A stretch of DNA of 64,000 bases. It comes from Phormidesmis priestleyi ULC007. Its GTDB lineage: Bacteria; Cyanobacteriota; Cyanobacteriia; Leptolyngbyales; Leptolyngbyaceae. The DNA is taken from contig NZ_MPPI01000012.1 of assembly GCF_001895925.1 (NCBI RefSeq), positions 62,001-126,000 on the forward strand, read 5' to 3'. A program made the position numbers and the translations under genes. Positions 1-64,000 of the stretch are shown here, one piece after another. Each line of letters opens with the position of its first letter. The stretch's first letter is position 1. Under the pieces are notes generated by a model that saw only the letters and a program-made list of their open reading frames with translations, ran no database searches and had not been told where the DNA came from.

Positions 1-97
1 TGCCGCTTTGCGAGAAAGTCCGGGTGCGCTCAGAAGAACCTTGAAGAATATCTCTGGAGTAGACTGCGTGTTAAGTTTCGACAAAGGTAATGGTTGA
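1..97 (+). CDS. Possible 3' tail of an upstream gene (partial)
   Basis: The second forward frame is open from the window edge to a TGA at 95-97 and reads naturally, ending in VDCVLSFDKGNG. The first frame is also open, to a TAA at 88-90. Either could be the end of a gene whose body lies outside the window. No domain can be recognised from about 31 codons. The remaining bases up to the peptidase start show nothing else convincing. Confidence 0.3.
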   Translation, partial: AALRESPGALRRTLKNISGVDCVLSFDKGNG

Positions 98-215
98 AAT
101 ATTATGATCTAAGCGATCGTTCTCGCAGGGCAGGTAAACTGGAACCTGGCAACGAGCATTCTCGACAAGTGTCACATTACACCAGCGCAGCAAGCAATTC
201 GTGAGGAGATTGATC

Positions 216-1340
216 ATGACTCAGCAACCCAACGTGACCCGCCAGAAAACTTTTTGGGGGCAACGTTTTTTAATCAGGCGGTTGAGTTACTTGAGCGGAG
301 TTGGCATTTTGGGCAGTGGGGCAGCGATCGCTCAAGCTCCGTCTAATGTGCCCCCGGTGATCATTTCGGCTCCGTCAAGCTCTCAGTCTGCGTCGCCAGC
401 AAGTGCCCTATCAAACGAGAGATTGTCATCTACGACCCTCGGTGCTGCTGCCCTAGCCCTGCCCGAACGTTCAGCCCCTGCCGATCAAGTGCAAATCGAC
501 GTGCAGCCTACCCAAACTTCTCCTGCTGTGACCCCGCCTTCAGAATCGTATGAGGCACCTAGCACGATCGTGATTACAAATCGCTCGTCGGGCTGTGAGA
601 TCACGCTCAATCAAGGACAGGCGATCGCAGATGGATCATGTGGCAGTCAACGCCCAGTTGCAAGCGCATCGGTTCGGAGGAACATCGGAGCGATCGGGGG
701 CGAGGTCGAGTCTGTGCAAGTGAGCGCGACTCCAACTATTAGAAGTTTCTCTAGCAGCCCAGAGGCGAGTGTAACGACTGCCGCCGCACCTGCCTACAGC
801 TTTGTGAAAGACTACTATAACCGCACAATTCGCCCCTTAGGTCGCCCAGGGAATGGAAATCTACGGCTGATGTTCCCGCTCTCGATCCCGGTTGAGATCA
901 CGTCAATTTTTGGCTGGCGAATTCACCCAATCAGTGGCGATGCTCGCTTTCACGCTGGCACAGATTTGGGCGCGCCGATGGGGACTCCCGTTTTAGCAGC
1001 GCTGGCAGGTCGAGTGGTTTTAGCAGACTTTTTTGGCGGCTATGGGTTAGCGATCGCCCTCGAACACGACAACGGCAAGCAGCAAACGCTTTATGGGCAC
1101 CTCTCAGAGATCTTTGTCAAACCGGGCGAAGCCGTCAAACAAGGCACCGTGATCGCACGGAGCGGCAGCACTGGCAACTCTACGGGGCCTCACCTGCACT
1201 TTGAGTTTAGACAACTGACGACCGAAGGCTGGGTCGCTCAAGATCCAGGGGTGCAGCTAGAGTCTGCGCTGGCTCAGTTGGTGAAGTCGCTCCAAACGGC
1301 TCAAAAGGCACCCGTTCAACCAAGCAACGGCAAATCTTAG
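216..1340 (+). CDS. M23 family metallopeptidase (LytM/NlpD-type), secreted
   Basis: Predicted zinc peptidase acting on peptidoglycan cross-bridges in the periplasm, or a catalytically related envelope regulator. The ATG at 216 is preferred because GAGGAG lies just upstream; a GTG at 201 in the same frame would swallow that ribosome site. The 374-residue product starts with a basic stretch and a hydrophobic segment (YLSGVGILGSGAAIAQA), which looks like a signal peptide. A long Pro/Ser/Ala-rich linker follows, to about residue 200. The C-terminal M23 domain (about 225-345) keeps the zinc ligands: H and D in FHAGTDLG (about 246-250) and HLH near 326-328. The GWRIHPISG lead-in is typical of the family. 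Family is confident; the exact substrate is not visible. Confidence 0.9.
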   Translation: MTQQPNVTRQKTFWGQRFLIRRLSYLSGVGILGSGAAIAQAPSNVPPVIISAPSSSQSASPASALSNERLSSTTLGAAALALPERSAPADQVQIDVQPTQTSPAVTPPSESYEAPSTIVITNRSSGCEITLNQGQAIADGSCGSQRPVASASVRRNIGAIGGEVESVQVSATPTIRSFSSSPEASVTTAAAPAYSFVKDYYNRTIRPLGRPGNGNLRLMFPLSIPVEITSIFGWRIHPISGDARFHAGTDLGAPMGTPVLAALAGRVVLADFFGGYGLAIALEHDNGKQQTLYGHLSEIFVKPGEAVKQGTVIARSGSTGNSTGPHLHFEFRQLTTEGWVAQDPGVQLESALAQLVKSLQTAQKAPVQPSNGKS

Positions 1341-1387
1341 AGCAGACTTGGCGATCGCGCATTCACCAAACAACTTTCTATCCTGAA

Positions 1388-1672
1388 ATGAAAACTATCG
1401 AAACGATCGCGCATGTTGCTCCAGATGGAAAGCTGACGCTCCAGCTACCTGCTGACATTCCCCCAGGCGATCACAAAATTGTCCTTGTGATTGACGAAGT
1501 GCCGATGTCTCAAACTGAATCCTCAAAAGAAAGGAGTAATGCTTGGAATGTTCTCAAGAAATATGCAGGAACCGTGAAGGATCTGCCGGAAGATTGGGCG
1601 ATCGAGCATGATCATTATCTCTATGGCATACCCAGGCGCAACTCTCAAGAACCTTCAATGCAGCATTTTTAA
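1388..1672 (+). CDS. Antitoxin-like small protein, no toxin partner beside it
   Basis: A 94-residue protein starting MKTIETIAHVAPDGKLTLQL, with the VAPDGKLTLQLPADIPPGDHK strand pattern of a small cyanobacterial family usually annotated as the antitoxin of PIN- or BrnT-type toxins. The end HDHYLYG is also typical of that family. In such pairs a toxin gene normally follows within a few bases. Here the frame runs on for 14 residues after the usual end and is followed immediately by ribE on the other strand. It is therefore either a solitary antitoxin or the survivor of a decayed pair. The gene lies 47 bp after the peptidase gene. Toxin-antitoxin function is inferred from family resemblance only. 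Confidence 0.6.
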   Translation: MKTIETIAHVAPDGKLTLQLPADIPPGDHKIVLVIDEVPMSQTESSKERSNAWNVLKKYAGTVKDLPEDWAIEHDHYLYGIPRRNSQEPSMQHF

Positions 1673-1677
1673 TGAAT

Positions 1678-2358
1678 TTACAGATAGCCATGTTCCGCTA
1701 AAAAATCGGGACTGAGGACAGCAGGAGAACCGATCGCGATTTCCCCATGACTGGCAGAACCCGATCGTAGAAACTTCTCAACATACTTACCCAAAATATC
1801 GCCCTCTAAATTCACCCAACTGCCTGGGCTGAGGTGACAAAGGTTGGTTTCCTCATAGGTGTGCGGGATCACTGCGACCGTGAACCAAGATCCAGCCGGA
1901 TCACAGTTAGCAACGGTCAAACTAATGCCGTTAATCGCCACACTTCCTTTGGGGAGAATGTAGCGGGCAACTCGCTGACTCGCGGTCGTAAACGTCATTT
2001 CCCAAGAGCTTGCGGTCTGCACTGCCGATTTGAGCATTCCTGTACCGTCAATGTGCCCTGTGACAAAGTGACCGCCCAACTTGCTGCCAACACGCAAAGA
2101 GGTTTCGAGGTTGACACGCTTATTGCCAGTGTTCTGAGACAACGTGGTGCGCTCCGTCGTTTCAGGAGAGACAACTGCCACAAACCCCGATCCCAAAATC
2201 GCAGTCACGGTGAGGCAAACCCCGTCAACGGCAACACTATCGCCGATCGCTAAGTCTTTCAAAACTAGGGGGGCCGTGGAGTTTGAGCAAGCAATCTGAA
2301 GATGTTCAGATCCTAAAGTTTGAAGGGTGCCAACGGTTTGAATTAGTCCTGTAAACAC
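1678..2358 (-). CDS. ribE: Riboflavin synthase, alpha chain
   Basis: Catalyses dismutation of two 6,7-dimethyl-8-ribityllumazine molecules to riboflavin, the last step of vitamin B2 synthesis in the cytosol. The 226-residue length is normal. The N-terminal signature MFTGLIQTVGTL and two internally repeated lumazine-binding barrels are visible (about 1-97 and 98-195). Each carries the expected substrate-loop pattern, GDSVAVDGVCLTV and KGSVAINGISLTV. It stands alone and converges with the antitoxin-like gene, with 5 bp between the stops. I see no FMN riboswitch in the 318 bp upstream. The symbol ribE follows bacterial usage; some annotations call it ribC. Confidence 0.96.
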   Translation of the reverse strand: MFTGLIQTVGTLQTLGSEHLQIACSNSTAPLVLKDLAIGDSVAVDGVCLTVTAILGSGFVAVVSPETTERTTLSQNTGNKRVNLETSLRVGSKLGGHFVTGHIDGTGMLKSAVQTASSWEMTFTTASQRVARYILPKGSVAINGISLTVANCDPAGSWFTVAVIPHTYEETNLCHLSPGSWVNLEGDILGKYVEKFLRSGSASHGEIAIGSPAVLSPDFLAEHGYL

Positions 2359-2676
2359 GATTCTTAAAGGGGTGTAAAGGATCAGGATTTTAGCAATAAT
2401 CTACGATGGAGCTTTAGCGGCGAAAGGCTAGAGTCAAGGATTCAGAATTTAGATTAGAATTAATCTTTTTTAGAAACTTGATGAAATGAAGAAGTCTGCT
2501 TTATTTTGTCAAATTCTGAGGCGGATCATTTAGGATCAGGGCAGAGATCAGGGCATACTTAGTATTGCATCCCTGTTTGAGTGTTCCCAAAGCGGGTGTG
2601 CTAGATAGTTGGCTGACTTTGTATTATTCACGAATCTAACGTTTCTCTCGCTTCAAGTGTTCTAGAGGCTATACCG
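2359..2676. other. Intergenic region between divergent ribE and the BFN gene
   Basis: 318 bp without a credible reading frame. It must carry the promoters of two divergent genes, but I cannot fix -35/-10 boxes with confidence. No riboswitch-like structure or repeat stands out. Confidence 0.5.
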
Positions 2677-3183
2677 ATGATTGAAATGAAGGTCGCTGGA
2701 ATCGCATTAGACGCGGCAACCCGCAGCCCGATCGTACTCCTCAAAGATGGGACTGACCGCCGAGCGCTGCCGATCTATATCGGGCAAGACCAGGCAAAAG
2801 CCATCATCAGCGCTCTAGAAAACCAGACACCGCCGCGTCCTCTCACCCATGATCTATTTGTCAACTTGATGGAGTCGTGGGAGATGACCCTAGAGCGAAT
2901 CGTTATTCACTCTTTACAAGATAATACGTTTTATGCGGTGCTGATTGTGAACCAAGGGGAAGCGAAGCGAGAAATTGATGCTCGTCCTAGCGATGCGATC
3001 GCGATCGCCATTCGCACCAATAGCCCCATTTGGGTCATGGAAGAAGTCATTGCTGACGCTTCAATTCCAGTCGATCGCGATGCCGATGAAGCCGAGCGCA
3101 GAGCTTTCCGCGAGTTTCTCGACCAACTTAGCCCCGAAGACTTTAGCCAACGGGGACGATTTAGCAGTGGCGAGGCGCAGTAG
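2677..3183 (+). CDS. Bifunctional nuclease (BFN, DUF151) domain protein
   Basis: A 168-residue protein made almost entirely of one BFN/DUF151 domain. Recognisable are MIEMKVAGIALDAATRSPIV, the strand LPIYIGQDQAKAI, and the conserved DARPSDAIAIAIR near residue 105. Plant members have reported DNase and RNase activity; bacterial members are often annotated bifunctional nuclease without proof. This is the common cyanobacterial form and has no extra domain apart from a short acidic/arginine tail (about 135-168). It precedes the aldo/keto reductase gene on the same strand, separated by two copies of a small palindrome. Assignment of the family is firm; biochemical activity is not established by the sequence. 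Confidence 0.9.
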   Translation: MIEMKVAGIALDAATRSPIVLLKDGTDRRALPIYIGQDQAKAIISALENQTPPRPLTHDLFVNLMESWEMTLERIVIHSLQDNTFYAVLIVNQGEAKREIDARPSDAIAIAIRTNSPIWVMEEVIADASIPVDRDADEAERRAFREFLDQLSPEDFSQRGRFSSGEAQ

Positions 3184-3255
3184 ACCAAAACCTCCGAGGT
3201 TTAAGCCACTCTGTCGGTCACGATGCTTGATTCTTGGTTAAAACCTCCGAGGTTT
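3184..3255. repeat. Two copies of the palindrome AAAACCTCCGAGGTTT
   Basis: AAAACCTCCGAGGTTT occurs at about 3185-3200 and again at about 3239-3254, 53 bp apart. Each is an inverted repeat (AAACCTC / GAGGTTT around one C). The pair fills the space between the BFN gene and the aldo/keto reductase start. They could form hairpins in a read-through transcript; no T-run follows, so terminator function is not supported. Confidence 0.8.
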
Positions 3256-3266
3256 GCGTAAGTCCT

Positions 3267-4388
3267 GTGAGTTATCGTCGCTTTGGTCAAACCAATCTTT
3301 CTCTGTCGGTCTTCTCACTGGGAATGATGCGCTGTTTGGCATCTGAAGACGTTGCCGAACAAACGGTTAGACGCGCGATCGCGCTAGGAATTAATCACTT
3401 AGAAACCGCTAGAGGCTATGGCAAAAGTGAGCAGTTTTTAGGGGCGGCATTGCAAAATGGGCTGACTCGATCGCAGCTTTACATCACCACAAAAATTGCT
3501 CCAACTCCCGATGCAGAGACGATGGAGCGTGCGATCGACGAGTCGTTACAGCGATTAAAGGTTGATTATCTAGACACCCTCGCCATTCACGGCTTAAACA
3601 CCTGGGAGCATCTGGCCTGGGTAGAAGCTGAAAATGGCTGTATGCAAGCAGTGCGGCAAGCGATGGCAGACGGACGGGTTCGTCATGTCGGGTTTTCAAC
3701 TCACGGATTTTTAGATGTGATTTTGGCCGCGATCGCCACCAATTTTTTCGAGTTTGTCAACCTGCACTACTCGTTGTTTTTTCAACGTAATCAGGCAGCG
3801 ATCGAGCTTGCCGCTCAGAAAGACATGGGCGTGTTTATCATCTCTCCTGCCGATAAAGCCGGGTTACTTTACACTCCTCCGCAAACGCTGATTGACCTTT
3901 GTGCGCCCTTTTCCCCGTTGGAGTTGAACTATCGATTTCTTCTCAGCAATCCGGCGATCACGACTCTTAGCGTCGGAGCCGCTAACCCAACAGAACTCGA
4001 TCTACCACTGATGAAGGCAACTCAGTTTCTAGAGGCTGAAGCAGCTAGCGCACTAGCCCGTCTGCAAACCCAGCAAGCCCAGACCCTCAAAACTGATTTG
4101 TGCAGCCAGTGTTATGCCTGTTTGCCTTGCCCAGAAGGGATTCATATACCAGAAGTTTTGCGATTGCGAAACTTGACGATCGCCTACGACATGACTCGCT
4201 TTGGTGAATATCGCTACCGGATGTTTGAAAATGCAGGGCACTGGTTTCCGGGTAACAAAGCAAATCGGTGTAATGACTGTGGCGACTGTCTGCCGCGCTG
4301 TCCAGAAAATTTGGATATTCCGACGCTTTTAAGAGATGCTCATCAGCGATTAAATGGCAAACCAGGACGGCGGTTGTGGCAAGACTGA
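3267..4388 (+). CDS. Aldo/keto reductase with C-terminal 4Fe-4S domain
   Basis: Predicted NAD(P)H-dependent oxidoreductase with an aldo/keto reductase barrel (about 1-265) followed by a ferredoxin-like segment. The barrel start SYRRFGQTNLSLSVFSLG matches the family, so I place the start at GTG 3267; a TTG at 3234 would add 11 residues read through the upstream palindrome. Two cysteine clusters near the C-terminus, CSQCYACLPCP and CNDCGDCLPRCP, would bind two iron-sulfur clusters. This architecture is common in cyanobacteria and anaerobes; the substrate is unknown. The stop lies 1 bp from the stop of the convergent membrane-protein gene. Confidence 0.9.
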   Translation: MSYRRFGQTNLSLSVFSLGMMRCLASEDVAEQTVRRAIALGINHLETARGYGKSEQFLGAALQNGLTRSQLYITTKIAPTPDAETMERAIDESLQRLKVDYLDTLAIHGLNTWEHLAWVEAENGCMQAVRQAMADGRVRHVGFSTHGFLDVILAAIATNFFEFVNLHYSLFFQRNQAAIELAAQKDMGVFIISPADKAGLLYTPPQTLIDLCAPFSPLELNYRFLLSNPAITTLSVGAANPTELDLPLMKATQFLEAEAASALARLQTQQAQTLKTDLCSQCYACLPCPEGIHIPEVLRLRNLTIAYDMTRFGEYRYRMFENAGHWFPGNKANRCNDCGDCLPRCPENLDIPTLLRDAHQRLNGKPGRRLWQD

Positions 4389-4389
4389 C

Positions 4390-4806
4390 CTACCGCCAAT
4401 AGGGTCGTCCTTTCCAAAAGACTCCGACGACAACTCCGATTAGCGAGACCACATTGACCTCAGGAACCATTGCAGTGGGAAACGGCACAAACGATTTAAG
4501 AAGCAGCCATAACGCCACACAGGGAATGAGGGCCCATAACGTCGAATTTGTGATCATCACCTGGCGAAACCAGCGTTCTAAAACCGCGACAGCGAGTGCT
4601 CCAATCCCAAGGGGAACGGCGAGTTCGATCAGCACCCCGATCGGGGAACTCAGCATCTTAGTCAAAAGATTCGAGATCACAGGCACTGAGGCAGCCGTCT
4701 GCGTAAGGAGAACATCAAAGGCGATCGCAATCAAAACCGTAATTAAGGAAATCTGGAGTAAGGAGATCCACGGAAGAAATTTTAAGCGGCGGAGAGGGTC
4801 ATTCAT
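4390..4806 (-). CDS. Small integral membrane protein, unknown function
   Basis: A 138-residue protein with about four hydrophobic segments: around 12-33 (WISLLQISLITVLIAIAFDV), 55-75, 86-105 and 115-130. The N-terminus is short and basic (MNDPLRRLKF) and the end is GRPYWR. I do not recognise a named family. It stands alone, converging with the aldo/keto reductase gene. Low polar content and absence of charged motifs give no hint of catalysis or transport. Confidence 0.7.
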   Translation of the reverse strand: MNDPLRRLKFLPWISLLQISLITVLIAIAFDVLLTQTAASVPVISNLLTKMLSSPIGVLIELAVPLGIGALAVAVLERWFRQVMITNSTLWALIPCVALWLLLKSFVPFPTAMVPEVNVVSLIGVVVGVFWKGRPYWR

Positions 4807-5011
4807 GGCAATTGATTAAAGAAGTTGACGATTAGCTCATGCACTTTTTATACCAGCGATTTAGAACAGAAATAGGGTGACATTCTAAAATCAGTCTTAA
4901 ACTAAAGATAGGCACCCATCGATCTCCTGACTATGATGGGGAGGGCAATCGCGAGATCCTTGTCCGCTACAGTTCTACACGAGTTTTGAGCGCATGAATC
5001 AAGGTGAGGCA

Positions 5012-5749
5012 ATGCAACAACCGTTCCAAACACCAATAGCCTGGTCACAAACGCTGATCGGAGTCAGTTTGCTCTGGGTCACGATCGGGGCAAGTGAGAA
5101 AGCAATTTCCGCAGAAGTTCCTCCTAGTGTCACCGCACATTTATCTACTCAAGCTGCCCTACAGCCCTCTTTAGAACCCCTTAATCTCAGTCAAGCCCAG
5201 CAGGGTAGGTGTGGCGCATCATCTACTTTGGGTGTGACAGATCAATCGATTTCTCAATACAATCTCACAGTTCCTAGCTTTTGGTGGACGCGAGATCAAA
5301 TCTCGGCTCAACCTCAATTTGGCAGCAAATTGCTAGATAGCTGGCTCGCCTGCCCTGGTCAAACTGATGGTGCCAGCAGAGTTGATTTTATCGTCAATCA
5401 ACAAGTGTGGAGTCTATTAGATTATTTAGACCGCTATGGGGTTGTTCAGCAGCTTGGCAAAGTTGCTAGGGGCTTTAGCTACAATACGCGCATCTTTAAC
5501 CGCCAAGGAGGGCTGTTAGCCGCCTACACCTGCAATTTTGCATCCAATAACGGGGTTGCGACAAGGGAACTCACTGATAGACAGCGTGGGGTGAAAGTCG
5601 CTTCAGCCGACTTATCCAATCCTTCACCTTTGGCTTCTGCGATCGTTTGCAATCTGGCTCTCGACTCTGGTGGCAGAGCGGGGCTTCGAGGTCGCCCTAG
5701 CCCGCTTGACGGACTTTCTCCCAGAGGTTCTGGTACGATTCAACCGTAG
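5012..5749 (+). CDS. Secreted hypothetical protein
   Basis: Unknown function. ATG 5012 is chosen because AAGGTGAGG sits 5-6 bases upstream; an earlier ATG at 4994 lacks a ribosome site. The 245-residue product begins with a hydrophobic segment (TLIGVSLLWVTIGASEKAISA) that looks like a signal peptide. The mature part has a compact central block rich in aromatic residues (FWWTRDQISAQPQFGSKLLD) and two or three cysteines that could form disulfides. The last 53 bp overlap, tail to tail, the end of the solute-binding-protein gene on the other strand. A run of Gly/Arg/Pro at the end (GGRAGLRGRPSPLDGLSPRG) lies in that overlap, so the true family C-terminus may end earlier. Confidence 0.65.
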   Translation: MQQPFQTPIAWSQTLIGVSLLWVTIGASEKAISAEVPPSVTAHLSTQAALQPSLEPLNLSQAQQGRCGASSTLGVTDQSISQYNLTVPSFWWTRDQISAQPQFGSKLLDSWLACPGQTDGASRVDFIVNQQVWSLLDYLDRYGVVQQLGKVARGFSYNTRIFNRQGGLLAAYTCNFASNNGVATRELTDRQRGVKVASADLSNPSPLASAIVCNLALDSGGRAGLRGRPSPLDGLSPRGSGTIQP

Positions 5750-6878
5750 ATCTAGGCAGGGGTCGTAGAAACTCACTGCGATCGAGCAACACCTGCGACG
5801 GCAGTAATAAAGAATTTTTTTGTAACTCTTCGGGAAACGTCGCTACATCGAGAGCATTAAGCATCGGAGATGCCGCATCACTCAGTAAAGAAAGCTGAGG
5901 CGCAATTTCGGAAGTCCAGCAGAAGTTGATCCACTGTGAGAGCAGCGTTTGTGTCGCTGGTGCTGACTGACTGGCAACTGGATGAACCCATAAATCTGAC
6001 CACAGTGCCGTCCCCGATTTGGGAAAGACCGCTCCGATCGGTTGATTTCGCTGCATTAACGGCAATGCGTCAGTAGACCACCCCACTGCCACCCAGGTAT
6101 CTCCTAACAGCAACGGTTGCAGATAATTATCAGAACTGTAGAACTTGACTTGCTGATGCAGCGATCGCAGTTCAGTTTCTAACGAAGGAACGGTTTTAAG
6201 GTCGATCGTGTTGTAAGACTTGCCTAACCGCTTTAGGGTCAGACCGATGACTTCTCGTGGCTGGTCGAGCAAAGAAATGTGTCCTCGCAGATCGTCTCGC
6301 CACAGATCACTCCAATCAGTCGGGGGCTGAAGATTTTTTTCGCGAAAGAGATCGGTGCGATAGAGAATGACGGTGCTGCCCCAACGGTAGGGAGCCGCCC
6401 AAACCGCACCCTTAGGGTCAGGCAAACCTTGCTGATTGCGAGTCACGATCGTTCGCCACTTAGCGGGCATCTGTTGCCACTGCTGCCACAAACTTGGGTC
6501 AAGGGGCTGAATTAGCTTTTGCTGAATTGCGGTTGCCAACCAAAAATCGCCTAAAGTGACCAGATCGGCGGGGTTCTCTGCTGAGGGTTGGCTCAAAAAA
6601 GGAATCTCGATCGGCGATCGCTGAGGCGGTGGCTGATTTCTAGGTTGCTTCCAAGTTTGCAGGAGCGTAAACAGCGCTTGCAGTTGAGATTCTGGTTTGA
6701 AATCTAGGTTGACCGACTGTCCTGGCAAGCTTTTACGAAACGCACCGACTAGCTGCGCGGGCACCGAGTTTTTCAGCAGTCTGATCGTCAGCGCTGCCTG
6801 ATCTTGACGATTACACCCAGTCAATAGTGTTCCTAGCGCCAGCGCTCCTGCCCCGGTCAAAAACGATCGTCGCTCCAT
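5697..6878 (-). CDS. Periplasmic solute-binding lipoprotein (PotD-like)
   Basis: Predicted ligand-binding protein of the extracellular family 1/PotD type, anchored outside the cytoplasmic membrane. The ATG at 6878 gives MERRSFLTGAGALALGTLL followed by TGC, combining a twin-arginine-like n-region (RRSFLTG) with a lipobox (LTGC). Body features such as DLVTLGDFWLATAIQQKLI and GAVWAAPYRWGSTVILYRTD are typical of the polyamine/iron-type binding fold. No permease or ATPase gene is adjacent, so the transporter partner must be elsewhere or absent. It starts 15 bp after the phycobilin lyase stop and is probably co-transcribed with it. Ligand unknown. Confidence 0.85.
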   Translation of the reverse strand: MERRSFLTGAGALALGTLLTGCNRQDQAALTIRLLKNSVPAQLVGAFRKSLPGQSVNLDFKPESQLQALFTLLQTWKQPRNQPPPQRSPIEIPFLSQPSAENPADLVTLGDFWLATAIQQKLIQPLDPSLWQQWQQMPAKWRTIVTRNQQGLPDPKGAVWAAPYRWGSTVILYRTDLFREKNLQPPTDWSDLWRDDLRGHISLLDQPREVIGLTLKRLGKSYNTIDLKTVPSLETELRSLHQQVKFYSSDNYLQPLLLGDTWVAVGWSTDALPLMQRNQPIGAVFPKSGTALWSDLWVHPVASQSAPATQTLLSQWINFCWTSEIAPQLSLLSDAASPMLNALDVATFPEELQKNSLLLPSQVLLDRSEFLRPLPRSTVESYQNLWEKVRQAG

Positions 6879-6893
6879 CAATTTCAATTTCCC

Positions 6894-7523
6894 CTACTTT
6901 TTCTTCTCGACCCCAAACCCGACCAGCGTAATCACCGAAGGAACCTTGCCTTCGTCTCGTTGATAGGTGACGATCGTCCGCAGTCGCAAATTGGGAGAGA
7001 GTAGTCGCATCTGATCAACCGCCACCGATCGCTTGTAGTGAGTCGTCATTTCTAGCGTCTGGCGCGTGGGTTGATAGGTAAAGCGACCTGCGATCGACCC
7101 AGATTCTGAGTAGCCTTCATCTCGCAAATAAAAGCCTTGAATCACTTCACCGTCAGTTACCTCAGCCGCCAGAGGAAGGGGCAGGTTTGGGGTTGACTTG
7201 ATCGAAGCAACAGAGCGATCAGGCACAAACAAAGCGTTGAGATTCATCGCCACCCGTTCGTCCTTGTCAGACACTGTGTTGAAGGCGATCGCGAATCCAG
7301 AAAATGGTTCCTCTGCTTCTGCTGATCGAGAAAAATCAACCTGCAAAGAATCTGAAGATTGACTCACAGAATTTAGAATGCGCTGTTTTTCTTCCTCAGT
7401 CAGCGCATTCACTTGAAACTCGGTGTAAGACCGCTCAATCTCGCCAGTTTGAACAAAATGATAGGTTCTTTCTGTAGTCCAAAACCCAGCGCAGACTGAA
7501 AAAAACTCTTGAAGGGTTAGCAT
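6894..7523 (-). CDS. Phycobiliprotein lyase, CpcS/CpeS family
   Basis: Predicted chromophore lyase that attaches bilin to cysteine residues of phycobiliprotein subunits, acting in the cytoplasm during antenna assembly. The 209-residue protein starts MLTLQEFFSVCAGFWTTERT, matching the family opening (EFF..CAGxWxSxRT). It ends with the conserved strand SPNLRLRTIVTYQR, corresponding to the family LASPNLRLRTS motif. Which subgroup (S, U or other) cannot be settled by eye, so no symbol is given. It is the first gene of a probable two-gene unit with the solute-binding lipoprotein, an unexpected partner. Confidence 0.85.
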   Translation of the reverse strand: MLTLQEFFSVCAGFWTTERTYHFVQTGEIERSYTEFQVNALTEEEKQRILNSVSQSSDSLQVDFSRSAEAEEPFSGFAIAFNTVSDKDERVAMNLNALFVPDRSVASIKSTPNLPLPLAAEVTDGEVIQGFYLRDEGYSESGSIAGRFTYQPTRQTLEMTTHYKRSVAVDQMRLLSPNLRLRTIVTYQRDEGKVPSVITLVGFGVEKKK

Positions 7524-7978
7524 TCGCTTTATTCAAATTTATCGATCAGTCAGTGTTCTCCACATCTAGCAAAAATAGCTGTCCTGGAGAGCGTTTTAGG
7601 GTAATCACTCTTAGAAGCATAACATCTGATCTGAAAGCCTAGTTTCGCAAAACTCAATCATTTTTTTTGAGACTGATAAAAACCCTGAAGTTTCTATTTC
7701 AAATCGCCTACTTTTTTATTTTTTAGCTTTGAATAAAACTAAGCCTTAATCGTCATCAGTAATCAAAATATCTCTCTTGAATTTAAAGGTAAACTTAGTT
7801 TAATTTTTGTCTTTATAGCTTGGTTTGTAGCCTCTCCCTTAAAGCCACGACTTGATTGTTTCTCTAGTGACATTTTGTCTCCCCATCAAAAGTTAAATGA
7901 TTCAGGACTATCTAGCCTAAACGAATTTCGTTCGCCTAAAATGAGCGGTATTAAAAGTAGGGGTAATTGGGGCAAAAG
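7524..7978. other. AT-rich intergenic region
   Basis: About 455 bp between the divergent lyase and coiled-coil genes, noticeably AT-rich (for example TTTTTTATTTTTTAG near 7710-7725). No reading frame, RNA gene or repeat is recognised. An A/T-rich bidirectional promoter zone is the likely content. Confidence 0.5.
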
Positions 7979-8350
7979 ATGGACACGCTACAGAAGCAAA
8001 TTAATTCAATGAATGGCAAGATTGACGGGCTGCACCAAGTCCTTGAACAGTTAACGGGCAATCTCTCCCAGGTTGTCACCGAGATCAAGTCATCTTCGGG
8101 CAATGGCAGTAGCTTTTCATCGTTTGGAGGCAGTTCGGGGCGCTATTATCAAAGCCCTCGCAGCACTGACCCATTGATGGAACACAAAGATGTTTTAGCC
8201 GATAGCCACGCCTCTGAGTCTTCTATGCAGGGCGGCGAAAAAGCGCTTTCTCCAGAGGTTCAGATTCAGCGACTGACCGCGCAACTAACGGCTGCTTACA
8301 ATCGCATTGCGGCGCTGGAAGAACAACTTTTAGCACAACGAGTTCACTAA
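7979..8350 (+). CDS. Small coiled-coil protein, unknown function
   Basis: ATG 7979 gives a 123-residue protein; a TTG 12 bases upstream is possible. AGGGG lies about 13 bases before the ATG. Residues 1-40 (MDTLQKQINSMNGKIDGLHQ) have heptad spacing of a coiled coil. A Ser/Gly-rich flexible stretch follows (SSGNGSSFSSFGGSSGRYY), and a second helix near the C-terminus (QRLTAQLTAAYNRIAALEEQ) is also coiled-coil-like. The two-helix plus linker design suggests a scaffold or oligomerisation adaptor, but I know no family. It converges with the CobT-like gene. Confidence 0.65.
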   Translation: MDTLQKQINSMNGKIDGLHQVLEQLTGNLSQVVTEIKSSSGNGSSFSSFGGSSGRYYQSPRSTDPLMEHKDVLADSHASESSMQGGEKALSPEVQIQRLTAQLTAAYNRIAALEEQLLAQRVH

Positions 8351-8387
8351 AAAAAGGGTGAAGGGTGAAACCGAAAGATTCGTGTCC

Positions 8388-9500
8388 CTATCTCCCTTTT
8401 TTTAGGTTGTCATTTGCCGTTTGATAGCGATCGACTAATGCTTCGATCGTGGCTAACAGGTCTGCCTGCGTCCAGTGTTGGGAAAGATGGGCGGCGATCG
8501 CGCAGCCTCCTGCACCCACACCTTCTTTCACATATCCCTGCTCATAAGACTGCAACTGCGAATGGCGAGAGGTGGCAAAACTGAGTTGAGTGGCGATCAG
8601 GGGCACTGAGGAAAGTTCTTGCGCTAATCCAACTGTATCACCCGTCGGATCTTCGGCAACCCAGCGAGTCGTGCCGACGATGACATGTTCTAGATTCCAG
8701 AGAAGGGAATGACTTTGAGCTAGTGCCTTTGCTAGTGCATACACGGCTAACATTTGTGTTCCACCTGCTAGCAGAACGCCACATTTGCGACTCGCAGCGA
8801 TCGTCATTCCAGCAACCACGATTTGCATCGGGTCGCCCACAGCGGCAACCAGCGCGAGGGGATCGCTAGTGGAAGGAAGGGTCGCGAGTCCTTGTTTGAC
8901 GAGATCCCACTTTTGGGTATGGTTGCAGACCGGATGACTGCTGTTAACTTTGCCTGCTGCATTGATTCCTAAGCCTGTGAGCAGTGCTAAGGCAGTGGTG
9001 GTTCCGCCAACCACACACTCACCCAAAATCAAATAACTATCAGTAGCGCGATCGGCTAGTTTGTCTCCCCAAAGAAGTCCTTGCTCAAAAAGATGGTGAA
9101 CGATCGTCCAATTCATGGCTTGCCCCGTACTCAAACAGCGAGATGGGTGTCCTCCTAAGTCAATTGCTGCAACAGCCGGGGTGTGGGGCAATCCCGCATT
9201 AAATAGCTGAACGGGGATGGCTTGCGCTTCGACGATCGCGCGAGAAATTAAGACTGGAGAGGCACCCACATGAAGGGAAGGCAGTGGGTAACGAGGACTA
9301 GTTTGCACGCCATTGATCAAAAACTCAGCATCCGCGATCGCCGTATACTGCCGATCGGCAGGAGTTGCCCCAGCCGCAGAAATTCCAGGAATCAGTCCAG
9401 TTTCGGTGAACCCCAACACGCAAGCAAAGAGCGGCGATCGTCCCCGATAGCGCTGAAGCCATTCTTCGGCTTGTCGGTGTTGCGTATAAATAGAAATCAT
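8388..9500 (-). CDS. CobT-like nicotinate-nucleotide phosphoribosyltransferase
   Basis: Matches the family often annotated as nicotinate mononucleotide-dependent phosphoribosyltransferase CobT, the cyanobacterial/archaeal branch. The reaction in canonical CobT activates dimethylbenzimidazole for the lower ligand of cobalamin; in cyanobacteria that use pseudocobalamin the acceptor would be adenine. Visible signatures are the repeated glycine-rich turns ILGECVVGGTTTALALLTGLG and ECV..GTTTA, and VVAGMTIAASRKCGVLLAGG. Length is 370 residues. Its ATG overlaps the stop of the DUF2232 gene by 4 bp, so translation is coupled. The cobU gene lies about 10 kb away. Family is clear; the acceptor base is inferred. 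Confidence 0.85.
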   Translation of the reverse strand: MISIYTQHRQAEEWLQRYRGRSPLFACVLGFTETGLIPGISAAGATPADRQYTAIADAEFLINGVQTSPRYPLPSLHVGASPVLISRAIVEAQAIPVQLFNAGLPHTPAVAAIDLGGHPSRCLSTGQAMNWTIVHHLFEQGLLWGDKLADRATDSYLILGECVVGGTTTALALLTGLGINAAGKVNSSHPVCNHTQKWDLVKQGLATLPSTSDPLALVAAVGDPMQIVVAGMTIAASRKCGVLLAGGTQMLAVYALAKALAQSHSLLWNLEHVIVGTTRWVAEDPTGDTVGLAQELSSVPLIATQLSFATSRHSQLQSYEQGYVKEGVGAGGCAIAAHLSQHWTQADLLATIEALVDRYQTANDNLKKGR

Positions 9501-10267
9501 TCAGAGTCTAGTAACACCTGTACCCAATTAGGCGGACGGGGGATTGGGGTGTTGAGGCGATCGCACAAAAACCACGAGACGATGTGTACCACAAATAAAT
9601 ACACAGCGTTTTGAACAAAAATCATTCCGATTACAACGGCTTGCACCAGGGGCAATGAGGGCTGCATCAACAGTCCTAGCTTGAGAAACAGCCACTCTAA
9701 GAAGTTTGTGATCTGGTTGGTGCCATAGAGCCAGAGATCGTCGCCTGACAAAACAGACAGCAGCCCAATGCGAAAGAAAGTGCCAAATACGCCCAAGAGG
9801 GTTGCGATCGCGATCGAGGTGGCCCAATTTGCGCGACGATACCACAGCGTTCCTAACAACACGCCCATCACCCCAAAGGGCATCACAAACTGAATGCTGC
9901 GAACTGGCCCAATCAGCACCGACAGCAGTAAGCCCGAAACTAAAGCTGCCATCCAAGCGGCTCGATTGCCCCAGCGCAGATAGACGAGGGCGATCGGCAC
10001 CGGAAAGAAAACCTGCAAAATCGGCCCCATCGGAAAGTAGGAGTTGACGAGCCAGATTAAACTCGCAGCGCTGGCCAGAAATGCGGTTTCGACGAGCACG
10101 ATCGGACTGGCTGGGTCAACATTTCTGACATAAGGGCGGCGATCATCAGATTTTTGAGTGTCGGGTACGACATCTTCGGTCCAATTTTCATCTGCCTGAG
10201 AAGTTTCTGAGCCAGATTGAGGCGGTGGATTTAATTTGGAGGCTTTGTCACTTTGAGGATCACTCAT
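9497..10267 (-). CDS. DUF2232 multi-pass membrane protein
   Basis: A 256-residue protein with a polar, acidic N-terminus of about 55 residues and then roughly five or six hydrophobic helices (about 57-75, 80-100, 105-125, 145-170, 190-225). Strings such as VPIALVYLRWGNRAAWMAAL and GTLWYRRANW fit the DUF2232 family, common in cyanobacteria and plastids and of unknown function; some relatives are compared with S components of energy-coupling transporters. It is the middle gene of a three-gene operon with overlaps on both sides. Co-operon with a CobT-like gene makes a role linked to a vitamin or cofactor possible, but that is inference. Confidence 0.8.
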   Translation of the reverse strand: MSDPQSDKASKLNPPPQSGSETSQADENWTEDVVPDTQKSDDRRPYVRNVDPASPIVLVETAFLASAASLIWLVNSYFPMGPILQVFFPVPIALVYLRWGNRAAWMAALVSGLLLSVLIGPVRSIQFVMPFGVMGVLLGTLWYRRANWATSIAIATLLGVFGTFFRIGLLSVLSGDDLWLYGTNQITNFLEWLFLKLGLLMQPSLPLVQAVVIGMIFVQNAVYLFVVHIVSWFLCDRLNTPIPRPPNWVQVLLDSE

Positions 10268-10637
10268 GCAAATTTAGCAAAGCGGGCAAATCTACTCTAG
10301 TGCAAAACTTATAGACTGAGACGAGCAGCCGCGCCAAGCTTTCACGCCCAAAAATTGCCCATAGATTAATGGACAGACAGACACTACCCAGCGTCAGCAA
10401 AATAAACGTCGGAGCCATCACCACGCCAACCAGGAACCAGGTAGTCACGTGCAGCACCATTAATCCTGCAAAAAAAGCGGCGATCGAGGTGGCAAACCAA
10501 ATTCGAGCAGTGGGTTTGCGTTGCCCAGTCAAAATCAGGGTTCGCAGCGTTGCTAACAGATTCGCAGGCACCAAAAAGGCGCAAATTTCAATGCAGTGAT
10601 TCCGAGAGAATTCAAACAGGGTTGTGAAATCGAACAT
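10260..10637 (-). CDS. Small membrane protein heading the DUF2232-CobT operon
   Basis: The ATG at 10637 (MFDFTTLFEFSRNHCIEICA) gives 125 residues; a longer form to 10715 adds an unlikely cysteine-rich start. Three or four hydrophobic segments are visible, including SIAAFFAGLMVLHVTTWFLV and the following VVMAPTFILLTLGSVCL. The C-terminus (SVYKFCTRVDLPALLNLHE) is amphipathic. Its last 8 bases, ATGAGTGA, include the start codon of the DUF2232 gene, giving tight coupling. I do not recognise a named family; conserved linkage with DUF2232 should be checked. Nothing points to a catalytic role. Confidence 0.65.
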   Translation of the reverse strand: MFDFTTLFEFSRNHCIEICAFLVPANLLATLRTLILTGQRKPTARIWFATSIAAFFAGLMVLHVTTWFLVGVVMAPTFILLTLGSVCLSINLWAIFGRESLARLLVSVYKFCTRVDLPALLNLHE

Positions 10638-10814
10638 ATCAACATTATTACCGACAATGTATAAGCGTAGGTTACGCCAAACTGAGTAATCTCCTCCCAA
10701 ATTACAGCAAACCACAACAGTTCTGTCATAAAAAATTCTTTAACTCCGCAAGGTTGATCCCACCCTGAAAAGGATGGTTAAAACGTACCTCTCAGGCAGG
10801 ATGCTGAGTCGCCT

Positions 10815-12254
10815 CTAGTCTTTTAGCAACGTTTTGCCGCGACGATAAATTTCTTGGGCGTAATCTGTCCAGGTGCCTTGCCCCCAATAGCGAAAACAAC
10901 TCGTTTGCAGCAGCAAGTTATAGAGCAGTGCCTGACGATAATGATCAGAGTGGGTGACTTCAGACTGATCAAACGTTTTGTGAAATAAGGCGCTGAGTTC
11001 ATTCATCGGCGTTAAGACCGCTTCATAGCCTGCCACCCAACTGAGATGATTCGTCCAAGATGCGCCATCCATGTGAAAGTTGGGCTGCGTTTGAGTCAGA
11101 TGGGCGATCGCCGCCGCCACTTTTTCGGGCGTTGCCTGCTGAGGATCGACTTCTTGCCAAATTAAGTGCTGTCCGATCGCCTGACAGGTAGGAAAATCGT
11201 CTTCTCGACACCCAGCAGCCGCGATCAGTTCTAGGTATTCTGTGCCGTTTACCCCGGCTACTGTGGGATCGTTTGCAACTTCATGCCAAGCCCGTTTAAA
11301 CGCGCCTGGAAACTCATTCATCATTACGCCGCCGTTTTCGCCATCGCCGATTTGAGTCACGATCGCCGGAATGCTTACCCCCGATATCGTTTGTTTTGAA
11401 AGCGTTTTAGCTTCATAGTAAGGCTGCATCTGAGCCACCAGTTTTGTATCTGAACCCTGAGTTTTAATCAAAACTGTGATACTCACCGTCTCACCGTGGG
11501 AGTTGTGAGACACTAACCGATGAGGTAAATGCTTAAACTCTAAAGACTGTCCTGTTAGGGCCTCAACGGAGTGTTCTTGCACGAGCAACCAGCGATAGCC
11601 ACACTCTTTAAGCGCATGAATGAAGGTGTAAAGCGTATCGGGATGATTGGGTAAATGCATCTCTGGCGGTGAGAATCCTTTCACTCGTGCTAGGGCCTCC
11701 CAGCCAAAGATTGCGGCGAAATGGTGCTGCCACGCCTGAATGTGCAGTTTGAGATCAGCGATCGGGGTCGAAGGCACAACAGCATGACTCCACATCGTCC
11801 CTAGCCACTCGACGTAAGGCTGGTAGGTGTCATCGCAGGTGACGCGCTTCAAGTTATCCAAGACATCGCCGCGCCCCATTTGCCGCAGTCCCCAAAGCAG
11901 ATTGCCCGAATAGTCGAGCATGACGCGTGGATTGCAGCCTTGAGACACCAACTCAGGAATAAACTCACCCATGCGCGAGTAACACCAGGCAAACGGAGCC
12001 GCGTTGTGATTGTCTCCGTCGTAGGGATGCTCAAACATCTGTTGCAAATTGCTAATCAGCGACCCATCTGCCCCCGCCGGGATGGTTGGCTGGTGCATGT
12101 GCAGCGCGATCGAGAAGGTCGCCGAAAGGGACTCTAATCGCAGGTTGGTTTTGGGCAAAAACACAGGTCGATCGGGCTGGAGCGCAGCTTTTACTTCTGT
12201 CTCGTGACCGCAAATATTTGGTAAGCCATCGATGAGTTCGGGCAATGCAGACAT
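10815..12254 (-). CDS. Glycoside hydrolase family 57 protein
   Basis: A 479-residue protein with the GH57 beginning SIALHMHQPTIPAGADG (about residues 48-64) and inner blocks typical of the family (FSPPEMHLPN, GYRWLLVQEHS). GH57 members act on alpha-glucans as amylases, amylopullulanases, branching enzymes or 4-alpha-glucanotransferases, through a retaining mechanism. The cyanobacterial form here lacks the long C-terminal domain of branching enzymes, so I do not assign the precise reaction. No signal peptide is seen, so it is presumably cytosolic and connected with glycogen. It lies downstream of a small hypothetical gene on the same strand. Confidence 0.85.
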   Translation of the reverse strand: MSALPELIDGLPNICGHETEVKAALQPDRPVFLPKTNLRLESLSATFSIALHMHQPTIPAGADGSLISNLQQMFEHPYDGDNHNAAPFAWCYSRMGEFIPELVSQGCNPRVMLDYSGNLLWGLRQMGRGDVLDNLKRVTCDDTYQPYVEWLGTMWSHAVVPSTPIADLKLHIQAWQHHFAAIFGWEALARVKGFSPPEMHLPNHPDTLYTFIHALKECGYRWLLVQEHSVEALTGQSLEFKHLPHRLVSHNSHGETVSITVLIKTQGSDTKLVAQMQPYYEAKTLSKQTISGVSIPAIVTQIGDGENGGVMMNEFPGAFKRAWHEVANDPTVAGVNGTEYLELIAAAGCREDDFPTCQAIGQHLIWQEVDPQQATPEKVAAAIAHLTQTQPNFHMDGASWTNHLSWVAGYEAVLTPMNELSALFHKTFDQSEVTHSDHYRQALLYNLLLQTSCFRYWGQGTWTDYAQEIYRRGKTLLKD

Positions 12255-12322
12255 AAGAATTTTGACTTGGGAAAGGTCACTGAAGCGCGAGAGCTTTCCC
12301 TAATAGTCACACTCAAAAACTT

Positions 12323-12350
12323 AAAACTCAAAACTCAAAACTCAAAACTT
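12323..12350. repeat. Short tandem repeat AAAACTC x4
   Basis: Three full and one partial copy of the heptamer AAAACTC lie back to back just after the stop of the small hypothetical gene and upstream of the GH57 gene. A 7-bp unit changes spacing without a frame constraint here, so copy number could vary between strains. Confidence 0.85.
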
Positions 12351-12351
12351 A

Positions 12352-12732
12352 TCAAAGATAGTCTTTTAGAAAACTGAGCGCGTCTTCCCAGCAGGGTTCG
12401 GGAAACAGACGTAATAAATGGCGATTCACGTCTTGCTCTAAGTCCAGCAGATCGTCTCGATCGAAGAACTCATCAAGCGCAACCAGATCGCGATCGCGCA
12501 AGGGAGACAATGGAGCTGCGTGATCACTATAGGCAGGAGTAGTCCTAGCGCGAGTCACTGTTTTAGCATGTCGCCAAGGGTTGATTAGCACTTCTTCAAC
12601 CCGAAGCTGACTCCGATAGGCAGAAATCGTTTGATGATCTTCTAAAACCTGTGTTTGACCCACCCTAGAGGAGCCATCCGCTAATTCGACGATCGGTGCC
12701 ACATTGCCGCCATCAGATAAAGCGTTAAGCAT
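12352..12732 (-). CDS. Hypothetical protein upstream of the GH57 gene
   Basis: ATG 12732 is preferred because GAGG sits eight bases upstream; a GTG at 12741 is possible. The 126-residue product is polar with no membrane segment. It ends in an acidic, leucine-rich region (LVALDEFFDRDDLLDLEQDV), followed by HLLRLFPEPCWEDALSFLKD. That tail looks helical and could be a protein-binding element. I know no family. It is on the same strand as the GH57 gene, 98 bp upstream of it, and may be co-transcribed. Confidence 0.6.
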   Translation of the reverse strand: MLNALSDGGNVAPIVELADGSSRVGQTQVLEDHQTISAYRSQLRVEEVLINPWRHAKTVTRARTTPAYSDHAAPLSPLRDRDLVALDEFFDRDDLLDLEQDVNRHLLRLFPEPCWEDALSFLKDYL

Positions 12733-12962
12733 CAGATGCACCTCATGGAGATCACCTTAAGGACTGTAGAACGTGCCGTCAGTAAAAAGTTTGACACAAT
12801 CTCTGGCTAGAGGATTCAGTCAAAGGGCCTTTTTATTGATCCTAACGAAGCAAATGGCAGATTGTTGAGGGCGGCTACAAACTCTGTCAGTTGAAAGAGA
12901 ATCAGACTAGAGTAAAAGTAGATTTGGGCCAACTCCAAATCTTTAATTATTGAGCAGTGATC

Positions 12963-13160
12963 ATGGCAAGTGACGAACCGATTAAGCTTGACCAATTCCT
13001 TAAAATGAAAGGAATTGTGGAAAGCGGGGGGCAAGCAAAAATGCTCATTCAAGCAGGAGAAGTCAAAGTGAATGGGCAGATCGAGACGAGACGGGGACGG
13101 AAACTGATTAAAGGCGATCGCGTCGTCACGATGGGCGAAATGCTCAAAGTCGATGTGTGA
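12963..13160 (+). CDS. S4-domain RNA-binding protein (YbcJ type)
   Basis: A 65-residue protein that is essentially one S4 domain: IKLDQFLKMKGIVESGGQAK followed by IQAGEVKVNGQIETRRGRKL, with the conserved KxxGxxxSGGxAKxxIxxGxVxVNG pattern. S4 domains bind structured RNA; small stand-alone members of this type (YbcJ/YaaA-like) are thought to act on ribosomal RNA or tRNA, without a settled role. The ATG at 12963 is chosen over a GTG at 12957. It is followed, after about 75 bp, by the metallo-beta-lactamase-fold gene on the same strand. Confidence 0.9.
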   Translation: MASDEPIKLDQFLKMKGIVESGGQAKMLIQAGEVKVNGQIETRRGRKLIKGDRVVTMGEMLKVDV

Positions 13161-13236
13161 ACCGCTAAACCACAATCAGGCACAGCTTATAGTAATCCCC
13201 TAAGATTAGAAGATATTGCCGTTCTTGATTCTGACA

Positions 13237-14013
13237 ATGTATTTAACCTGGTTAGACAGCAATTCTTGGCTAATTGAACTTGCTGGAAAGCGCATTTTGC
13301 TTGACCCTTGGCTGGTCGGAAATTTGACCTTTGGAAATCTCACTTGGTTATTCAAAGGCTATCGTCATCAAGAGCGGGCATTTCCTGAGTCTCTAGACTT
13401 GATTTTGCTATCCCAAGGGTTAGAAGACCACGCTCACCCAGAGACGTTGAAGCGATTGGGTAAAGCGATTCCGATCGTGGGTTCGCCAAGTGCCGCAAAG
13501 GTCGCGCAACAGTTGGGGTTTTCTCAAGTGACTGCCCTTAAGCACGGTGAGACATTCACGTTAGATCACCTGACCATTCAAGCAACTCCGGGTTCTCCAT
13601 TAGGCCCGATGGTGCAAGAAAATGGCTATCTGCTCAAAGATTTGGCAAGCGGAGTCAAGCTCTATTATGAGCCGCACGGGTTTCACGCTTCGACTCTTAA
13701 AGAAAATGCTCCGATCGAGGTCGTGATCACTCCGTTGATCGATCTGGCACTTCCCCTAGTTGGTTCGATCATCAAAGGCACCGAAAGCGCGTTAGAACTG
13801 GCAAAAGACGTTCAGCCCCAGGTAATGCTTCCGACGGCGGCGGGGGGCGATATTATGTTTGAGGGTTTGTTGCTCTCAGTGCTGAAAGCGATCGGAAGTC
13901 CCGATGAGTTTCGCGCCAAGTTAGCTGAAAACAATCTCGATACTAAAGTGTTAGAACCTAGACCCGGCGATCGAGTTGAAATTTCTCTACGACCTGCGGC
14001 GATCGTTCCTTAA
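13237..14013 (+). CDS. Metallo-beta-lactamase-fold hydrolase (UlaG-like), degenerate metal site
   Basis: The ATG at 13237 begins MYLTWLDSNSWLIEL, the usual opening of UlaG-like MBL-fold proteins; a TTG at 13216 is less likely. The product has 258 residues. The metal-binding loop, normally HxHxDH, reads SQGLEDHAH here: the D-H pair is kept but the first two histidines are Q and L. The C-terminus has MLPTAAGGDIMFEGLL in place of the usual histidine-bearing strand. It may therefore bind one metal or none. Its stop is 7 bp before the pterin dehydratase start, so the two are probably one transcript. Confidence 0.8.
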   Translation: MYLTWLDSNSWLIELAGKRILLDPWLVGNLTFGNLTWLFKGYRHQERAFPESLDLILLSQGLEDHAHPETLKRLGKAIPIVGSPSAAKVAQQLGFSQVTALKHGETFTLDHLTIQATPGSPLGPMVQENGYLLKDLASGVKLYYEPHGFHASTLKENAPIEVVITPLIDLALPLVGSIIKGTESALELAKDVQPQVMLPTAAGGDIMFEGLLLSVLKAIGSPDEFRAKLAENNLDTKVLEPRPGDRVEISLRPAAIVP

Positions 14014-14020
14014 ATAAACT

Positions 14021-14305
14021 ATGTCTGAACCTAAACTGTCATCCCAAGATCTTGAAGCCCAACTCGTTGATCTCGACGGCTGGACGATCGAAGCCGACAA
14101 ACTGCACAAACAGTTTAAGTTCCCGTCGTTTGTAGAAGCATTTGGATTTATGTCGAGTCTGGCTCTGGTGTCGGAAGCGATCGGGCACCACCCCGAATGG
14201 TTTAATGTCTATAACCGAGTGACGATCGACCTGACGACTCACGATTCTGGCGGCATCACGCTTAAAGATATCGAGTGGGCACGCAAAGCGAACGAGTTAG
14301 CTTAG
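14021..14305 (+). CDS. 4a-hydroxytetrahydrobiopterin dehydratase (PCD/DCoH)
   Basis: A 94-residue protein of standard length for pterin-4a-carbinolamine dehydratase, which dehydrates the oxidised pterin released by aromatic amino acid hydroxylases; in many bacteria without such hydroxylases the role is linked to folate or molybdopterin metabolism. The active-site pattern is intact: EAIGHHPEWFNVYNRV (HHP..xNVY) and then LTTHDSGGIT. It is the second gene after the MBL-fold gene. Its stop codon (TAG 14303-14305) directly abuts the stop of the opposite-strand nuclease-like gene, with no base between them. Confidence 0.93.
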   Translation: MSEPKLSSQDLEAQLVDLDGWTIEADKLHKQFKFPSFVEAFGFMSSLALVSEAIGHHPEWFNVYNRVTIDLTTHDSGGITLKDIEWARKANELA

Positions 14306-15124
14306 TCACGACTGTGGTTGGGCTGCTTGCCTCACGTCTTCAACAGGCATTTCTAATAGTTCAGCCACTTCTTCTAGACTCAAACCCTTGGCAACTAATC
14401 GAGGAATCATCTTTAGCTTGACGTTGCGCTCTCCGCGTTGTTCTCCGCGTTGTTCTCCGATTTGTTCTCCTTCAGCTTTCGCGTCTTGGTAAACTCTAGT
14501 CTCTTCTAACCTTAGTCCTAGCATTGCTTCTACCTCAGCACGGGTTAATCTTGAGAATTTGTAAACAGCGATTGTAGTAATCACGTCTATTATCTCGCTT
14601 TTGGCAAGAGAAGCAGTTTGTTCTTGCTGAACCCGCACAATTAGCTGTCTAGCTTGATCTGCCATACGCGTCTCAGAAGCAAGCGGCAACTGCATCAAGC
14701 TAATTCCTAAAGACTGCTGAGAATCTTCTAACTCATTGAGATAAATTCGCTGTACCTGATCACTGTTGAGGAGCGATCGGTGAATCGTGGTTTTTGATGG
14801 CTCCAAATTGCGGGATGGGAAAATCACGACTCCGCGCCAGTCATCATAGAGGGATTGATTTCGATAGAGATATGCCAACGATTCGGTAAAGAACCGATGG
14901 TAGAGAGACTCATCTTTTTGAAACTGAACTTCTGCAAAAAAGACCGTTTTGGGAATGGCTCCTGGGGGCGGTAGGAAAACGCCATCGATCCGAAATGAAG
15001 TTTCTTTAACCTCCACAGAGTCAAAACGGTAGGTTCGAGCTTGCGGCGGCGGATTGTTGACTAGCTCAAACAGCAGGCTAGGAAACCGCTTGAAAACCTG
15101 ATAGTAGATAGAGTCTCTTTTCAC
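14306..15124 (-). CDS. Rpn/DUF2887-type putative nuclease (PD-(D/E)XK-like)
   Basis: A 272-residue member of the recombination-promoting nuclease/transposase-like group (DUF2887). The N-terminal half has YYQVFKRFPSLLFELVN and a core reading FRIDGVFLPP then VFFAEVQFQKDE. The D, E and Q/K residues there fit a PD-(D/E)XK site, although EVQ replaces the classic ExK. The C-terminal tail has a run of GEQRGEQ-type repeats coding for a charged helix (about 218-232), then a helical segment LSLEEVAELLEMPVEDVRQ. The GTG start overlaps the glycosyltransferase stop by 4 bp. Such genes are numerous and mobile in cyanobacteria; the biological role is unproven. Confidence 0.8.
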   Translation of the reverse strand: MKRDSIYYQVFKRFPSLLFELVNNPPPQARTYRFDSVEVKETSFRIDGVFLPPPGAIPKTVFFAEVQFQKDESLYHRFFTESLAYLYRNQSLYDDWRGVVIFPSRNLEPSKTTIHRSLLNSDQVQRIYLNELEDSQQSLGISLMQLPLASETRMADQARQLIVRVQQEQTASLAKSEIIDVITTIAVYKFSRLTRAEVEAMLGLRLEETRVYQDAKAEGEQIGEQRGEQRGERNVKLKMIPRLVAKGLSLEEVAELLEMPVEDVRQAAQPQS

Positions 15125-16434
15125 GATGCCAGGGTTCGGTGACTATTTGCCAGCAGTTTGTAGCGATCGAGCATTTTTTCAGCCACTCGCTCCCAAGTAA
15201 AAAATTCCATTGCTCGTTGCCGTCCAGCTTTGCCCATTGTTTCTCGCAGATCATCATCTTCGAGTAGGCGGACAATGGCATCAGCGATCGCCTGCACGTC
15301 TTCTTTTTCGACCAAAAATCCAGTTTTGCCATCTTGAACCGTTTCGACAACGGCACCCGATCGCGTTGCGACGACTGGAACGCCTGCCGCCATCGCTTCG
15401 ACGGGAGGAATGCCATATCCTTCATCCCAAATCGAGGGAAACACAAAAATATCGGCATTGTAAAAGCGATCGACGAGTTCAACCCGCGGCACGGCTCCCG
15501 GAAAGGACACTTTGTCGATCGTGGCAGGCGTGAGCTTGCGTCTCAGTTGCGCCATATAATCTTCAGCATAGAGAGGCTTGAGATGATTGATCAGCGCAGT
15601 GTCGTTCATTGGAAAGCTTTCTTCCATGCTGCAAGACCACTGCATCCCCACGATGTCAAGCTTCACAGAGGGATAGTGCTTCACCACCCGGTCAAAAGCT
15701 TCTAGAAGCGTGTGTATGCCCTTTTCAGGAGACACTCTGCCCGCAAACATGATCCGCTTAATGGGTCGATTTCGGGCGGCGAGGTAGTTCTTTTCGCGGT
15801 TAAATTCTTCACTGTGAATGCCGTTGTACATCGTTTCGCAGCGATCGGCAATTTGAGGAAAGTCTCGGCGCGTTTTCTCGGTGATGTAATCGCTCACAGT
15901 CGTCAATAGGTCAACGTGCTGAAGCCTTTTTGCCAGCATTTCTAAATTTGCTTGAGGAAACCACTCGGCATGTAGGTGCAAAACCAGTTTGGCTTTAGGG
16001 TTGAGCGCCCGAATCGCGGGAAGAAACTGAGAACTGTGCTGAATATGAATGATGTCACAGTGCTGTTGAGCTAAATCTTTTGCCACAATGCGGCTATAAA
16101 GCAGGTAATGCCAACTGGCAACCGACGGAGACGGCTTCATGCCTCGATTCAAAATTTTTAGAAGCGAGGTGTGTTTGATCAGCTTAAAGAAGATTTTGAG
16201 TAAGAGATGATCTACCTTTGGCGATCTTAAAAAACGATAGTGAACGCCCTTTTCAACATAGTCTGTTTCAATCTCAGGATGAGTTTGGCGATCGACGGTC
16301 TGCTTTCTGCCATATACCATCACTTCGCAAGAGCGAGCCAGTGGGTTAACCACTCCATAAGTACAGGCTCCGACCGAGGTTTGAATGGGGGGCAAGATGT
16401 AATCGATCGGTTGGTTGACAAAGGCGATTTTCAT
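15121..16434 (-). CDS. Glycosyltransferase family 4
   Basis: A 437-residue retaining GT-B glycosyltransferase. The N-terminal domain (MKIAFVNQPIDYI) lacks a membrane segment; the middle has the acceptor-side HIQHSSQFLPAI and HLHAEWFPQ. The C-terminal half carries the GT4 nucleotide-sugar site: RIMFAGRVSPEKGIHTLLEA, then FPSIWDEGYGIPPVEAMAAG with the E-x7-E motif. Likely role: building a surface polysaccharide or glycolipid at the cytoplasmic face. There are no other sugar genes nearby, and the gene after it encodes an Rpn-like protein, so the substrate cannot be inferred from context. Confidence 0.93.
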   Translation of the reverse strand: MKIAFVNQPIDYILPPIQTSVGACTYGVVNPLARSCEVMVYGRKQTVDRQTHPEIETDYVEKGVHYRFLRSPKVDHLLLKIFFKLIKHTSLLKILNRGMKPSPSVASWHYLLYSRIVAKDLAQQHCDIIHIQHSSQFLPAIRALNPKAKLVLHLHAEWFPQANLEMLAKRLQHVDLLTTVSDYITEKTRRDFPQIADRCETMYNGIHSEEFNREKNYLAARNRPIKRIMFAGRVSPEKGIHTLLEAFDRVVKHYPSVKLDIVGMQWSCSMEESFPMNDTALINHLKPLYAEDYMAQLRRKLTPATIDKVSFPGAVPRVELVDRFYNADIFVFPSIWDEGYGIPPVEAMAAGVPVVATRSGAVVETVQDGKTGFLVEKEDVQAIADAIVRLLEDDDLRETMGKAGRQRAMEFFTWERVAEKMLDRYKLLANSHRTLAS

Positions 16435-16703
16435 GGCTTTACAACACCCTTGGTAGCATATTTTACAAAGTTAGCAGCTCTAAAATTTTCGTACACAAGT
16501 TATAAACTTTTTATAAGTTGGATCGATTAGCCTATATGTTTACGTGATATCTCGTAGAAAAGTTTAGATTAAGGTAGAAATTTAAACTTTAGTCGTAATG
16601 AGCCAATCTGCTCTCTCAGCAAAAATTGATACCAAATTGTCCAGATCTTCTGATTTGTTCCTGAATAGCTATCAATTACAGGAAGAAAGGACTAAGTAGC
16701 CTA
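16435..16703. other. AT-rich region upstream of the GT4 gene
   Basis: Nothing but low-complexity AT-rich sequence is visible between the GT4 start and the palindromic element that follows. It presumably contains the GT4 promoter; no boxes can be assigned. Confidence 0.45.
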
Positions 16704-16883
16704 ATTAACGTGAGTTCGACGAGTTTTTTCGCTTCGTTGTCAGCGGCTTCTGCCCCTAAATTCCCCAATTTGGGGGACTTCAAGCCAAAATTTCCGGTTC
16801 AAAGTCCCCCATTTTCGGGGGATTTAGGTAGCTCTCCCGAATTCATCATCGGAGTGAACCAGTTCTGTCGAACTCACGTTAAT
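16704..16883. repeat. Palindromic mobile-like element, copy 1
   Basis: A 180-bp element with perfect 17-bp terminal inverted repeats, ATTAACGTGAGTTCGAC (16704-16720) and its complement (16867-16883). Inside is a second inverted pair, CCCCTAAATTCCCCAATTTGG against CCCCCATTTTCGGGGGATTT. No reading frame is present. The layout matches a non-autonomous miniature inverted-repeat element. It lies directly upstream of the RodZ-like gene. Confidence 0.85.
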
Positions 16884-16947
16884 CCAACTGCAATAGTCAG
16901 TGATTCAAAGGTTATCGCTAGTTTTATGCAAAGGCGAGGATGGGGAG

Positions 16948-17988
16948 ATGTTGGCACAAGATACCAGATTTTGTTTTGGGTTACCGGGTCACAAAACTAC
17001 GATCGAGGTTTCTGTAGAAAATCTGCGATCGGTGCTTGGTCAAATCGAGGCAGAGCTATATCGTAGCGAGGTCTATCGTCGCGCGATCGACAATTCACAG
17101 CAGCCCTCAGCAGAGGGAACGACGAGCGCTCAGTTTTTAATGAAAGCGATCGGAAGAGAAGCGATTCGCTTAACGCTACGGCACTTTGTGCAGCGTGAGG
17201 AGATTGAGACTCAGGGAATCAGAGAACCCGAAGAGGCAGATCTCGATGAGTTTCCGGTAGCAGCTTTTTCGCGTGCCCTGGGTTCTCACTCGTCTAACGT
17301 GGCATTTCCGAGAAAATCAGTGATTAAGCCTTTTCAAGACCGTTTTCAGAAACTAGTTCCCCTAAACAAGCCGCAAATTAGCGAGATTGCAAAACAACCG
17401 TCTTCTGCCATTCAGAAGGCAAATAAAAAGGCTTCGGTCGCAGATTTAGCAGAACAAGTTGCTCAAGAACGAGCAGACCATTTGCAACGATTGGGTGAGC
17501 AAATTCGACAAGCGCGGCTGGCTCGATCGATGTCTCTGTCAGAGCTGCACAGCAAAACTCTGGTGCCGATGCATCAAATTCAAGCCTTAGAAGCTGGACA
17601 TGGCGCTCACCTCCCAGAAGACATTTACCTACGCGGATTTATTCAACGCATCGGCAACGCTTTAGGAATGGACAGCCCTAGTTTATTAGCATCGCTGCCA
17701 AAACCCGACCCTGAAAAAGCGATTTTGCCTACCTGGTATCATCCGCCAACGAAGGCGACCGGAATTCGAGGACTAGCCGTTCAGCCTGTGCATTTATATG
17801 TAGGCTACGCCGCATTGATGGCAGGCGGACTTTTTTGGCTGTCTCGGCAAGCGACCCCGCCTGCAAATCCTGGTGCGATCGATCCCGACTCTTCTCAAGT
17901 CAACCCGTCACCCAAAACGCAGTCTCAACACTCAGAGTCATCGGGTGCCAAAGTCAGCATCGCACCGCCCGAAACCGTTGGTTTCTAG
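16948..17988 (+). CDS. RodZ-like membrane protein with HTH domain
   Basis: ATG 16948 is chosen because AGGCGAGG lies about eight bases before it; a GTG at 16900 is also in frame. The 346-residue protein has an N-terminal domain of unknown type (about 1-80), and a helix-turn-helix of the RodZ/HTH_25 kind near 180-240 (LGEQIRQARLARSMSLSELH, then LPEDIYLRGFIQRIGNALGM). One membrane helix follows near 277-297 (LYVGYAALMAGGLFWLS), then a short Pro/Ser-rich tail. RodZ proteins couple MreB to cell-wall synthesis, but the HTH here precedes the membrane helix at an unusual distance from the N-terminus. Role in cell shape is inference. Confidence 0.75.
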   Translation: MLAQDTRFCFGLPGHKTTIEVSVENLRSVLGQIEAELYRSEVYRRAIDNSQQPSAEGTTSAQFLMKAIGREAIRLTLRHFVQREEIETQGIREPEEADLDEFPVAAFSRALGSHSSNVAFPRKSVIKPFQDRFQKLVPLNKPQISEIAKQPSSAIQKANKKASVADLAEQVAQERADHLQRLGEQIRQARLARSMSLSELHSKTLVPMHQIQALEAGHGAHLPEDIYLRGFIQRIGNALGMDSPSLLASLPKPDPEKAILPTWYHPPTKATGIRGLAVQPVHLYVGYAALMAGGLFWLSRQATPPANPGAIDPDSSQVNPSPKTQSQHSESSGAKVSIAPPETVGF

Positions 17989-17990
17989 GC

Positions 17991-18123
17991 AGTGTTTTAA
18001 AACTTCTGATCGCTTCGTTGCCCAGCGCTTCTGTCCCCTAAATCCCCCATTCTGGGGGACTTTGAAGGGTCGGAAGTCCCCCAGAATGGGGGATTTAGGG
18101 GGCTTTCAAGGGTTGAAAACACT
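17991..18123. repeat. Palindromic element, copy 2 (divergent ends)
   Basis: Same internal core as the other copies (CCCCTAAATCCCCCATTCTGG and its complement), but the ends differ: AGTGTTTT on the left and AAAACACT on the right. It fills the gap between two convergent stop codons exactly (3 bp from each), so besides its mobile character it could serve as a transcription terminator in both directions. Confidence 0.8.
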
Positions 18124-18125
18124 CC

Positions 18126-19478
18126 CTAGCCACCCGTATATTGGACTCGATAAATCCGATTGTTGGCTTCTTCGGTGACGAGCAAACTGCCGTCAGGAAG
18201 GGTCAACAGTCCGACGGGTCTGCCCCAAGTGGTGGGCACCGATGGGTCGAGAAGAAATCCGGTTAGGAAGTCTTCGTAATAACCCTGCGATCGTCCTTCA
18301 GCGTCAAAAGGGACGAAGACAATCTTGTAGCCTGTGCCCTGACTGCGGTTCCAGGAGCCTCTAAAAGCGACAAAAGCGCCGTTGCGATACTTCTCTGGAA
18401 AGGTGTTGCCGTTATAAAATCGCAGCCCTAACGCCGCAGAATGCGCTTCAAACAACACATCTGGGGTGCGAGTTTTGGCAACCAGATCGGGGCGCAGACT
18501 TTTGCCATTTTGGACGAGGCGAGGGTCAAGGCGATCGCGACTCAAATAGGCATAAGGCCAGCCATAAAACTCGCCTGCTTGGAGCCGCGTTAGATAGTCT
18601 GGCACTAAATTATCGCCTAACCCATCTCGCTCGTTGACGGTGGTGTAAAGCTCTCCGGTGCGAGGATGAAAGTCAAGCCCGACTGGGTTGCGAACTCCAG
18701 AGGCAAAGGTTTGACGATCGGAGCCATCCAAGTTCATCACTTGTACCGAAGCGCGAGGCGCAGGTTCTTCGCTGACGTTGGTGCCAGACCCGATCGAGAC
18801 ATAGAGCTTTTGCCCATCAGGTGCGGTGACAACGTTACGCGTCCAGTGGTTGTTGTAGCCTTCTGCCGGAAGCTTGGCGATCTGCTGACCCGTGCCTGTA
18901 ATTTGCGCTTGCCCCTTTTGATAAGGGAAACGTAGCACTGCGTCGGTATTGCCCAGAAAAAAAGAATTTCCTGCAAACGCCATGCCGAACGGCTGATTGA
19001 GTCCGTTATCGGGTGTGGCGAAGGTTTCTTTGACATCCGCAACGCCATCGCCGTTTGTGTCGCGCAATCGTCGAATTCTATTTTGGCGCGTCTCGGTCAC
19101 AAGCACATCTCCATCAGGAGTCAAAGCCAACCAGCGAGGGCGATCTAACCCTTCTGCAAAAACGTTGACGACAAACCCCGACGGCACTCGCAGCACGGGA
19201 TCTTGAGGAATCGGCACCACATTAGGAGATTTAGAAGCGCTCTCACTGGCGTACGGCTGTGGCAGTTGATTGAGGGCAATCCGAATCGGTTGAGGTGAGA
19301 GTGCTTCGGTTTTGATAACCTGGTCGGGGAGAGACGTTGATTGCTGCGGAGAAGCGGATTGTGAAGAGGCCGTTTGTCCACGAATTGCAGAGTCACAAGC
19401 GGCGAGAGTGACCCATAAAGGCAATAGCAATAAAGGTAAATAGCGCATCAGAGTTTTTGTGAAGACATTCCAGGGCAT
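18126..19478 (-). CDS. PQQ-dependent sugar (sorbosone) dehydrogenase-like lipoprotein
   Basis: A 450-residue exported protein of the soluble glucose/sorbosone dehydrogenase family, a six-bladed beta-propeller. The N-terminus shows a lipoprotein signal (LPLLLLPLWVTLAAC), so it is probably anchored to the outer face of a membrane. Propeller strands typical of the family are DRPRWLALTPDGDVLVTETR, GLNQPFGMAFAGN, RNPVGLDFHPRTGELYTTVN and RPVGLLTLPDGSLLVTEE. A second ATG at 19448 would also give a good signal peptide. Cyanobacteria rarely make PQQ, so the cofactor and substrate are uncertain. Confidence 0.88.
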   Translation of the reverse strand: MPWNVFTKTLMRYLPLLLLPLWVTLAACDSAIRGQTASSQSASPQQSTSLPDQVIKTEALSPQPIRIALNQLPQPYASESASKSPNVVPIPQDPVLRVPSGFVVNVFAEGLDRPRWLALTPDGDVLVTETRQNRIRRLRDTNGDGVADVKETFATPDNGLNQPFGMAFAGNSFFLGNTDAVLRFPYQKGQAQITGTGQQIAKLPAEGYNNHWTRNVVTAPDGQKLYVSIGSGTNVSEEPAPRASVQVMNLDGSDRQTFASGVRNPVGLDFHPRTGELYTTVNERDGLGDNLVPDYLTRLQAGEFYGWPYAYLSRDRLDPRLVQNGKSLRPDLVAKTRTPDVLFEAHSAALGLRFYNGNTFPEKYRNGAFVAFRGSWNRSQGTGYKIVFVPFDAEGRSQGYYEDFLTGFLLDPSVPTTWGRPVGLLTLPDGSLLVTEEANNRIYRVQYTGG

Positions 19479-19555
19479 GATGTTGACTCAACCCTAAGCT
19501 AGTCAACCTAGTACGATCGCGCACCTCTCTCAAGTCATAATCCCTCACTTGATTC

Positions 19556-20110
19556 ATGTCACGCCAAATTATTTTAGTCACCGGGCCGGCTCGATCGGGC
19601 AAAAGCGAATGGGCAGAACACTTAGCCGCTCTGTCTGGCAAATCAGTCATTTATGTCGCAACTGCTCAAACAAATCCCAACGATTTAGAGTGGCAAGCCC
19701 GAATTGAAAAGCACATTCTACGCCGCCCGTCTGATTGGACAACGCTGCACGTTCCGATCAAGCTTTCTGCAACCTTAGACGCGGCAACGGCTGCTGATTG
19801 TTTGCTGATCGATTCGCTCGGAACCTGGCTGGCAAATTTATTAGAGCAAGAAGATTCAACCTGGCAAGAAACCCTGCAAGCCGTGCTGCACAGCCTTAGA
19901 CAAGCTTCGTCAGATGTGATTTTAGTGGCAGAAGAAGCGGGTTGGGGCGTTGTGCCTGCCTATCCGATCGGGCGAACTTTCCGCGATCGTTTAGGAATGC
20001 TTGTGCGGCAGATCGGGGCGATCGCCGATCCGGTTTATCTGGTGACAGGCGGATATGTACTGAATTTGAGTCAGCTAGGAACGCCTCTAACGATCGCTCA
20101 ACAGAGCTAA
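19556..20110 (+). CDS. cobU: Adenosylcobinamide kinase / guanylyltransferase CobU
   Basis: Bifunctional enzyme of the nucleotide-loop assembly of cobalamin: phosphorylates adenosylcobinamide and transfers GMP to it. The 184-residue length is right. The P-loop GPARSGKS is at 10-17, and VATAQTN and the RPSDWTTLH stretch match the family, which keeps a histidine guanylylated during the reaction (the H around RIEKHILRR is a candidate). It stands alone, divergent from the sorbosone dehydrogenase-like gene, and converges with rnz. Together with the CobT-like gene at 8.4 kb it indicates a working late cobalamin pathway. Confidence 0.95.
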   Translation: MSRQIILVTGPARSGKSEWAEHLAALSGKSVIYVATAQTNPNDLEWQARIEKHILRRPSDWTTLHVPIKLSATLDAATAADCLLIDSLGTWLANLLEQEDSTWQETLQAVLHSLRQASSDVILVAEEAGWGVVPAYPIGRTFRDRLGMLVRQIGAIADPVYLVTGGYVLNLSQLGTPLTIAQQS

Positions 20111-20118
20111 AAGTGTCC

Positions 20119-21075
20119 TTAAACTTTTGCTACGACACTTTTTGCAATCCGACGCGGAACTTCATAAGTCCAGAAGTCAGATGCGAGTTGGGTGTTTGGG
20201 AAGATAGAACGGGCTTCTTCTAGCAAGTCTCTTAGCTCGATCGAGTTTCCGGGCGCATAGCGAGGGCTGAAGTGCGTCATAATCAATTGTTTAGCGTGCG
20301 CTCCCAGTGCCACTTGCGCCGCCATCGTCGAAGTTGAGTGCAGTCGCTGATAGGCTAACTCGGCATCCTGATGAGCAAAGGTGGCTTCGTGAATCAGCAC
20401 ATCGGCATCGTGTGCCAATTCGACAGCACTCTCGCAATAGACCGTATCGGTGCAGTAAACGACTTTTCGACCGACTTCTGTCTGACCGCACAATTCTGCG
20501 CCGTTGATCTTGCGTCCGTCAGGCAGAACGACCACTTCCCCTCGCTTCAACTTTCCATAAAGTGGGCCCGATGGAATCTCCAAGACTTTGGCTTTCTCGA
20601 CATCAAAATGCCCCGGACGGTCTTTCTCAGTAATGCGATAGCCAAAAGCTGGCACTCGATGCTTGAGTGGCGCACAACTGACCGAAAACTCTTCATCTTC
20701 AAACACTACACCAGGCTTGACGGTATGCACCTTGACCGGGTAAGAAAAGTGAGTTTGAGAATAGCGTCGGCACGCCTTTAAATATTCATCCAAATCAGGC
20801 GGGCCATAGATATCAATCCGCTCTGGGTTTCCGGCTAAGCCGCAGCTTGCCAACAGCCCCATCAAGCCGAACGTGTGGTCGCCGTGCATGTGAGTGACAA
20901 AAATGCGGCGAATCTGGCTCACCCGCAAATCACTGCGAAGTATCTGGTGTTGGGTGCCCTCGCCACAGTCAAACAGCCAAACTTCTGCCCGCTGGGGTAA
21001 GCGGAGGGCAATTCCAGAGACATTGCGCGATCGTGTGGGAACGCCAGAGCTAGTGCCTAAAAACGTAATCTGCAA
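20119..21075 (-). CDS. rnz: Ribonuclease Z (tRNA 3' processing)
   Basis: Endonuclease that removes 3' trailers from tRNA precursors. The 318-residue protein has the family start [20 protein letters not shown], the metal motif [10 protein letters not shown] (about 61-70) and further ligands in [18 protein letters not shown] and MTHFSPRY. All residues expected for two zinc ions are present. It is a single-copy housekeeping gene here, convergent with cobU, and 380 bp from the divergent SpoIID-like gene. Confidence is high. Confidence 0.97.
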
Positions 21076-21487
21076 GGCTCAATTAACCTAATTTTGGTCG
21101 GTGCATTACTCATCTCATGGTACTTCGTCTCTCGATCGTTGCGGGGCAGCGACGGGAACTTAGAACTAGAATTCAGGTCAATCACCTCTGTGGTGAGAAT
21201 GATTAACAATTTCTACTAGTTTGAGCACTCCACTTTATAAATCATTATGACGCTATCTGTAGCGCGGAGTAGCCGAAACTACCGACTTTCCTACTCTAAT
21301 TACGGAATTTTTGGCGAAAGCGCTCGGATTGGTTAAGAAACCTTAATCGTGCGACCCCTAGAGAATTCGCCTATATTAAGCAACGTTAGCAGTCTGATCT
21401 CATCGCAAATTGATCGAGATTGATCCAGATTTAGCTGTGTCAGTGCTGTGATCTGTAATGGTTGACCCTACAAGGAACTTTCAGAAG
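21076..21487. other. Intergenic region between divergent rnz and the SpoIID-like gene
   Basis: About 410 bp with no open frame likely to be translated. It must hold two promoters; a short partly symmetrical stretch is seen near 21330-21352 (GATTGGTTAAGAAACCTTAA). No RNA gene or repeat family is recognised. Confidence 0.5.
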
Positions 21488-22675
21488 ATGCTATCCCCCT
21501 CGCTGCTCTCACTCTTGTTGTCTAAATTGAACTTCACAGCAGGACGGGGCTGGTGGCTCACCGCTCTGATTTGGGTGGTGACGATCGCGCCTGCATCTGC
21601 GGCCCTTGATCTCAGAGTTTTGATCAAACAAGGAGTCGGACAGGTCAATGTTGGCAGTTCGACCAATGCTGTGGTCAAAGACTCATCTGGGCGTTCTTTG
21701 GGTCAAATTCAGGGCATGAATGGCTTTGCGGCTCAAGCAACGGGCGGCGGCGTAGCTATCAACAATTGGAAAGCAGGCGGACTTTGGATCGAGCCAACGG
21801 GCGGCGGCGTGGTGTGGATCGGCGATCGCTGGTATCGCGGTCGCGCCTATCTCGCCCCTGCCGGACAAGGACTCACAGCAGTTAACTATGTTGACTTAGA
21901 GCAATATCTCTACAGCGTTCTTGGCGGTGAGATGAATGGCAACTGGCCCCAAGAAGCGCTCAAAGCTCAGGCAGTGGTTGCCCGGTCTTATGCGTTGCAC
22001 AAGCGCCAATATTCAGCCAATGCCGTCTATGACCTGGGTGACACCACAAAATGGCAAGTTTATCGCGGGGTGCAAGATGAGTCAGGGGGCACCCAAATGG
22101 CGGTGAATGCCACGGCAGGGCAAGTACTCACCTATAAACAACAGATTATCGAAGCCGTGTTTCACTCATCTTCGGGTGGCTGCACCGAAAATGTCGAAGA
22201 TGTCTGGACGCAGCCGTTACCGTATCTACGATCGGTTAAAGACAAATACGATCAAGGCGCTCCGGTTTATCAGTGGAGCAAACCAGTCACTCAAAGTACA
22301 TTAAACAGTCTTGCTCCAGGGGTGGGTCGAGTGCGTGAAGTGAAGCTCGTTCAAGGAACGCCCTCGTGTAAGCGGGTCGTCACGATGAAGATGATTGGTG
22401 ATAAAGGAAGCGCGACCATTAGCGGCGAGAAATTACAGTCGGCTCTCGGCTTAAGAAGCACCTTCTTCTCAATTTCTCCTCAAGCTAACCAGGTGGCTTC
22501 TAAAAGCACTAATCAACCCGAACCTGGCTTTGTCGTCAATGGGTTTGGATTCGGTCACGGGTTGGGCATGAGTCAATGGGGAGCCTATAATATGGCGCAG
22601 CAAGGCTTAACCTATCAGCAAATCATGGGTCACTATTACACAGGTGTGGTGCTTGCCAAGATTGAGGTGAAGTAA
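21488..22675 (+). CDS. SpoIID/LytB domain protein, secreted
   Basis: ATG 21488 is preferred because AAGGA precedes it; an ATG at 21458 would add ten residues. The 395-residue product opens with a signal peptide (ALIWVVTIAPASA, cut after ASA). The SpoIID domain follows: YVDLEQYLYSVLGGEMNGNW, LKAQAVVARSYAL, HSSSGGCTENVEDVW, and the final GFGFGHGLGMSQWGA. SpoIID in Bacillus is a lytic transglycosylase of the septum; cyanobacterial relatives are uncharacterised and probably modify peptidoglycan. It ends 2 bp before palindromic element copy 3. Confidence 0.9.
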   Translation: MLSPSLLSLLLSKLNFTAGRGWWLTALIWVVTIAPASAALDLRVLIKQGVGQVNVGSSTNAVVKDSSGRSLGQIQGMNGFAAQATGGGVAINNWKAGGLWIEPTGGGVVWIGDRWYRGRAYLAPAGQGLTAVNYVDLEQYLYSVLGGEMNGNWPQEALKAQAVVARSYALHKRQYSANAVYDLGDTTKWQVYRGVQDESGGTQMAVNATAGQVLTYKQQIIEAVFHSSSGGCTENVEDVWTQPLPYLRSVKDKYDQGAPVYQWSKPVTQSTLNSLAPGVGRVREVKLVQGTPSCKRVVTMKMIGDKGSATISGEKLQSALGLRSTFFSISPQANQVASKSTNQPEPGFVVNGFGFGHGLGMSQWGAYNMAQQGLTYQQIMGHYYTGVVLAKIEVK

Positions 22676-22677
22676 AT

Positions 22678-22853
22678 TAACGTGAATTCGATGAAGCTTT
22701 TCGCTGCGGTTGCAAATCCGGGCTGCCCCCTAAATCCCCCAAAATTGGGGGACTTTGAACCTAAATTCTGGGCTTAAAGTCCCCCAGAATGGGGGATTTA
22801 GGGGGCAGAAGCCGCTAACAACGCAGCGAAAAAACTCGTCGAACTGACGTTAA
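22678..22853. repeat. Palindromic mobile-like element, copy 3
   Basis: About 176 bp bounded by TTAACGT and ACGTTAA, with imperfect ends (GTGAATTCGATGAAGC against GCGAAAAAACTCGTCGAAC). The inner core again pairs CCCCCTAAATCCCCCAAAATT with its partner. It lies between the SpoIID-like stop and the convergent alkyltransferase-like gene. Confidence 0.85.
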
Positions 22854-22888
22854 ATTATTAGTGGCTGCGATCGCAAGATCCCTTAACC

Positions 22889-23212
22889 TCAAGCTGTCTC
22901 ATCCGGTTGCCAACGATACTCGGTTAGATTGATCTTTCCCTTTGGGCTAAATTGCACGCCTTCAGCTTCTAAGAGCGATCGCTGCAAATAATCGTCGCCA
23001 TTGCGAAAGGGCGATTCAGAAATCTCGCCTCTGGCATTAATCACGCGATGCCAGGGCACATCCTCGTGAAGTGGGCTGACCCGAAATAGGGCATAGCCCA
23101 CTAGACGCGCTCGACCTGCGAGATCTGCTAATTCTGCAACTTGCCCATAAGTCGCAACCTGCCCGTAAGGAATCTGGCGCACAATGGCGTAGATGCGATC
23201 GTAGCTAGACAT
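22889..23212 (-). CDS. Alkyltransferase-like protein (ATL), MGMT family
   Basis: A 107-residue single-domain member of the MGMT DNA-repair family. The alkyl-acceptor motif PCHRV is PWHRV here (Trp54), which defines alkyltransferase-like proteins. These cannot remove alkyl groups but bind O6-alkylguanine and hand it to nucleotide excision repair. Other conserved parts are intact: PYGQVATYGQVAELADLAGR (recognition helix region) and the basic RARLVGYAL. It starts 6 bp after the stop of the HAD-phosphatase gene, so the two are likely one transcript. Confidence 0.92.
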   Translation of the reverse strand: MSSYDRIYAIVRQIPYGQVATYGQVAELADLAGRARLVGYALFRVSPLHEDVPWHRVINARGEISESPFRNGDDYLQRSLLEAEGVQFSPKGKINLTEYRWQPDETA

Positions 23213-23218
23213 GAAACT

Positions 23219-23983
23219 TCAAGACGATCGGTGCAGAGTTTGGGCAAGCGCTAGATCAAAATAGTGAGCTTCTCCTGCACTGCCCGACAACACCTGAAAA
23301 GGAGCATCGGCTTCGCCCAATTGATCCACTACCAAGCTGGCGTTAGAAAAGTCATGATCGCGAGTGTAGCCGTTGAGCGTGATCACAGTCTTCAAGCCTG
23401 CCCCCAACGATGACTTTAAACCTTGCGGGGAATCTTCAAACGCAAGACATTCTTCAGGTTTCAAATTCAGCTTTTCTAAAGCATAGAGATAAATGTCAGG
23501 TGCGGGCTTTTTCTGCGGCACGATATCCCCAGCGGCAATGACTTCAAACCAGTCGCAACCATCAGGCGCAAGTGCCGTTTCGAGCAAAGTAGAGACATTT
23601 TCGGGAGTCGTTGTGGTGGCGATCGCCAGTCGCATCCCCGCCGATCGTGCTTCTTCAATCAGCCGCTTTACACCGGGACGCAGAGGAATAATTCCTTCAT
23701 TCAATAGCTGTTTGTAGTGACGAGTTTTAGCGGCGTGGAGACTCGCAATCCAGGGTTTGAGATCCGCAGGTGGATCGAAAGGAGGCTGATAAGTGTCGAT
23801 GTAAAAGAGAATGCGCTCTTTGCCACCCGTCACTTCTAATAACTTGCCATAGAGGTCGATCGACCACTCCCAATCTAGCCCCGCCTCTGCAAAAGCGCGA
23901 TTAAATGCCACGCGATGTCCGTCTCGCTCGGTGTCGGCGAGGGTGCCATCGACATCAAAGATCAGCGCACGAAGTTGAGCCAT
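23219..23983 (-). CDS. HAD-family phosphatase (CbbY-like)
   Basis: The ATG at 23983 places the catalytic motif at once: MAQLRALIFDVDGTLADTE, with nucleophile D10 and acid/base D12. An upstream in-frame ATG to 24037 is unlikely. The 254-residue protein has the alpha-helical cap insert, motif II in LAIATTTTPEN, and KKPAPDIYLYALEKL with FEDSPQGLKS as motifs III and IV. It resembles CbbY/plant-type xylulose-1,5-bisphosphate phosphatases, which remove a Rubisco inhibitor; that would fit a cyanobacterium but is not proven. First gene of a pair with the ATL gene. Confidence 0.85.
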   Translation of the reverse strand: MAQLRALIFDVDGTLADTERDGHRVAFNRAFAEAGLDWEWSIDLYGKLLEVTGGKERILFYIDTYQPPFDPPADLKPWIASLHAAKTRHYKQLLNEGIIPLRPGVKRLIEEARSAGMRLAIATTTTPENVSTLLETALAPDGCDWFEVIAAGDIVPQKKPAPDIYLYALEKLNLKPEECLAFEDSPQGLKSSLGAGLKTVITLNGYTRDHDFSNASLVVDQLGEADAPFQVLSGSAGEAHYFDLALAQTLHRSS

Positions 23984-24166
23984 AAGAATTAATGAATTAA
24001 GAGGACAGTTGAAAGAATGGACGATCGTCGCCCTCAATTTCCTGATTTAGACACGCTGCTTCTGTAGAAAGGAATGGTGCCTTCCAGTAATCACTGTGTA
24101 AACGGCAACTCAGCAAGCATCTCACTACCACTCTATAGTTTACGGAATCAGGGGCGCGAGGCAGCG

Positions 24167-26551
24167 ATGAATAATGGAAAATGGCTAGACATTACTGAAT
24201 ATGCGCTTTGGGCAGGCTCAGGCGTGGGGTCAGTCGCCTCGATCGCGTCCCAGCAGATTGCCTTCACAGCCGCCCCGCTCTCCTTTCTATTGTTGCTGAA
24301 TTTGGTCAATCGTCGTCGCCTCGATCAACAAGTTCAGCAAGCTGCCAAAGCCAGCCTTGAGCAGCTTGATCAGCGCCTTTCTAAAAACCTCACCGCTCTC
24401 GATCGACAAGTTCAGACGCTGCCGAACTTTTTAGATCTCGCCAGGCTTAAAAAGACCGTTTTGCAGCGCAATGAGAAAGCGATCGCTCAGGTTCAGCAAA
24501 ACCTCTCTCAACGCCTTGCCCCGTTAGAGGCTCACGATCTGGGTCAGATGCAGCAAGCCCTAAGTCAGCTTCGCAGCAAATCGTTACAGCTTACTGAGTC
24601 GGTGGCATCGGTGACTAACCATCTCAACCGAGCCGCCAACGCCCATCGAGTTGAGAGTGCTGAAGTAGCGATCGCGCAATTGCAAGATGAGATCGCGCAA
24701 CTGCAAACACAGCTAACTGAGTTGCCCAAAACGCCGACACAGAGCCTTCCACGAGGGCTGCAAGACCAAATCAATCACCTCAATCGTCGTCTGAGTGCGT
24801 TACCTCAGCCCTTTGATGCCACCAGTCTGAGACAAGATGTAGACGGATTGATCAAAGTCATGGGCGATCTGGTTTCTCGTCGAGAGATGGCGCGTCTGAT
24901 GGCAGAAGTCGAGAAGATTCGTCAGCAAAGCCAGACGCTAGAGCAAGCCGTCGTCCCGATGAGAACGATGAACGCGATCGTGCGAAAGCAGATGGACACG
25001 CTATCGTCCTGGTTAAGCTTGAAAAATGAGCAGGGGAAACCACTCCCCAACTTAAGAGCGCCCGAACGAGCGGTTTTGGAGGAGCTAAGAGGCACGATCG
25101 CGACGCTAGAACATCGGCTCAATGGTTTACCCAGTGGCGAAGATTTAACTAAACTGCACGCTGAAATGCAGACGACGGTGAATCACCGTTTGGGAAAGCT
25201 TCAGCAGCAGTTTTCGACCGTGCAGCAGTTTACGCAGAGTCTCGATCGTCAACAAAAAAACTTAGGCGACTGGATCAATCGGTTGCCTCAAATTCTAGAC
25301 ACGAGTGCCTTACAGAGTCAGATGAAATATTTGACCACCCGATTAGAATGGAGCGAAACCACGCTAGACAGTCTTCGCACTCAGGTTGAGGCAGTGGTTG
25401 AAGGTCAACAGCCGCCCGTTCAAGCAAACGCTGAATATGAATGGGTGTTTAACCATAAAACCGAGTCGTCTGGCAGTCGTACGCTTTTAGACGATGCCTT
25501 AGAGAACGCCCAATCGCGGCTGATTGTGGTCTTTCCTTACCCAGATCACGCGACTTTAGATGCGTCTTTGATCGATAAATTTAAGGCGTTTCTCGATCGT
25601 GACGGTCATTTAGATATTGGTTGGGGACATCTGGGCAACTTGCACGACAGCCATCTCCCTCACTACATTCACGATAAACCTTCTGCAAAGTCAGCCGAGA
25701 AGCATTTTTTACATACGATTCTCAGTCAGTTAACGCAACTCAAACACCAATATCCTCATCAGTTTCGGTTTAAAGTGTTGGGCACCGACGAAAATTTTCT
25801 GATCTGTGATCGCGCTTACGGAATTCTGGGCGTTCATCCCGTCGTGACTACCAGCGCGGTGTTTCCTGAAGTCGCGGTGGGACTTCGCACGACAAATGCA
25901 GATGTTATTAAAGGACTGACCGATCGCTTTGACAATCCTGTTTTGGATACTCATGATGCGGGAGCTTACTATAATCGTGCCATCACCCGCCATGCGTTGG
26001 GCGATAAATCGGGCGCGATCGCTGACTATAGCGAAGTGGTAAAAATCGATCCCACCCATGCGATTGCCTACAACAATCGGGCACTGGTGCGCTATGAGTT
26101 GGGCAACAAAGAAGGCGCGATTTCTGACTCTAATCGATCGCTGCTGCTCAATCCTCGAAGTTGTGTGACTTACTGCAATCGTGGTGTAGTGCGGTTAGAA
26201 CTGGGGGACAAAGTGGGAGCGATCGAAGACTTTACCTACGCGATTCAGCTTGAGGTGGGCTGCACGATTGCCTACCTACAGCGCGGGCTGGCTCGACTCA
26301 AGTTAGGCAACAAAACGGGAGCAGTCGAAGACTTTAGCGCCCTGATTAATCTCGATGCTCAAGACGCGATCGCTTATTTTCATCGCGGCACTGCTCGTAG
26401 CACCTTGGGCGATAAAACAGGAGCAATTCGAGATTTTAAGGAGGCAGCGCGGTTATTTTCTGCCCAAGGTAATCAAGATCGCTATCAACGATCGATCGAG
26501 GCAGTCAACAAGCTCCACAAACGTCTGGTGTTGTCAGGTGGGGTAGCTTAG
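24167..26551 (+). CDS. Large membrane coiled-coil protein with PLD-like domain and TPRs
   Basis: ATG 24167 is chosen because GAGG lies five to six bases upstream; the longer frame to 24074 has no ribosome site. The 794-residue product has a hydrophobic N-terminus (about 10-46). A long coiled coil follows (about 50-420, with repeated heptads such as QLQDEIAQLQTQLTELPKTP). Next is a domain of about 160 residues (about 425-595) resembling the phospholipase-D-like fold (ALENAQSRLIVVFPYPDHAT, ENFLICDRAYGILG). The HxK of the active site appears lost, since EN-F precedes LICD. At least four TPR units follow (34-residue pattern A.AYYNRAITRHALGDKSGAI). Function unknown; the parts suggest a membrane-tethered adaptor. 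Confidence 0.8.
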   Translation: MNNGKWLDITEYALWAGSGVGSVASIASQQIAFTAAPLSFLLLLNLVNRRRLDQQVQQAAKASLEQLDQRLSKNLTALDRQVQTLPNFLDLARLKKTVLQRNEKAIAQVQQNLSQRLAPLEAHDLGQMQQALSQLRSKSLQLTESVASVTNHLNRAANAHRVESAEVAIAQLQDEIAQLQTQLTELPKTPTQSLPRGLQDQINHLNRRLSALPQPFDATSLRQDVDGLIKVMGDLVSRREMARLMAEVEKIRQQSQTLEQAVVPMRTMNAIVRKQMDTLSSWLSLKNEQGKPLPNLRAPERAVLEELRGTIATLEHRLNGLPSGEDLTKLHAEMQTTVNHRLGKLQQQFSTVQQFTQSLDRQQKNLGDWINRLPQILDTSALQSQMKYLTTRLEWSETTLDSLRTQVEAVVEGQQPPVQANAEYEWVFNHKTESSGSRTLLDDALENAQSRLIVVFPYPDHATLDASLIDKFKAFLDRDGHLDIGWGHLGNLHDSHLPHYIHDKPSAKSAEKHFLHTILSQLTQLKHQYPHQFRFKVLGTDENFLICDRAYGILGVHPVVTTSAVFPEVAVGLRTTNADVIKGLTDRFDNPVLDTHDAGAYYNRAITRHALGDKSGAIADYSEVVKIDPTHAIAYNNRALVRYELGNKEGAISDSNRSLLLNPRSCVTYCNRGVVRLELGDKVGAIEDFTYAIQLEVGCTIAYLQRGLARLKLGNKTGAVEDFSALINLDAQDAIAYFHRGTARSTLGDKTGAIRDFKEAARLFSAQGNQDRYQRSIEAVNKLHKRLVLSGGVA

Positions 26552-26643
26552 GTTGCGGAGAGAGTGCGCTTTAGGGTGTGAATGGGTTGCGATCCGCTCA
26601 ACGGAATTGTAAGTTTAGGCGTGTTTGTTGACCCGGAAGCCCA

Positions 26644-26775
26644 CCCGGAACTTAAGTTCCGGGCTGATAGCGGAAGTCCATTGAAATGGACTAAAACGCT
26701 TTTCCAGTGCTCTTTAGAGCACTTGTGCTGTGAGCCAGGAAATTAATTTCCTGGTGGACTCGACCGCAGCGAGTC
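26644..26775. repeat. Cluster of five short hairpins
   Basis: Five consecutive palindromes occupy 132 bp between the TPR and dacB genes. They are CCCGGAACTTAAGTTCCGGG (26644-26663), AGTCCATTGAAATGGACT (26675-26692), AGTGCTCTTTAGAGCACT (26706-26723), CCAGGAAATTAATTTCCTGG (26735-26754), and GACTCG/CGAGTC around 7 bases (26757-26775). Each could fold alone. None is followed by a clear T-run. The arrangement is that of a composite extragenic palindromic repeat. The rest of the 350-bp gap shows no gene. Confidence 0.9.
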
Positions 26776-26899
26776 GCTTAACTGATACAAGATTTTGAAC
26801 ATACTCGGCAAATGGGGTCACGATCGGGCGCTAACCTGCAACAATTTTGACGAGCGCTCAGTCAAAGTGGATGAGCTTCCCTTTAGAATTGCCGCTCCC

Positions 26900-28405
26900 A
26901 TGAAATCAGCCCGTTCTGCTCGATGTTCTCACACTGCGCTGGCAGTTTTTCTTACCGCAACGACTGTCTTTTTTTCTCTAACCCCGTCTGGCAGTGCTAA
27001 AGCGCCAGTGAAACAGCCTGTTAAGGTGGCACAAGCACCTGGAACGCTCTGCCCTGCTCAGTTGGCGGCACCTATTAATCGCTCGCTCGATCGCGTCTCT
27101 GGTGGTCGTTGGAGCGTGTTAGTGCAAACGCAAGGGGCAGCCCGTCAAACTCTATTCGCTCGAAACCCAAATACTCTGCTGATTCCAGCGTCTAATAATA
27201 AAATTTTTACCACTGCCGCCGCTTTAAAGAAATTGGGTGCCCAATATCGCATTCGCACAACGGTTTACGGCAGTGGCAGCAGCCCTAATCTGGCGACGTT
27301 GAGAATTGTGGGTCATGGCGATCCAAGTTTGACGACGACGCAGTTAGGGGCGATCGCACAGCAGCTCAGTCAACGGGGCATCCGGCAGGTGACTCAACTG
27401 ATCGGCGACGATACCTACTTTCGAGGAGCGTTGACCAATCCTTTTTGGGATGCAGAAGATGCTGGACAAGCTTACGCCGCACCGATTAATGGTTTGATTC
27501 TCAATCAAAATATCATTGGACTGACGGCAGTTCCTCGCCAAGTCGGACAATCGCTACAGGTGAAGTGGGATGATCCCACCGATGCCAATGATTGGCGGCT
27601 CAATAACCAGGGAGTCACCGTTTCAGCGAGTGGCGGCGAATTTTTGGATGCCGATCGCGTTGGCTCTACGATTCGCGTTACGGGGCAACTCCGGGCTGGC
27701 TCTGCATCAGAACTAATCGGCGTTGCCATTCCTAACCCTGGTAACTATTTGGTCAAAAAATTTCGTGATATGTTGACCAGTAACAAGATTGGAGTCACCA
27801 ACTCGACGTTAGTAAAATTCACGCCCGCTCGTGCTGATGAAGTCGAGTTAGCTGCCGTAGAGTCTCCGCCGCTGTCGAGTTTGCTGTTTGAAACCAATCA
27901 AGAAAGCAACAACACCTACGCAGAAGTTTTGCTCAAAACATTGGGACAGAAGCAAAATCCGGCTAGTCAAAACACGACTGAGAGCGGCACGATCGCCGTC
28001 AAATCCATCCTGTCAGATTTGGGAGTCAAAGCCGATCGTTACTCTATGGTTGATGGATCGGGACTCGCCGATCGCAATCGCGCTAGTGCACAGGCGTTTG
28101 TAGAAACGCTGCAAGCCATGACCCAAATTCCTGAAGCCAGTGTGTTTCGGCGATCACTGGCAGTTTCGGGCGTAAGTGGCACCCTAAAAAATCGCTTTCG
28201 CAATACGCCTGCTCAAGGGATTGTGGCTGCAAAAACAGGAACGATTACAGGTGTGGTGGCGCTTTCGGGTTATGTGACCCCGCCTAACTATCCGCCTCTC
28301 GTGTTTAGCGTGATTGCCAATTCTGGTGCCTCAGCCGGAACAGTACGATCGTCCGTCGATGACTTAGTAATCCTACTGACTCGACTGCGAAGTTGTGGAG
28401 GATAA
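26900..28405 (+). CDS. dacB: D-alanyl-D-alanine carboxypeptidase/endopeptidase (PBP4 type)
   Basis: Peptidoglycan hydrolase of family S13, acting in the periplasm on D-Ala-D-Ala ends and cross-links. The ATG at 26900 is chosen since it opens a good signal peptide (LAVFLTATTVFFSLTPSGSA); an upstream TTG at 26795 is in frame. The 501-residue product keeps the three active-site motifs: SxxK in PASNNKIF (Ser about 98), SNN in QESNNTYAEVL, and KTG in AAKTGTITGV (about 445). The large insert between SxxK and SNN matches PBP4. Its last 63 bp are repeated downstream of the first Uma2 gene. Confidence 0.95.
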   Translation: MKSARSARCSHTALAVFLTATTVFFSLTPSGSAKAPVKQPVKVAQAPGTLCPAQLAAPINRSLDRVSGGRWSVLVQTQGAARQTLFARNPNTLLIPASNNKIFTTAAALKKLGAQYRIRTTVYGSGSSPNLATLRIVGHGDPSLTTTQLGAIAQQLSQRGIRQVTQLIGDDTYFRGALTNPFWDAEDAGQAYAAPINGLILNQNIIGLTAVPRQVGQSLQVKWDDPTDANDWRLNNQGVTVSASGGEFLDADRVGSTIRVTGQLRAGSASELIGVAIPNPGNYLVKKFRDMLTSNKIGVTNSTLVKFTPARADEVELAAVESPPLSSLLFETNQESNNTYAEVLLKTLGQKQNPASQNTTESGTIAVKSILSDLGVKADRYSMVDGSGLADRNRASAQAFVETLQAMTQIPEASVFRRSLAVSGVSGTLKNRFRNTPAQGIVAAKTGTITGVVALSGYVTPPNYPPLVFSVIANSGASAGTVRSSVDDLVILLTRLRSCGG

Positions 28406-28431
28406 TAAGCTATCGGGTTTGGTTACTGCCC

Positions 28432-29277
28432 ATGACTCAACAGCTTCTCAACGATGGAGAAATCGTCACTGAGCTTGACATCAGCCATCTGGTCATCGAG
28501 GACGATACCCCTGTGGACAATCTGCAATCTGAGAAGCAGCAACGGCTGCTAGTGGAACCCCTCTACAGTTCCAAGGCGCTGCCGTCACCGTTTCTCGCGG
28601 CTGCCAACGTGGGACTGTTTTACAAACTTAAGGGAGATCCGGTTGTCCCTGATGTCATGCTCAGTCTAGGAGTACAGTGCGCTGACGACTTCTCGAAGAA
28701 ACAGAATCGATCGTATTTTGTGTGGGAGTTTGGCAAGCTGCCAGAGGTCTGCGTTGAGATCGTCTCTAACCAAGAAGGCGACGAACTGACATTAAGTCGG
28801 AAGTCACAGCAGAAGGGAAAGACGATCGTCAAGAAAGATTTGTACGCGCAAATTCGCATTCCCTACTACGTGGTGTTTGACCCTCTAAAGCAGATTCAGG
28901 GTGAACCTGAGATGAATGGGGCGCTGCTGCGGGTCTGGGCAAATTCGGTAGGGCGCTACCTAGAATTAACCCCGCCGCAAGGAGTCAGTGAGGTGGGGCA
29001 GTCGATCTGGTTAGAAGAAGTCGGTTTGGGACTCACGCTCTGGTCAGGAGAGTTCGAGGAAGAAGTGGCGCGGACATGGTTGCGCTGGTGCGTTTACCCC
29101 GAAGGGGGAACTGCTTCGCAACGTGATGGGCAAATCATTCCCACCGGGGCGGAGCGGGCAGAAATTGAGCGACAACGGGCAGAAATTGAGCGACAGCGGG
29201 CAGAAGCCGAGCGACAACGGGCAGAACGGTTAGCCGATCGTCTACGAACACTAGGTGTAGACCCGGACGAAATCTGA
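28432..29277 (+). CDS. Uma2 family protein, copy 1
   Basis: A 281-residue Uma2 family protein (PD-(D/E)XK nuclease-like fold), starting MTQQLLNDGEIVTELDISHL. The core carries GDPVVPDVMLSLGVQ (acidic D) and LPEVCVEIVSNQEGDEL, then YYVVFDPL, which fit the fold. The tail contains an in-frame insert (EGGTASQ) and three AEIERQR-type heptads; the second copy has neither in this form. Uma2 genes are abundant in cyanobacteria and of unknown function; endonuclease activity is a common annotation but not shown. It starts 27 bp after dacB. Confidence 0.85.
   Translation: MTQQLLNDGEIVTELDISHLVIEDDTPVDNLQSEKQQRLLVEPLYSSKALPSPFLAAANVGLFYKLKGDPVVPDVMLSLGVQCADDFSKKQNRSYFVWEFGKLPEVCVEIVSNQEGDELTLSRKSQQKGKTIVKKDLYAQIRIPYYVVFDPLKQIQGEPEMNGALLRVWANSVGRYLELTPPQGVSEVGQSIWLEEVGLGLTLWSGEFEEEVARTWLRWCVYPEGGTASQRDGQIIPTGAERAEIERQRAEIERQRAEAERQRAERLADRLRTLGVDPDEI
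29100..29118. repeat. Short hairpin insert inside Uma2 copy 1
   Basis: CGAAGGGGGAACTGCTTCG pairs CGAAG with CTTCG. Comparison with copy 2 shows a net gain of nine codons at this point. The same hairpin lies in frame in the flavoprotein gene at 38183-38201. Confidence 0.85.
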
Positions 29278-29309
29278 TCAGAACTCATTCGAGTGCGTGA
29301 GCCGCAAAG

Positions 29310-29372
29310 GTGCGATCGTCCGTTGATGACTTGGTAATCCTACTGGCTCGGCTGCGGAGTTGTGAAGGATAA
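29310..29372 (+). pseudogene. Duplicated dacB 3' end (remnant)
   Basis: These 63 bp repeat the last 21 codons of dacB (28343-28405), displaced by 967 bp, and still read open to the TAA (VRSSVDDLVILLARLRSCEG). Seven differences are counted, five of them synonymous. It is the left edge of the duplication that produced the second Uma2 gene. No start codon or body of dacB is present, so it is a non-functional remnant. Confidence 0.88.
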
Positions 29373-29398
29373 TAAGCTATCGAGTTTGGTTACTGCCC

Positions 29399-30175
29399 AT
29401 GACTCAACAGCTTCTCAACGATGAAGAAATCGTCACTGAGCTTGATATCAGCCATCTGGTCATCGAGGACAATACTCCTGTGGACAATTTTCAATCTGAG
29501 GAGCAGCAACGGCTGCTGGTCGAACCGCTCTACAGTTCTAAAGCTCTGCCATCGCCATTTCTTGCCGCCGCAAATGTAGGGTTATTCTACAAACTCAAGG
29601 GTGATCCGATCGTGCCCGACGTGCTGCTAAGTCTGGGCGTGCAGCGAGCGAATGACTTCTCCCAACGGCAAAACCGCTCTTATTTTGTGTGGGAATTTGG
29701 CAAAGTGCCAGAAGTCTGTATCGAAATCGTCTCCAACCAGGAAGGCGATGAATTGACGTTGAGCAAAAAATCGCGGCAGAAAGGCAAGACCACGATTAAA
29801 AAAGAGATCTACGCTCAGATTGGTGTGCGTTACTACGTCGTGTTTGACCCCTTGAAGCAGATTCAAGGACAAGATGAGATGAATGAGGCACTGCTGCGGG
29901 TGTGGTCAATTTCACCGGATGGCTATCCTGAACTGACCCCCCCTGAAGGCATTCACGAGATTGGGCAAGTGATTTGGTTAAACACAGCAGGAATCGGCTT
30001 GACGCTGTGGGAAGGGCAGTTTGAAGAAGAGGTGACGCGACTGTGGTTGCGCTGGTGCGATCGCGATGGGCAAATTATTCCTACCGGAGCGGAGCAAGCA
30101 GAAGTCGAGCGACAACGGGCAGAACGGTTAGCCGATCGTCTACGAACACTAGGTGTAGACCCAGACGAAATTTGA
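29399..30175 (+). CDS. Uma2 family protein, copy 2
   Basis: A 258-residue paralogue of the preceding gene, starting MTQQLLNDEEIVTELDISHL, with the same core (GDPIVPDVLLSLGVQ, EVCIEIVSNQEGDEL, YYVVFDPL). It lacks the small hairpin insert and has one instead of three AEIERQR-type heptads in its tail. The leader (GATAATAAGCTATCG to the ATG) is nearly identical to that of copy 1, so both came from one duplication. Codon differences between the copies are plentiful, so the duplication is not recent. Activity is unproven, as for copy 1. Confidence 0.85.
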   Translation: MTQQLLNDEEIVTELDISHLVIEDNTPVDNFQSEEQQRLLVEPLYSSKALPSPFLAAANVGLFYKLKGDPIVPDVLLSLGVQRANDFSQRQNRSYFVWEFGKVPEVCIEIVSNQEGDELTLSKKSRQKGKTTIKKEIYAQIGVRYYVVFDPLKQIQGQDEMNEALLRVWSISPDGYPELTPPEGIHEIGQVIWLNTAGIGLTLWEGQFEEEVTRLWLRWCDRDGQIIPTGAEQAEVERQRAERLADRLRTLGVDPDEI

Positions 30176-30196
30176 TGAAAACTTAGCCTCAAGGTT

Positions 30197-30829
30197 TTAA
30201 ACTTTATTAAACAGCGCTCGATAAACGGCTTCTCCCCGCTCTATCGTTGAGGATTCTCGCTCCGTCGGGACGGGCAGCGGATTGTCGGACAACCAATCGT
30301 GCCCCTGACGTTGAAACGCGGCATGGGCAGAAAATCGATCGACCATCTCGATCGCGACTTCTTCGACATCAGATTGCACAAACACCTGACCGCGATCGCT
30401 TAAATGAAGCGCTAATTCTTCGACCACCTGCGGCTGCACGACTCGCCGCTTTTGATGTTTGCGCTTAAACCACGGGTCAGGAAACTGAATCGTCACCTGT
30501 TGCAGAGTTCCCGGTTCGAGATTGGTAAATAGGGCAGGCAGCGAATTGTTGACGTTGCAGAACAAATAATGCAAGTTTTGCAAACCTAGCTCGTCTCGGA
30601 AGGAGAGGGCTTGCTCAACTAGCGGTTCTCGAATTTCTAGCCCTAAAAAATTCCACTCTGGCTGAAGCTGGGCCATTTTGAGCAAAAAGCGCCCCCGTCC
30701 GCACCCAATATCGAGATGCAGGGGCTGAGTCAAATCAGCATAAATCTTCTCCCAGTCAGGCGACTGCGCTGGAGTCTGATATTTTCGACTCAAAGGGTTG
30801 ACGTGCTCACGCACCCGAACAATAGCCAA
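30197..30829 (-). CDS. trmB: tRNA (guanine-N7)-methyltransferase TrmB
   Basis: Methylates G46 of tRNA using S-adenosylmethionine. The 210-residue protein begins with TTG at 30829, supported by GGAGAG eight bases upstream and by the family opening AIVRVREHVNPLS. The SAM-binding strand is LHLDIGCGRGRFLLKMA, and the TrmB-specific block IQFPDPWFKRKHQKRR is complete. Convergent with Uma2 copy 2 and 20 bp downstream of the FIST gene. A single ordinary housekeeping gene; confidence is high. Confidence 0.96.
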   Translation of the reverse strand: MAIVRVREHVNPLSRKYQTPAQSPDWEKIYADLTQPLHLDIGCGRGRFLLKMAQLQPEWNFLGLEIREPLVEQALSFRDELGLQNLHYLFCNVNNSLPALFTNLEPGTLQQVTIQFPDPWFKRKHQKRRVVQPQVVEELALHLSDRGQVFVQSDVEEVAIEMVDRFSAHAAFQRQGHDWLSDNPLPVPTERESSTIERGEAVYRALFNKV

Positions 30830-30849
30830 AAGTGACTCTCCAGAATAAT

Positions 30850-32130
30850 TTAACGCTCATTTTTGCCTTTAACAATGCCAAATACTGACGTGTAGCCATG
30901 CAAAAACGTGCTGTTGCCGACCGGACCGATCTCACCACCGCAGAAAAAGCCACTCACTGGAACGCGATCGAGATATTGGGCAAAAAGCTGGGTGTCAAAA
31001 TTCGGTTCCCCATATAGCCCTTCGCCTCGCCCCATGCAGGAAAACATTAAAGCACCGATCGCCGAGGATTGCGCGTTAGTTTCTATCTGATAGCGTTGCA
31101 GCAAGACTTCTAAATCTTCGGCAGAGGTTTGGGCATCTCGCAAATGGAACTGAATGCGCTGCCCCGGACGAATGCGATCGCCGATCGCGATCGCGCCCAC
31201 CCGCGGGTCAACGCCCAACAGATTGCGAATCAAAAAGTCGCCCTGCTCTAACCCTTGCTTAAACTCGTTTTGCGCCACCCCCACAAAAAGAGAATGCTGG
31301 GCTAGATCTCGGTCTTCTTCACTCAGGGTGTCAATCACTTCTCGCAAAATCTCTAGCGGAGTGCGCTGTGTGGCAACCTTGCGGCTAGATGCCGCGCCCT
31401 CTTCTAAACTGTCGCGTTCTTGCAAGCCTAGGACGATGTTACGTTCACCTTCAGTCACCCAATAAGGCTGCCCGATCGGACGGCACCCTTGAGCGACGAT
31501 CGTCTCCATCACGATGTTGCCACTCAGCGCCACCCCAACCGATCCATCGCGATAGAAGCGATCGTTGCAAAACAGCCCGATCGTGCCCCCTGTGTGATCA
31601 GAACTCGCTAAACCGCCCACTTTAGACGCGCCTGCATAAGCGTAGTCTAGCCCTTGAAGCAAATCATTCACTTTGGCAGAAAAGGGATCTGCCAGGACGA
31701 CGAAATGGGGCTGGTCGGTGATCGGTACACCTACCAACTCGATCCAAGCATCAGGCGAACTGTCTAAGTCAGGCAACTGATCACCTGTCAGATGAAAGGT
31801 TTTAATCTTTACGCCCGGAAGCGATGCTAGCGTCAAACTCAAGGCGGGTTCTCCTTCGACTTCACGCACCTTACCGCGGCGGGTCACGCCCACTACGCCA
31901 CCCCCACTACAGCCGATCATCGGCACGTTGGGCAATTTGTCTCTCAGCAGAGGCAGCAGGCGAGAATATTCACTGGCAAACGCCGAGGAGATGAAGACAA
32001 ACCCCAAATCAGCAGGAGCCTGTAGAGATTCCTGCGCTTGCTCAACCACTTCTGTCACAGCCGCTTCTAGAGAAGGTCGCGTCGAGAGGGCACAAACCCA
32101 CTTCATTGAGTCAGTGGTCGGTTTTGTCAT
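30850..32130 (-). CDS. FIST-domain sensory protein
   Basis: A 426-residue protein with a FIST_N domain (about 20-240) and a FIST_C domain (about 245-420), the pair thought to bind small ligands such as amino acids for signal transduction. Start ATG 32130 follows AGGGGA; an in-frame upstream codon to 32151 is unlikely. Recognisable are LGFVFISSAFASEYSRLL, MIGCSGGGVVG, and the C-terminal FSCMGRGEGLYGEPNFDTQL and PVSGFFCGGEIGPVG. There is no kinase or GGDEF domain attached, so it probably works through a partner. It is upstream of trmB in the same direction. Confidence 0.9.
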   Translation of the reverse strand: MTKPTTDSMKWVCALSTRPSLEAAVTEVVEQAQESLQAPADLGFVFISSAFASEYSRLLPLLRDKLPNVPMIGCSGGGVVGVTRRGKVREVEGEPALSLTLASLPGVKIKTFHLTGDQLPDLDSSPDAWIELVGVPITDQPHFVVLADPFSAKVNDLLQGLDYAYAGASKVGGLASSDHTGGTIGLFCNDRFYRDGSVGVALSGNIVMETIVAQGCRPIGQPYWVTEGERNIVLGLQERDSLEEGAASSRKVATQRTPLEILREVIDTLSEEDRDLAQHSLFVGVAQNEFKQGLEQGDFLIRNLLGVDPRVGAIAIGDRIRPGQRIQFHLRDAQTSAEDLEVLLQRYQIETNAQSSAIGALMFSCMGRGEGLYGEPNFDTQLFAQYLDRVPVSGFFCGGEIGPVGNSTFLHGYTSVFGIVKGKNER

Positions 32131-32602
32131 AAAATTTCCCCTTGTTACCATGAGCCATTAATTGCCAAGGTAGACATTATTGTGACGATCGTACTCTCAG
32201 TTTACTAAACCCCTGCATAGACTGGAGCGATCAATTCAAGACCCGTGATCAGACTATTTTGATCGATCAGCCTGCAATTTGGGCAATAATTTTCGCGATC
32301 GCGCTTCCCGTAATCATTTGCTGGGTTTCCCGAACGCGACGCTGGTTTCAAAGCAGGTTAAACTATCGATACAAGCGTAATAGTGAGTACTTTCAGGTCT
32401 AAATAAAGTGTTGCGTCGGTTGCAGATGCCTAAATCTTAAAAGATTACCCTCGATTGAGAAACGCATTTGCGATCGCTTGTATCACTATATCTGTGACAG
32501 TAAGTGAGCGGCACCTCAAACCCTGAATTGTGCCTACTCTCTCAAACTCCTTGAGCGACCCATTTCAGTATCTCCGTTCAACGAAAGGACGAAAGCATAA
32601 CC
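32131..32602. other. Long leader/intergenic region upstream of cp12
   Basis: About 470 bp between the divergent FIST and CP12 genes. No reading frame is convincing. GAAAGGACG about 13-20 bases before the CP12 start is a plausible ribosome site. The region is long enough for a regulated CP12 leader, but I cannot point to a specific motif. Confidence 0.45.
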
Positions 32603-32821
32603 ATGAGTGACATCGAAAAGCAGATTGAACAAGAACGCGACAACGCCCGCGAAGTTTGCGGAATTGACGGCAAAGATCCTAAGTGCGCTGCCGCATGGGA
32701 TGCCGTTGAAGAGCTTCAGGCAGAACGCGCTCACCAACTTCAGACCAAGCCCAAAAACTCTTTAGAGCAGTTTTGTGATGACAATCCCGATGCCCTAGAG
32801 TGCCGCGTCTACGACACCTAA
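32603..32821 (+). CDS. cp12: CP12, Calvin-cycle regulatory protein
   Basis: A 72-residue intrinsically flexible protein that, when oxidised, ties GAPDH and phosphoribulokinase into an inactive complex, shutting the Calvin cycle in the dark. All hallmarks are visible: the N-terminal cysteine pair C19 and C28 (REVCGIDGKDPKC), the core AWDAVEEL, and the C-terminal pair C58 and C67 (FCDDNPDALECRVYDT). Both redox pairs are therefore intact. It is monocistronic, followed by a hairpin terminator. Confidence 0.97.
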   Translation: MSDIEKQIEQERDNAREVCGIDGKDPKCAAAWDAVEELQAERAHQLQTKPKNSLEQFCDDNPDALECRVYDT

Positions 32822-32876
32822 GGCGACTTTAAGAATCTGGGTTTGTGACTAATCCAAACTCTGAAACGATCGAACA

Positions 32877-32919
32877 GGCAATTAGATTCCCCGCGTGGTA
32901 ATCTGGTTGCTTGTTTTTT
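32877..32919 (+). terminator. Rho-independent terminator of cp12
   Basis: GGCAATTAGATT and AATCTGGTTGC form an 11-bp stem (two G-U pairs) around 11 bases, followed by TTGTTTTTT. Position, 56 bp after the CP12 stop, fits. Confidence 0.8.
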
Positions 32920-32955
32920 ATGATCTCAGTTCAGACGTGTTGCGCTACGCTTTTA

Positions 32956-33124
32956 ACGTCAGTTCGAGGAGTTTTTTCGCTTCGTTAAGAGCGACTTTTG
33001 CCCCCTAAATCCCCCAATTTGGGGGGCAAAAGCCAGAATTTCGGTTCAAAGTCCCCCAGAATGGGGGATTTAGGGGGCTTTCCAAATTCACAATCGAAGC
33101 GAACCACTTCTGTCGAACTGACGT
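32956..33124. repeat. Palindromic mobile-like element, copy 4
   Basis: 169 bp with 12-bp perfect end repeats ACGTCAGTTCGA (32956-32967) and TCGAACTGACGT (33113-33124). The core pairs CCCCCTAAATCCCCCAATTT with its complement GGGGGATTTAGGGGG. Sits between cp12 and the DUF3177 gene, 32 bp before the latter start. Confidence 0.88.
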
Positions 33125-33155
33125 GCTTTGAATAAACCGCGCACTAACTTTTATC

Positions 33156-33761
33156 ATGCAAGATGCTCCCTGGTTTGCTCCGCTCGTCTGGACAGATTAT
33201 CGATTAGCGATCCTCTTTACGGTGATCGCGCCCCTGGCAATTTTGATCTGGGCATTTGTGCAAAAGGCAGAAGCGATGCAGCGACTGCTGACCATTTACT
33301 GGCGCGTCGCTAGCCTACTGGCAATTACCGTCTATCTATTGATTGGAGCCTTGCCGATCGCCTTCTTTACAGGTTGGCTCGCTCGCATTCTAGTGCCCAT
33401 TTCCCTATGGTATTGGGCTGATCTGAATGAAGAAATTCGTGAACAGCGCTCAAGTCCGCTGAAATTGACGATGACTTCTTGGCGTTGGGCAGTTTCAGTC
33501 TATTGTGTGCTAGGCGCTTTGGCACAATTGCCGACCTTGGGCTGTGCGCTGCAAACGAGCGTTCAGATGCAAAGCGATGCGGTTTGCCGCGCTTGGTTAG
33601 AGCCAGCCTGGTTATATCGAGAATATTTTCATGGCTCAACCCAACCCTGGTTTTTAGGCTTTTTAGGAATCGGCGGACTGATTGCTTACACGCTCTATTT
33701 CGGCTATTTTGTGTTCTTTAAAGTCGGCAAGCGCAAGCGATCGGCGATGGGAAACTACTAA
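33156..33761 (+). CDS. DUF3177 membrane protein
   Basis: A 201-residue cyanobacterial membrane protein with about five hydrophobic segments (18-36, 48-70, 72-88, 107-128, 163-188). The opening QDAPWFAPLVWTDYRLA and the inner REQRSSPLKLTMTSWRW fit DUF3177. Three cysteines lie in the loop between the last helices (LGCALQ...DAVCRAW). Function unknown. It is followed after 13 bp by the small conserved gene at 33775 and is probably co-transcribed with it. Confidence 0.82.
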   Translation: MQDAPWFAPLVWTDYRLAILFTVIAPLAILIWAFVQKAEAMQRLLTIYWRVASLLAITVYLLIGALPIAFFTGWLARILVPISLWYWADLNEEIREQRSSPLKLTMTSWRWAVSVYCVLGALAQLPTLGCALQTSVQMQSDAVCRAWLEPAWLYREYFHGSTQPWFLGFLGIGGLIAYTLYFGYFVFFKVGKRKRSAMGNY

Positions 33762-33774
33762 TTTGACATGACCC

Positions 33775-34083
33775 ATGAGTGATTACCCACCTCCTCTAGG
33801 GCGACGGCTAGAGCAATATACGCTCAAGCGTCCTGACGAAGTTTTGCTGGTGTCAATAGAAGTAGACGGACAACCTGATGAGATTGCGGTTTTCAAGGGG
33901 TTTTCTAGCTCGTTGATGAACCCGACTGCGTTTGACCCCGATGTGCCTGTAGTGCCCGATCGGGCAGAGATCTTGTCGATCGATCGCTTACAAAGCCCTT
34001 ATAATCCCAACGATCCCCGCTACCTTCAAAAAGGAATGGCTTGGGGAGAATTTCAGTCTTTGTTGTCGTCGCTGGGGCTGTAG
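33775..34083 (+). CDS. Conserved cyanobacterial/plastid small protein (DUF7734-like)
   Basis: A 102-residue soluble protein, LEQYTLKRPDEVLLVSIEVD then GQPDEIAVFKGFSSSLM and DRAEILSIDRLQSPYNP. These blocks resemble a small family found in cyanobacteria and plant plastids that I associate with DUF7734; the identifier is from memory. Function unknown. It lies between the DUF3177 gene and glmM, all in one direction. The acidic, beta-rich sequence has no metal or nucleotide motif. Confidence 0.75.
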   Translation: MSDYPPPLGRRLEQYTLKRPDEVLLVSIEVDGQPDEIAVFKGFSSSLMNPTAFDPDVPVVPDRAEILSIDRLQSPYNPNDPRYLQKGMAWGEFQSLLSSLGL

Positions 34084-34146
34084 AGTCACTTTTATGAGAG
34101 AAGTGGTATTCTCCACAGATAAGAACGTGAGGAGTAAAATTCAGCT

Positions 34147-35589
34147 ATGGTTTCATCGCCCACAAGGACTCAATCACCCAGTCTGTTAGATTCTGGTGTC
34201 TCAAGTTGGGGGGCGATCGCGCTTCCTGATACCGCGCTGTTTGGCACCGATGGAATTCGGGGTCACGCAGGCGATTTATTGACGGCTCCTTTAGCGATGC
34301 AAATTGGCTATTGGGCAGGGCAAGTCTTGAAAGCAACGGCGGCTGAGATCGCGCCTGTGATTTTGGGTCAAGATTCTCGCAACTCTAGCAATATGTTAGC
34401 GATGGCGCTATCGGCGGGGTTAACGGCGGCAGGGGTAGACGTGTGGGATCTGGGCTTGTGTCCGACTCCGGTTGTGGCTTTTTTGACGAGTCACTGCGGC
34501 GCGATCGGAGGTGTGATGATTTCTGCCAGTCACAATCCACCCGAAGATAATGGCATCAAGTTTTTTAACCCCGACGGGACGAAACTCGCAACCAAGCTAC
34601 AGCAGCAAATCGAAGCGGCGTTGCGGGGTCGGGCAGCGGTTGTTTCAGCCTCTTCAAAATGGGGGCAGCACTACTCGCGATCGGAGCTAATCTGTCACTA
34701 TCTCAAAGCATTACAGGCTCCTTTGACGACTCAAACCGATCAGCCTTTGGCAGGAATGCGAGTAGTGTTGGATTTGGCGTGGGGATCTGCGACTCGGCTG
34801 TCTGAGGCTGTCTTCAAGGCGATGGGGGCAGAAACTATTTGTTTGCACGATCGACCCGATGGCGATCTCATCAATGTTAACTGCGGCTCAACTCATCTGG
34901 GGTTACTCAAAGCTGCTGTCAAAGAACACACCGCCGATTTAGGATTTGCTTTTGATGGCGATGCCGATCGCGTCCTTGCCGTTGACAGTCAGGGCAGAAC
35001 CGTCGATGGTGATTATCTGCTTTATTTTTGGGGGCAGCATCTTCTCAAGTCTGGGCAACTGCCGGGGAATACGATCGTGTCTACGGTGATGTCAAATCTC
35101 GGCTTCGAGCGTGCCTGGAAAAAACAGGGAGGACAACTGATTCGGGCGGCGGTTGGCGATCAATATGTTCAGGCAGAAATGATTCGGCACGGTGCCAAAC
35201 TGGGCGGCGAACAGTCAGGACACATTCTCTGTCCGCACTATGGCGTGAGCGGCGACGGCTTGTTGACGGCTTTGCATTTGGCTACACTGGTGAAACAATC
35301 AGGCGCTACGCTTTCAGACTTAATGGATCAGAGTTTTCAAACTTATCCGCAAGTTTTAAAGAATGTCCGCGTTGAGAATCGCGATCGACGGCTCAACTGG
35401 CAATCGTGTGATGCAGTGCAAACGGCGATCGTGCAGGCAGAAGCAGCAATGGGCGATCGTGGGCGCATTCTCGTGCGGGCCTCTGGCACAGAACCCGTGA
35501 TTCGGGTGATGGTCGAAGCCGAAACCGACGAGCTAGTTAACCATTGGACAGAGCATTTAGTCGCGATCGTGCAAAAGCATCTGGCATAA
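34147..35589 (+). CDS. glmM: Phosphoglucosamine mutase
   Basis: Converts glucosamine-6-phosphate to glucosamine-1-phosphate for UDP-GlcNAc and so for peptidoglycan. The 480-residue protein has [17 protein letters not shown] at the start, the phosphoserine loop [17 protein letters not shown] (Ser about 129), the metal loop [12 protein letters not shown] and the sugar-binding GGEQSGHIL. The phosphate-binding [14 protein letters not shown] is near the end. AGGAG precedes the ATG by about 11 bases. An N-terminal extension of about 30 residues before the first domain is a little longer than in E. coli. Confidence 0.97.
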
Positions 35590-35695
35590 AATCGCTGAAA
35601 AGTAGCTATTTTTTTCACTTGCTGATTTTGTGGACTTTCGCGATCGCTCAACCTCCTCTAAAATAAGGAGTCTGCTGCAACGATTAAAGGAAGCA

Positions 35696-36679
35696 ATGGC
35701 TGAAACCTTATTCTTCAACGCCCTTCGAGAAGCCATTGACGAAGAAATGGCGCGTGACTCCACGGTGATGGTAATGGGCGAGGATGTGGGGCACTATGGC
35801 GGCTCCTACAAAGTCACCAAAGATCTCTATAAAAAGTATGGGGATCTGCGGTTGCTAGACACTCCGATCGCCGAAAATAGCTTTACGGGTATGGCAGTCG
35901 GAGCCGCGATGACTGGTTTGCGCCCCATTATTGAGGGCATGAATATGGGCTTTCTGCTACTCGCGTTTAACCAGATTGCCAACAACGCAGGTATGTTGCG
36001 CTATACCTCTGGTGGCAACTTCAAAATTCCGATGGTGATTCGCGGCCCCGGTGGAGTCGGTCGGCAACTGGGTGCAGAACACTCGCAGCGTCTAGAGGCT
36101 TACTTTCAAGCCGTCCCTGGACTGAAGATTGTCGCCTGTTCCACTCCCTACAACGCGAAGGGACTGCTCAAAGCCGCCATTCGTGACGACAATCCGGTGC
36201 TGTTTTTTGAACACGTTCTGCTCTATAACCTCAAAGAAAATTTGCCAGAAGGCGAATATATATTGCCGCTCGACAAAGCAGAAGTGGTTCGCAAAGGCGA
36301 AGACGTGACGATTTTGACCTACTCTCGAATGCGTCACCACGTCATGCAAGCGGTCAAGACGCTAGAAAAAGAAGGCTACGATCCAGAAGTGATCGATCTG
36401 CTATCCCTCAAGCCCTTGGACTTTGAGACGATCGGGGCCTCAATCCGCAAAACCCATCGCGTCATGGTCGTCGAAGAATGTATGAGAACAGGCGGAATCG
36501 GTGCCGAAATCGTCGCCTCGATCAACGATCGGCTGTTTGATGAATTAGACGCGCCAGTGATGCGTTTATCGTCTCAAGATATTCCGACCCCTTATAACGG
36601 GGCGCTAGAAAATCTGACGATCGTCCAACCTCAGCAGATCATCGAAGCGGTCAGAAAAATGGCAGCCCTCAAAGTTTAG
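35696..36679 (+). CDS. pdhB: Pyruvate dehydrogenase E1 component, beta subunit
   Basis: Forms the alpha2beta2 E1 that decarboxylates pyruvate with thiamine diphosphate for acetyl-CoA supply. ATG 35696 follows AAAGGA at the right distance; the frame also extends upstream to 35630 without a ribosome site. The 327-residue product starts [20 protein letters not shown] and contains [35 protein letters not shown] and the C-terminal domain [18 protein letters not shown]. Length and motifs are ordinary. The alpha-subunit gene is not in the window; unlinked pdhA and pdhB are usual in cyanobacteria. Confidence 0.96.
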
Positions 36680-36700
36680 CCATAACACAAATCGGCGTAG

Positions 36701-36721
36701 GGGCATGGCACTGCCGTGCCC
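36701..36721. repeat. Short GC-rich hairpin repeat after pdhB
   Basis: A 21-bp near-palindrome at 36701-36721 (GGGCATGGCA, then CTGCCGTGCCC) folds with a one-base loop, 22 bp after the pdhB stop. The same style of sequence recurs near 61582. It has no T-run and so looks like a dispersed repeat rather than a classic terminator. Confidence 0.65.
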
Positions 36722-36730
36722 ATTAGCATC

Positions 36731-37009
36731 TTAAGGTTTTTGACCTGCCTTATCGATGCGAAATAACCAAATCATCAAAGCAATCACCCCAATCTGAATC
36801 GCCAAGTTTGGGAGAGCCGCCTCGACCTCACGACCTGCTAAAATCTGCGCCAAGAAAACAACCGCCCCGATCGCCCCTGATGCGCCAAAGGCTCCATAGA
36901 CAAATTTCCTCAACCCTCGATAGGGCGCTCTTGCTTCGGCTCTCAGGTGAGCATATTTTTCGGGATCGGTTTGTTTGAGGCTAAGACGCTTTGGTTTTGA
37001 GTCGGTCAT
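36731..37009 (-). CDS. DUF3493 small membrane protein
   Basis: A 92-residue protein with two hydrophobic helices (about 38-56 and 68-84). The first half carries LRAEARAPYRGLRKFVYGAF, the mark of DUF3493, shared with a plant thylakoid protein of photosystem II assembly (LOW PSII ACCUMULATION type); that functional link is from family knowledge and is uncertain here. It converges with pdhB, with the hairpin repeat between them. Starts ATG at 37009. Confidence 0.85.
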   Translation of the reverse strand: MTDSKPKRLSLKQTDPEKYAHLRAEARAPYRGLRKFVYGAFGASGAIGAVVFLAQILAGREVEAALPNLAIQIGVIALMIWLFRIDKAGQKP

Positions 37010-37147
37010 TGATTTAGGTGCATTGAGTCTAAAATTATCGTGACATGAGTTTGCAGCGATCGGGTTAGACAGAAAAATTTAGCAGTCCACGACAAAAATC
37101 AGCCCACGACAATCATAAACCCTGTTATACTTGCTAATCGTACATCT

Positions 37148-37219
37148 GCCGATGTGGCTCAGTGGTAGAGCACTCGATTCGTAATCGAGCGGTCGCGAGT
37201 TCAAATCTCGCCATCGGCT
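37148..37219 (+). tRNA. trnT: tRNA-Thr (anticodon CGT)
   Basis: A 72-nt cloverleaf. Acceptor stem GCCGATG pairs with CATCGGC and T is the discriminator. The D-arm is GCTCAGTGGTAGAGC, the anticodon arm is CTCGA-TTCGTAA-TCGAG with CGT at 37180-37182, and the T-arm is GCGAG-TTCAAAT-CTCGC. The 3' CCA is not encoded. It reads threonine codon ACG. The peptide-synthetase locus begins about 220 bp downstream. Confidence 0.97.
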
Positions 37220-37317
37220 TTTAGTAAATCGCTGGTTTCCAAGATTGGATGGGGTCATGACTCCGCAGGCATTGTTTGAAACCAAATCTTGTCCCAAACT
37301 GTTGGATGATCCTCGTA

Positions 37318-37337
37318 CCTGACAAACTTTTGTCAGG
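37318..37337. repeat. Inverted repeat between tRNA-Thr and the flavoprotein gene
   Basis: CCTGACAAACTTTTGTCAGG: nine paired bases around two. It may be a terminator remnant for the tRNA transcript or an operator for the flavoprotein gene; the T-rich stretch after it is weak. Confidence 0.6.
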
Positions 37338-37439
37338 TTAAGTCATTAGACTTACAAAAAATCTGCTTTTCAGTCCTCACCTGCAATCTGAAGCCCAGTT
37401 ACTCGATCGGAGCGCAGCAATTTACAAACGGATGTCCCG

Positions 37440-38867
37440 ATGCAACACAAGAAGCATGCGTTAGTCATTGGCGGTAGTTTGGCAGGACTGTTAGTGGGTC
37501 GATCCCTGGCAAACCATTTCGAGCGCGTCACCATTGTGGAACGTGACATTTATCCCGATCAGCCTGCACCTCGCAAAGGTGTGCCTCACTCTCGCTTTCC
37601 GCATAGCCTCATGCTGCGGGGACAACAAATTTTAGAACAGTTCTTCCCAGGACTCCGAGCAGAACTCGTTGCAGAGGGTGCGATCGAGGTAGACAGTATG
37701 AAAGACATGGCATTTTTGACCTCCGCAGGATGGACGACTCGGTGTTCCTCAGATTTGCGGCTGTTTACCTGTAGCCGAGACTTATTGGATTGGCGGATTC
37801 GTCATCGATTAGCGACATTTCCCAACGTGCAATTTCTGCAAGGAGCCAGCGTTACCGGATTGCTAACGGATGCAGAACACACGAAAATTGTTGGGGTATC
37901 GCTGCACCGACGTGCGAGTTCTACTCCCCAATCAACCGAGGAACTCTACGCCGACCTGATTGTGGATGCGAGTGGAAAAGCGTCCCACGCGCCGCAGTGG
38001 TTGAGCGCATTGGGATATGATCCACCCCCCGAAACAGAAGTCAATGCGTTTGTGGGCTATGTTGCCCGCATCTACCAACCTCCAGCAGACCTATCGGTAG
38101 ATTGGAAACTGTTGTTTGTGCCAACCGCTCCACCCCAGCGACAACGCGGTGGGGCAATTTTGCCGATCGAGGGCGATTTCTCCGAAGGGGAAACTGCTTC
38201 GCAATGCTCCGATCCCCGTAACACTCGTTGGATTGTGAGTTTAGTTGGGGGCAATCGCGATTATCCTCCCACCGACGAGGCTGGCTTTTTAGCTTTTGCT
38301 CGCAGTCTACCTACCCCAATCTTGGCAGAGGTGATTGAACAAGCTACCCCGCTCACGCCGATTTATGCTTATTACGGCAACGAAAATCGCTTGCGCCATT
38401 ATGACCAACTCTCGGATTCACCCGCCCATTTTATTGCGGTTGGTCATGCGGCTTGCTTGCTGAATCCCACCTATGGACAAGCTATGACGGTTGCTGCACT
38501 TGAAGCCATGACTTTAGATCAATTTTTCCAGCACCATGCGATCGACGATCTCAACCACCATACCCGCCACCTTCGACAACAATTGGCGAAAGCACATCGA
38601 GAAGCTTGGTTAGTTGCAACGGGTGTAGATTACCGTTACCGCAACACGCCGGGCAAACCGATTAGCGCGGCTACTCGATTTGTGAGTTGGTATTGGGACC
38701 AACTGATGGAATTAATGGTCGATCAAGCCAGGGTCTATCGTACTTTTATGGAAGTGCTGCACCTGCTTAAGCCCTCGATCGCGTTGTTTCAACCCTACAT
38801 TTTGAGTCAGGTAGTGTGGCATCGATTCAACAAGCGTTTGAGAAGGTTAAGGATTGGATTAGACTAA
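37440..38867 (+). CDS. FAD-dependent monooxygenase-like enzyme beside the NRPS genes
   Basis: A 475-residue flavoprotein with an N-terminal Rossmann motif (HALVIGGSLAGLLVGRSLA; GGSxAG instead of GxGxxG) and VTIVERDIYPD for ribose binding. The second FAD motif, normally GDAA, reads GHAACLLNPTYGQAMT. It belongs to the broad group of squalene/phenol monooxygenase-like or halogenase-like proteins; no halogenase WxWxIP is present. A short hairpin insert adds SEGETASQ in the middle (about residues 248-255). Same strand, 177 bp before the first peptide synthetase, so a tailoring step on the peptide or its acyl part is likely but inferred. Confidence 0.82.
   Translation: MQHKKHALVIGGSLAGLLVGRSLANHFERVTIVERDIYPDQPAPRKGVPHSRFPHSLMLRGQQILEQFFPGLRAELVAEGAIEVDSMKDMAFLTSAGWTTRCSSDLRLFTCSRDLLDWRIRHRLATFPNVQFLQGASVTGLLTDAEHTKIVGVSLHRRASSTPQSTEELYADLIVDASGKASHAPQWLSALGYDPPPETEVNAFVGYVARIYQPPADLSVDWKLLFVPTAPPQRQRGGAILPIEGDFSEGETASQCSDPRNTRWIVSLVGGNRDYPPTDEAGFLAFARSLPTPILAEVIEQATPLTPIYAYYGNENRLRHYDQLSDSPAHFIAVGHAACLLNPTYGQAMTVAALEAMTLDQFFQHHAIDDLNHHTRHLRQQLAKAHREAWLVATGVDYRYRNTPGKPISAATRFVSWYWDQLMELMVDQARVYRTFMEVLHLLKPSIALFQPYILSQVVWHRFNKRLRRLRIGLD
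38183..38201. repeat. Short hairpin insert inside the flavoprotein gene
   Basis: CGAAGGGGAAACTGCTTCG, one base different from the insert in Uma2 copy 1, lies in frame and codes for EGETAS. Confidence 0.8.
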
Positions 38868-38923
38868 CTCAATCCGCGAGTCCAGTCATCTTCAGTTTTC
38901 ATCCTTGGGCATCATAATGGGAT

Positions 38924-39043
38924 ACTCACACCTCATAAAAACATTAGCGCACCTATACTCCGTTTAAAATCTATCTTAAAGCATAATCCTTAATCTAGCT
39001 TTCCCCTTACAACAGAGTGAGGTTAAATAGATTAGGTGTGAGT
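38924..39043 (+). promoter_or_regulatory. Long-range inverted repeat spanning the NRPS leader
   Basis: ACTCACACCT (38924-38933) is the exact complement of AGGTGTGAGT (39034-39043), which covers the likely ribosome site and ends one base before the start ATG at 39045. Pairing in the mRNA would hide the ribosome site; on DNA the two halves could be a looped operator. No promoter boxes could be assigned. Confidence 0.6.
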
Positions 39044-39044
39044 G

Positions 39045-42000
39045 ATGTCAGACAAACTGGATCAGGAGCGTGTTGAGGAAGATGTCTTTATCTTTCCAGC
39101 CTCGTTTGCTCAACAGCGCTTGTGGTTTATCGAACAACTGCTTCCTGGAGACTCTCTATACGTTATTCCACTTGTATTTCAGCTCACAGGTTCGCTACAG
39201 CGATCGAAATTTCATCAGAGTCTTCAAGCGATCGTTCATCGCCACGAAAGCCTCCGAACCACGTTTGATGTGGTAGATGGGCAATTAGTTCAGGTGGTTG
39301 CTCATGAGTTCCCAGTGCCGCTAAGGTTGACTGATTTACGGGCATTACCCACTAGCACTCGCGAAGACGCTGCACTGAGTCAGATCTGGCAGAAAATCCA
39401 GCAGCCTTTTCACCTAGTCAAAGAACCCTTGTTGCGAGTACAGCTATGGCGATTGCATGACACCGAACATCTGCTGCTGCTCGCATTGCATCACATTATT
39501 TTTGATGAGTGGTCAAGCGGTGTTTTGATCCGAGAGTTGGGCGAACTGTATGCGGCGTTAGTTGAAGATAAACCTGCTGCATTGCCGGAATTGCCCATTC
39601 AATATGCCGATTTTGCCCACTGGCAGCGAGAGTGGTTGCAGGGAGAGATGCTGAACACTCAGTTACGCTACTGGAGGCAGCAGTTAAAGAATGTCCCTCT
39701 TCTAGATTTGCCCGGTGCTGCTGCTCGTTCGTTGAGGCAAAGCCATCGGGGTGCCAGTCAATTACTGGAACTGCCGCAGTGGTTACTGAATGCCCTAGAA
39801 GAATTAAGTCAGCAGGCGGGCGTGACGCTGTTTATGACGCTTCTGGCGGCGTTTCAAACGTTACTGCATCGCTACACGGGACAGGAGGATATTGCGATCG
39901 GTTCTCCCATTGCCAATCGTCATCGCAGCGAACTAGAAGGGTTAATTGGATTCTTGGTGAACAGCCTGGTGTTGCGAACTAGTCTGGCGGGTGATCCCAC
40001 CTTTCGCGAGTTGTTAGAGCGGGTGCGGGAGGTCACACTAGCCGCGTATGCTCATCAAGATTTGCCGTTTGAAAAGCTGGTGGAGGAGTTGCAGCCTGTG
40101 CGGAGCCTCGGTCAAAATCCGCTATTTCAGGTGGTTTTTGCGTTGCAAAATACGCCGATGGAGCAACTGGTGTTACCGGGATTAGTGCTGAGTCCGGTGC
40201 AGTTTGAAACTAAGACTGCGCGCTTTGACCTGGAGCTATATGTCTGGAAATGCACAGATAACTTCAGGAACTTGTGGGGTAAGGGTTGGCAGCAATCTGA
40301 TGGGTTACGCGGTGTGATAGTCTACAACACCGATTTGTTTGATTCAGCAACAATCGCATCTCTGCGACATCATTTTCAGACGCTGTTAGAGGGTATTGTT
40401 GCGAATCCAGATACTCATCTCTCTGCACTACCCTTATTAACCAGTGAAGAACAACGAGAGTTGTTACAGCATTGGCATAGAAGCCCATCCAGCTATCCTA
40501 TAAATACTTGTATTCATCAACAATTTGAATCGCAGGTCAGTCAAAGACCTACGGCGATCGCGGTCAAATTTGGTAGTCAACAATTCACCTATCAGGCGTT
40601 AAATCAGGGCAGCAATCAACTGGCGCGGTATTTGCAGAGGCTAGGGATTAGGGCTGAAATGCCTGTTGGAATTTGTCTAGAGCGCGGAGTTGAGGCGATC
40701 GCGGCAATGCTGGCGGTGCTAAAAGCGGGTGGCGCTTACGTTCCTCTTGATCCTAGTTATCCAATGGAGCGACTACACTTTGTGTTGAAGGATGCCGAAA
40801 TCGCGGTGGTATTGACCCAGAAAGACTGGGCAGATTCACTTCAAACCAACAAAACGACGGTCATTTGTCTGGAACAGGAATGGGACAAGATCGCCCAGGA
40901 GTCGGATGAGAATCTGTCTACGCCTTGTACAGCAGAGCAGCTTGCCTATGTGATTTATACCTCTGGTTCAACCGGAACACCCAAAGGAGTCTCGGTGCCG
41001 CATCGGGCTGTGAATCGCTTAGTATGCGAGACTAACTATGTTCACATAGAACCGGGCGATCGTGTTGCACAGGTGGCAAACCTCGCCTTTGATGCAGCAA
41101 CCTTTGAAGTGTGGGGCGCATTACTAAATGGTGCTCAACTCATTGGAGTTGAGCGGGAAATAACGCTTTCGCCCCTTGGTTTTGTTACTGAATTGCAGCA
41201 GCAGCAAATTAGTATCTTGTTCTTGACAACGGCATTATTCAACCAAACAGTTAGTCAAATTCCCGATGCCTTTCGATCGCTCAAATATCTGCTGTTTGGC
41301 GGTGAGAGGGTGAGTGTCGATCGGGTACGCTCTGTGCTGCAACAGGGCAAACCCCAGCATCTAATTCATGTATATGGGCCCACCGAAAATACGACATTTT
41401 CCACCTGGCATGAAGTACAGGACGTTCCAGAGAACGCTACGACGATTCCCATTGGTCAGGCGATCGCCAATACTCAGGTTTACTTGTTGGATGCAAATAT
41501 GAATCCGGTTCCACCGGGCGTTAATGGTGAAATTTATTTGGGCGGCGCTGGACTAGCACGGGGGTATTTGAATTGTCCAAAATTGACAGCGGAAAAGTTT
41601 ATTAGTGCTGAGTTCGCAGTACTTTATAAAACAGGCGATCGCGCCCTTTACCGTTCCGATGGTAATCTTGAGTTTTTGGGACGAACAGATTTTCAAATCA
41701 AGATTCGAGGGTTTCGGGTAGAATTAGGCGAGATTGAAGCGATTTTTGCTCAACATCCGATGGTACAAACGGCAGTAGTCGTTGTGCGTGAGATGGAAAG
41801 CGACTCTCCTGCGGAGACGCTACGCGAGCGTCAGTTGGTTGCCTATATTGTCCCTAAATCAGCGATACCAACTGAGCGTGAACTGCGATCGTTTCTCAAA
41901 ACAAAATTACCTACCTACATGCTGCCTGCTGCATTCGTGGTGTTGGACACGCTTCCCCTCACTGTCAATGGCAAGGTAGATCAGAAGGCACTGCCACCTC

Positions 42001-42347
42001 CTAACCTCACCGTTGCGAGGGAGATAAGTCCGACCATTGCACCCACAACCTCTCTGGAAGCGTCTCTGGAAGAACTTTGGACTCAGCTATTAGGACGGAA
42101 ACAGGTGAGCATTCACGACAATTTCTTTGAACTGGGCGGACATTCCCTGCTGGCAACTCAGCTTGTCTCGCGCATTCGCGATCGGTTTCAGATAGAATTG
42201 CCACTCCGAAGCGTATTTGAAACTCCTACGATCGCAGAACTAGCACAAAAGATTGAAGCGTTGAGATGGGCAACTCAGACAGATAGCATTACAGTTAATA
42301 ACGGCAAAGCATCAGGATTGCAACGACGTGAGGAAGTAGAACTATGA
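39045..42347 (+). CDS. Nonribosomal peptide synthetase, module 1 (C-A-PCP)
   Basis: 1,100 residues (ATG 39045 preferred to GTG 39042). Order: condensation domain (about 17-450), adenylation (about 480-985), carrier (about 1010-1080) and a short polar tail. The condensation motif is HHIIFDEWS, with Glu where HHxxxDG has Gly. Adenylation motifs are all present: YTSGSTGTPKG, VYGPTENT, YKTGDR, GRTDFQIKIRGFRVELGEIE, NGKVDQKAL. The carrier site is DNFFELGGHSLLA. Aligned by eye to GrsA, the specificity pocket reads D-A-F-F-L-G-V-T-F, near published isoleucine signatures. No loading module precedes it, so the first condensation domain may add an acyl group. Its stop overlaps the next start by 4 bp. 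Confidence 0.95.
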   Translation: MSDKLDQERVEEDVFIFPASFAQQRLWFIEQLLPGDSLYVIPLVFQLTGSLQRSKFHQSLQAIVHRHESLRTTFDVVDGQLVQVVAHEFPVPLRLTDLRALPTSTREDAALSQIWQKIQQPFHLVKEPLLRVQLWRLHDTEHLLLLALHHIIFDEWSSGVLIRELGELYAALVEDKPAALPELPIQYADFAHWQREWLQGEMLNTQLRYWRQQLKNVPLLDLPGAAARSLRQSHRGASQLLELPQWLLNALEELSQQAGVTLFMTLLAAFQTLLHRYTGQEDIAIGSPIANRHRSELEGLIGFLVNSLVLRTSLAGDPTFRELLERVREVTLAAYAHQDLPFEKLVEELQPVRSLGQNPLFQVVFALQNTPMEQLVLPGLVLSPVQFETKTARFDLELYVWKCTDNFRNLWGKGWQQSDGLRGVIVYNTDLFDSATIASLRHHFQTLLEGIVANPDTHLSALPLLTSEEQRELLQHWHRSPSSYPINTCIHQQFESQVSQRPTAIAVKFGSQQFTYQALNQGSNQLARYLQRLGIRAEMPVGICLERGVEAIAAMLAVLKAGGAYVPLDPSYPMERLHFVLKDAEIAVVLTQKDWADSLQTNKTTVICLEQEWDKIAQESDENLSTPCTAEQLAYVIYTSGSTGTPKGVSVPHRAVNRLVCETNYVHIEPGDRVAQVANLAFDAATFEVWGALLNGAQLIGVEREITLSPLGFVTELQQQQISILFLTTALFNQTVSQIPDAFRSLKYLLFGGERVSVDRVRSVLQQGKPQHLIHVYGPTENTTFSTWHEVQDVPENATTIPIGQAIANTQVYLLDANMNPVPPGVNGEIYLGGAGLARGYLNCPKLTAEKFISAEFAVLYKTGDRALYRSDGNLEFLGRTDFQIKIRGFRVELGEIEAIFAQHPMVQTAVVVVREMESDSPAETLRERQLVAYIVPKSAIPTERELRSFLKTKLPTYMLPAAFVVLDTLPLTVNGKVDQKALPPPNLTVAREISPTIAPTTSLEASLEELWTQLLGRKQVSIHDNFFELGGHSLLATQLVSRIRDRFQIELPLRSVFETPTIAELAQKIEALRWATQTDSITVNNGKASGLQRREEVEL
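41806..41830. repeat. Short double hairpin inside the NRPS adenylation domain
   Basis: CTCCTGCGGAG followed by CGCTACGCGAGCG: two small hairpins in frame, coding SPAETLRER between motifs A8 and A9. This GGAGACGCTACGCGA-type unit is a frequent cyanobacterial dispersed repeat. Confidence 0.7.
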
Positions 42348-45300
42348 CGAACAGTACAATCGTTGAATTCGTTTCCTATCTAAAAAGCCTGGATGTGCAA
42401 GTATTTGTTGAAGGCGATCGAGATGCGTCCCTAAATGAGATTCGTTTGCGCTGTACTGCTCCAGAAGGAACACTGACCACCGAATTGCGCCAAGAATTAG
42501 CCGATCGCAAAGCTGAACTAGTTTCATACCTGCATGATCTGCGATCGCATTCGACTCAGCCAAATTCGATGATTCAACCCACTGTTCCGGGCAGGGTATT
42601 TCCCCTGTCTTTTGCTCAACAGCGATTGTGGTTTTTGTATCAACTCACACCCGATAACCCTTTCTATAATGTCCCTGCTGCTATTCGCTTAACAGGAACA
42701 CTGGATCAAAATGCATTGCAGCGATCATTCCATGAAATTGTGCGTCGTCATGCTGCCCTTCGCGCTACATTTACGATTCTTGATGGGTCACCTGTTCAGG
42801 TCATTGAACCCGATGTCAAAGTTGAATTATCGGTTGTGAATCTGCAAACGGTTGCACTGAGCGATCGCGATCGCTTCAGCCAACAGTTAGCCACCGCTGA
42901 AGCACAACGCCCGTTTAATCTGACAACCGATCGGCTGTTGCGAGTGACATTGCTGCAATTTGATTCAACTGAGTCGGTTTTGTTGCTGACGATGCATCAT
43001 ATCGTTGCCGACGGTTGGTCATTAGGAGTCCTGATCCGGGAACTGGCTTGTTGCTATACAGCATTTGTTGAAAACCAAACGCCCATATTGCCACCATTAC
43101 AGATTCAATACACTGATTTTTCCTGCTGGCAGCGTAACTGGTTACAGGGAGAAGTTTTAGAGGAACAACTAGCTTACTGGCGAGAGCAATTACGAGATTT
43201 GTCCGTGCTATGTCTGCCCAGCGATCGTCCCCGTCCTGCCGTTCAAACTTATCAGGGTGCAACCTACCTGCTACAAATTCCGCCTACTCTCACGCAGGCG
43301 CTAGAAGTCTTGAGCCAGCAAACAGGAGCATCGTTATTTATGACCCTAATTGCTGCCTTTCAAACGTTGCTTTATCGCTATACGGGACAGGAGGATATTG
43401 CGATCGGTTCTCCCATCGCTAATCGTCATCGAAGTGAGTTGGAAGGGCTGATCGGCTTTTTTGTGAACAGTTTGGTAATGCGATCGAATCTCTCTGATCA
43501 TCCTACCTTTCGCGAATTGCTGGAGCGTGTTCGAGATGTTGCCTTGGAAGCATATAGGCATCAGGACTTACCGTTTGAGAAGTTGGTAGAAGAATTAGAC
43601 CCAGAGCGGGATCTCAATCGTAATCCCCTGTTTCAAGTTGCCTTTGCCCTACAAAATGCCCCCATGCAGCCATTAAAACTGCCGGGATTGATGCTAGAAC
43701 CTGCACCCTTAGAATCAGGCAGCACTCGGTTTGATCTGGAGGTTCACCTGTGGGAACCAGCGCACGGACTGCGGAGTTTATGGACATCTCAGGAAGGGTT
43801 GAGTGGCTTTATTTCCTATAGTACAGATTTGTTCGATCGCGACAGAATCAAGCGCCTAGTCGGACATTTCCAGACCTTACTAGAAGGCATTGTTACTAAT
43901 CCCGATACTCGACTGTCAAACCTGCCTCTGCTCACAGCCGCAGAACAGCAGCAGATTTTTGCCGAATGGAACCCGATCGACACAGAATGCACGAACAATC
44001 ATTGTTTCCACCAAATCTTTGAAGCACAGGTGCATGATACTCCAGAGGCGATCGCAATTGTGTCAGAACAGGGATCGCTCACCTATAGAGAACTCAACCA
44101 GCAAGCCGATCGTCTGGCGCAAACATTGAGACAGATGGGAGTCCGAGCCGATGATCTGGTGGGGCTGTGTGTCGATCGTGCCGACATAGTGATCGGGATT
44201 CTGGGAATTCTCAAAGCCGGGGGAGCCTATGTGCCACTCGACCCCAATTATCCGAGCGATCGACTGCACTTCATGTTGACCGACACGCAGGTTTCAATTC
44301 TGCTAACGCAATCTTGGTTAGTTGAATCCTTGCCAGTATCGCAAGCGAAGATACTTTGTCTAGATCAACCATTACCGCTGAACCTGGAACCTTGTGAGGT
44401 AGTTCCCTTAACTCCTGAGCATCTTGCCTATGTCATCTATACCTCTGGCTCCACAGGTACACCTAAAGGAGTTCTTCTGTCGCATCGCGGTTTGTGTAAC
44501 ATTGTTGAGGCACAGCAGCACGTCTTTCACTCGTCCCGCAACAGTCGTATTCTTCAATTCAGTTCTCTGAGTTTTGATGCCTCCATTTTCGAGATTGCGC
44601 TGGCATTTGGCTCCGGTGGTACGTTGTATATTTCCCCCAAAGCCGCCCAGCTACCAGGAATGTCACTGGTGCAATTTCTAAAAGATAACGCGATTACCCA
44701 TGCTCTGCTAACTCCGGCAGTGTTGGCTGTGCTGCCATTTGCGGAACTACCTGCCCTTCAAGTGCTGATTACAGGCGGAGAAGCTTGCTCTAGTCAAGTG
44801 GTCGATCGCTGGGCAGCAAATCGGCACTTCTTCAATGCCTATGGGCCCACAGAAACTACCATCTGGGCAACCGTTGCCGAACTCTATCCCGGTAACAATC
44901 CACTGAAGATCGGTCGTCCTATCCTGAATACTCAGGTGTATATTCTAGATGCTAACTTGAATCTTGTTCCCGTAGGCATCCCAGGCGAGTTATATATCGG
45001 CGGACAAGGACTAGCTCGGGGCTATCTCAATCGTCCAGAGTTGACGGCCGAGAGATTTATTGATCTAGGATTGCCGAACTCTAAAACTCAAACTCTAAAA
45101 ACAACTCGCCTTTACAAGACTGGCGATCGCGCCTGCTACTGCACCGATGGCACAATTGAGTTTCTGGGTCGAGTCGATCACCAAATTAAAATCCGGGGTT
45201 TCCGGGTAGAATTGGGCGAAATCGAAGCGACATTAGAACGTCATTCAGCAATCCGAGATGCGGTTGTGATCACTTCAGGAGAGACATCTAGCGAGATGCG

Positions 45301-47998
45301 TCTGATCGCTTACTTCAGCCTCGATCGCCAGCATTTTCAGCAAACTGTTCTACAATCGCTGCAAACCCAACAACTTCAACACTGGCAAACTCTTTACAAC
45401 CAAACCTATCAGTCCCCGCTTCCGACTCCCCAATTCAATATCATCGGTTGGAACAGTAGCTATACTGGAGAACCCATTCCCCTGGAGCAAATGCAAGCGT
45501 GGGTGAGCGATCGCGTCCAGCAAATTCTTGCCCTTAAACCTAAACGCGTGCTGGAAATTGGCTGTGGCACTGGGTTGTTACTCTTTCAAATTGCGACCCA
45601 CTGTCAGAAGTATTTGGGGACAGACTTCTCAACAGCTTCTTTAGAATCGATTCAGAGTCAATTAGATCCTCTCAATCTACCTCAAGTTGAACTACTGCGC
45701 CGAATGGCAACCGATTTTGAAGGCATTGATAGTACATCGTTTGATGTTGTGGTTTTGAACTCGATCGTGCAGTATTTTCCGAGTGTAGATTACTTAATGC
45801 AGGTGCTGGAGAGAGCAATTCAGGCAGTGGCTCCGGGTGGTGTTCTGTTTCTGGGCGATGTGCGAAGCCTGCCTTTATTGATGGCTTTTCATACTTGGGT
45901 GCAGTTTTGTCAGGCAGATGCAGACATGGAACGCCCTCAACTTCAGCAACAAGTAAATCGATCGCAATTTGAGGAACCTGAACTAGCGATCGATCCCATA
46001 TTCTTTTATGCATTGCGAACTAAATTTCCTCAGATTCGACAGGTGCAAATCCGTCTCTCGCGGGGTTGCAGTCAGAATGAGATGACGCAGTTTCGCTATA
46101 ACGTTTTGCTGCATGTAGAAGATAAATTTGCGGATGCTAGTCAATCTTTGTTGCGCTCATTTGATTCAATTCAACAATATAACTGGAGACTTAATCCCAT
46201 CACGATCGAGGCGGTGCAAAAGGCTCTAATCGAGACTGAGCCAGAGATATTAAGGATTACTAACGTAGTGAACAGTCGGGTAAATGCTGCTGTCAAAACC
46301 GTAAACTGGCTACGAAACAAAGAAGCTCCAAAAACAGTTGGGCGGATGCGAGACATATTGCAGGATTCTGCTGAAATGGCGCTCAATCCTCAAGATTGGT
46401 GGGATTTAGAAGCGGTGCTGCCTTACGACGTAGAGATTACCTGGTCAACTCATTCTCACACAGGTGACTATGATGTGTTGTTGATTCGGCACGGCGTTGA
46501 TGCAACAGTTAGTTCCTATATTCCTCAGCAAATTGACCAATCTTGGCATCATTACACAAACAATCCGCTCCAGTCTCAATTTGCTCGTCAACTCATTCCT
46601 GAACTCCGTCAAGCTCTAAAACAGATCCTACCTGATTACATGGTGCCGTCTACCTTTGTGCCGCTGGAAACGCTTCCTCTCAGTGCCAATGGCAAAGTAG
46701 ATCGCCGCGCCCTCCCAATCAGTGAAGATTCAATCCACTCATCAGGCACAACAATTAGCGCCCGCAATTCCGCAGCAACCACGCCATTAACGCAAACAGA
46801 ATCAACCCTGATTGATATTTGGAGAGAACTCTTGCGACTCAAACAAGTGAATATTCACGATAACTTTTTTGAGTTGGGTGGACATTCCCTGTTAGCAACG
46901 CAAATAACCTCTCGTGTCCGCGATGTCTTTGGGCTGGAGTTGCCTTTGAAGAGCGTGTTTGAGGCTCCCACGATCGCCCAACTTGCCCCCATTCTTGAAA
47001 CCTTGCGTGATACTACTTCAATCATGCAGGTTCCCCCACTTGTTCGGCTGGATCGTTCTGCTTACCGTCACAAGCGCTCGACGTTGCCCAACGGCAATTC
47101 TCAAATCCTTCCAGACCTGCACGAAGCATCTCCACTACCCAACAATGATGTAGTCCCTGATCAATCTGTCACAGAGTCTAGATCGCCTCTAGTTCCCTTA
47201 ACCCTGGGTAACAATAAGCAACCCTTCTTCTGTGTGCATCCCATGTTTGGCGTGGTGTTTCCCTACCTTGAACTGGCGCATTATCTGGGCAGCGATCGCA
47301 GCTTCTATGGGCTTCAGCCCTTGGGACTAGACGGACAACATCCGCCCTTAACCCAGATTGAAGCGATCGCAGCCTACTACATTCGGGCAATTCAAACCCT
47401 CCAACCCCAAGGCCCTTATTTTCTGGGAGGATGGTCATTTGGTGGGCTAGTTGCCTTTGAGATGGCGCAACAACTGACCCAAGCAGGGCAACAGATTGGG
47501 CTTCTGGCAATTCTCGATACTCCTGCACCCTCCAACAAACCGTCTTTCTATCAAAGCCTCAAGTTTCTGTTGGGAACTGCTCTCTGGTCTACTCTGCCCT
47601 TTCTGCTGGACTATGGTGCGATCGTCACAAACTTATTTCAGCCCTTGCAACCTTGGAAAGCCTGGGTTTCTCGTTGGCAATGGTCTGCGATCGCCCACCT
47701 CATTCCTGAAGAGTCCCGATTGCGGCTTTTAGATGAATCTGCGATCGCTCCCATGCTGCGAATTGTCTATGCTAACGCTCAAGCAGCGTCCCGATATGTG
47801 CCGCAGCCATACCCCAACCGCATCACTTTGTTTAGAGCGGCTGAACAATCGGATGCCATTGAACCAGATCCAACTTTAGGTTGGAGTACACTGGCGAGTG
47901 ATATTCAATTACATCAGGTGCCAGGCAATCATCTATCTTTGCTGAAACAGCCCCATGTTCAAACCCTAGCTCAGCAACTCAGACCCTATCTCTTGTAG
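42344..47998 (+). CDS. Nonribosomal peptide synthetase, module 2 (dock-C-A-NMT-PCP-TE)
   Basis: 1,884 residues. Domains: TubC-type N-terminal docking domain (about 1-68, IVEFVSYLKSLDVQVFVEGD), condensation (about 80-510, HHIVADGWS intact), adenylation (from about 540, YTSGSTGTPKG near 696), a methyltransferase inserted between motifs A8 and A9 (about 985-1400, VLEIGCGTGLLL near 1068), the adenylation end (NGKVDRRALP), carrier (FFELGGHSLLA near 1508-1518) and thioesterase (about 1620-1880, Ser in GGWSFGG, His in GNHLSLL). The insertion point is that of N-methyltransferases. The pocket reads D-A-F-L-I-G-A-I-W; I give no amino acid for it. TE ends the assembly line by hydrolysis or cyclisation. 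Confidence 0.96.
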   Translation: MTNSTIVEFVSYLKSLDVQVFVEGDRDASLNEIRLRCTAPEGTLTTELRQELADRKAELVSYLHDLRSHSTQPNSMIQPTVPGRVFPLSFAQQRLWFLYQLTPDNPFYNVPAAIRLTGTLDQNALQRSFHEIVRRHAALRATFTILDGSPVQVIEPDVKVELSVVNLQTVALSDRDRFSQQLATAEAQRPFNLTTDRLLRVTLLQFDSTESVLLLTMHHIVADGWSLGVLIRELACCYTAFVENQTPILPPLQIQYTDFSCWQRNWLQGEVLEEQLAYWREQLRDLSVLCLPSDRPRPAVQTYQGATYLLQIPPTLTQALEVLSQQTGASLFMTLIAAFQTLLYRYTGQEDIAIGSPIANRHRSELEGLIGFFVNSLVMRSNLSDHPTFRELLERVRDVALEAYRHQDLPFEKLVEELDPERDLNRNPLFQVAFALQNAPMQPLKLPGLMLEPAPLESGSTRFDLEVHLWEPAHGLRSLWTSQEGLSGFISYSTDLFDRDRIKRLVGHFQTLLEGIVTNPDTRLSNLPLLTAAEQQQIFAEWNPIDTECTNNHCFHQIFEAQVHDTPEAIAIVSEQGSLTYRELNQQADRLAQTLRQMGVRADDLVGLCVDRADIVIGILGILKAGGAYVPLDPNYPSDRLHFMLTDTQVSILLTQSWLVESLPVSQAKILCLDQPLPLNLEPCEVVPLTPEHLAYVIYTSGSTGTPKGVLLSHRGLCNIVEAQQHVFHSSRNSRILQFSSLSFDASIFEIALAFGSGGTLYISPKAAQLPGMSLVQFLKDNAITHALLTPAVLAVLPFAELPALQVLITGGEACSSQVVDRWAANRHFFNAYGPTETTIWATVAELYPGNNPLKIGRPILNTQVYILDANLNLVPVGIPGELYIGGQGLARGYLNRPELTAERFIDLGLPNSKTQTLKTTRLYKTGDRACYCTDGTIEFLGRVDHQIKIRGFRVELGEIEATLERHSAIRDAVVITSGETSSEMRLIAYFSLDRQHFQQTVLQSLQTQQLQHWQTLYNQTYQSPLPTPQFNIIGWNSSYTGEPIPLEQMQAWVSDRVQQILALKPKRVLEIGCGTGLLLFQIATHCQKYLGTDFSTASLESIQSQLDPLNLPQVELLRRMATDFEGIDSTSFDVVVLNSIVQYFPSVDYLMQVLERAIQAVAPGGVLFLGDVRSLPLLMAFHTWVQFCQADADMERPQLQQQVNRSQFEEPELAIDPIFFYALRTKFPQIRQVQIRLSRGCSQNEMTQFRYNVLLHVEDKFADASQSLLRSFDSIQQYNWRLNPITIEAVQKALIETEPEILRITNVVNSRVNAAVKTVNWLRNKEAPKTVGRMRDILQDSAEMALNPQDWWDLEAVLPYDVEITWSTHSHTGDYDVLLIRHGVDATVSSYIPQQIDQSWHHYTNNPLQSQFARQLIPELRQALKQILPDYMVPSTFVPLETLPLSANGKVDRRALPISEDSIHSSGTTISARNSAATTPLTQTESTLIDIWRELLRLKQVNIHDNFFELGGHSLLATQITSRVRDVFGLELPLKSVFEAPTIAQLAPILETLRDTTSIMQVPPLVRLDRSAYRHKRSTLPNGNSQILPDLHEASPLPNNDVVPDQSVTESRSPLVPLTLGNNKQPFFCVHPMFGVVFPYLELAHYLGSDRSFYGLQPLGLDGQHPPLTQIEAIAAYYIRAIQTLQPQGPYFLGGWSFGGLVAFEMAQQLTQAGQQIGLLAILDTPAPSNKPSFYQSLKFLLGTALWSTLPFLLDYGAIVTNLFQPLQPWKAWVSRWQWSAIAHLIPEESRLRLLDESAIAPMLRIVYANAQAASRYVPQPYPNRITLFRAAEQSDAIEPDPTLGWSTLASDIQLHQVPGNHLSLLKQPHVQTLAQQLRPYLL

Positions 47999-48096
47999 AG
48001 AAGTCTCGTTCTAACCTTAGAGGGTTACACCCGTTTCGATCTTTCTCGTAATCTCAACTCAGTTTAATTCTCTACTCCAGAAGGTTTAATCCCATT

Positions 48097-49212
48097 ATGT
48101 TTATGCCCCTCGATTTTTTGTTGCGGCTACTGTCGAATCTGCTGGTAATTCCCATTCTTGGAGGTGGAGCTTACATTCTCTATCAGTGGTATGAGGGTGA
48201 GCTGGTTAGCGATCGCTGGTTATTTCTGGGGGTGGGGCTGCTGTTGTGGTCATTTTTGGGTTTTCTACCCATCTTGTTGCTCCGTCGCCCTGGTCAGGAT
48301 GAACCTAAACCGCATCGTAGTAGCCGAGTTCATCGCTTGACCCGACCAGATGGCAGCGAAATCCAAGTCGAATTTTATGGATCTGATCTCGCTCCAACCC
48401 TGATCCTCACTCACGGTTGGGGCCCCGATAGCACTGCCTGGTATTACGCTAAGAAGCAACTCACCGATCAGTTTCGCGTGATTGTCTGGGATCTACCCGG
48501 TTTAGGAAAATCTAAAAAGCCGAATAATCGCGATTATTCCTTGGAGAAATATGCCCGTGACTTGGAAGCAGTAATCACATTGGCAGGAGACCAACCTGTC
48601 GTTTTGGTGGGGCACAGCATGGGAGCTATGATTTTGCTGACCTTCTGCCGCTTGTTTCCAGAACATCTAGGGCAACGAGTAGCGGGTTTAATCCTCGTAG
48701 ACGGTACGTATACGAATCCGCTCAAAACCGCCATTCTCAGTAAGCTGCTGCCGACATTGCAGAAACCCTTGCTGGAACCGTTGCTTCACCTGGCGATCGT
48801 CCTTTCTCCCCTGCTGTGGTTCGCAAGTTGGCTCAGCTACTTGAACGGTTCAACGCTGTTAACGACTGAAATTTCTGGATTCACGGGCAGAGAAACACGG
48901 GGACAACTCAATTTCTCTAGTTTGGTTGGCATCAAGGCATCACCAGGAGTTCTGGTACAAGGAGTTCTGGCGATGTTCAAGTTCGACGAAACAGCAACGT
49001 TGCCTAAAATCTCCGTTCCCACGCTGGTTGTGGTGGGCAAATCTGATATTGCTACACGACCCTTCGCTAGCGAACGCATGAGCCAGGAAGTGCCTCAAGC
49101 AGAACTAAGTATATTGTCTCCAGGGGGGCACATGGCACTGATGGAGCGCAATCAACAATTTGCAGAAGTCGTTCGGACATTTAGTCATTCCTGCTTGAGT
49201 TTAAGAAGGTGA
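48097..49212 (+). CDS. Membrane-anchored alpha/beta hydrolase
   Basis: A 371-residue protein. Two hydrophobic helices at the N-terminus (about 9-28 and 42-62) would anchor it. The alpha/beta-hydrolase body follows, with oxyanion HGWGPDSTAWYY, nucleophile elbow GHSMGA and a late histidine in SPGGHMALMER. It starts 98 bp after the synthetase stop, in the same direction, so it may be the last gene of the peptide locus. It could hydrolyse or transfer the product at the membrane, act as a resistance enzyme, or be unrelated. It converges with the histidine kinase. Confidence 0.85.
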   Translation: MFMPLDFLLRLLSNLLVIPILGGGAYILYQWYEGELVSDRWLFLGVGLLLWSFLGFLPILLLRRPGQDEPKPHRSSRVHRLTRPDGSEIQVEFYGSDLAPTLILTHGWGPDSTAWYYAKKQLTDQFRVIVWDLPGLGKSKKPNNRDYSLEKYARDLEAVITLAGDQPVVLVGHSMGAMILLTFCRLFPEHLGQRVAGLILVDGTYTNPLKTAILSKLLPTLQKPLLEPLLHLAIVLSPLLWFASWLSYLNGSTLLTTEISGFTGRETRGQLNFSSLVGIKASPGVLVQGVLAMFKFDETATLPKISVPTLVVVGKSDIATRPFASERMSQEVPQAELSILSPGGHMALMERNQQFAEVVRTFSHSCLSLRR

Positions 49213-49235
49213 GTGATTTGGGGCTTTACTCCATC

Positions 49236-51089
49236 TTATCTCGCCGTCTCGCTGTCTCGCTTCACCGGAATCTCAACCCAAAAAGTGGTTCCTCGCCCGA
49301 TCGTCGAGTCGCACCAGATCAGTCCTTGATGCTTCTCAACCACAATCTGATAACTAATCGACATCCCCATCCCGGTGCCTTTACCCACAGGCTTTGTGGT
49401 GAAGAATGGGTCAAAAATGCGCTGCTGCACTTCCTGTGACATGCCCATCCCATTGTCGGTGATGCAGATCCTCACATGGTCAGCATTGGATTGCTGGGTC
49501 GTGATTTGAATGGCAGCATCGCTTTGATCTTCCAGAGCATCCAGAGCATTGCTCAAGATATTCATGAACACTTGATTAAGTTGTCCTGGGTAGCACTCCA
49601 CCAAAGGCAGATCGCCGTATTTTTTGATGCTTTGCACCTCGGTATGAGCAGTGGCTTTAAAGCGATGTTGCAGAATTAATAAGGTACTGTTGATGCCTTC
49701 GTGAATATCAACAGGTTTAACCTCTGCCTGGTCGAGGCGCGAGAAATTTCGCAGAGACAGGACAATCTCACGAATGCGATCGACACCCATTCGCATTGAA
49801 TCAAAAACCTTGGGTAAGTCTTCTGTCAAAAATTCCATATCGATCGCGGCTGCCTGTTCCCTGATTTCAGAGTGTGGATTGAGAGAATGTTTTTGGTAAA
49901 GCTGAAGGAGTTTGAGTAAATCCTGTGTGTATTCATGGGCATGGGTAATATTGCCGAAGATGAAGTTCACGGGATTGTTAATCTCATGGGCAACCCCAGC
50001 TACTAGACTTCCTAGAGCAGACATTTTTTCACTTTGAATCAGTCGAAGCTGTGACTGTTGCAGTTGATCTAATGTCGTCGATAGCTTGGCAGTGCGCTCT
50101 GAGACTCGCTGTTCTAAAAGTTCATTCGATTTTTTAAGCTGTCCTTGTTCAATTGCCTGCACCTGCCAAAGCACCGCAATCATGGCTGCTGCGAGTCCGG
50201 CGATCGCAACGGCAATCAGATCAAGTGCCTGTAATGGTGATTCAAGATTTTCGCGAGGAATCACCAGCGCCACTGACCAATCGGCTTCTGTAAGCGGCAG
50301 GTAAGCCACATATTTCCAGGTGCCATCCAGGAACAATAACTCAATTCCCTGTTGCCGATTGATCATTCGTTGGGCGATCGCCGCCAGATTGCGATCGCTC
50401 GACTCAACCATTTTGGGAGCTGAGTTTCTCAATGCCAACAACATCGCTGGATTGGGATGGGCGATCGCTTCCCCCGTCGAATTAATCGCAAACGCATAGC
50501 TATTGTCACCATACTTGATGCTGTTCACCACTTGCGCGATGCGATCGAGGCGCACTAAGGTGTGAATTTCTCCAATCGGAGAACTGGTCGTGTCAAAGGT
50601 CTGCCGAATCGGAGCAGCAATGACAATAGTGGGAATTTTGGTAGCCCGACTGATCAGGGGATCGCTAACGTTGGTGTGTCCTGCCAGTGCCTTTTGAAAG
50701 TACGGGCGATCGCTGATATTTGCGGGACTGCCTCCGATGACATTACGCCATCCATCGGACTGGGCGATCGCGAGCGCATAGACATCATTAAAGCGCAACA
50801 CCTCTGTTTTGAGGTAAGGTTCGGCGATCGCCCAGTTCATCGACTTCACAGTGGCAGTGTTCGCCAAAGTCTCAACATACACCTTAAGAGCTGCAAGCCA
50901 GTGTTCGATGTCATCTCCGCCTTGTTGCACTTCTAAGAAAGCATTTTTCTTTAAGCTCTCCAACATCGCATTGCGAACAACCTGATAGCTATAATATGCG
51001 CCCAAACTCACGATCAGCGTAGTGCCGCCGATTAAGAGTCGCATCAAAAAATTACGCTGAGATTTAGAAACTTTCTTAAGCAATTGCAT
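49236..51089 (-). CDS. Cache-domain sensor histidine kinase
   Basis: ATG 51089 begins MQLLKKVSKSQRNFLMRLLI; a longer frame reaches 51161 but overlaps the end of the upstream gene. The 617-residue protein has a first membrane helix (about 14-36), a periplasmic dCache-like sensor (about 40-280) containing ISDRPYFQKALAG and a second helix (about 290-310). A coiled coil leads to HisKA (SLVAGVAHEINNPVNFI, His about 365). The HATPase has N in NILSNALDAL, ITDNGMGM and GKGTGMGMSISYQIV. There is no receiver domain and no response regulator next door. It follows the binding-protein gene by 20 bp, so ligand sensing may involve that protein. Confidence 0.93.
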   Translation of the reverse strand: MQLLKKVSKSQRNFLMRLLIGGTTLIVSLGAYYSYQVVRNAMLESLKKNAFLEVQQGGDDIEHWLAALKVYVETLANTATVKSMNWAIAEPYLKTEVLRFNDVYALAIAQSDGWRNVIGGSPANISDRPYFQKALAGHTNVSDPLISRATKIPTIVIAAPIRQTFDTTSSPIGEIHTLVRLDRIAQVVNSIKYGDNSYAFAINSTGEAIAHPNPAMLLALRNSAPKMVESSDRNLAAIAQRMINRQQGIELLFLDGTWKYVAYLPLTEADWSVALVIPRENLESPLQALDLIAVAIAGLAAAMIAVLWQVQAIEQGQLKKSNELLEQRVSERTAKLSTTLDQLQQSQLRLIQSEKMSALGSLVAGVAHEINNPVNFIFGNITHAHEYTQDLLKLLQLYQKHSLNPHSEIREQAAAIDMEFLTEDLPKVFDSMRMGVDRIREIVLSLRNFSRLDQAEVKPVDIHEGINSTLLILQHRFKATAHTEVQSIKKYGDLPLVECYPGQLNQVFMNILSNALDALEDQSDAAIQITTQQSNADHVRICITDNGMGMSQEVQQRIFDPFFTTKPVGKGTGMGMSISYQIVVEKHQGLIWCDSTIGRGTTFWVEIPVKRDSETAR

Positions 51090-51108
51090 AAATGATTCCG
51101 CTGACCGC

Positions 51109-51990
51109 CTATTGAATCGGGCGCTCTCCTGGTAAAAGGGGTTGAGTCGGTAAGTTCTCAAAGGAAATCTTGAGCCATTTTTCTTGAAGGGGCTTCAACT
51201 CACCCTGTTCTCGCAGGCTAGTGAGGAAGTGGTTGAGCAAATCGAGTAGGGCTTGATTGCCTTTTTTGACTGCCCACCCTGCGTAAGATTTGCGGCTCAC
51301 CCGTTTGCCTAGCTCAAAGATGGCGGGCTTTTCATTCACCAATACTGAAAGCGAAACAATGTTGTGTAGCACAGCATCCAGTCGCCCATTCAGTAAGTCT
51401 TGATAGGCTTCTGCAAAGCCGCGATATTGCTTGACCTGCCCGATCGCGCCGCCTTGTTGCTTGAGTTTGGCTTCTAGATCAGGAATAGCAGCAAAAGAAA
51501 CTCCACCCTGTTGGATACCCAAAACTTTGCCTGAGAGGTCGCTGAGAGTTTTGATCGAGGTATCGTCTTTGCGTTTGATGTAGGCGATCGTAGATTCGGC
51601 GATCGGCCCTGTAAAGTCGAGCAGTTTAGCCCGTTCATCGGTGATGCCAACTGCGGTCAGCGCCACATCATATTTCCCTTCTGCAACGCCGGGAAGAATG
51701 CCCTGCCAGGGCAAAATCTCTTGCCGAATCTCGAAAGGAACTACTTTTCTCAGGCGATCTAACAGTTCATGGTCAAAGCCTGTTGGCTTGCCATTCACCA
51801 AAAACTCGAAGGGTGGATAATCATCCTCAGTGGCAACCACTAAATATCCACGTTTTTTAATCTGATTCAGCAGGTCGTTGCTGACACTCAGCGATGAGCG
51901 ACTTTGGGATGGGTTCGTACAACCATGAACCAGCGAAGTGAGTAGCAGACTCGCTCCAGCCTGAAGAAAAAAACGTCTGTAAATGGACAT
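51109..51990 (-). CDS. Amino-acid-type periplasmic binding lipoprotein
   Basis: ATG 51990 gives MSIYRRFFLQAGASLLLTSL then VHGC: a twin-arginine-like n-region and a lipobox. An in-frame ATG at 52050 would add 20 residues. The 293-residue mature fold is the SBP_bac_3 type: YLVVATEDDYPPFEFLVNGK, GFDHELLDRL, DVALTAVGITDERAKLLDFT, and the ligand-contact DLSGKVLGIQQGG. No permease or ATPase is nearby; the partner is a histidine kinase 20 bp downstream, which suggests a solute-sensing pair rather than uptake. Confidence 0.9.
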   Translation of the reverse strand: MSIYRRFFLQAGASLLLTSLVHGCTNPSQSRSSLSVSNDLLNQIKKRGYLVVATEDDYPPFEFLVNGKPTGFDHELLDRLRKVVPFEIRQEILPWQGILPGVAEGKYDVALTAVGITDERAKLLDFTGPIAESTIAYIKRKDDTSIKTLSDLSGKVLGIQQGGVSFAAIPDLEAKLKQQGGAIGQVKQYRGFAEAYQDLLNGRLDAVLHNIVSLSVLVNEKPAIFELGKRVSRKSYAGWAVKKGNQALLDLLNHFLTSLREQGELKPLQEKWLKISFENLPTQPLLPGERPIQ

Positions 51991-52077
51991 CGCTTTTGCA
52001 AATCGGAAACTCTCTCTAGAAGGTGCCCCGATCGTTAGCGATTTCCTCATCTCTAGAGAACAAGAATAGTAAAAATA

Positions 52078-52250
52078 CCTCAGTTCGACAGAAGTGGTTC
52101 ACTACGATTGTTAATTCGGGCAGCCCCCTAAATCCCCCATTCTGGGGGACTTCAAGCCAAAATCTCCGGTTCAAAGTCCCCCAAATTGGGGGATTTAGGG
52201 GGCAGAAGCCGCTCTTGACGAAGCGAAAAGGCTCATCGAACTGACGTTAA
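52078..52250. repeat. Palindromic mobile-like element, copy 5
   Basis: About 173 bp in reverse orientation compared with copy 4. The right end is intact (TCGAACTGACGTTAA); the left end is eroded (CCTCAGTTCGACAGAAG). The core CCCCCTAAATCCCCCATTCT pairs with CCCCCAAATTGGGGGATTTA. TAAAAAT occurs just outside the left end (52070-52076) and at the right edge (52248-52254), possibly a target duplication. Confidence 0.82.
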
Positions 52251-52267
52251 AAATGCCTTTACAGATT

Positions 52268-52310
52268 AAAACTCTCAAAGGTCACTTAGCTGTTGACCCT
52301 TGAGAGTTTT
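52268..52310 (-). terminator. Strong hairpin terminator of the catalase gene
   Basis: AAAACTCTCAAAGGTCA and TGACCCTTGAGAGTTTT form a 17-bp stem with one mismatch around nine bases, flanked by A's on the left and T's on the right. It lies 34 bp after the catalase stop; read on the minus strand the T-run follows the stem. Confidence 0.85.
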
Positions 52311-52343
52311 GTTAGTCAATCAGGTTCTAGTCCCTGCGCTTCT

Positions 52344-54449
52344 TTAGGCGGGCACTTTCTGTTTGCTAGTGCGAGTCCAGAAACGATGTTGGGCGATCGC
52401 TTCCACAAACGACTTCGCAACTTTACTCAAGTCAGAAGGTATTTTGGCACTAATCACTCCCTGATCATTCTGGGGAGAACGATCTGAAAGCGTGATGCCT
52501 TGAATGCTAGACTCTTTCAGCAACTCGACCCCTTCGCCTGTTGCCGCGATCGCTTTGCAGTGCCGAAACGCCTCATCAATAAAGTGAATGGCATCCCCGT
52601 TTGCTTTAAGGGTTGCAATACTCTGAGCGCCGCCAGGAACATAAATCGCATCAAACATGACTGAGGCACTGGTCAAGAAAGTTTTATCGACCTTCAACTC
52701 TTTACCTTTTGCGTCTTTGATCGTGCCCATAAATTTCGCCACGATCTGCGCTTGTGCCCCCGCTTCTGTCAGCGCTTGTTTAATGGCGGTGACTTGTTCA
52801 GCGTCTACACCATCCGCCGCCAAGATTGCCACCTTGCGACCTTTTGCCGTTTTGACTGCCAATTGTTCTTGACTAACAGCAGGTGAACTTTGTCCATGAT
52901 TTTCAGTCACGGGCTGAGTCGGTGCCGCGACACCAACCCCGATCGCGACTAGTTTTGCCAGTTCATGATCGACATGGTTTAGGCGATCGACCATCCGTTC
53001 ACGCACGCCTTGATCTCCGACTTTGCCGATCTCAAAATGGGCTGCTTCAACCAAATGCTCTTTTTCGGCTGCTGATAGGCTATTCCAAAACAAGGTGGCT
53101 TGACTGAAATGTTCGCCAAAGCTGGGGCTACGCTCCCTGACTTTGTGCCCTTCAACTCGTTCTGGGTAGTGAACATAGCCTTCCGTTTCAGAAGGGGCAG
53201 GTTGTCCTCCACCCAAAGAGTTTGGGAAGTAATTTACCCGACTGGTCTTCACCTCCGCCTGCATCCGTCCATCTTGCTGATTGTTGTGGAACGGGCAAAC
53301 CGGACGGTTAATCGGCAAACTAGCAAAGTTTGGGCTGCCGAGCCGATGGAGTTGAGTATCGTGATAGGAAAACAGGCGACCTTGCAACAATGGATCGTCG
53401 CTGAAATCAATTCCGGGCACCACGTTTGAGGGCTGGAAGGCAACTTGTTCCGTTTCAGCAAAGAAATTGTCAGGGTTGCGATTCAACACCATTTTACCGA
53501 TCGGACGCACGGGCACGAGTTCTTCAGGAATGATCTTGGTCGAGTCAAGAATATCAAAGTCGAAGCTGTGTTCGTCTTCTTCCTCAATGATCTGAATGCC
53601 TAACTCAAACTCTGGATAGTCGCCTTGTTCGATCGACTCCCACAAATCGCGGCGCTGGAAGTCAGGATCTTTCCCTGCTATTTTCTGGGCTTCGTCAAAG
53701 GCTAGGGAATGCACTCCTAAAATTGGCTTCCAGTGAAATTTCACGAAGCGAGATTTGCCTTCAGCATTCACGAAGCGATAGGTATGAACGCCAAACCCCT
53801 GCATCCGACTAAAGCTGCGGGGTAGGGTGCGATCGCTGAGCAACCACATGATCATATGGGTAGATTCGGGCACGAGCGAAATGAAATCCCAAAAGCTAGG
53901 ATGCGCCGTAGACGCTTGCGGAATTTCGTTGTCAGGTTCGGGCTTAATTGCATGAACAATGTCTGGAAACTTGATGGCATCTTGAATAAAGAAGACGGGA
54001 ATATTGTTTCCCACAAAGTCGTAGTTGCCCTCTTGAGTATAGAACTTCACCGAGAAGCCGCGCACATCGCGAACAGAATCGGCTGATCCGCGCGAACCTC
54101 CCACTGTTGAAAAGCGAGCAAAGACAGGCGTTTGAATAGCTGGATCTTGTAAAAACTGGGCTTTGGTATATTCTGCCAGTGACTCATAAACTTGGAAGTA
54201 GCCATGTGCGCCTGCACCACGAGCATGAACCACCCGTTCGGGGATGCGTTCGCGATCGAAGTGCGTCAGCTTTTCTTGAAAATGGAAATCTTGTTTGAGG
54301 GAAGGCCCACGATTACCAGCTTTCAACGAATTGTCTGTGTTGTCTACTACGACTCCTTGATTAGTCGTGAGTTGCTCACCCGCATCAACCTGAAACTGCT
54401 CTAAAGATTCAGTTTTTGCCGTTTTTTTGGGCTGAGATTGCTCAGTCAT
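52344..54449 (-). CDS. katE: Large-subunit (HPII-type) catalase
   Basis: Decomposes hydrogen peroxide in the cytosol using heme. The 701-residue length and the extra C-terminal domain of about 150 residues (from about 550, [20 protein letters not shown]-1/PfpI-like flavodoxin fold) mark the clade-2 large catalases. The catalytic His75 is in [13 protein letters not shown], Asn in [18 protein letters not shown], and the heme tyrosine in [14 protein letters not shown]. The partial SOD/ROS genes expected in stress operons are not near. It has its own terminator. Confidence 0.97.
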
Positions 54450-54942
54450 TACTTCGTGACTCCTACGGTTGCAAAGATCAGAAATTCCACAGTCTGTACC
54501 TAAATAAATCTGATAATCGTTGATTGGGAGCGATCGAGCAGTTTCAGCTTCCTGACTCGACTGATCAAACCCCCAGCGAATTTATTCCCTGTCGGTAGAT
54601 TTCTTGATTCTCCTAAACCAGATCAGGCTCTAAAGTAAGCTACAGAAGTATATGAAAAGACAACTAACGCTGCTTCCGCCTTCAGGTAGAGCTGCTATTA
54701 ATTCAGCAGTATAAGAGTCCATCCAAAAGGTTGAATTTTCATCACTTAACCTAAACATTGCCCGTTAGTCAAAATGATTCACTCTTGATTGCTGAAGGGG
54801 CAAAATTGAGTTTTTCAGTCCAATGGCGAAAGTGAGCGACAGAGTAACTCGATCGCTACTCTGAGAAATCCTCTGATTCTGTGCACGCGACTGCATCAAA
54901 TTTGGGCGCGATCTAGACTTCTCTAGCTAGGATGGAGGCTTG
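54450..54942. other. Intergenic region upstream of katE
   Basis: About 490 bp of mixed sequence that holds the catalase promoter and the 3' side of the interrupted hypothetical gene. I see no RNA gene, repeat or operator that I can name. Confidence 0.45.
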
Positions 54943-55704
54943 CTACAGGAGACGGCTCCAACGTTTTTTAAGTCGGTCTTCTTGGCTAGCTCCAGCATCA
55001 ATATGATTAGCTGGCACAATTTTTAACTGCTGACAGGTTTGAACATAGTTACTAGCTACGTTACGTAACCAGCAAGTCGCTAGATTAGGACCAAAACTAA
55101 TAGTGACCCTATCATCTTCTCAGTAGTACATAACTTCTTCCCCACGAGCAAATCCATGTATTCTATTTGAACTAGTAGCGACATGAACTAGAGGGCAGCG
55201 ATAGAAGGTGTATAGAATTGCTCCGTACTCGTACTCCTCCGCCAGAGCATAAAGGTCAGGACGAGAACTAAGTTCTGGGCATTCTTGAGATAGTTCAGTC
55301 CGTGATATGTCAAGATAACTCCTTGGAAATTCATGAGAATCACTACTAATACGCTTAATAAGAAGTTGATCGGCTAAGTGAGCATCTTGCGGACGACTAT
55401 TCTTCCAATCTTCTGCAAAACAAATTACGGCTACCTTGCTGACGCGAGAATCGTCAGCAACAAACTGTTTTAGAAATCGAGCTAATCTGATTGATGCTGG
55501 AACAGTCCCGCCTAACTCGATCTCCAGTTTCTTTTTGACATCAGGGAAGTCATGCAACCAAATCCCCGCAAGGGCATCAAGAGAGGCTGTAGCCAGAGTA
55601 TGCGCGTCAACTACATGACCTGATGAGGCCATTTCATCAGCGAGTTGAGCACGTTTGTAAAAGTAATGCTCAAAAGAGTCAGACGATACTGGCTTGAAAT
55701 TCAT
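54943..55704 (-). pseudogene. Hypothetical protein interrupted by an in-frame TGA
   Basis: ATG 55704 opens a 194-residue protein (MNFKPVSSDSFEHYFYKRAQ) ending YY at a TGA (55120-55122). In the same frame the sequence continues open for 58 codons to a TAG at 54943-54945. The continuation is protein-like: EDDRVTISFGPNLATCWLRN, then VASNYVQTCQQLKIVPANHI, ending RLKKRWSRLL. It has no start codon of its own nearby. So the gene once coded about 253 residues and now carries a nonsense codon, or the TGA is read through. The family is unknown to me; nothing beside it hints at a role. Sequencing error is a further possibility. Confidence 0.72.
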
Positions 55705-55757
55705 TGGTATAGATACGCGTTGAGGTAGCGGGGCATCTGGATAACGGAATCAGAAGT

Positions 55758-57080
55758 TCAAGGATTCGATCGCGCCCCACCCTTAAGCGCTTCGGTTGCC
55801 GACAATCCATCGCCTTGAAAGCCAAAATACCAAAGCACTGCCGCCGCTTCTGCACGAGTCACCGTGCGTTTAGGTTGAAATAGGGTTGTATATCCAAAAG
55901 CTCTGCGAATATTCGCCTGATCGCCATTTTGGAAGTCTGCCAACACCGCCCGCAGCGCTTTTGAATCAATGCGAGCCGCGTCTTGAAATCCCCAGGTTTG
56001 TTTTACCGCATCGATCGTCGCACTTGGCAGCGTTTGGCGGGTGTCGATCGGCAGTTTCCACAAAATCAAATCTTCACGACTTAGAGGCGCATTAGGACGA
56101 AACAAAACCGTGGTGCTGTCTCCTGAAAGCGAACTGGAGATTAACCCCGCTTCTGCCAACCCTTGAATTGCAGGAAAATCAGGATCGGTGCGTGAGACAT
56201 CTTGAAAAGCAGGCTGGGAAGTCTCTACGCCCAAGCGAATTTGTCGCGCCGGGCGACTGGTGTAGATGCGATTGTTGGCGGCGACGAGCCAGCGCGCATA
56301 TTCTCGTCGAGTAATTGTTTTATTCGGTTCAAATAAAGTCTTGCTTGTCCCTGATTTGTTGTTAGAAGAAAGCGATAAAACGCCTAGCTGGGTCAAATCT
56401 TTGGCGTATTGACTTAACTCTTTAGGCGCTTTGTCCAGGTCGGTGAAGGTTTGCGGCTCAGAGGCAACAGGCGAACTGTTTGAAGTAGGTGCTGCTACTT
56501 GAGGCATCGGCCCAATAAACTCAGGACTACCGGGCTGCGGAACGGAAGCACTTGGAGATGCCGATTGTGTCGGTTGAGTGCGGCTGGCTTGAATCGAAAA
56601 TCCAGCACTGGTTCCGGGCTGACTGTTTGACTGAACGGTGACGATCGCTTGCAGCCCGTCTCGATTGGCTTCAAAGGTGCCTTGAGTTTTATCGATCGGT
56701 TGCCCGTCTAGTGTCCAGCCGTTTTTTTGCAATTCTTGCAGATAGAAGGCAACAATTTGATCGCTCTTGTCTTGGCTACTCCAGCGAGTCAGCACCCCTT
56801 GATTAGGCTGATTGGCATCGACTTCGAGCAGCGATCGGTTGGGATAGATCGGAATCTCAGCCGGAAAGTTAGCGGGAAGCTGCGCCTGATCGGTTTGTGC
56901 AACTGGGCTGGGCTGTGGAGTCTGAGTAGCTCCGATCGCAGACCCATTATCTTTTAATTGCGGGTCAGCCTCAAACGCACCCTGAAACGACTTGCCAACC
57001 GGACTGTTTGTGCAGCCAGCGATCGGCAAAATCAGGAATGCAGCTAGACCTAGAGAAGTTGTAAAACGTTTAAGAGCCAC
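55758..57080 (-). CDS. SLH-domain lipoprotein
   Basis: GTG 57080 is chosen because it puts the lipoprotein signal (FTTSLGLAAFLILPIAGC) at the N-terminus; a TTG at 57149 is also in frame. The 440-residue product has a Pro/Ser/Gln-rich middle and, from about 225 on, surface-layer homology-type repeats (DLTQLGVLSL, ITRREYARWLVAANNRIY, AEAGLISSSL, FGYTTLFQPKRTVTRAEAAA). SLH modules bind peptidoglycan-linked polymers; cyanobacterial members often anchor envelope proteins. It starts 75 bp after the zinc-ribbon gene. Confidence 0.85.
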   Translation of the reverse strand: MALKRFTTSLGLAAFLILPIAGCTNSPVGKSFQGAFEADPQLKDNGSAIGATQTPQPSPVAQTDQAQLPANFPAEIPIYPNRSLLEVDANQPNQGVLTRWSSQDKSDQIVAFYLQELQKNGWTLDGQPIDKTQGTFEANRDGLQAIVTVQSNSQPGTSAGFSIQASRTQPTQSASPSASVPQPGSPEFIGPMPQVAAPTSNSSPVASEPQTFTDLDKAPKELSQYAKDLTQLGVLSLSSNNKSGTSKTLFEPNKTITRREYARWLVAANNRIYTSRPARQIRLGVETSQPAFQDVSRTDPDFPAIQGLAEAGLISSSLSGDSTTVLFRPNAPLSREDLILWKLPIDTRQTLPSATIDAVKQTWGFQDAARIDSKALRAVLADFQNGDQANIRRAFGYTTLFQPKRTVTRAEAAAVLWYFGFQGDGLSATEALKGGARSNP

Positions 57081-57154
57081 AGCACGACGACATAACGATT
57101 CTTCCCTTATTCTAATGCTGAGGCTGCGGGATATTGTGTCCTCTTCCAAGCCGA

Positions 57155-57592
57155 CTATTCTTTGTCATCTTCGAGCATTTTCTGAAGACGCATCCCGCTT
57201 TGAGTGTGCGCTAATCCTAGTCGGGTGGCTTCTAGCTCTTGAGACTCTTCTGAGAAGACTTCTATCTTTTTAAACCACCAGTCATAGAACGTCGGAAATC
57301 TCACCTCTTCCTGAGAGGCTTCTAGTAGCTCTAGTGCTCGCTCTCTCGCAGAAAGCAGACTGGAACCATTTAACTCTGGGTATTGCCTCAAAAGGCGTGC
57401 CTGTTCTCGCATTTTTGAGCGAATTTCAGACGGTCTGAGCGCTATGCACTCTGAACAAATATCGCCTTGCAAGAGCTTCGCATCGTTGTGGAGAAGCGTG
57501 CGAATTTTGCGAACCTCAAATCTTTGACGACAAACCGTACACGAGAGTTGATGAGGGCAGGTTTCTAGCTTACGTTCGAGTCTAATTCTCAT
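57155..57592 (-). CDS. Small zinc-ribbon-like protein
   Basis: A 145-residue protein with four cysteines arranged as CxxC pairs in its first third: CPHQLSCTVC (and a preceding basic region) and GDICSEC. That spacing suggests a zinc ribbon. The rest is helical and charged (EIRSKMREQARLLRQYPELN) and ends LEDDKE. I recognise no family. It precedes the SLH-domain gene on the same strand and may be co-transcribed. Confidence 0.65.
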   Translation of the reverse strand: MRIRLERKLETCPHQLSCTVCRQRFEVRKIRTLLHNDAKLLQGDICSECIALRPSEIRSKMREQARLLRQYPELNGSSLLSARERALELLEASQEEVRFPTFYDWWFKKIEVFSEESQELEATRLGLAHTQSGMRLQKMLEDDKE

Positions 57593-57941
57593 TCTGCGTA
57601 ACTTGAGTAAAAATTGTTTTTATTCTGAGATCCTTAAGCTAGCGGATTTGGTTGCTCAGGTTGGGGTTTTTTCGCAATTCTCAATATTAAGAAGCGCGCA
57701 AGTCGTGATTTAAATCAAGCATCTATCTAAATACATAGACGTAACTTGTTTTACAAAAGTTAATATACGATCTTCTGGGATCAGGTGCCCTGGCAGCTTT
57801 GAGCGCGGTGCTTCCATCAAAAACAGTAAGCGAGTCAGTTGCAGGAGGCAAAAGAGGTTAATCCCATAGGAGGAAAGCAGCTACTAATGGTTTAGATAAC
57901 ATGTGAAATATAGGTCAAGAAAAACAACTGGAGCTACTATC
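57593..57941. other. Intergenic region upstream of the HLIP gene
   Basis: About 350 bp. It contains AGGAGG (57868-57873) followed 13 bases later by ATG GTT TAG (57887-57895), a two-codon frame, 46 bp before the HLIP start. No named high-light promoter box could be confirmed by eye. Confidence 0.45.
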
Positions 57942-58145
57942 ATGGAAACTCGCAAAAGCACCGATTTACCTCCTGTCGCGACTGCTTATAACGGCAAAGA
58001 CCGCAACTCATTCTTGTTTGGTTGGAACCCCCAAGCTGAACTCTGGAATGGTCGGTTTGCAATGATCGGCTTCACCGCATATCTACTGTGGGATTTGGCT
58101 GGTTATAGCGTAGTGCGTGATGTTCTACATTTCGTTGGCTACTAG
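57942..58145 (+). CDS. High-light-inducible protein (HLIP/SCP)
   Basis: A 67-residue one-helix member of the chlorophyll a/b-binding family, in thylakoid membranes, binding chlorophyll and carotenoid for photoprotection and chlorophyll recycling. ATG 57942 follows GGAG by nine bases. The binding motif is intact: ELWNGRFAMIGFTAYLLWD (E, N, R at the usual positions). A polar N-terminus (METRKSTDLPPVATAYNGKD) precedes it. A strong terminator follows, so the gene is monocistronic. Confidence 0.95.
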   Translation: METRKSTDLPPVATAYNGKDRNSFLFGWNPQAELWNGRFAMIGFTAYLLWDLAGYSVVRDVLHFVGY

Positions 58146-58187
58146 ATCATAGTTCGATTCCGCAATCCATTCACTAATTAATTTTGA

Positions 58188-58224
58188 AAGCCCAGCAACG
58201 AATAGTTGCTGGGCTTAACTTTTT
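58188..58224 (+). terminator. Terminator of the HLIP gene
   Basis: AAGCCCAGCAAC pairs perfectly with GTTGCTGGGCTT around five bases (GAATA), followed by AACTTTTTGA. It lies 42 bp after the stop. Confidence 0.92.
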
Positions 58225-58366
58225 GATTGAACAAGGTCTTATTTGTGGAGTGTGATTTGCGCCTTATAGTAAGCTACTGCACTGATCGTATTCACATTAA
58301 CAGATTTTATTTATACTCACTTCTCATAAGTTTTTGTACTCACAGGATTGGATGCAAAAATACATA

Positions 58367-58388
58367 ACGATATATCGCGACATATCGT
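58367..58388 (+). promoter_or_regulatory. Palindromic operator upstream of the PadR gene
   Basis: ACGATATATCGCGACATATCGT is a 22-bp palindrome with one unpaired position (A/C), about 30 bp before the start codon. PadR proteins commonly repress their own promoter through A/T-rich palindromes of this kind, so an autoregulatory site is likely. Not tested. Confidence 0.7.
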
Positions 58389-58418
58389 ATAGTAGAGAAA
58401 GTTATTCAAGTGACACTT

Positions 58419-59009
58419 ATGTTTAGACACTTTCATGCTCGATCGTTTGCCCCCGCATGGGCAGGAGCGAACCCAGACGACCGATCGTTTGTGAGCCATC
58501 GATTTCAGCACGGCAGACACTCAGCAGGCAGACCGGGAGGCGACGGTTGGGGAGACGGTCGTCGCGCTCGTCGGGGTGACATCAAGTTCATTCTGCTAGA
58601 GCTATTGTCTGAGCGCCCCCGGCACGGTTATGACTTGATCCAAGATTTAGAAACTCGCCAGGGAGGGTTTCGTCGTCTCAGCCCTGGGTCGGTCTATCCT
58701 ACCCTTCAGATGTTGGAGGATGGCGGTTATCTGACGAGTCAGCAAGAGGGCGGCAAGCGCGTTTATACGGTGACAGAGAGCGGGCGATCGCTCCTTGCCG
58801 AACGGACTCCATTAGAGCATCCAGGTGCGCCTAGCGAGGCTTTCGCAGAGAAACCACAGACCTTTGCCGAGTTGCGAAATGCAGCCACCGAGTTAGCCGA
58901 TGTGGTGATGCAAGTCGCCCGAAGCGGCAACCTCGATCGGATGAATCGGGTTCGTGAGTTGCTCGACCAAGTTAAACGAGAAATCTATCTCATGTTGGCT
59001 GAGAAATAA
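58419..59009 (+). CDS. PadR-family transcriptional regulator
   Basis: A 196-residue regulator. ATG 58419 is used; GTG 58410 is an alternative. The first 45 residues are Arg/Gly/His-rich (HARSFAPAWAG, RPGGDGWGDGRRARRG). The winged-helix domain follows: DIKFILLELLSERPRHGYDL, SPGSVYPTLQMLEDGGYLTS and GGKRVYTVTESGRSLL. A dimerising helix closes the protein. PadR regulators control detoxification or membrane-lipid genes; its own promoter carries a palindrome. No target gene is obvious next door except the downstream TPR gene, about 100 bp away. Confidence 0.9.
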   Translation: MFRHFHARSFAPAWAGANPDDRSFVSHRFQHGRHSAGRPGGDGWGDGRRARRGDIKFILLELLSERPRHGYDLIQDLETRQGGFRRLSPGSVYPTLQMLEDGGYLTSQQEGGKRVYTVTESGRSLLAERTPLEHPGAPSEAFAEKPQTFAELRNAATELADVVMQVARSGNLDRMNRVRELLDQVKREIYLMLAEK

Positions 59010-59106
59010 GCAGGGGTCAGGCGCTTAATGGGTAGAAATTTCACACAAAGCTTCTGGGATAGGTTAGATTTTGAGCGTTTAAGTCTTGACCTTCTGACCA
59101 GAAGTG

Positions 59107-60354
59107 ATGAAATTTTTACCTCGCGTTGCTTTGCCCTTAGCGACTTTCCTGATGTCTGCTCACCTGGCGATGGCTCAGTCAACGCCATCGCCTCAACCAA
59201 CACTGGCACCGCAGCAACGCGAAGAAGTGCAAAAACTTGTCGATCGGGAGATTGATCAGAGCAACCAGATTAACGATCGCGTGCAGCAATCCGTTAACAA
59301 CACCTTTGGCTGGACAACAGGATTGCTAAACTCACTGATCGCGGTCTTAGTTGCAATGCCAGTGTTAACCGTAATCGTTGCACTAATATTACGCAACAGC
59401 ATTCGCAGTCAACTGATTTCTGAAATCAAAAAGCAATTAGAAGAGGAAACTAAAAGAGAGGTAAAAGAGCAATTAAAAGTGCAAGTAACCGAAGAATTGC
59501 AGAGACAAGTAGAAGAATTTAAGCAAGATTTAGAATCCTTAAAGTCAGATTTTGTCAGTCAACTACAAGATTTATTTGTAGTAGCGCAGACCGAAAAAGA
59601 AGAGATTTTTCAAGAGCTTTCTAAAATTACACCCTCGATTATTCAAGAAGAGTTTGTTGCGCCTGAAGTTCACCAAAAAATACAAGAACTGACGAAACAG
59701 CTTGAGTTCCTGACTTCCGTGAATCCTCACTTAGCTTTGACGGCTAACGATTATCTAAAACAAGCAGATGCCCTCTATTTTGAGAATCGATTTGACGATG
59801 CCGTAGAGTCCTATGAAAAAGCACTGCAAATTAAACCAGACATGATCGCAGCATGGTTAGGAAAAGCTAAAGTTTTGAGAAGAATGAAGCGCTATGATGA
59901 GGCACTTTTTGCTAACAAAAAAGTCTTACAAATTCAACCCGATCACTCTAAAGGCTTATTTGGGTTGGGTTACACGCTGAGAGATATAGGGCTTTATGAA
60001 GAAGCGATCGCAATATTCGATCAGTCGCTAAAACTTCAGCCTAATAGTCATCACAACTGGAAACATCGCGGCTATGCGCTGACTAAATTAGGTCGCTATG
60101 ACGAAGCCTATCGATCTTTTGAAAAGGCATTGAAGCTGAAACCGACTTCTGGAGGAACTTATTATAATCGTGCTTTTTATTACCTTTCTTTGGGCGATAT
60201 GGACGCTGCGGTCTTAGATTTGCAACAAGCGATCGGGTCATCTTCTTACTATGTGAGTTTGAGAGAGGTTGCAAAAACTGACCCCGATTTTGATGCGCTT
60301 CGAGACGACGATCGCTTTAAGCAACTCATGGAAACGAATCTACTAAGTAGCTAG
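59107..60354 (+). CDS. Membrane TPR protein with coiled coil
   Basis: A 415-residue protein (ATG 59107; GTG 59104 possible). The N-terminus is a signal peptide (VALPLATFLMSAHLAMA). A membrane helix lies near 72-96 (LLNSLIAVLVAMPVLTVIVA), followed by a coiled coil (about 98-175, KKQLEEETKREVKEQLKVQV). TPR units run from about 215 to 385, with FENRFDDAVESYEKALQIKP and LGRYDEAYRSFEKALKLKP. Such proteins scaffold complexes; partner unknown. The arrangement N-helix, coiled coil, TPR parallels the larger protein at 24 kb. Confidence 0.85.
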   Translation: MKFLPRVALPLATFLMSAHLAMAQSTPSPQPTLAPQQREEVQKLVDREIDQSNQINDRVQQSVNNTFGWTTGLLNSLIAVLVAMPVLTVIVALILRNSIRSQLISEIKKQLEEETKREVKEQLKVQVTEELQRQVEEFKQDLESLKSDFVSQLQDLFVVAQTEKEEIFQELSKITPSIIQEEFVAPEVHQKIQELTKQLEFLTSVNPHLALTANDYLKQADALYFENRFDDAVESYEKALQIKPDMIAAWLGKAKVLRRMKRYDEALFANKKVLQIQPDHSKGLFGLGYTLRDIGLYEEAIAIFDQSLKLQPNSHHNWKHRGYALTKLGRYDEAYRSFEKALKLKPTSGGTYYNRAFYYLSLGDMDAAVLDLQQAIGSSSYYVSLREVAKTDPDFDALRDDDRFKQLMETNLLSS

Positions 60355-60668
60355 ATGGAATTAAATAGAAGACCCTCCTCGCGAAGCCAGGGCTGATCCA
60401 TTAATCAAAGCAAACTGCAACCGCTCCGCAGCGATCAGATTCAAGAATTCTTACTTTCGAGGAGCGCGATCGTACTAAAGATCACACTGTCAGCGATACT
60501 TTTGTCCAATTGTTGCGATCGCGGTAGCTATAAAACGTTGGGTGTCTGAGTCGTTCATCCCAACGTTCAGCACCGCCAAAAGTTGAACAGTGGCATCTTT
60601 GCCCCAATTCGGTATGCTGAAGGGAGTGCAAGTTTACGTAACTTAATACCTGCAATCTTCCCCAATTT
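60355..60668. other. Intergenic region upstream of the QueD-like gene, with an inverted repeat
   Basis: About 314 bp without a gene. AACGTTGGG (60534-60542) and CCCAACGTT (60559-60567) form a perfect 9-bp stem around 16 bases. It could be part of a leader structure for the QueD-like gene or the terminator of the TPR gene; no T-run follows. It does not match a preQ1 riboswitch. Confidence 0.55.
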
Positions 60669-61538
60669 ATGAAATGCATTATCGATCGTCGTGCCCAATT
60701 TTCGGCGAGTCATCGCTATTGGCTCCCTGATCTGAGCGAAGCCGAAAACGTTGAGCGGTTTGGTGCCTGCGCCCGTCCGATGGGGCATGGGCACAACTAT
60801 GTTCTCTATGTCTCAATGCTGGGTGACTTAGACGACTATGGCATGGTACTCAACCTCTCAGATGTCAAGCACGTCATCAAGCAAGAAGTCACCAGTCAGC
60901 TTGATTTTTCGTTTCTCAACGAGGCGTGGGCAGACTTTCAGCAGACTCTTCCGACGACCGAAAATATCGCACGGGTGATTTGGCAACGGCTCGAATCTCA
61001 CTTACCGATCGTCAACATTCGGCTTTATGAACACCCCGAACTCTGGGCTGATTACCAAGGAAACAACATGGAAGCTTTTCTCACCGTCAGTACGCATTTT
61101 AGCGCCGCTCACCGTCTTGCCCGCCCTGACCTCAGCTTTGAGAAGAACTGCGAAATCTACGGCAAGTGTGCGCGTCCAAATGGTCACGGTCACAACTACC
61201 ATTTGGAAGTGACTATCAAGGGCGAAATCGATCCACAAACCGGAATGTTAGCGGATTTAGTGGCGTTTGAGAAAGCGATCGAGGATCACGTCGTAGAACC
61301 CTTTGATCACACTTTTTTGAATAAAGACATTCCTTATTTTGAGCAAGTTGTGCCTACAGCAGAGAATATTGCAGTTCACATTCGAGATTTGCTAGAGCAA
61401 CCAATTCACAACATTGGCGCACAGCTTTATAAAGTCAAACTGATCGAAAGCCCTAACAACTCTTGTGAAATTTATGGGTCAGGCGTGTCAGATGCGATCG
61501 CGATGATGATGCGTGAACCCAAAATGGCGATCGCCTAA
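60669..61538 (+). CDS. Tandem-fused 6-carboxytetrahydropterin synthase (QueD/PTPS)
   Basis: A 289-residue protein made of two PTPS domains (about 1-132 and 133-289). Domain 1 has SASHRYW, FGACARPMGHGHNY; domain 2 has SAAHRL and YGKCARPNGHGHNY. Both keep the zinc histidines and the catalytic cysteine, so both could be active, which is unusual since most QueD enzymes are single-domain. QueD makes 6-carboxytetrahydropterin for queuosine; related PTPS enzymes act in biopterin synthesis. Which applies here is not decided by the sequence. Ordinary start ATG 60669. Confidence 0.9.
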   Translation: MKCIIDRRAQFSASHRYWLPDLSEAENVERFGACARPMGHGHNYVLYVSMLGDLDDYGMVLNLSDVKHVIKQEVTSQLDFSFLNEAWADFQQTLPTTENIARVIWQRLESHLPIVNIRLYEHPELWADYQGNNMEAFLTVSTHFSAAHRLARPDLSFEKNCEIYGKCARPNGHGHNYHLEVTIKGEIDPQTGMLADLVAFEKAIEDHVVEPFDHTFLNKDIPYFEQVVPTAENIAVHIRDLLEQPIHNIGAQLYKVKLIESPNNSCEIYGSGVSDAIAMMMREPKMAIA

Positions 61539-61581
61539 GAAACCTGTAGGGACGTTCGGCGTTGCAGAGAATGAAATGGCT

Positions 61582-61642
61582 GTAGGGGTAGCGCCCCCGT
61601 GCCTACCCCGGACGGAGGGCAACCAGGGGGGATTGCCCCTAC
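61582..61642. repeat. Compound GC-rich inverted repeat
   Basis: GTAGGGG (61582-61588) and CCCCTAC (61636-61642) bound two inner inverted repeats, GTAGGGGTAGCG...CTACCCC and GGGCAA...TTGCCC. It resembles the dispersed hairpin after pdhB and sits just upstream of palindromic element copy 6. Confidence 0.7.
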
Positions 61643-61661
61643 CCAAATCATCTCTCTATTC

Positions 61662-61905
61662 AACGTCAGTTCGGGTTAATCATTGCCTGCCTAGCGATTG
61701 AACCTAGTCTCCTGTGCAGCCTGCGATAGTTTGATCGTCCACTGCCGAGCGTCTCGCCCCCTAAATCCCCTATGCTGGGGGACTTGGAATGGGCACAATT
61801 TCTTGAACGCTGTCGATCTTTCTGCTGCAAAGTCCCCCAAGTTTGGGGGATTTAGGGGGCGAAGGGAACTGAAACGGAGCAGTAACTTATCCCGAACTCA
61901 GGTTA
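61662..61905. repeat. Palindromic mobile-like element, copy 6 (longest)
   Basis: About 244 bp. Ends AACGTCAGTTCGGG (61662-61675) and CCCGAACTCAGGTT (61891-61904) match with two differences. The core CCCCCTAAATCCCCTATGCT pairs with CCCCCAAGTTTGGGGGATTT. It contains about 40 bp of extra central sequence compared with copies 1 and 4. Sits between the convergent QueD-like and GerMN genes. Confidence 0.82.
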
Positions 61906-61940
61906 TTCAGCAACGTCGAACATCCACACAAACTAGCTTT

Positions 61941-62618
61941 TTAGGGAGTGGCTTTAAGGGTGAATTCTTTTTCAAACGATCGGCGCGTCATCGGCTGGTC
62001 TAGCATCAAACCTTCGCCGCCCAAAGTTTCTAGAGGTTGACCTCCCACCGAAAGAAAAACAGGCGCACTTGGATCAGTGCTAGTCGCCGTGTAGAGAACC
62101 TGACCGACCCGCCCCATCATTGAAGTGCTGCCGCCGCCAGTGGTGAAGGCATCTGACAAATCGATGTGAATGCCGTCGGGCTTGACGGTTAAACTTCTAA
62201 GCTGAGTGCCTTTAGGAATCGTGGTTGCTAACGTTTGGGCAGGAGAACCATTGAGTAGGGTCTCGATCGCGCCATTCAAAACGGTTTCTGAGCGATCGTC
62301 AGATCTAAGAGATTTCACCTCAACCGGAACGGCTACCAACTCGCCAGAACCCTTTAGCCAATAGACTTGGGCCGTTTTCTCAACGACAGGTGCAACTTTA
62401 GGTGTAGAGGGTCGAATCTGCTGAGTCGGAGCGACTGATGCAGACGGTGAGGGTTGAGGCTCGACTTTAGAAATTTCAGGGGGGCGCTCGATCGGTTTAG
62501 GCTGAGTTGAAGTGCGCCAAGCCACAAACGCAGTGGTGCTTCCTGCCGTCACCACTAGCGCCGATAACCCGGCAATCATTCCGACGGGAAGGCGACGATT
62601 TGTAGGTTGCTCTTGCAT
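61941..62618 (-). CDS. GerMN-domain membrane protein
   Basis: A 225-residue protein with an N-terminal membrane helix (about 12-35, VGMIAGLSALVVTAGSTTAF), a Pro/Ser-rich linker (to about 75) and a GerMN domain: VYWLKGSGELVAVPVEVKSL, IETLLNGSPAQTLATTIPKG, LTVKPDGIHIDLSDAF and TMARVGQVLYT-type end. GerMN occurs in sporulation and envelope proteins, where it is thought to bind peptidoglycan or a partner. Outside the cytoplasm by topology. The DUF2993 gene lies upstream on the same strand, 112 bp away. Confidence 0.88.
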   Translation of the reverse strand: MQEQPTNRRLPVGMIAGLSALVVTAGSTTAFVAWRTSTQPKPIERPPEISKVEPQPSPSASVAPTQQIRPSTPKVAPVVEKTAQVYWLKGSGELVAVPVEVKSLRSDDRSETVLNGAIETLLNGSPAQTLATTIPKGTQLRSLTVKPDGIHIDLSDAFTTGGGSTSMMGRVGQVLYTATSTDPSAPVFLSVGGQPLETLGGEGLMLDQPMTRRSFEKEFTLKATP

Positions 62619-62730
62619 TGAGAAATCCCTCCTAATATTGGATCTCGGATTTTAGACAATCTCTGGAGGATGCAACTTGGGTGACTACAACCGCTTCGGG
62701 GCTGATTCCGGAAGCTTTCTCAAAGATAGT

Positions 62731-63504
62731 TTATTTTGGGGCGTTGGGTCTGATTTGCACAAACGCAGCCAGTTGAATCTGAGTTGGATCGACCTGTAAT
62801 TTGAGAACTCGTACGGTGATACCAGAATTTTCAAGGCGACGTAGATCGAGTTGATTGCTGACTGTTTGCGCGATCGCGCTAGTGATCTGGGCAGGTGCGG
62901 GTTTGCCATTCACCAAAAGCGTTGGGTTCACGAGTCTCAGGGTTCGCCCTGACTCAACGCTCAGTTCTGCTTCAGCCACGATCGCCAACTTGTCGGGATA
63001 GCCTTGTTCTTGAAGTTCAGCTTGCAGGCGAACTCGACGATTGGGCAAAAATTCGACTTTGGGGTTGAGAAAGTCAAATCGTCCAAGTTGTTGAGCTTCT
63101 CGGCGCTGTAAAAACTGAATGCCTAAATTTCGGAGTCGAGTGGTAACAAGCGGCGATCGTAGCCCTTGATTAATATCTTCTGGTTTCAAAACGATTCGCA
63201 CACCCGCTTGCAAAGGTTGCGCCAATTTGGGCTTTAGACCTTGAAGAACGATCGGGTCGGTTTCTAATTCAAGCACGTCAATGCGAACGTCTTTAATCGG
63301 AGACATTCCCCGCCCTGCAATGCGAACGCGATCGATCTTGCCCTTGAGAATTTGATGAACAGGTACGTTATCGATCCGAACTTTTAGCGATTCAACCGAG
63401 ACAAACCGCGATCGAATCGTGTTCTCAACCACGCGATCGAGCACCAATCCTGATGGCGATATGAGACCGATGAGCGTTGATAGCAGAATAGTGAGCGGTT
63501 CCAC
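62731..63504 (-). CDS. DUF2993 (LmeA-like) lipid-binding protein
   Basis: A 257-residue protein from a GTG start at 63504 (MEPLTILLSTLIGLISPSGL). Repeats of the fold, such as VRIDNVPVHQILKGKIDRVR and ISGRGM-like turns, fit DUF2993, the family of mycobacterial LmeA, a phospholipid-binding mannosyltransferase helper. Function in cyanobacteria is not known; a membrane-lipid or carotenoid link is possible. The first 20 residues are hydrophobic and may be a signal. Upstream of the GerMN gene on the same strand. Confidence 0.85.
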   Translation of the reverse strand: MEPLTILLSTLIGLISPSGLVLDRVVENTIRSRFVSVESLKVRIDNVPVHQILKGKIDRVRIAGRGMSPIKDVRIDVLELETDPIVLQGLKPKLAQPLQAGVRIVLKPEDINQGLRSPLVTTRLRNLGIQFLQRREAQQLGRFDFLNPKVEFLPNRRVRLQAELQEQGYPDKLAIVAEAELSVESGRTLRLVNPTLLVNGKPAPAQITSAIAQTVSNQLDLRRLENSGITVRVLKLQVDPTQIQLAAFVQIRPNAPK

Positions 63505-63532
63505 AACTAAAGCTCAAATAGAGTCAGCGGTG

Positions 63533-64000
63533 TCATCCTAACGCCTCAGCAATCCATTGTTTTAGAGCCGGAATCACGTCTGCGATCGCCAATTCTTGTA
63601 CGACTTTGGTTGCCCGTTTCACGACTTCAACTTTGCCGTCTTTGAGCGATTTTCCGGTGACAATTCGGTAAGGAATTCCAATCAAATCGGCATCTTTGAA
63701 TTTAACGCCAGCCCGTTCGTTGCGATCGTCCAACAAAGTTTCAACACCCGCTTGATTCAATTCACCGTACAGGGTTTCAGCCGCCGCCACTTGATCGGCA
63801 TCTCCGACATTCGGAATAATCACGATCGCTTGATAAGGGGCGATCGCCACCGGAAAAATAATGCCGTCTTTGTCATAAGATTGCTCAACCGCCGATTGTG
63901 CCAGACGAGACACGCCTATGCCATAGCAGCCCATCACGAGCGGCATTTCTTCGCCCTGCTCATTGGTATAAGTTGCGCCCAGTGCTTTTGAATATTTGGT
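63533..64000 (-). CDS. proS: Prolyl-tRNA synthetase, C-terminal part (cut by window edge)
   Basis: The frame is open to the last base of the window (ACC at 63998-64000), so only about 155 C-terminal residues are present. They include the end of the class II catalytic core ([20 protein letters not shown], motif 3 region) and the anticodon-binding domain ([20 protein letters not shown] then [11 protein letters not shown]). The reaction is charging of tRNA-Pro. The bacterial type with insertion domain would be expected upstream, outside the window. Confidence 0.96.

Follow-up and report, generated by a model that had tools for sequence, protein, structure and literature searches.

SDR5 is described as a small dispersed repeat of cyanobacteria that is inserted precisely inside HIP1, the octamer GCGATCGC, with the insertion placed between HIP1 nucleotides 3 and 4 (PMC4390886). 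In-frame fusion into many unrelated proteins is described for the Rickettsia palindromic elements (RPE), which measure 105-146 bp and form long stem-loops (PMC2229807). A further group, the GTAG- and CGTC-tagged REPs, consists of dispersed repeats of 20-40 bp that occur in cyanobacteria as well and lie in part in coding regions (PMC3733652). At the level of titles and abstracts, with the subscription literature mostly outside the scope, no paper was found on a HIP1-inserted coding repeat in Leptolyngbyaceae.

The window, by which we mean the whole 64-kb stretch of DNA analysed here, belongs to a 5.68-Mb genome and carries two neighbouring copies of a Uma2 gene. An earlier note on this DNA had reported a nine-codon in-frame insert present in copy 1 and missing from copy 2, and this is borne out: the difference consists of 27 bases at 29095-29121. 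Copy 1 reads tggtGCGTT-TACCCCGAAGGGGGAACTGCTTCGCAA-CGTgatggg, while the corresponding site of copy 2 reads tggtGCGATCGCgatggg; the respective peptides are WC-VYPEGGTASQ-RDGQII and WC-D-RDGQII. A 31-mer with the insert occurs once in the window, against 0 expected from shuffles. The ORF list begins copy 1 at an upstream TTG (28393); the ATG at 28432 is used as its start here. The features concerned are the following.

28432 to 29277, plus strand: Uma2 copy 1, from its ATG start (Pfam PF05685, E 6.1e-07; aligned with 32 homologues)
29090 to 29094, plus strand: left-hand bases of the interrupted HIP1 site, here GCGTT and mostly GCGAT elsewhere, from the comparison of copies
29095 to 29121, plus strand: 27-bp element within Uma2 copy 1, missing from 29 of the 29 other loci read
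29122 to 29124, plus strand: right-hand bases of the interrupted HIP1 site, here CGT and mostly CGC elsewhere, from the comparison of copies
29158 to 29220, plus strand: three ERQR heptads of copy 1, from the sequence and the homologue alignment, independent of the insert
29399 to 30175, plus strand: Uma2 copy 2, with one heptad and without the insert, from the ORF list and the homologue alignment
30057 to 30064, plus strand: uninterrupted HIP1 octamer GCGATCGC, which marks the empty site of copy 2, read from the sequence
38178 to 38204, plus strand: the window's other copy of the element, lying in frame within a flavin-monooxygenase-like gene (37440-38867), at a 16-residue alignment gap against MonCI

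The stretch 28340-28431 ahead of copy 1, in which the upstream gene ends, recurs at about 29309-29398 before copy 2, and the tandem duplication therefore included the tail of the upstream gene. This single 5.7-Mb genome gives 79 Uma2-family matches.

We are confident that the insert is one copy of a 27-bp dispersed element, SDR5-like in behaviour, that enters the middle of HIP1 octamers (GCGAT^CGC or an adjacent register). Loci L055-L100 were searched with up to four substitutions, which gave 41 distinct copies; 39 were kept after two histidine kinases (L093 and L094) that match through a motif of their own had been dropped. The consensus of the 39 is GCGAT-TACCCCGAAGGGGGAACTGCTTCGCA(C/A/T)-CGC. 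They are present in many unrelated genes, in both orientations, and all are cyanobacterial, mostly from the filamentous Leptolyngbyaceae where named. The constant length of 27 bp is partly built in, because the searches tolerated substitutions only; two length variants are known, the intergenic L058, which is outside the 39 copies, and L088 (26 bp).

In this genome the 26-base core occurs three times with up to three mismatches, and a looser pattern adds a fourth copy, the intergenic L058 of different length; the reversed control gave 0 in both cases. With at most one mismatch, the element was found in 11 of 97 genomes, all within the 42 of the same family and in none of the 55 others (reversed control 0). 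With up to three mismatches, 16 of the 42 family genomes hold 33 matches, a count that still includes L093 and L094, versus one for the reversed control, and individual family genomes hold 0 to 5. An exact scan of contigs of 84,980 species returned 12 stretches, with titles naming Leptolyngbyaceae, Leptolyngbya, Myxacorys, Pantanalinema, Phormidium tenue or simply Cyanobacteria bacterium, and an exact search of viral contigs returned none. A search of plasmids matched 14 records, just two of them over most of the query and the remaining 12 being short rhizobial or Paracoccus pieces with E 2 or worse; a plasmid of Leptolyngbya NIES-3755 carries the element inside an annotated sigma-factor gene, and a Uma2 piece gave one weak match against plasmids. 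Chance likeness was rejected, as 0 occurrences are expected in the window and the reversed controls gave 0, across all collected loci as well, except for the one match in the 42 family genomes. The short pattern CTGCTTCGCAA, with nine matches against eight in its reversed control, is uninformative alone. When other HIP1-flanked families were sought in the 0.91 Mb of collected loci, a biased sample, the other rows listed were homologous genes again.

Compared by described behaviour and not by sequence, SDR5 appears to be the nearest known relative. Both are very small dispersed cyanobacterial repeats, here 27 bp with 39 copies in unrelated contexts, and both show precise insertion in HIP1, in our case with five genes whose empty sites hold the exact octamer; the likeness is limited by imperfect empty sites in psbA and by a second site in the alr0857 family without the octamer. 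The 27-bp element was found in Leptolyngbyaceae-type genomes only and lies mostly in reading frames. It shares with the RPE in-frame insertion in protein genes (33 of 39 copies by hand sorting), but its 27 bp fall short of the 105-146 bp of that class, its hairpin is weak where the RPE stem-loop is long, and its target, HIP1, is fixed. Like the GTAG and CGTC REPs it is a short dispersed repeat of cyanobacteria, partly in coding regions; however, neither tetranucleotide stands at the ends of the consensus and the copies per genome are very few. Set beside a MITE, which has terminal inverted repeats, a target-site duplication and a parent transposon, its ends are HIP1 halves, and some of the copies but not all would fit a 2-bp AT duplication.

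In five genes, namely Uma2, a CrtISO-like gene, an FtsJ/TlyA-type gene, a Rieske gene and the alr0857 family, comparison of filled and empty sites shows that exact HIP1 sites have gained 27 bp net. The earlier note had taken the Uma2 pair to show directly how a palindromic repeat can enter a protein without breaking it. The entry of a repeat with the frame kept open stands, but the pair alone gives no direction, and outgroups were therefore needed. With Uma2 copy 2 as the query against the 42 same-family genomes, 30 loci were read among many more matches listed; one of them (L101) is the window's own pair, which leaves 29 others. All 29, and the paralogues L045 and L046 as well, are free of the insert, and nine of the 29 (L102-L106, L108, L110, L112 and L116) have GCGATCGC at the insert site, as in copy 2. 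Consequently, the insert is derived in Uma2 copy 1.

The second gene, which we presume to be CrtISO-like and which Pfam assigns to Amino_oxidase, is filled in this genome (GCGCGTTTACCCC...GCAACGCGGC) and empty in a sister species of the same genus with 93% protein identity (GCGCGATCGCGGC). The insert is in none of the 29 other loci read; the octamer is in four of them (L132, L137, L142 and L146), the sister species included. Near the C-terminal part of the CrtISO-like genes of some relatives (L156-L160) there are in-frame, simple-repeat-like stretches of about 15 to 45 codons that differ from genome to genome.

The FtsJ/TlyA-type gene bears the element in Cyanobacteria bacterium FACHB-502 (L075). 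The insert is missing from all 29 readable loci of 30 homologous ones (L205 was not read), and the octamer stands at the site in eight; L199 matches closely on both flanks. In the Rieske gene (L070, genome G019) the element is antisense. Here eight loci were read out of matches in 28 genomes: GCGATCGC is at the empty site in three of the four nearest homologues (L223, L224 and L225, not L250), and three distant homologues align differently at the site. In the alr0857 family (NCBIfam), L061 and L086 are filled, ATGAGCGTT-27 bp-CGCAC(C/T)GAG, and L077 is empty at the same site, ATGAGCGATCGCATTGAG, with AGCGATCGC. The gene of L077 has an insert of its own closer to the N-terminus; at that point L061 and L086 are shorter by nine codons, yet without an octamer. 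This separate position means that the family was hit twice.

The model of insertion at HIP1 fits psbA less exactly. The element-bearing psbA (L092:444-1553) lies on a 1.2-Mb replicon of genome G005, with coordinates agreeing with Kovacikia minuta CCNUW1 NZ_CP083583.1, and its D1 tail reads DLASGEAQPLTPKGELLRTALAAPAIFS. The insert is missing from 29 of 29 other loci read, and CCGATCGC is found at the site in three of them (L169, L170 and L187); the nearest relatives lack the octamer, with CCCATTGC in L163 and CCGATTGC in L164. The tail that holds the insert is presumably the segment removed after Ala344 during D1 maturation.

The HIP1 octamer is abundant in many cyanobacterial genomes, and the window holds 72 of them, about one per 889 bases. 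Excision of 27 bases at the consensus cut restores CGATCG in only 20 of the 39 copies. The base preceding the left T is A in 25, T in 10, C in two and G in two; the base following the right A is C in 15, A in 13, T in nine and G in two. Because the bases flanking the cut vary, several registers around the central AT fit, of which an insertion between HIP1 nucleotides 3 and 4 may be one. A 2-bp AT duplication around a 25-bp core suits the copies with ATCGC at the right, not the remainder. Directed cutting at HIP1 has been raised as an explanation of SDR5 (Elhai 2015, PMC4390886). For the 27-bp element, cutting at HIP1 would be followed by insertion or patching, and insertions would take place in either orientation; a staggered cut might begin the process, and a trans-acting factor might perhaps carry it out.

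It is possible, although we think it rather unlikely, that the copies spread via ectopic recombination or templated repair between HIP1 sites and not by transposition-like insertion. Ends made of HIP1 halves, variable bases at the cut and the very low copy number of 0 to 5 per family genome would all suit such a process, but the shared flank of just about four bases per side offers little for homologous exchange.

Whichever way the element enters HIP1, its hairpin is weak. The earlier note had called the insert a hairpin; the stem is just 4 bp, CCCC/GGGG, pairing in 35 to 37 of 37 copies (L088 and L090 excluded) around a variable loop. DNA folding is unremarkable, with z -0.71 for the native stretch, matched by 42 of 200 shuffles, and z -0.82 to -1.77 for typed variants of the consensus; these values do not support a strong hairpin. 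The heptads do differ between the Uma2 copies, but by two and not by three as had been claimed, copy 1 having three of the ERQR type and copy 2 one. It is most improbable that the insert and the extra heptads arose in a single expansion of the copy-1 tail. Both are in copy 1, with about 40 bp between them, yet heptad number varies widely, and without regard to the insert, among 33 aligned Uma2 homologues, including insert-free ones such as L106 and L130. The heptad difference is a separate expansion or contraction of the coiled-coil tail. The earlier interpretation is partly supported; it overlooked HIP1 as the target and the dispersed family to which the insert belongs.

Since the length of 27 bp is divisible by three and the consensus is open in five of its six readings, entry of the element lengthens a gene by nine codons and leaves its frame intact. 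The 39 copies were sorted into frames by hand and not blind, and 33 lie in frame within ORFs. L059, L080 and L089 appear intergenic, L097 is at a gene start and L090 is doubtful. The frame counts below cover 29 coding copies, without L090, whose right flank is not HIP1-like, and L086, an orthologue of L061, and with five loci of one small gene entered once.

DR frame, sense (D-YPEGGTAS-H/Q-R): 16 copies, in Uma2, flavin monooxygenase, CrtISO-like, AAA_35, Suc_Fer-like, protein kinase, EAD4-NACHT, ChrB, GST, GNAT, HEPN_Swt1, FtsJ/TlyA type, histidine kinase, WD40, DUF697 GTPase and alr0857 (L061)
DR frame, antisense: at most one (L097, probably just ahead of the start codon)
AIA frame, sense (TPKGELLR): four, in psbA, transglutaminase-like, WD40 and L091, an ORF without a family match
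AIA frame, antisense (RSSSPFG): six, in Rieske, ECF sigma, TPR, PMT_2, IS1 transposase (behind its domain) and L063, an ORF without a family match
RS frame, sense (PRRGNCFA): two, in alr0857 of L077 and the small gene of five loci
RS frame, antisense, which would stop translation: none

Sense and antisense copies stand at 16:1 in the DR frame versus 4:6 in the AIA frame (Fisher p 0.004, or 0.0009 without L097, from a small sample sorted non-blind); a general orientation bias is absent in the AIA frame. In the long ORFs of the collected loci, a redundant sample, HIP1 is used 271 times in the AIA, 187 in the DR and 88 in the RS frame, from which about five sense DR copies in 29 would be expected, against the 16 observed (p 4e-6). 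Since 16 of 17 DR copies but only four of 10 AIA copies are sense, selection on the protein probably filters the copies and keeps mainly one reading. Purifying selection would then retain mainly D-YPEGGTAS(H/Q)-R, a polar, turn-rich peptide that may be tolerated within loops or between domains.

We give very little credence to YPEGGTAS being a favoured peptide motif that protein selection spread, or that arose repeatedly, rather than a DNA element: one reading is dominant (16 of 29 coding copies, each locus once), but the same DNA is also found in the other reading classes, in reverse orientation (Rieske, ECF sigma, TPR and others) and, as L080, L089 and L058, outside genes. Least credible of all is the reversal that the earlier note had itself raised, in which an insert ancestral in Uma2 was deleted from copy 2 and the remaining homologues; a window with two copies only lacks direction by itself, but this was rejected by the insert-free state of all 29 other loci and of L045 and L046, and by the identical element in unrelated genes whose orthologues are empty.

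Two predicted structures show where the insert lies. AlphaFold gives Uma2 copy 1 a mean pLDDT of 65.6 (residues 1-102 are below 50 and only the C-terminal part was used); the insert forms part of a coil that follows the last long strand (215-223) and precedes the C-terminal helix (241-275). The model of the FtsJ/TlyA-type protein (mean pLDDT 86.8) has it after helix 139-146 and before strand 161-164, and the pLDDT of the block is 71-73. Both models fit a position in surface loops. In the GST and the FtsJ/TlyA-type protein the insert is at or beside alignment gaps against solved structures, and the kinase L066 shows only slight gapping of the local alignment at the insert.

It seems to us an evenly balanced possibility that HIP1 is where a frame-neutral mobile element lands, adding nine codons to proteins as diverse as the photosystem II D1 precursor, a CrtISO-like oxidoreductase and an rRNA-methyltransferase-like protein, with selection keeping mostly one reading. 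If so, these genomes would hold a peptide tag spread by natural transposition and a lasting record of the loops that accept one, a natural linker-scanning experiment on cyanobacterial proteins, the C-terminal tail of the D1 precursor included. Exact pairs of filled and empty sites in conserved genes make the insertion step concrete, in that target, net length, orientation and selection become measurable, and they bear on how very short repeats spread and on the role of HIP1.

In five genomes or MAGs (L064, L065 as its second copy, L077, L078 and L096) the small gene has the element at one and the same position, and an old insertion can thus persist. A single conserved reading frame runs on both sides of the element, with third codon positions differing most; in the L077 copy the frame is lost soon past it. 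No family was found for this gene in Pfam (three tested) or NCBIfam (two tested). In the sister species, the 26-bp variant L088 (G001:C107) splits a TPR gene into two frames. The flavin-monooxygenase-like gene at 37440-38867, host of the second copy in the window, is similar to the flavin epoxidases MonCI (E 1.3e-53) and Lsd18, and a tRNA-Thr lies nearby at 37148-37219.
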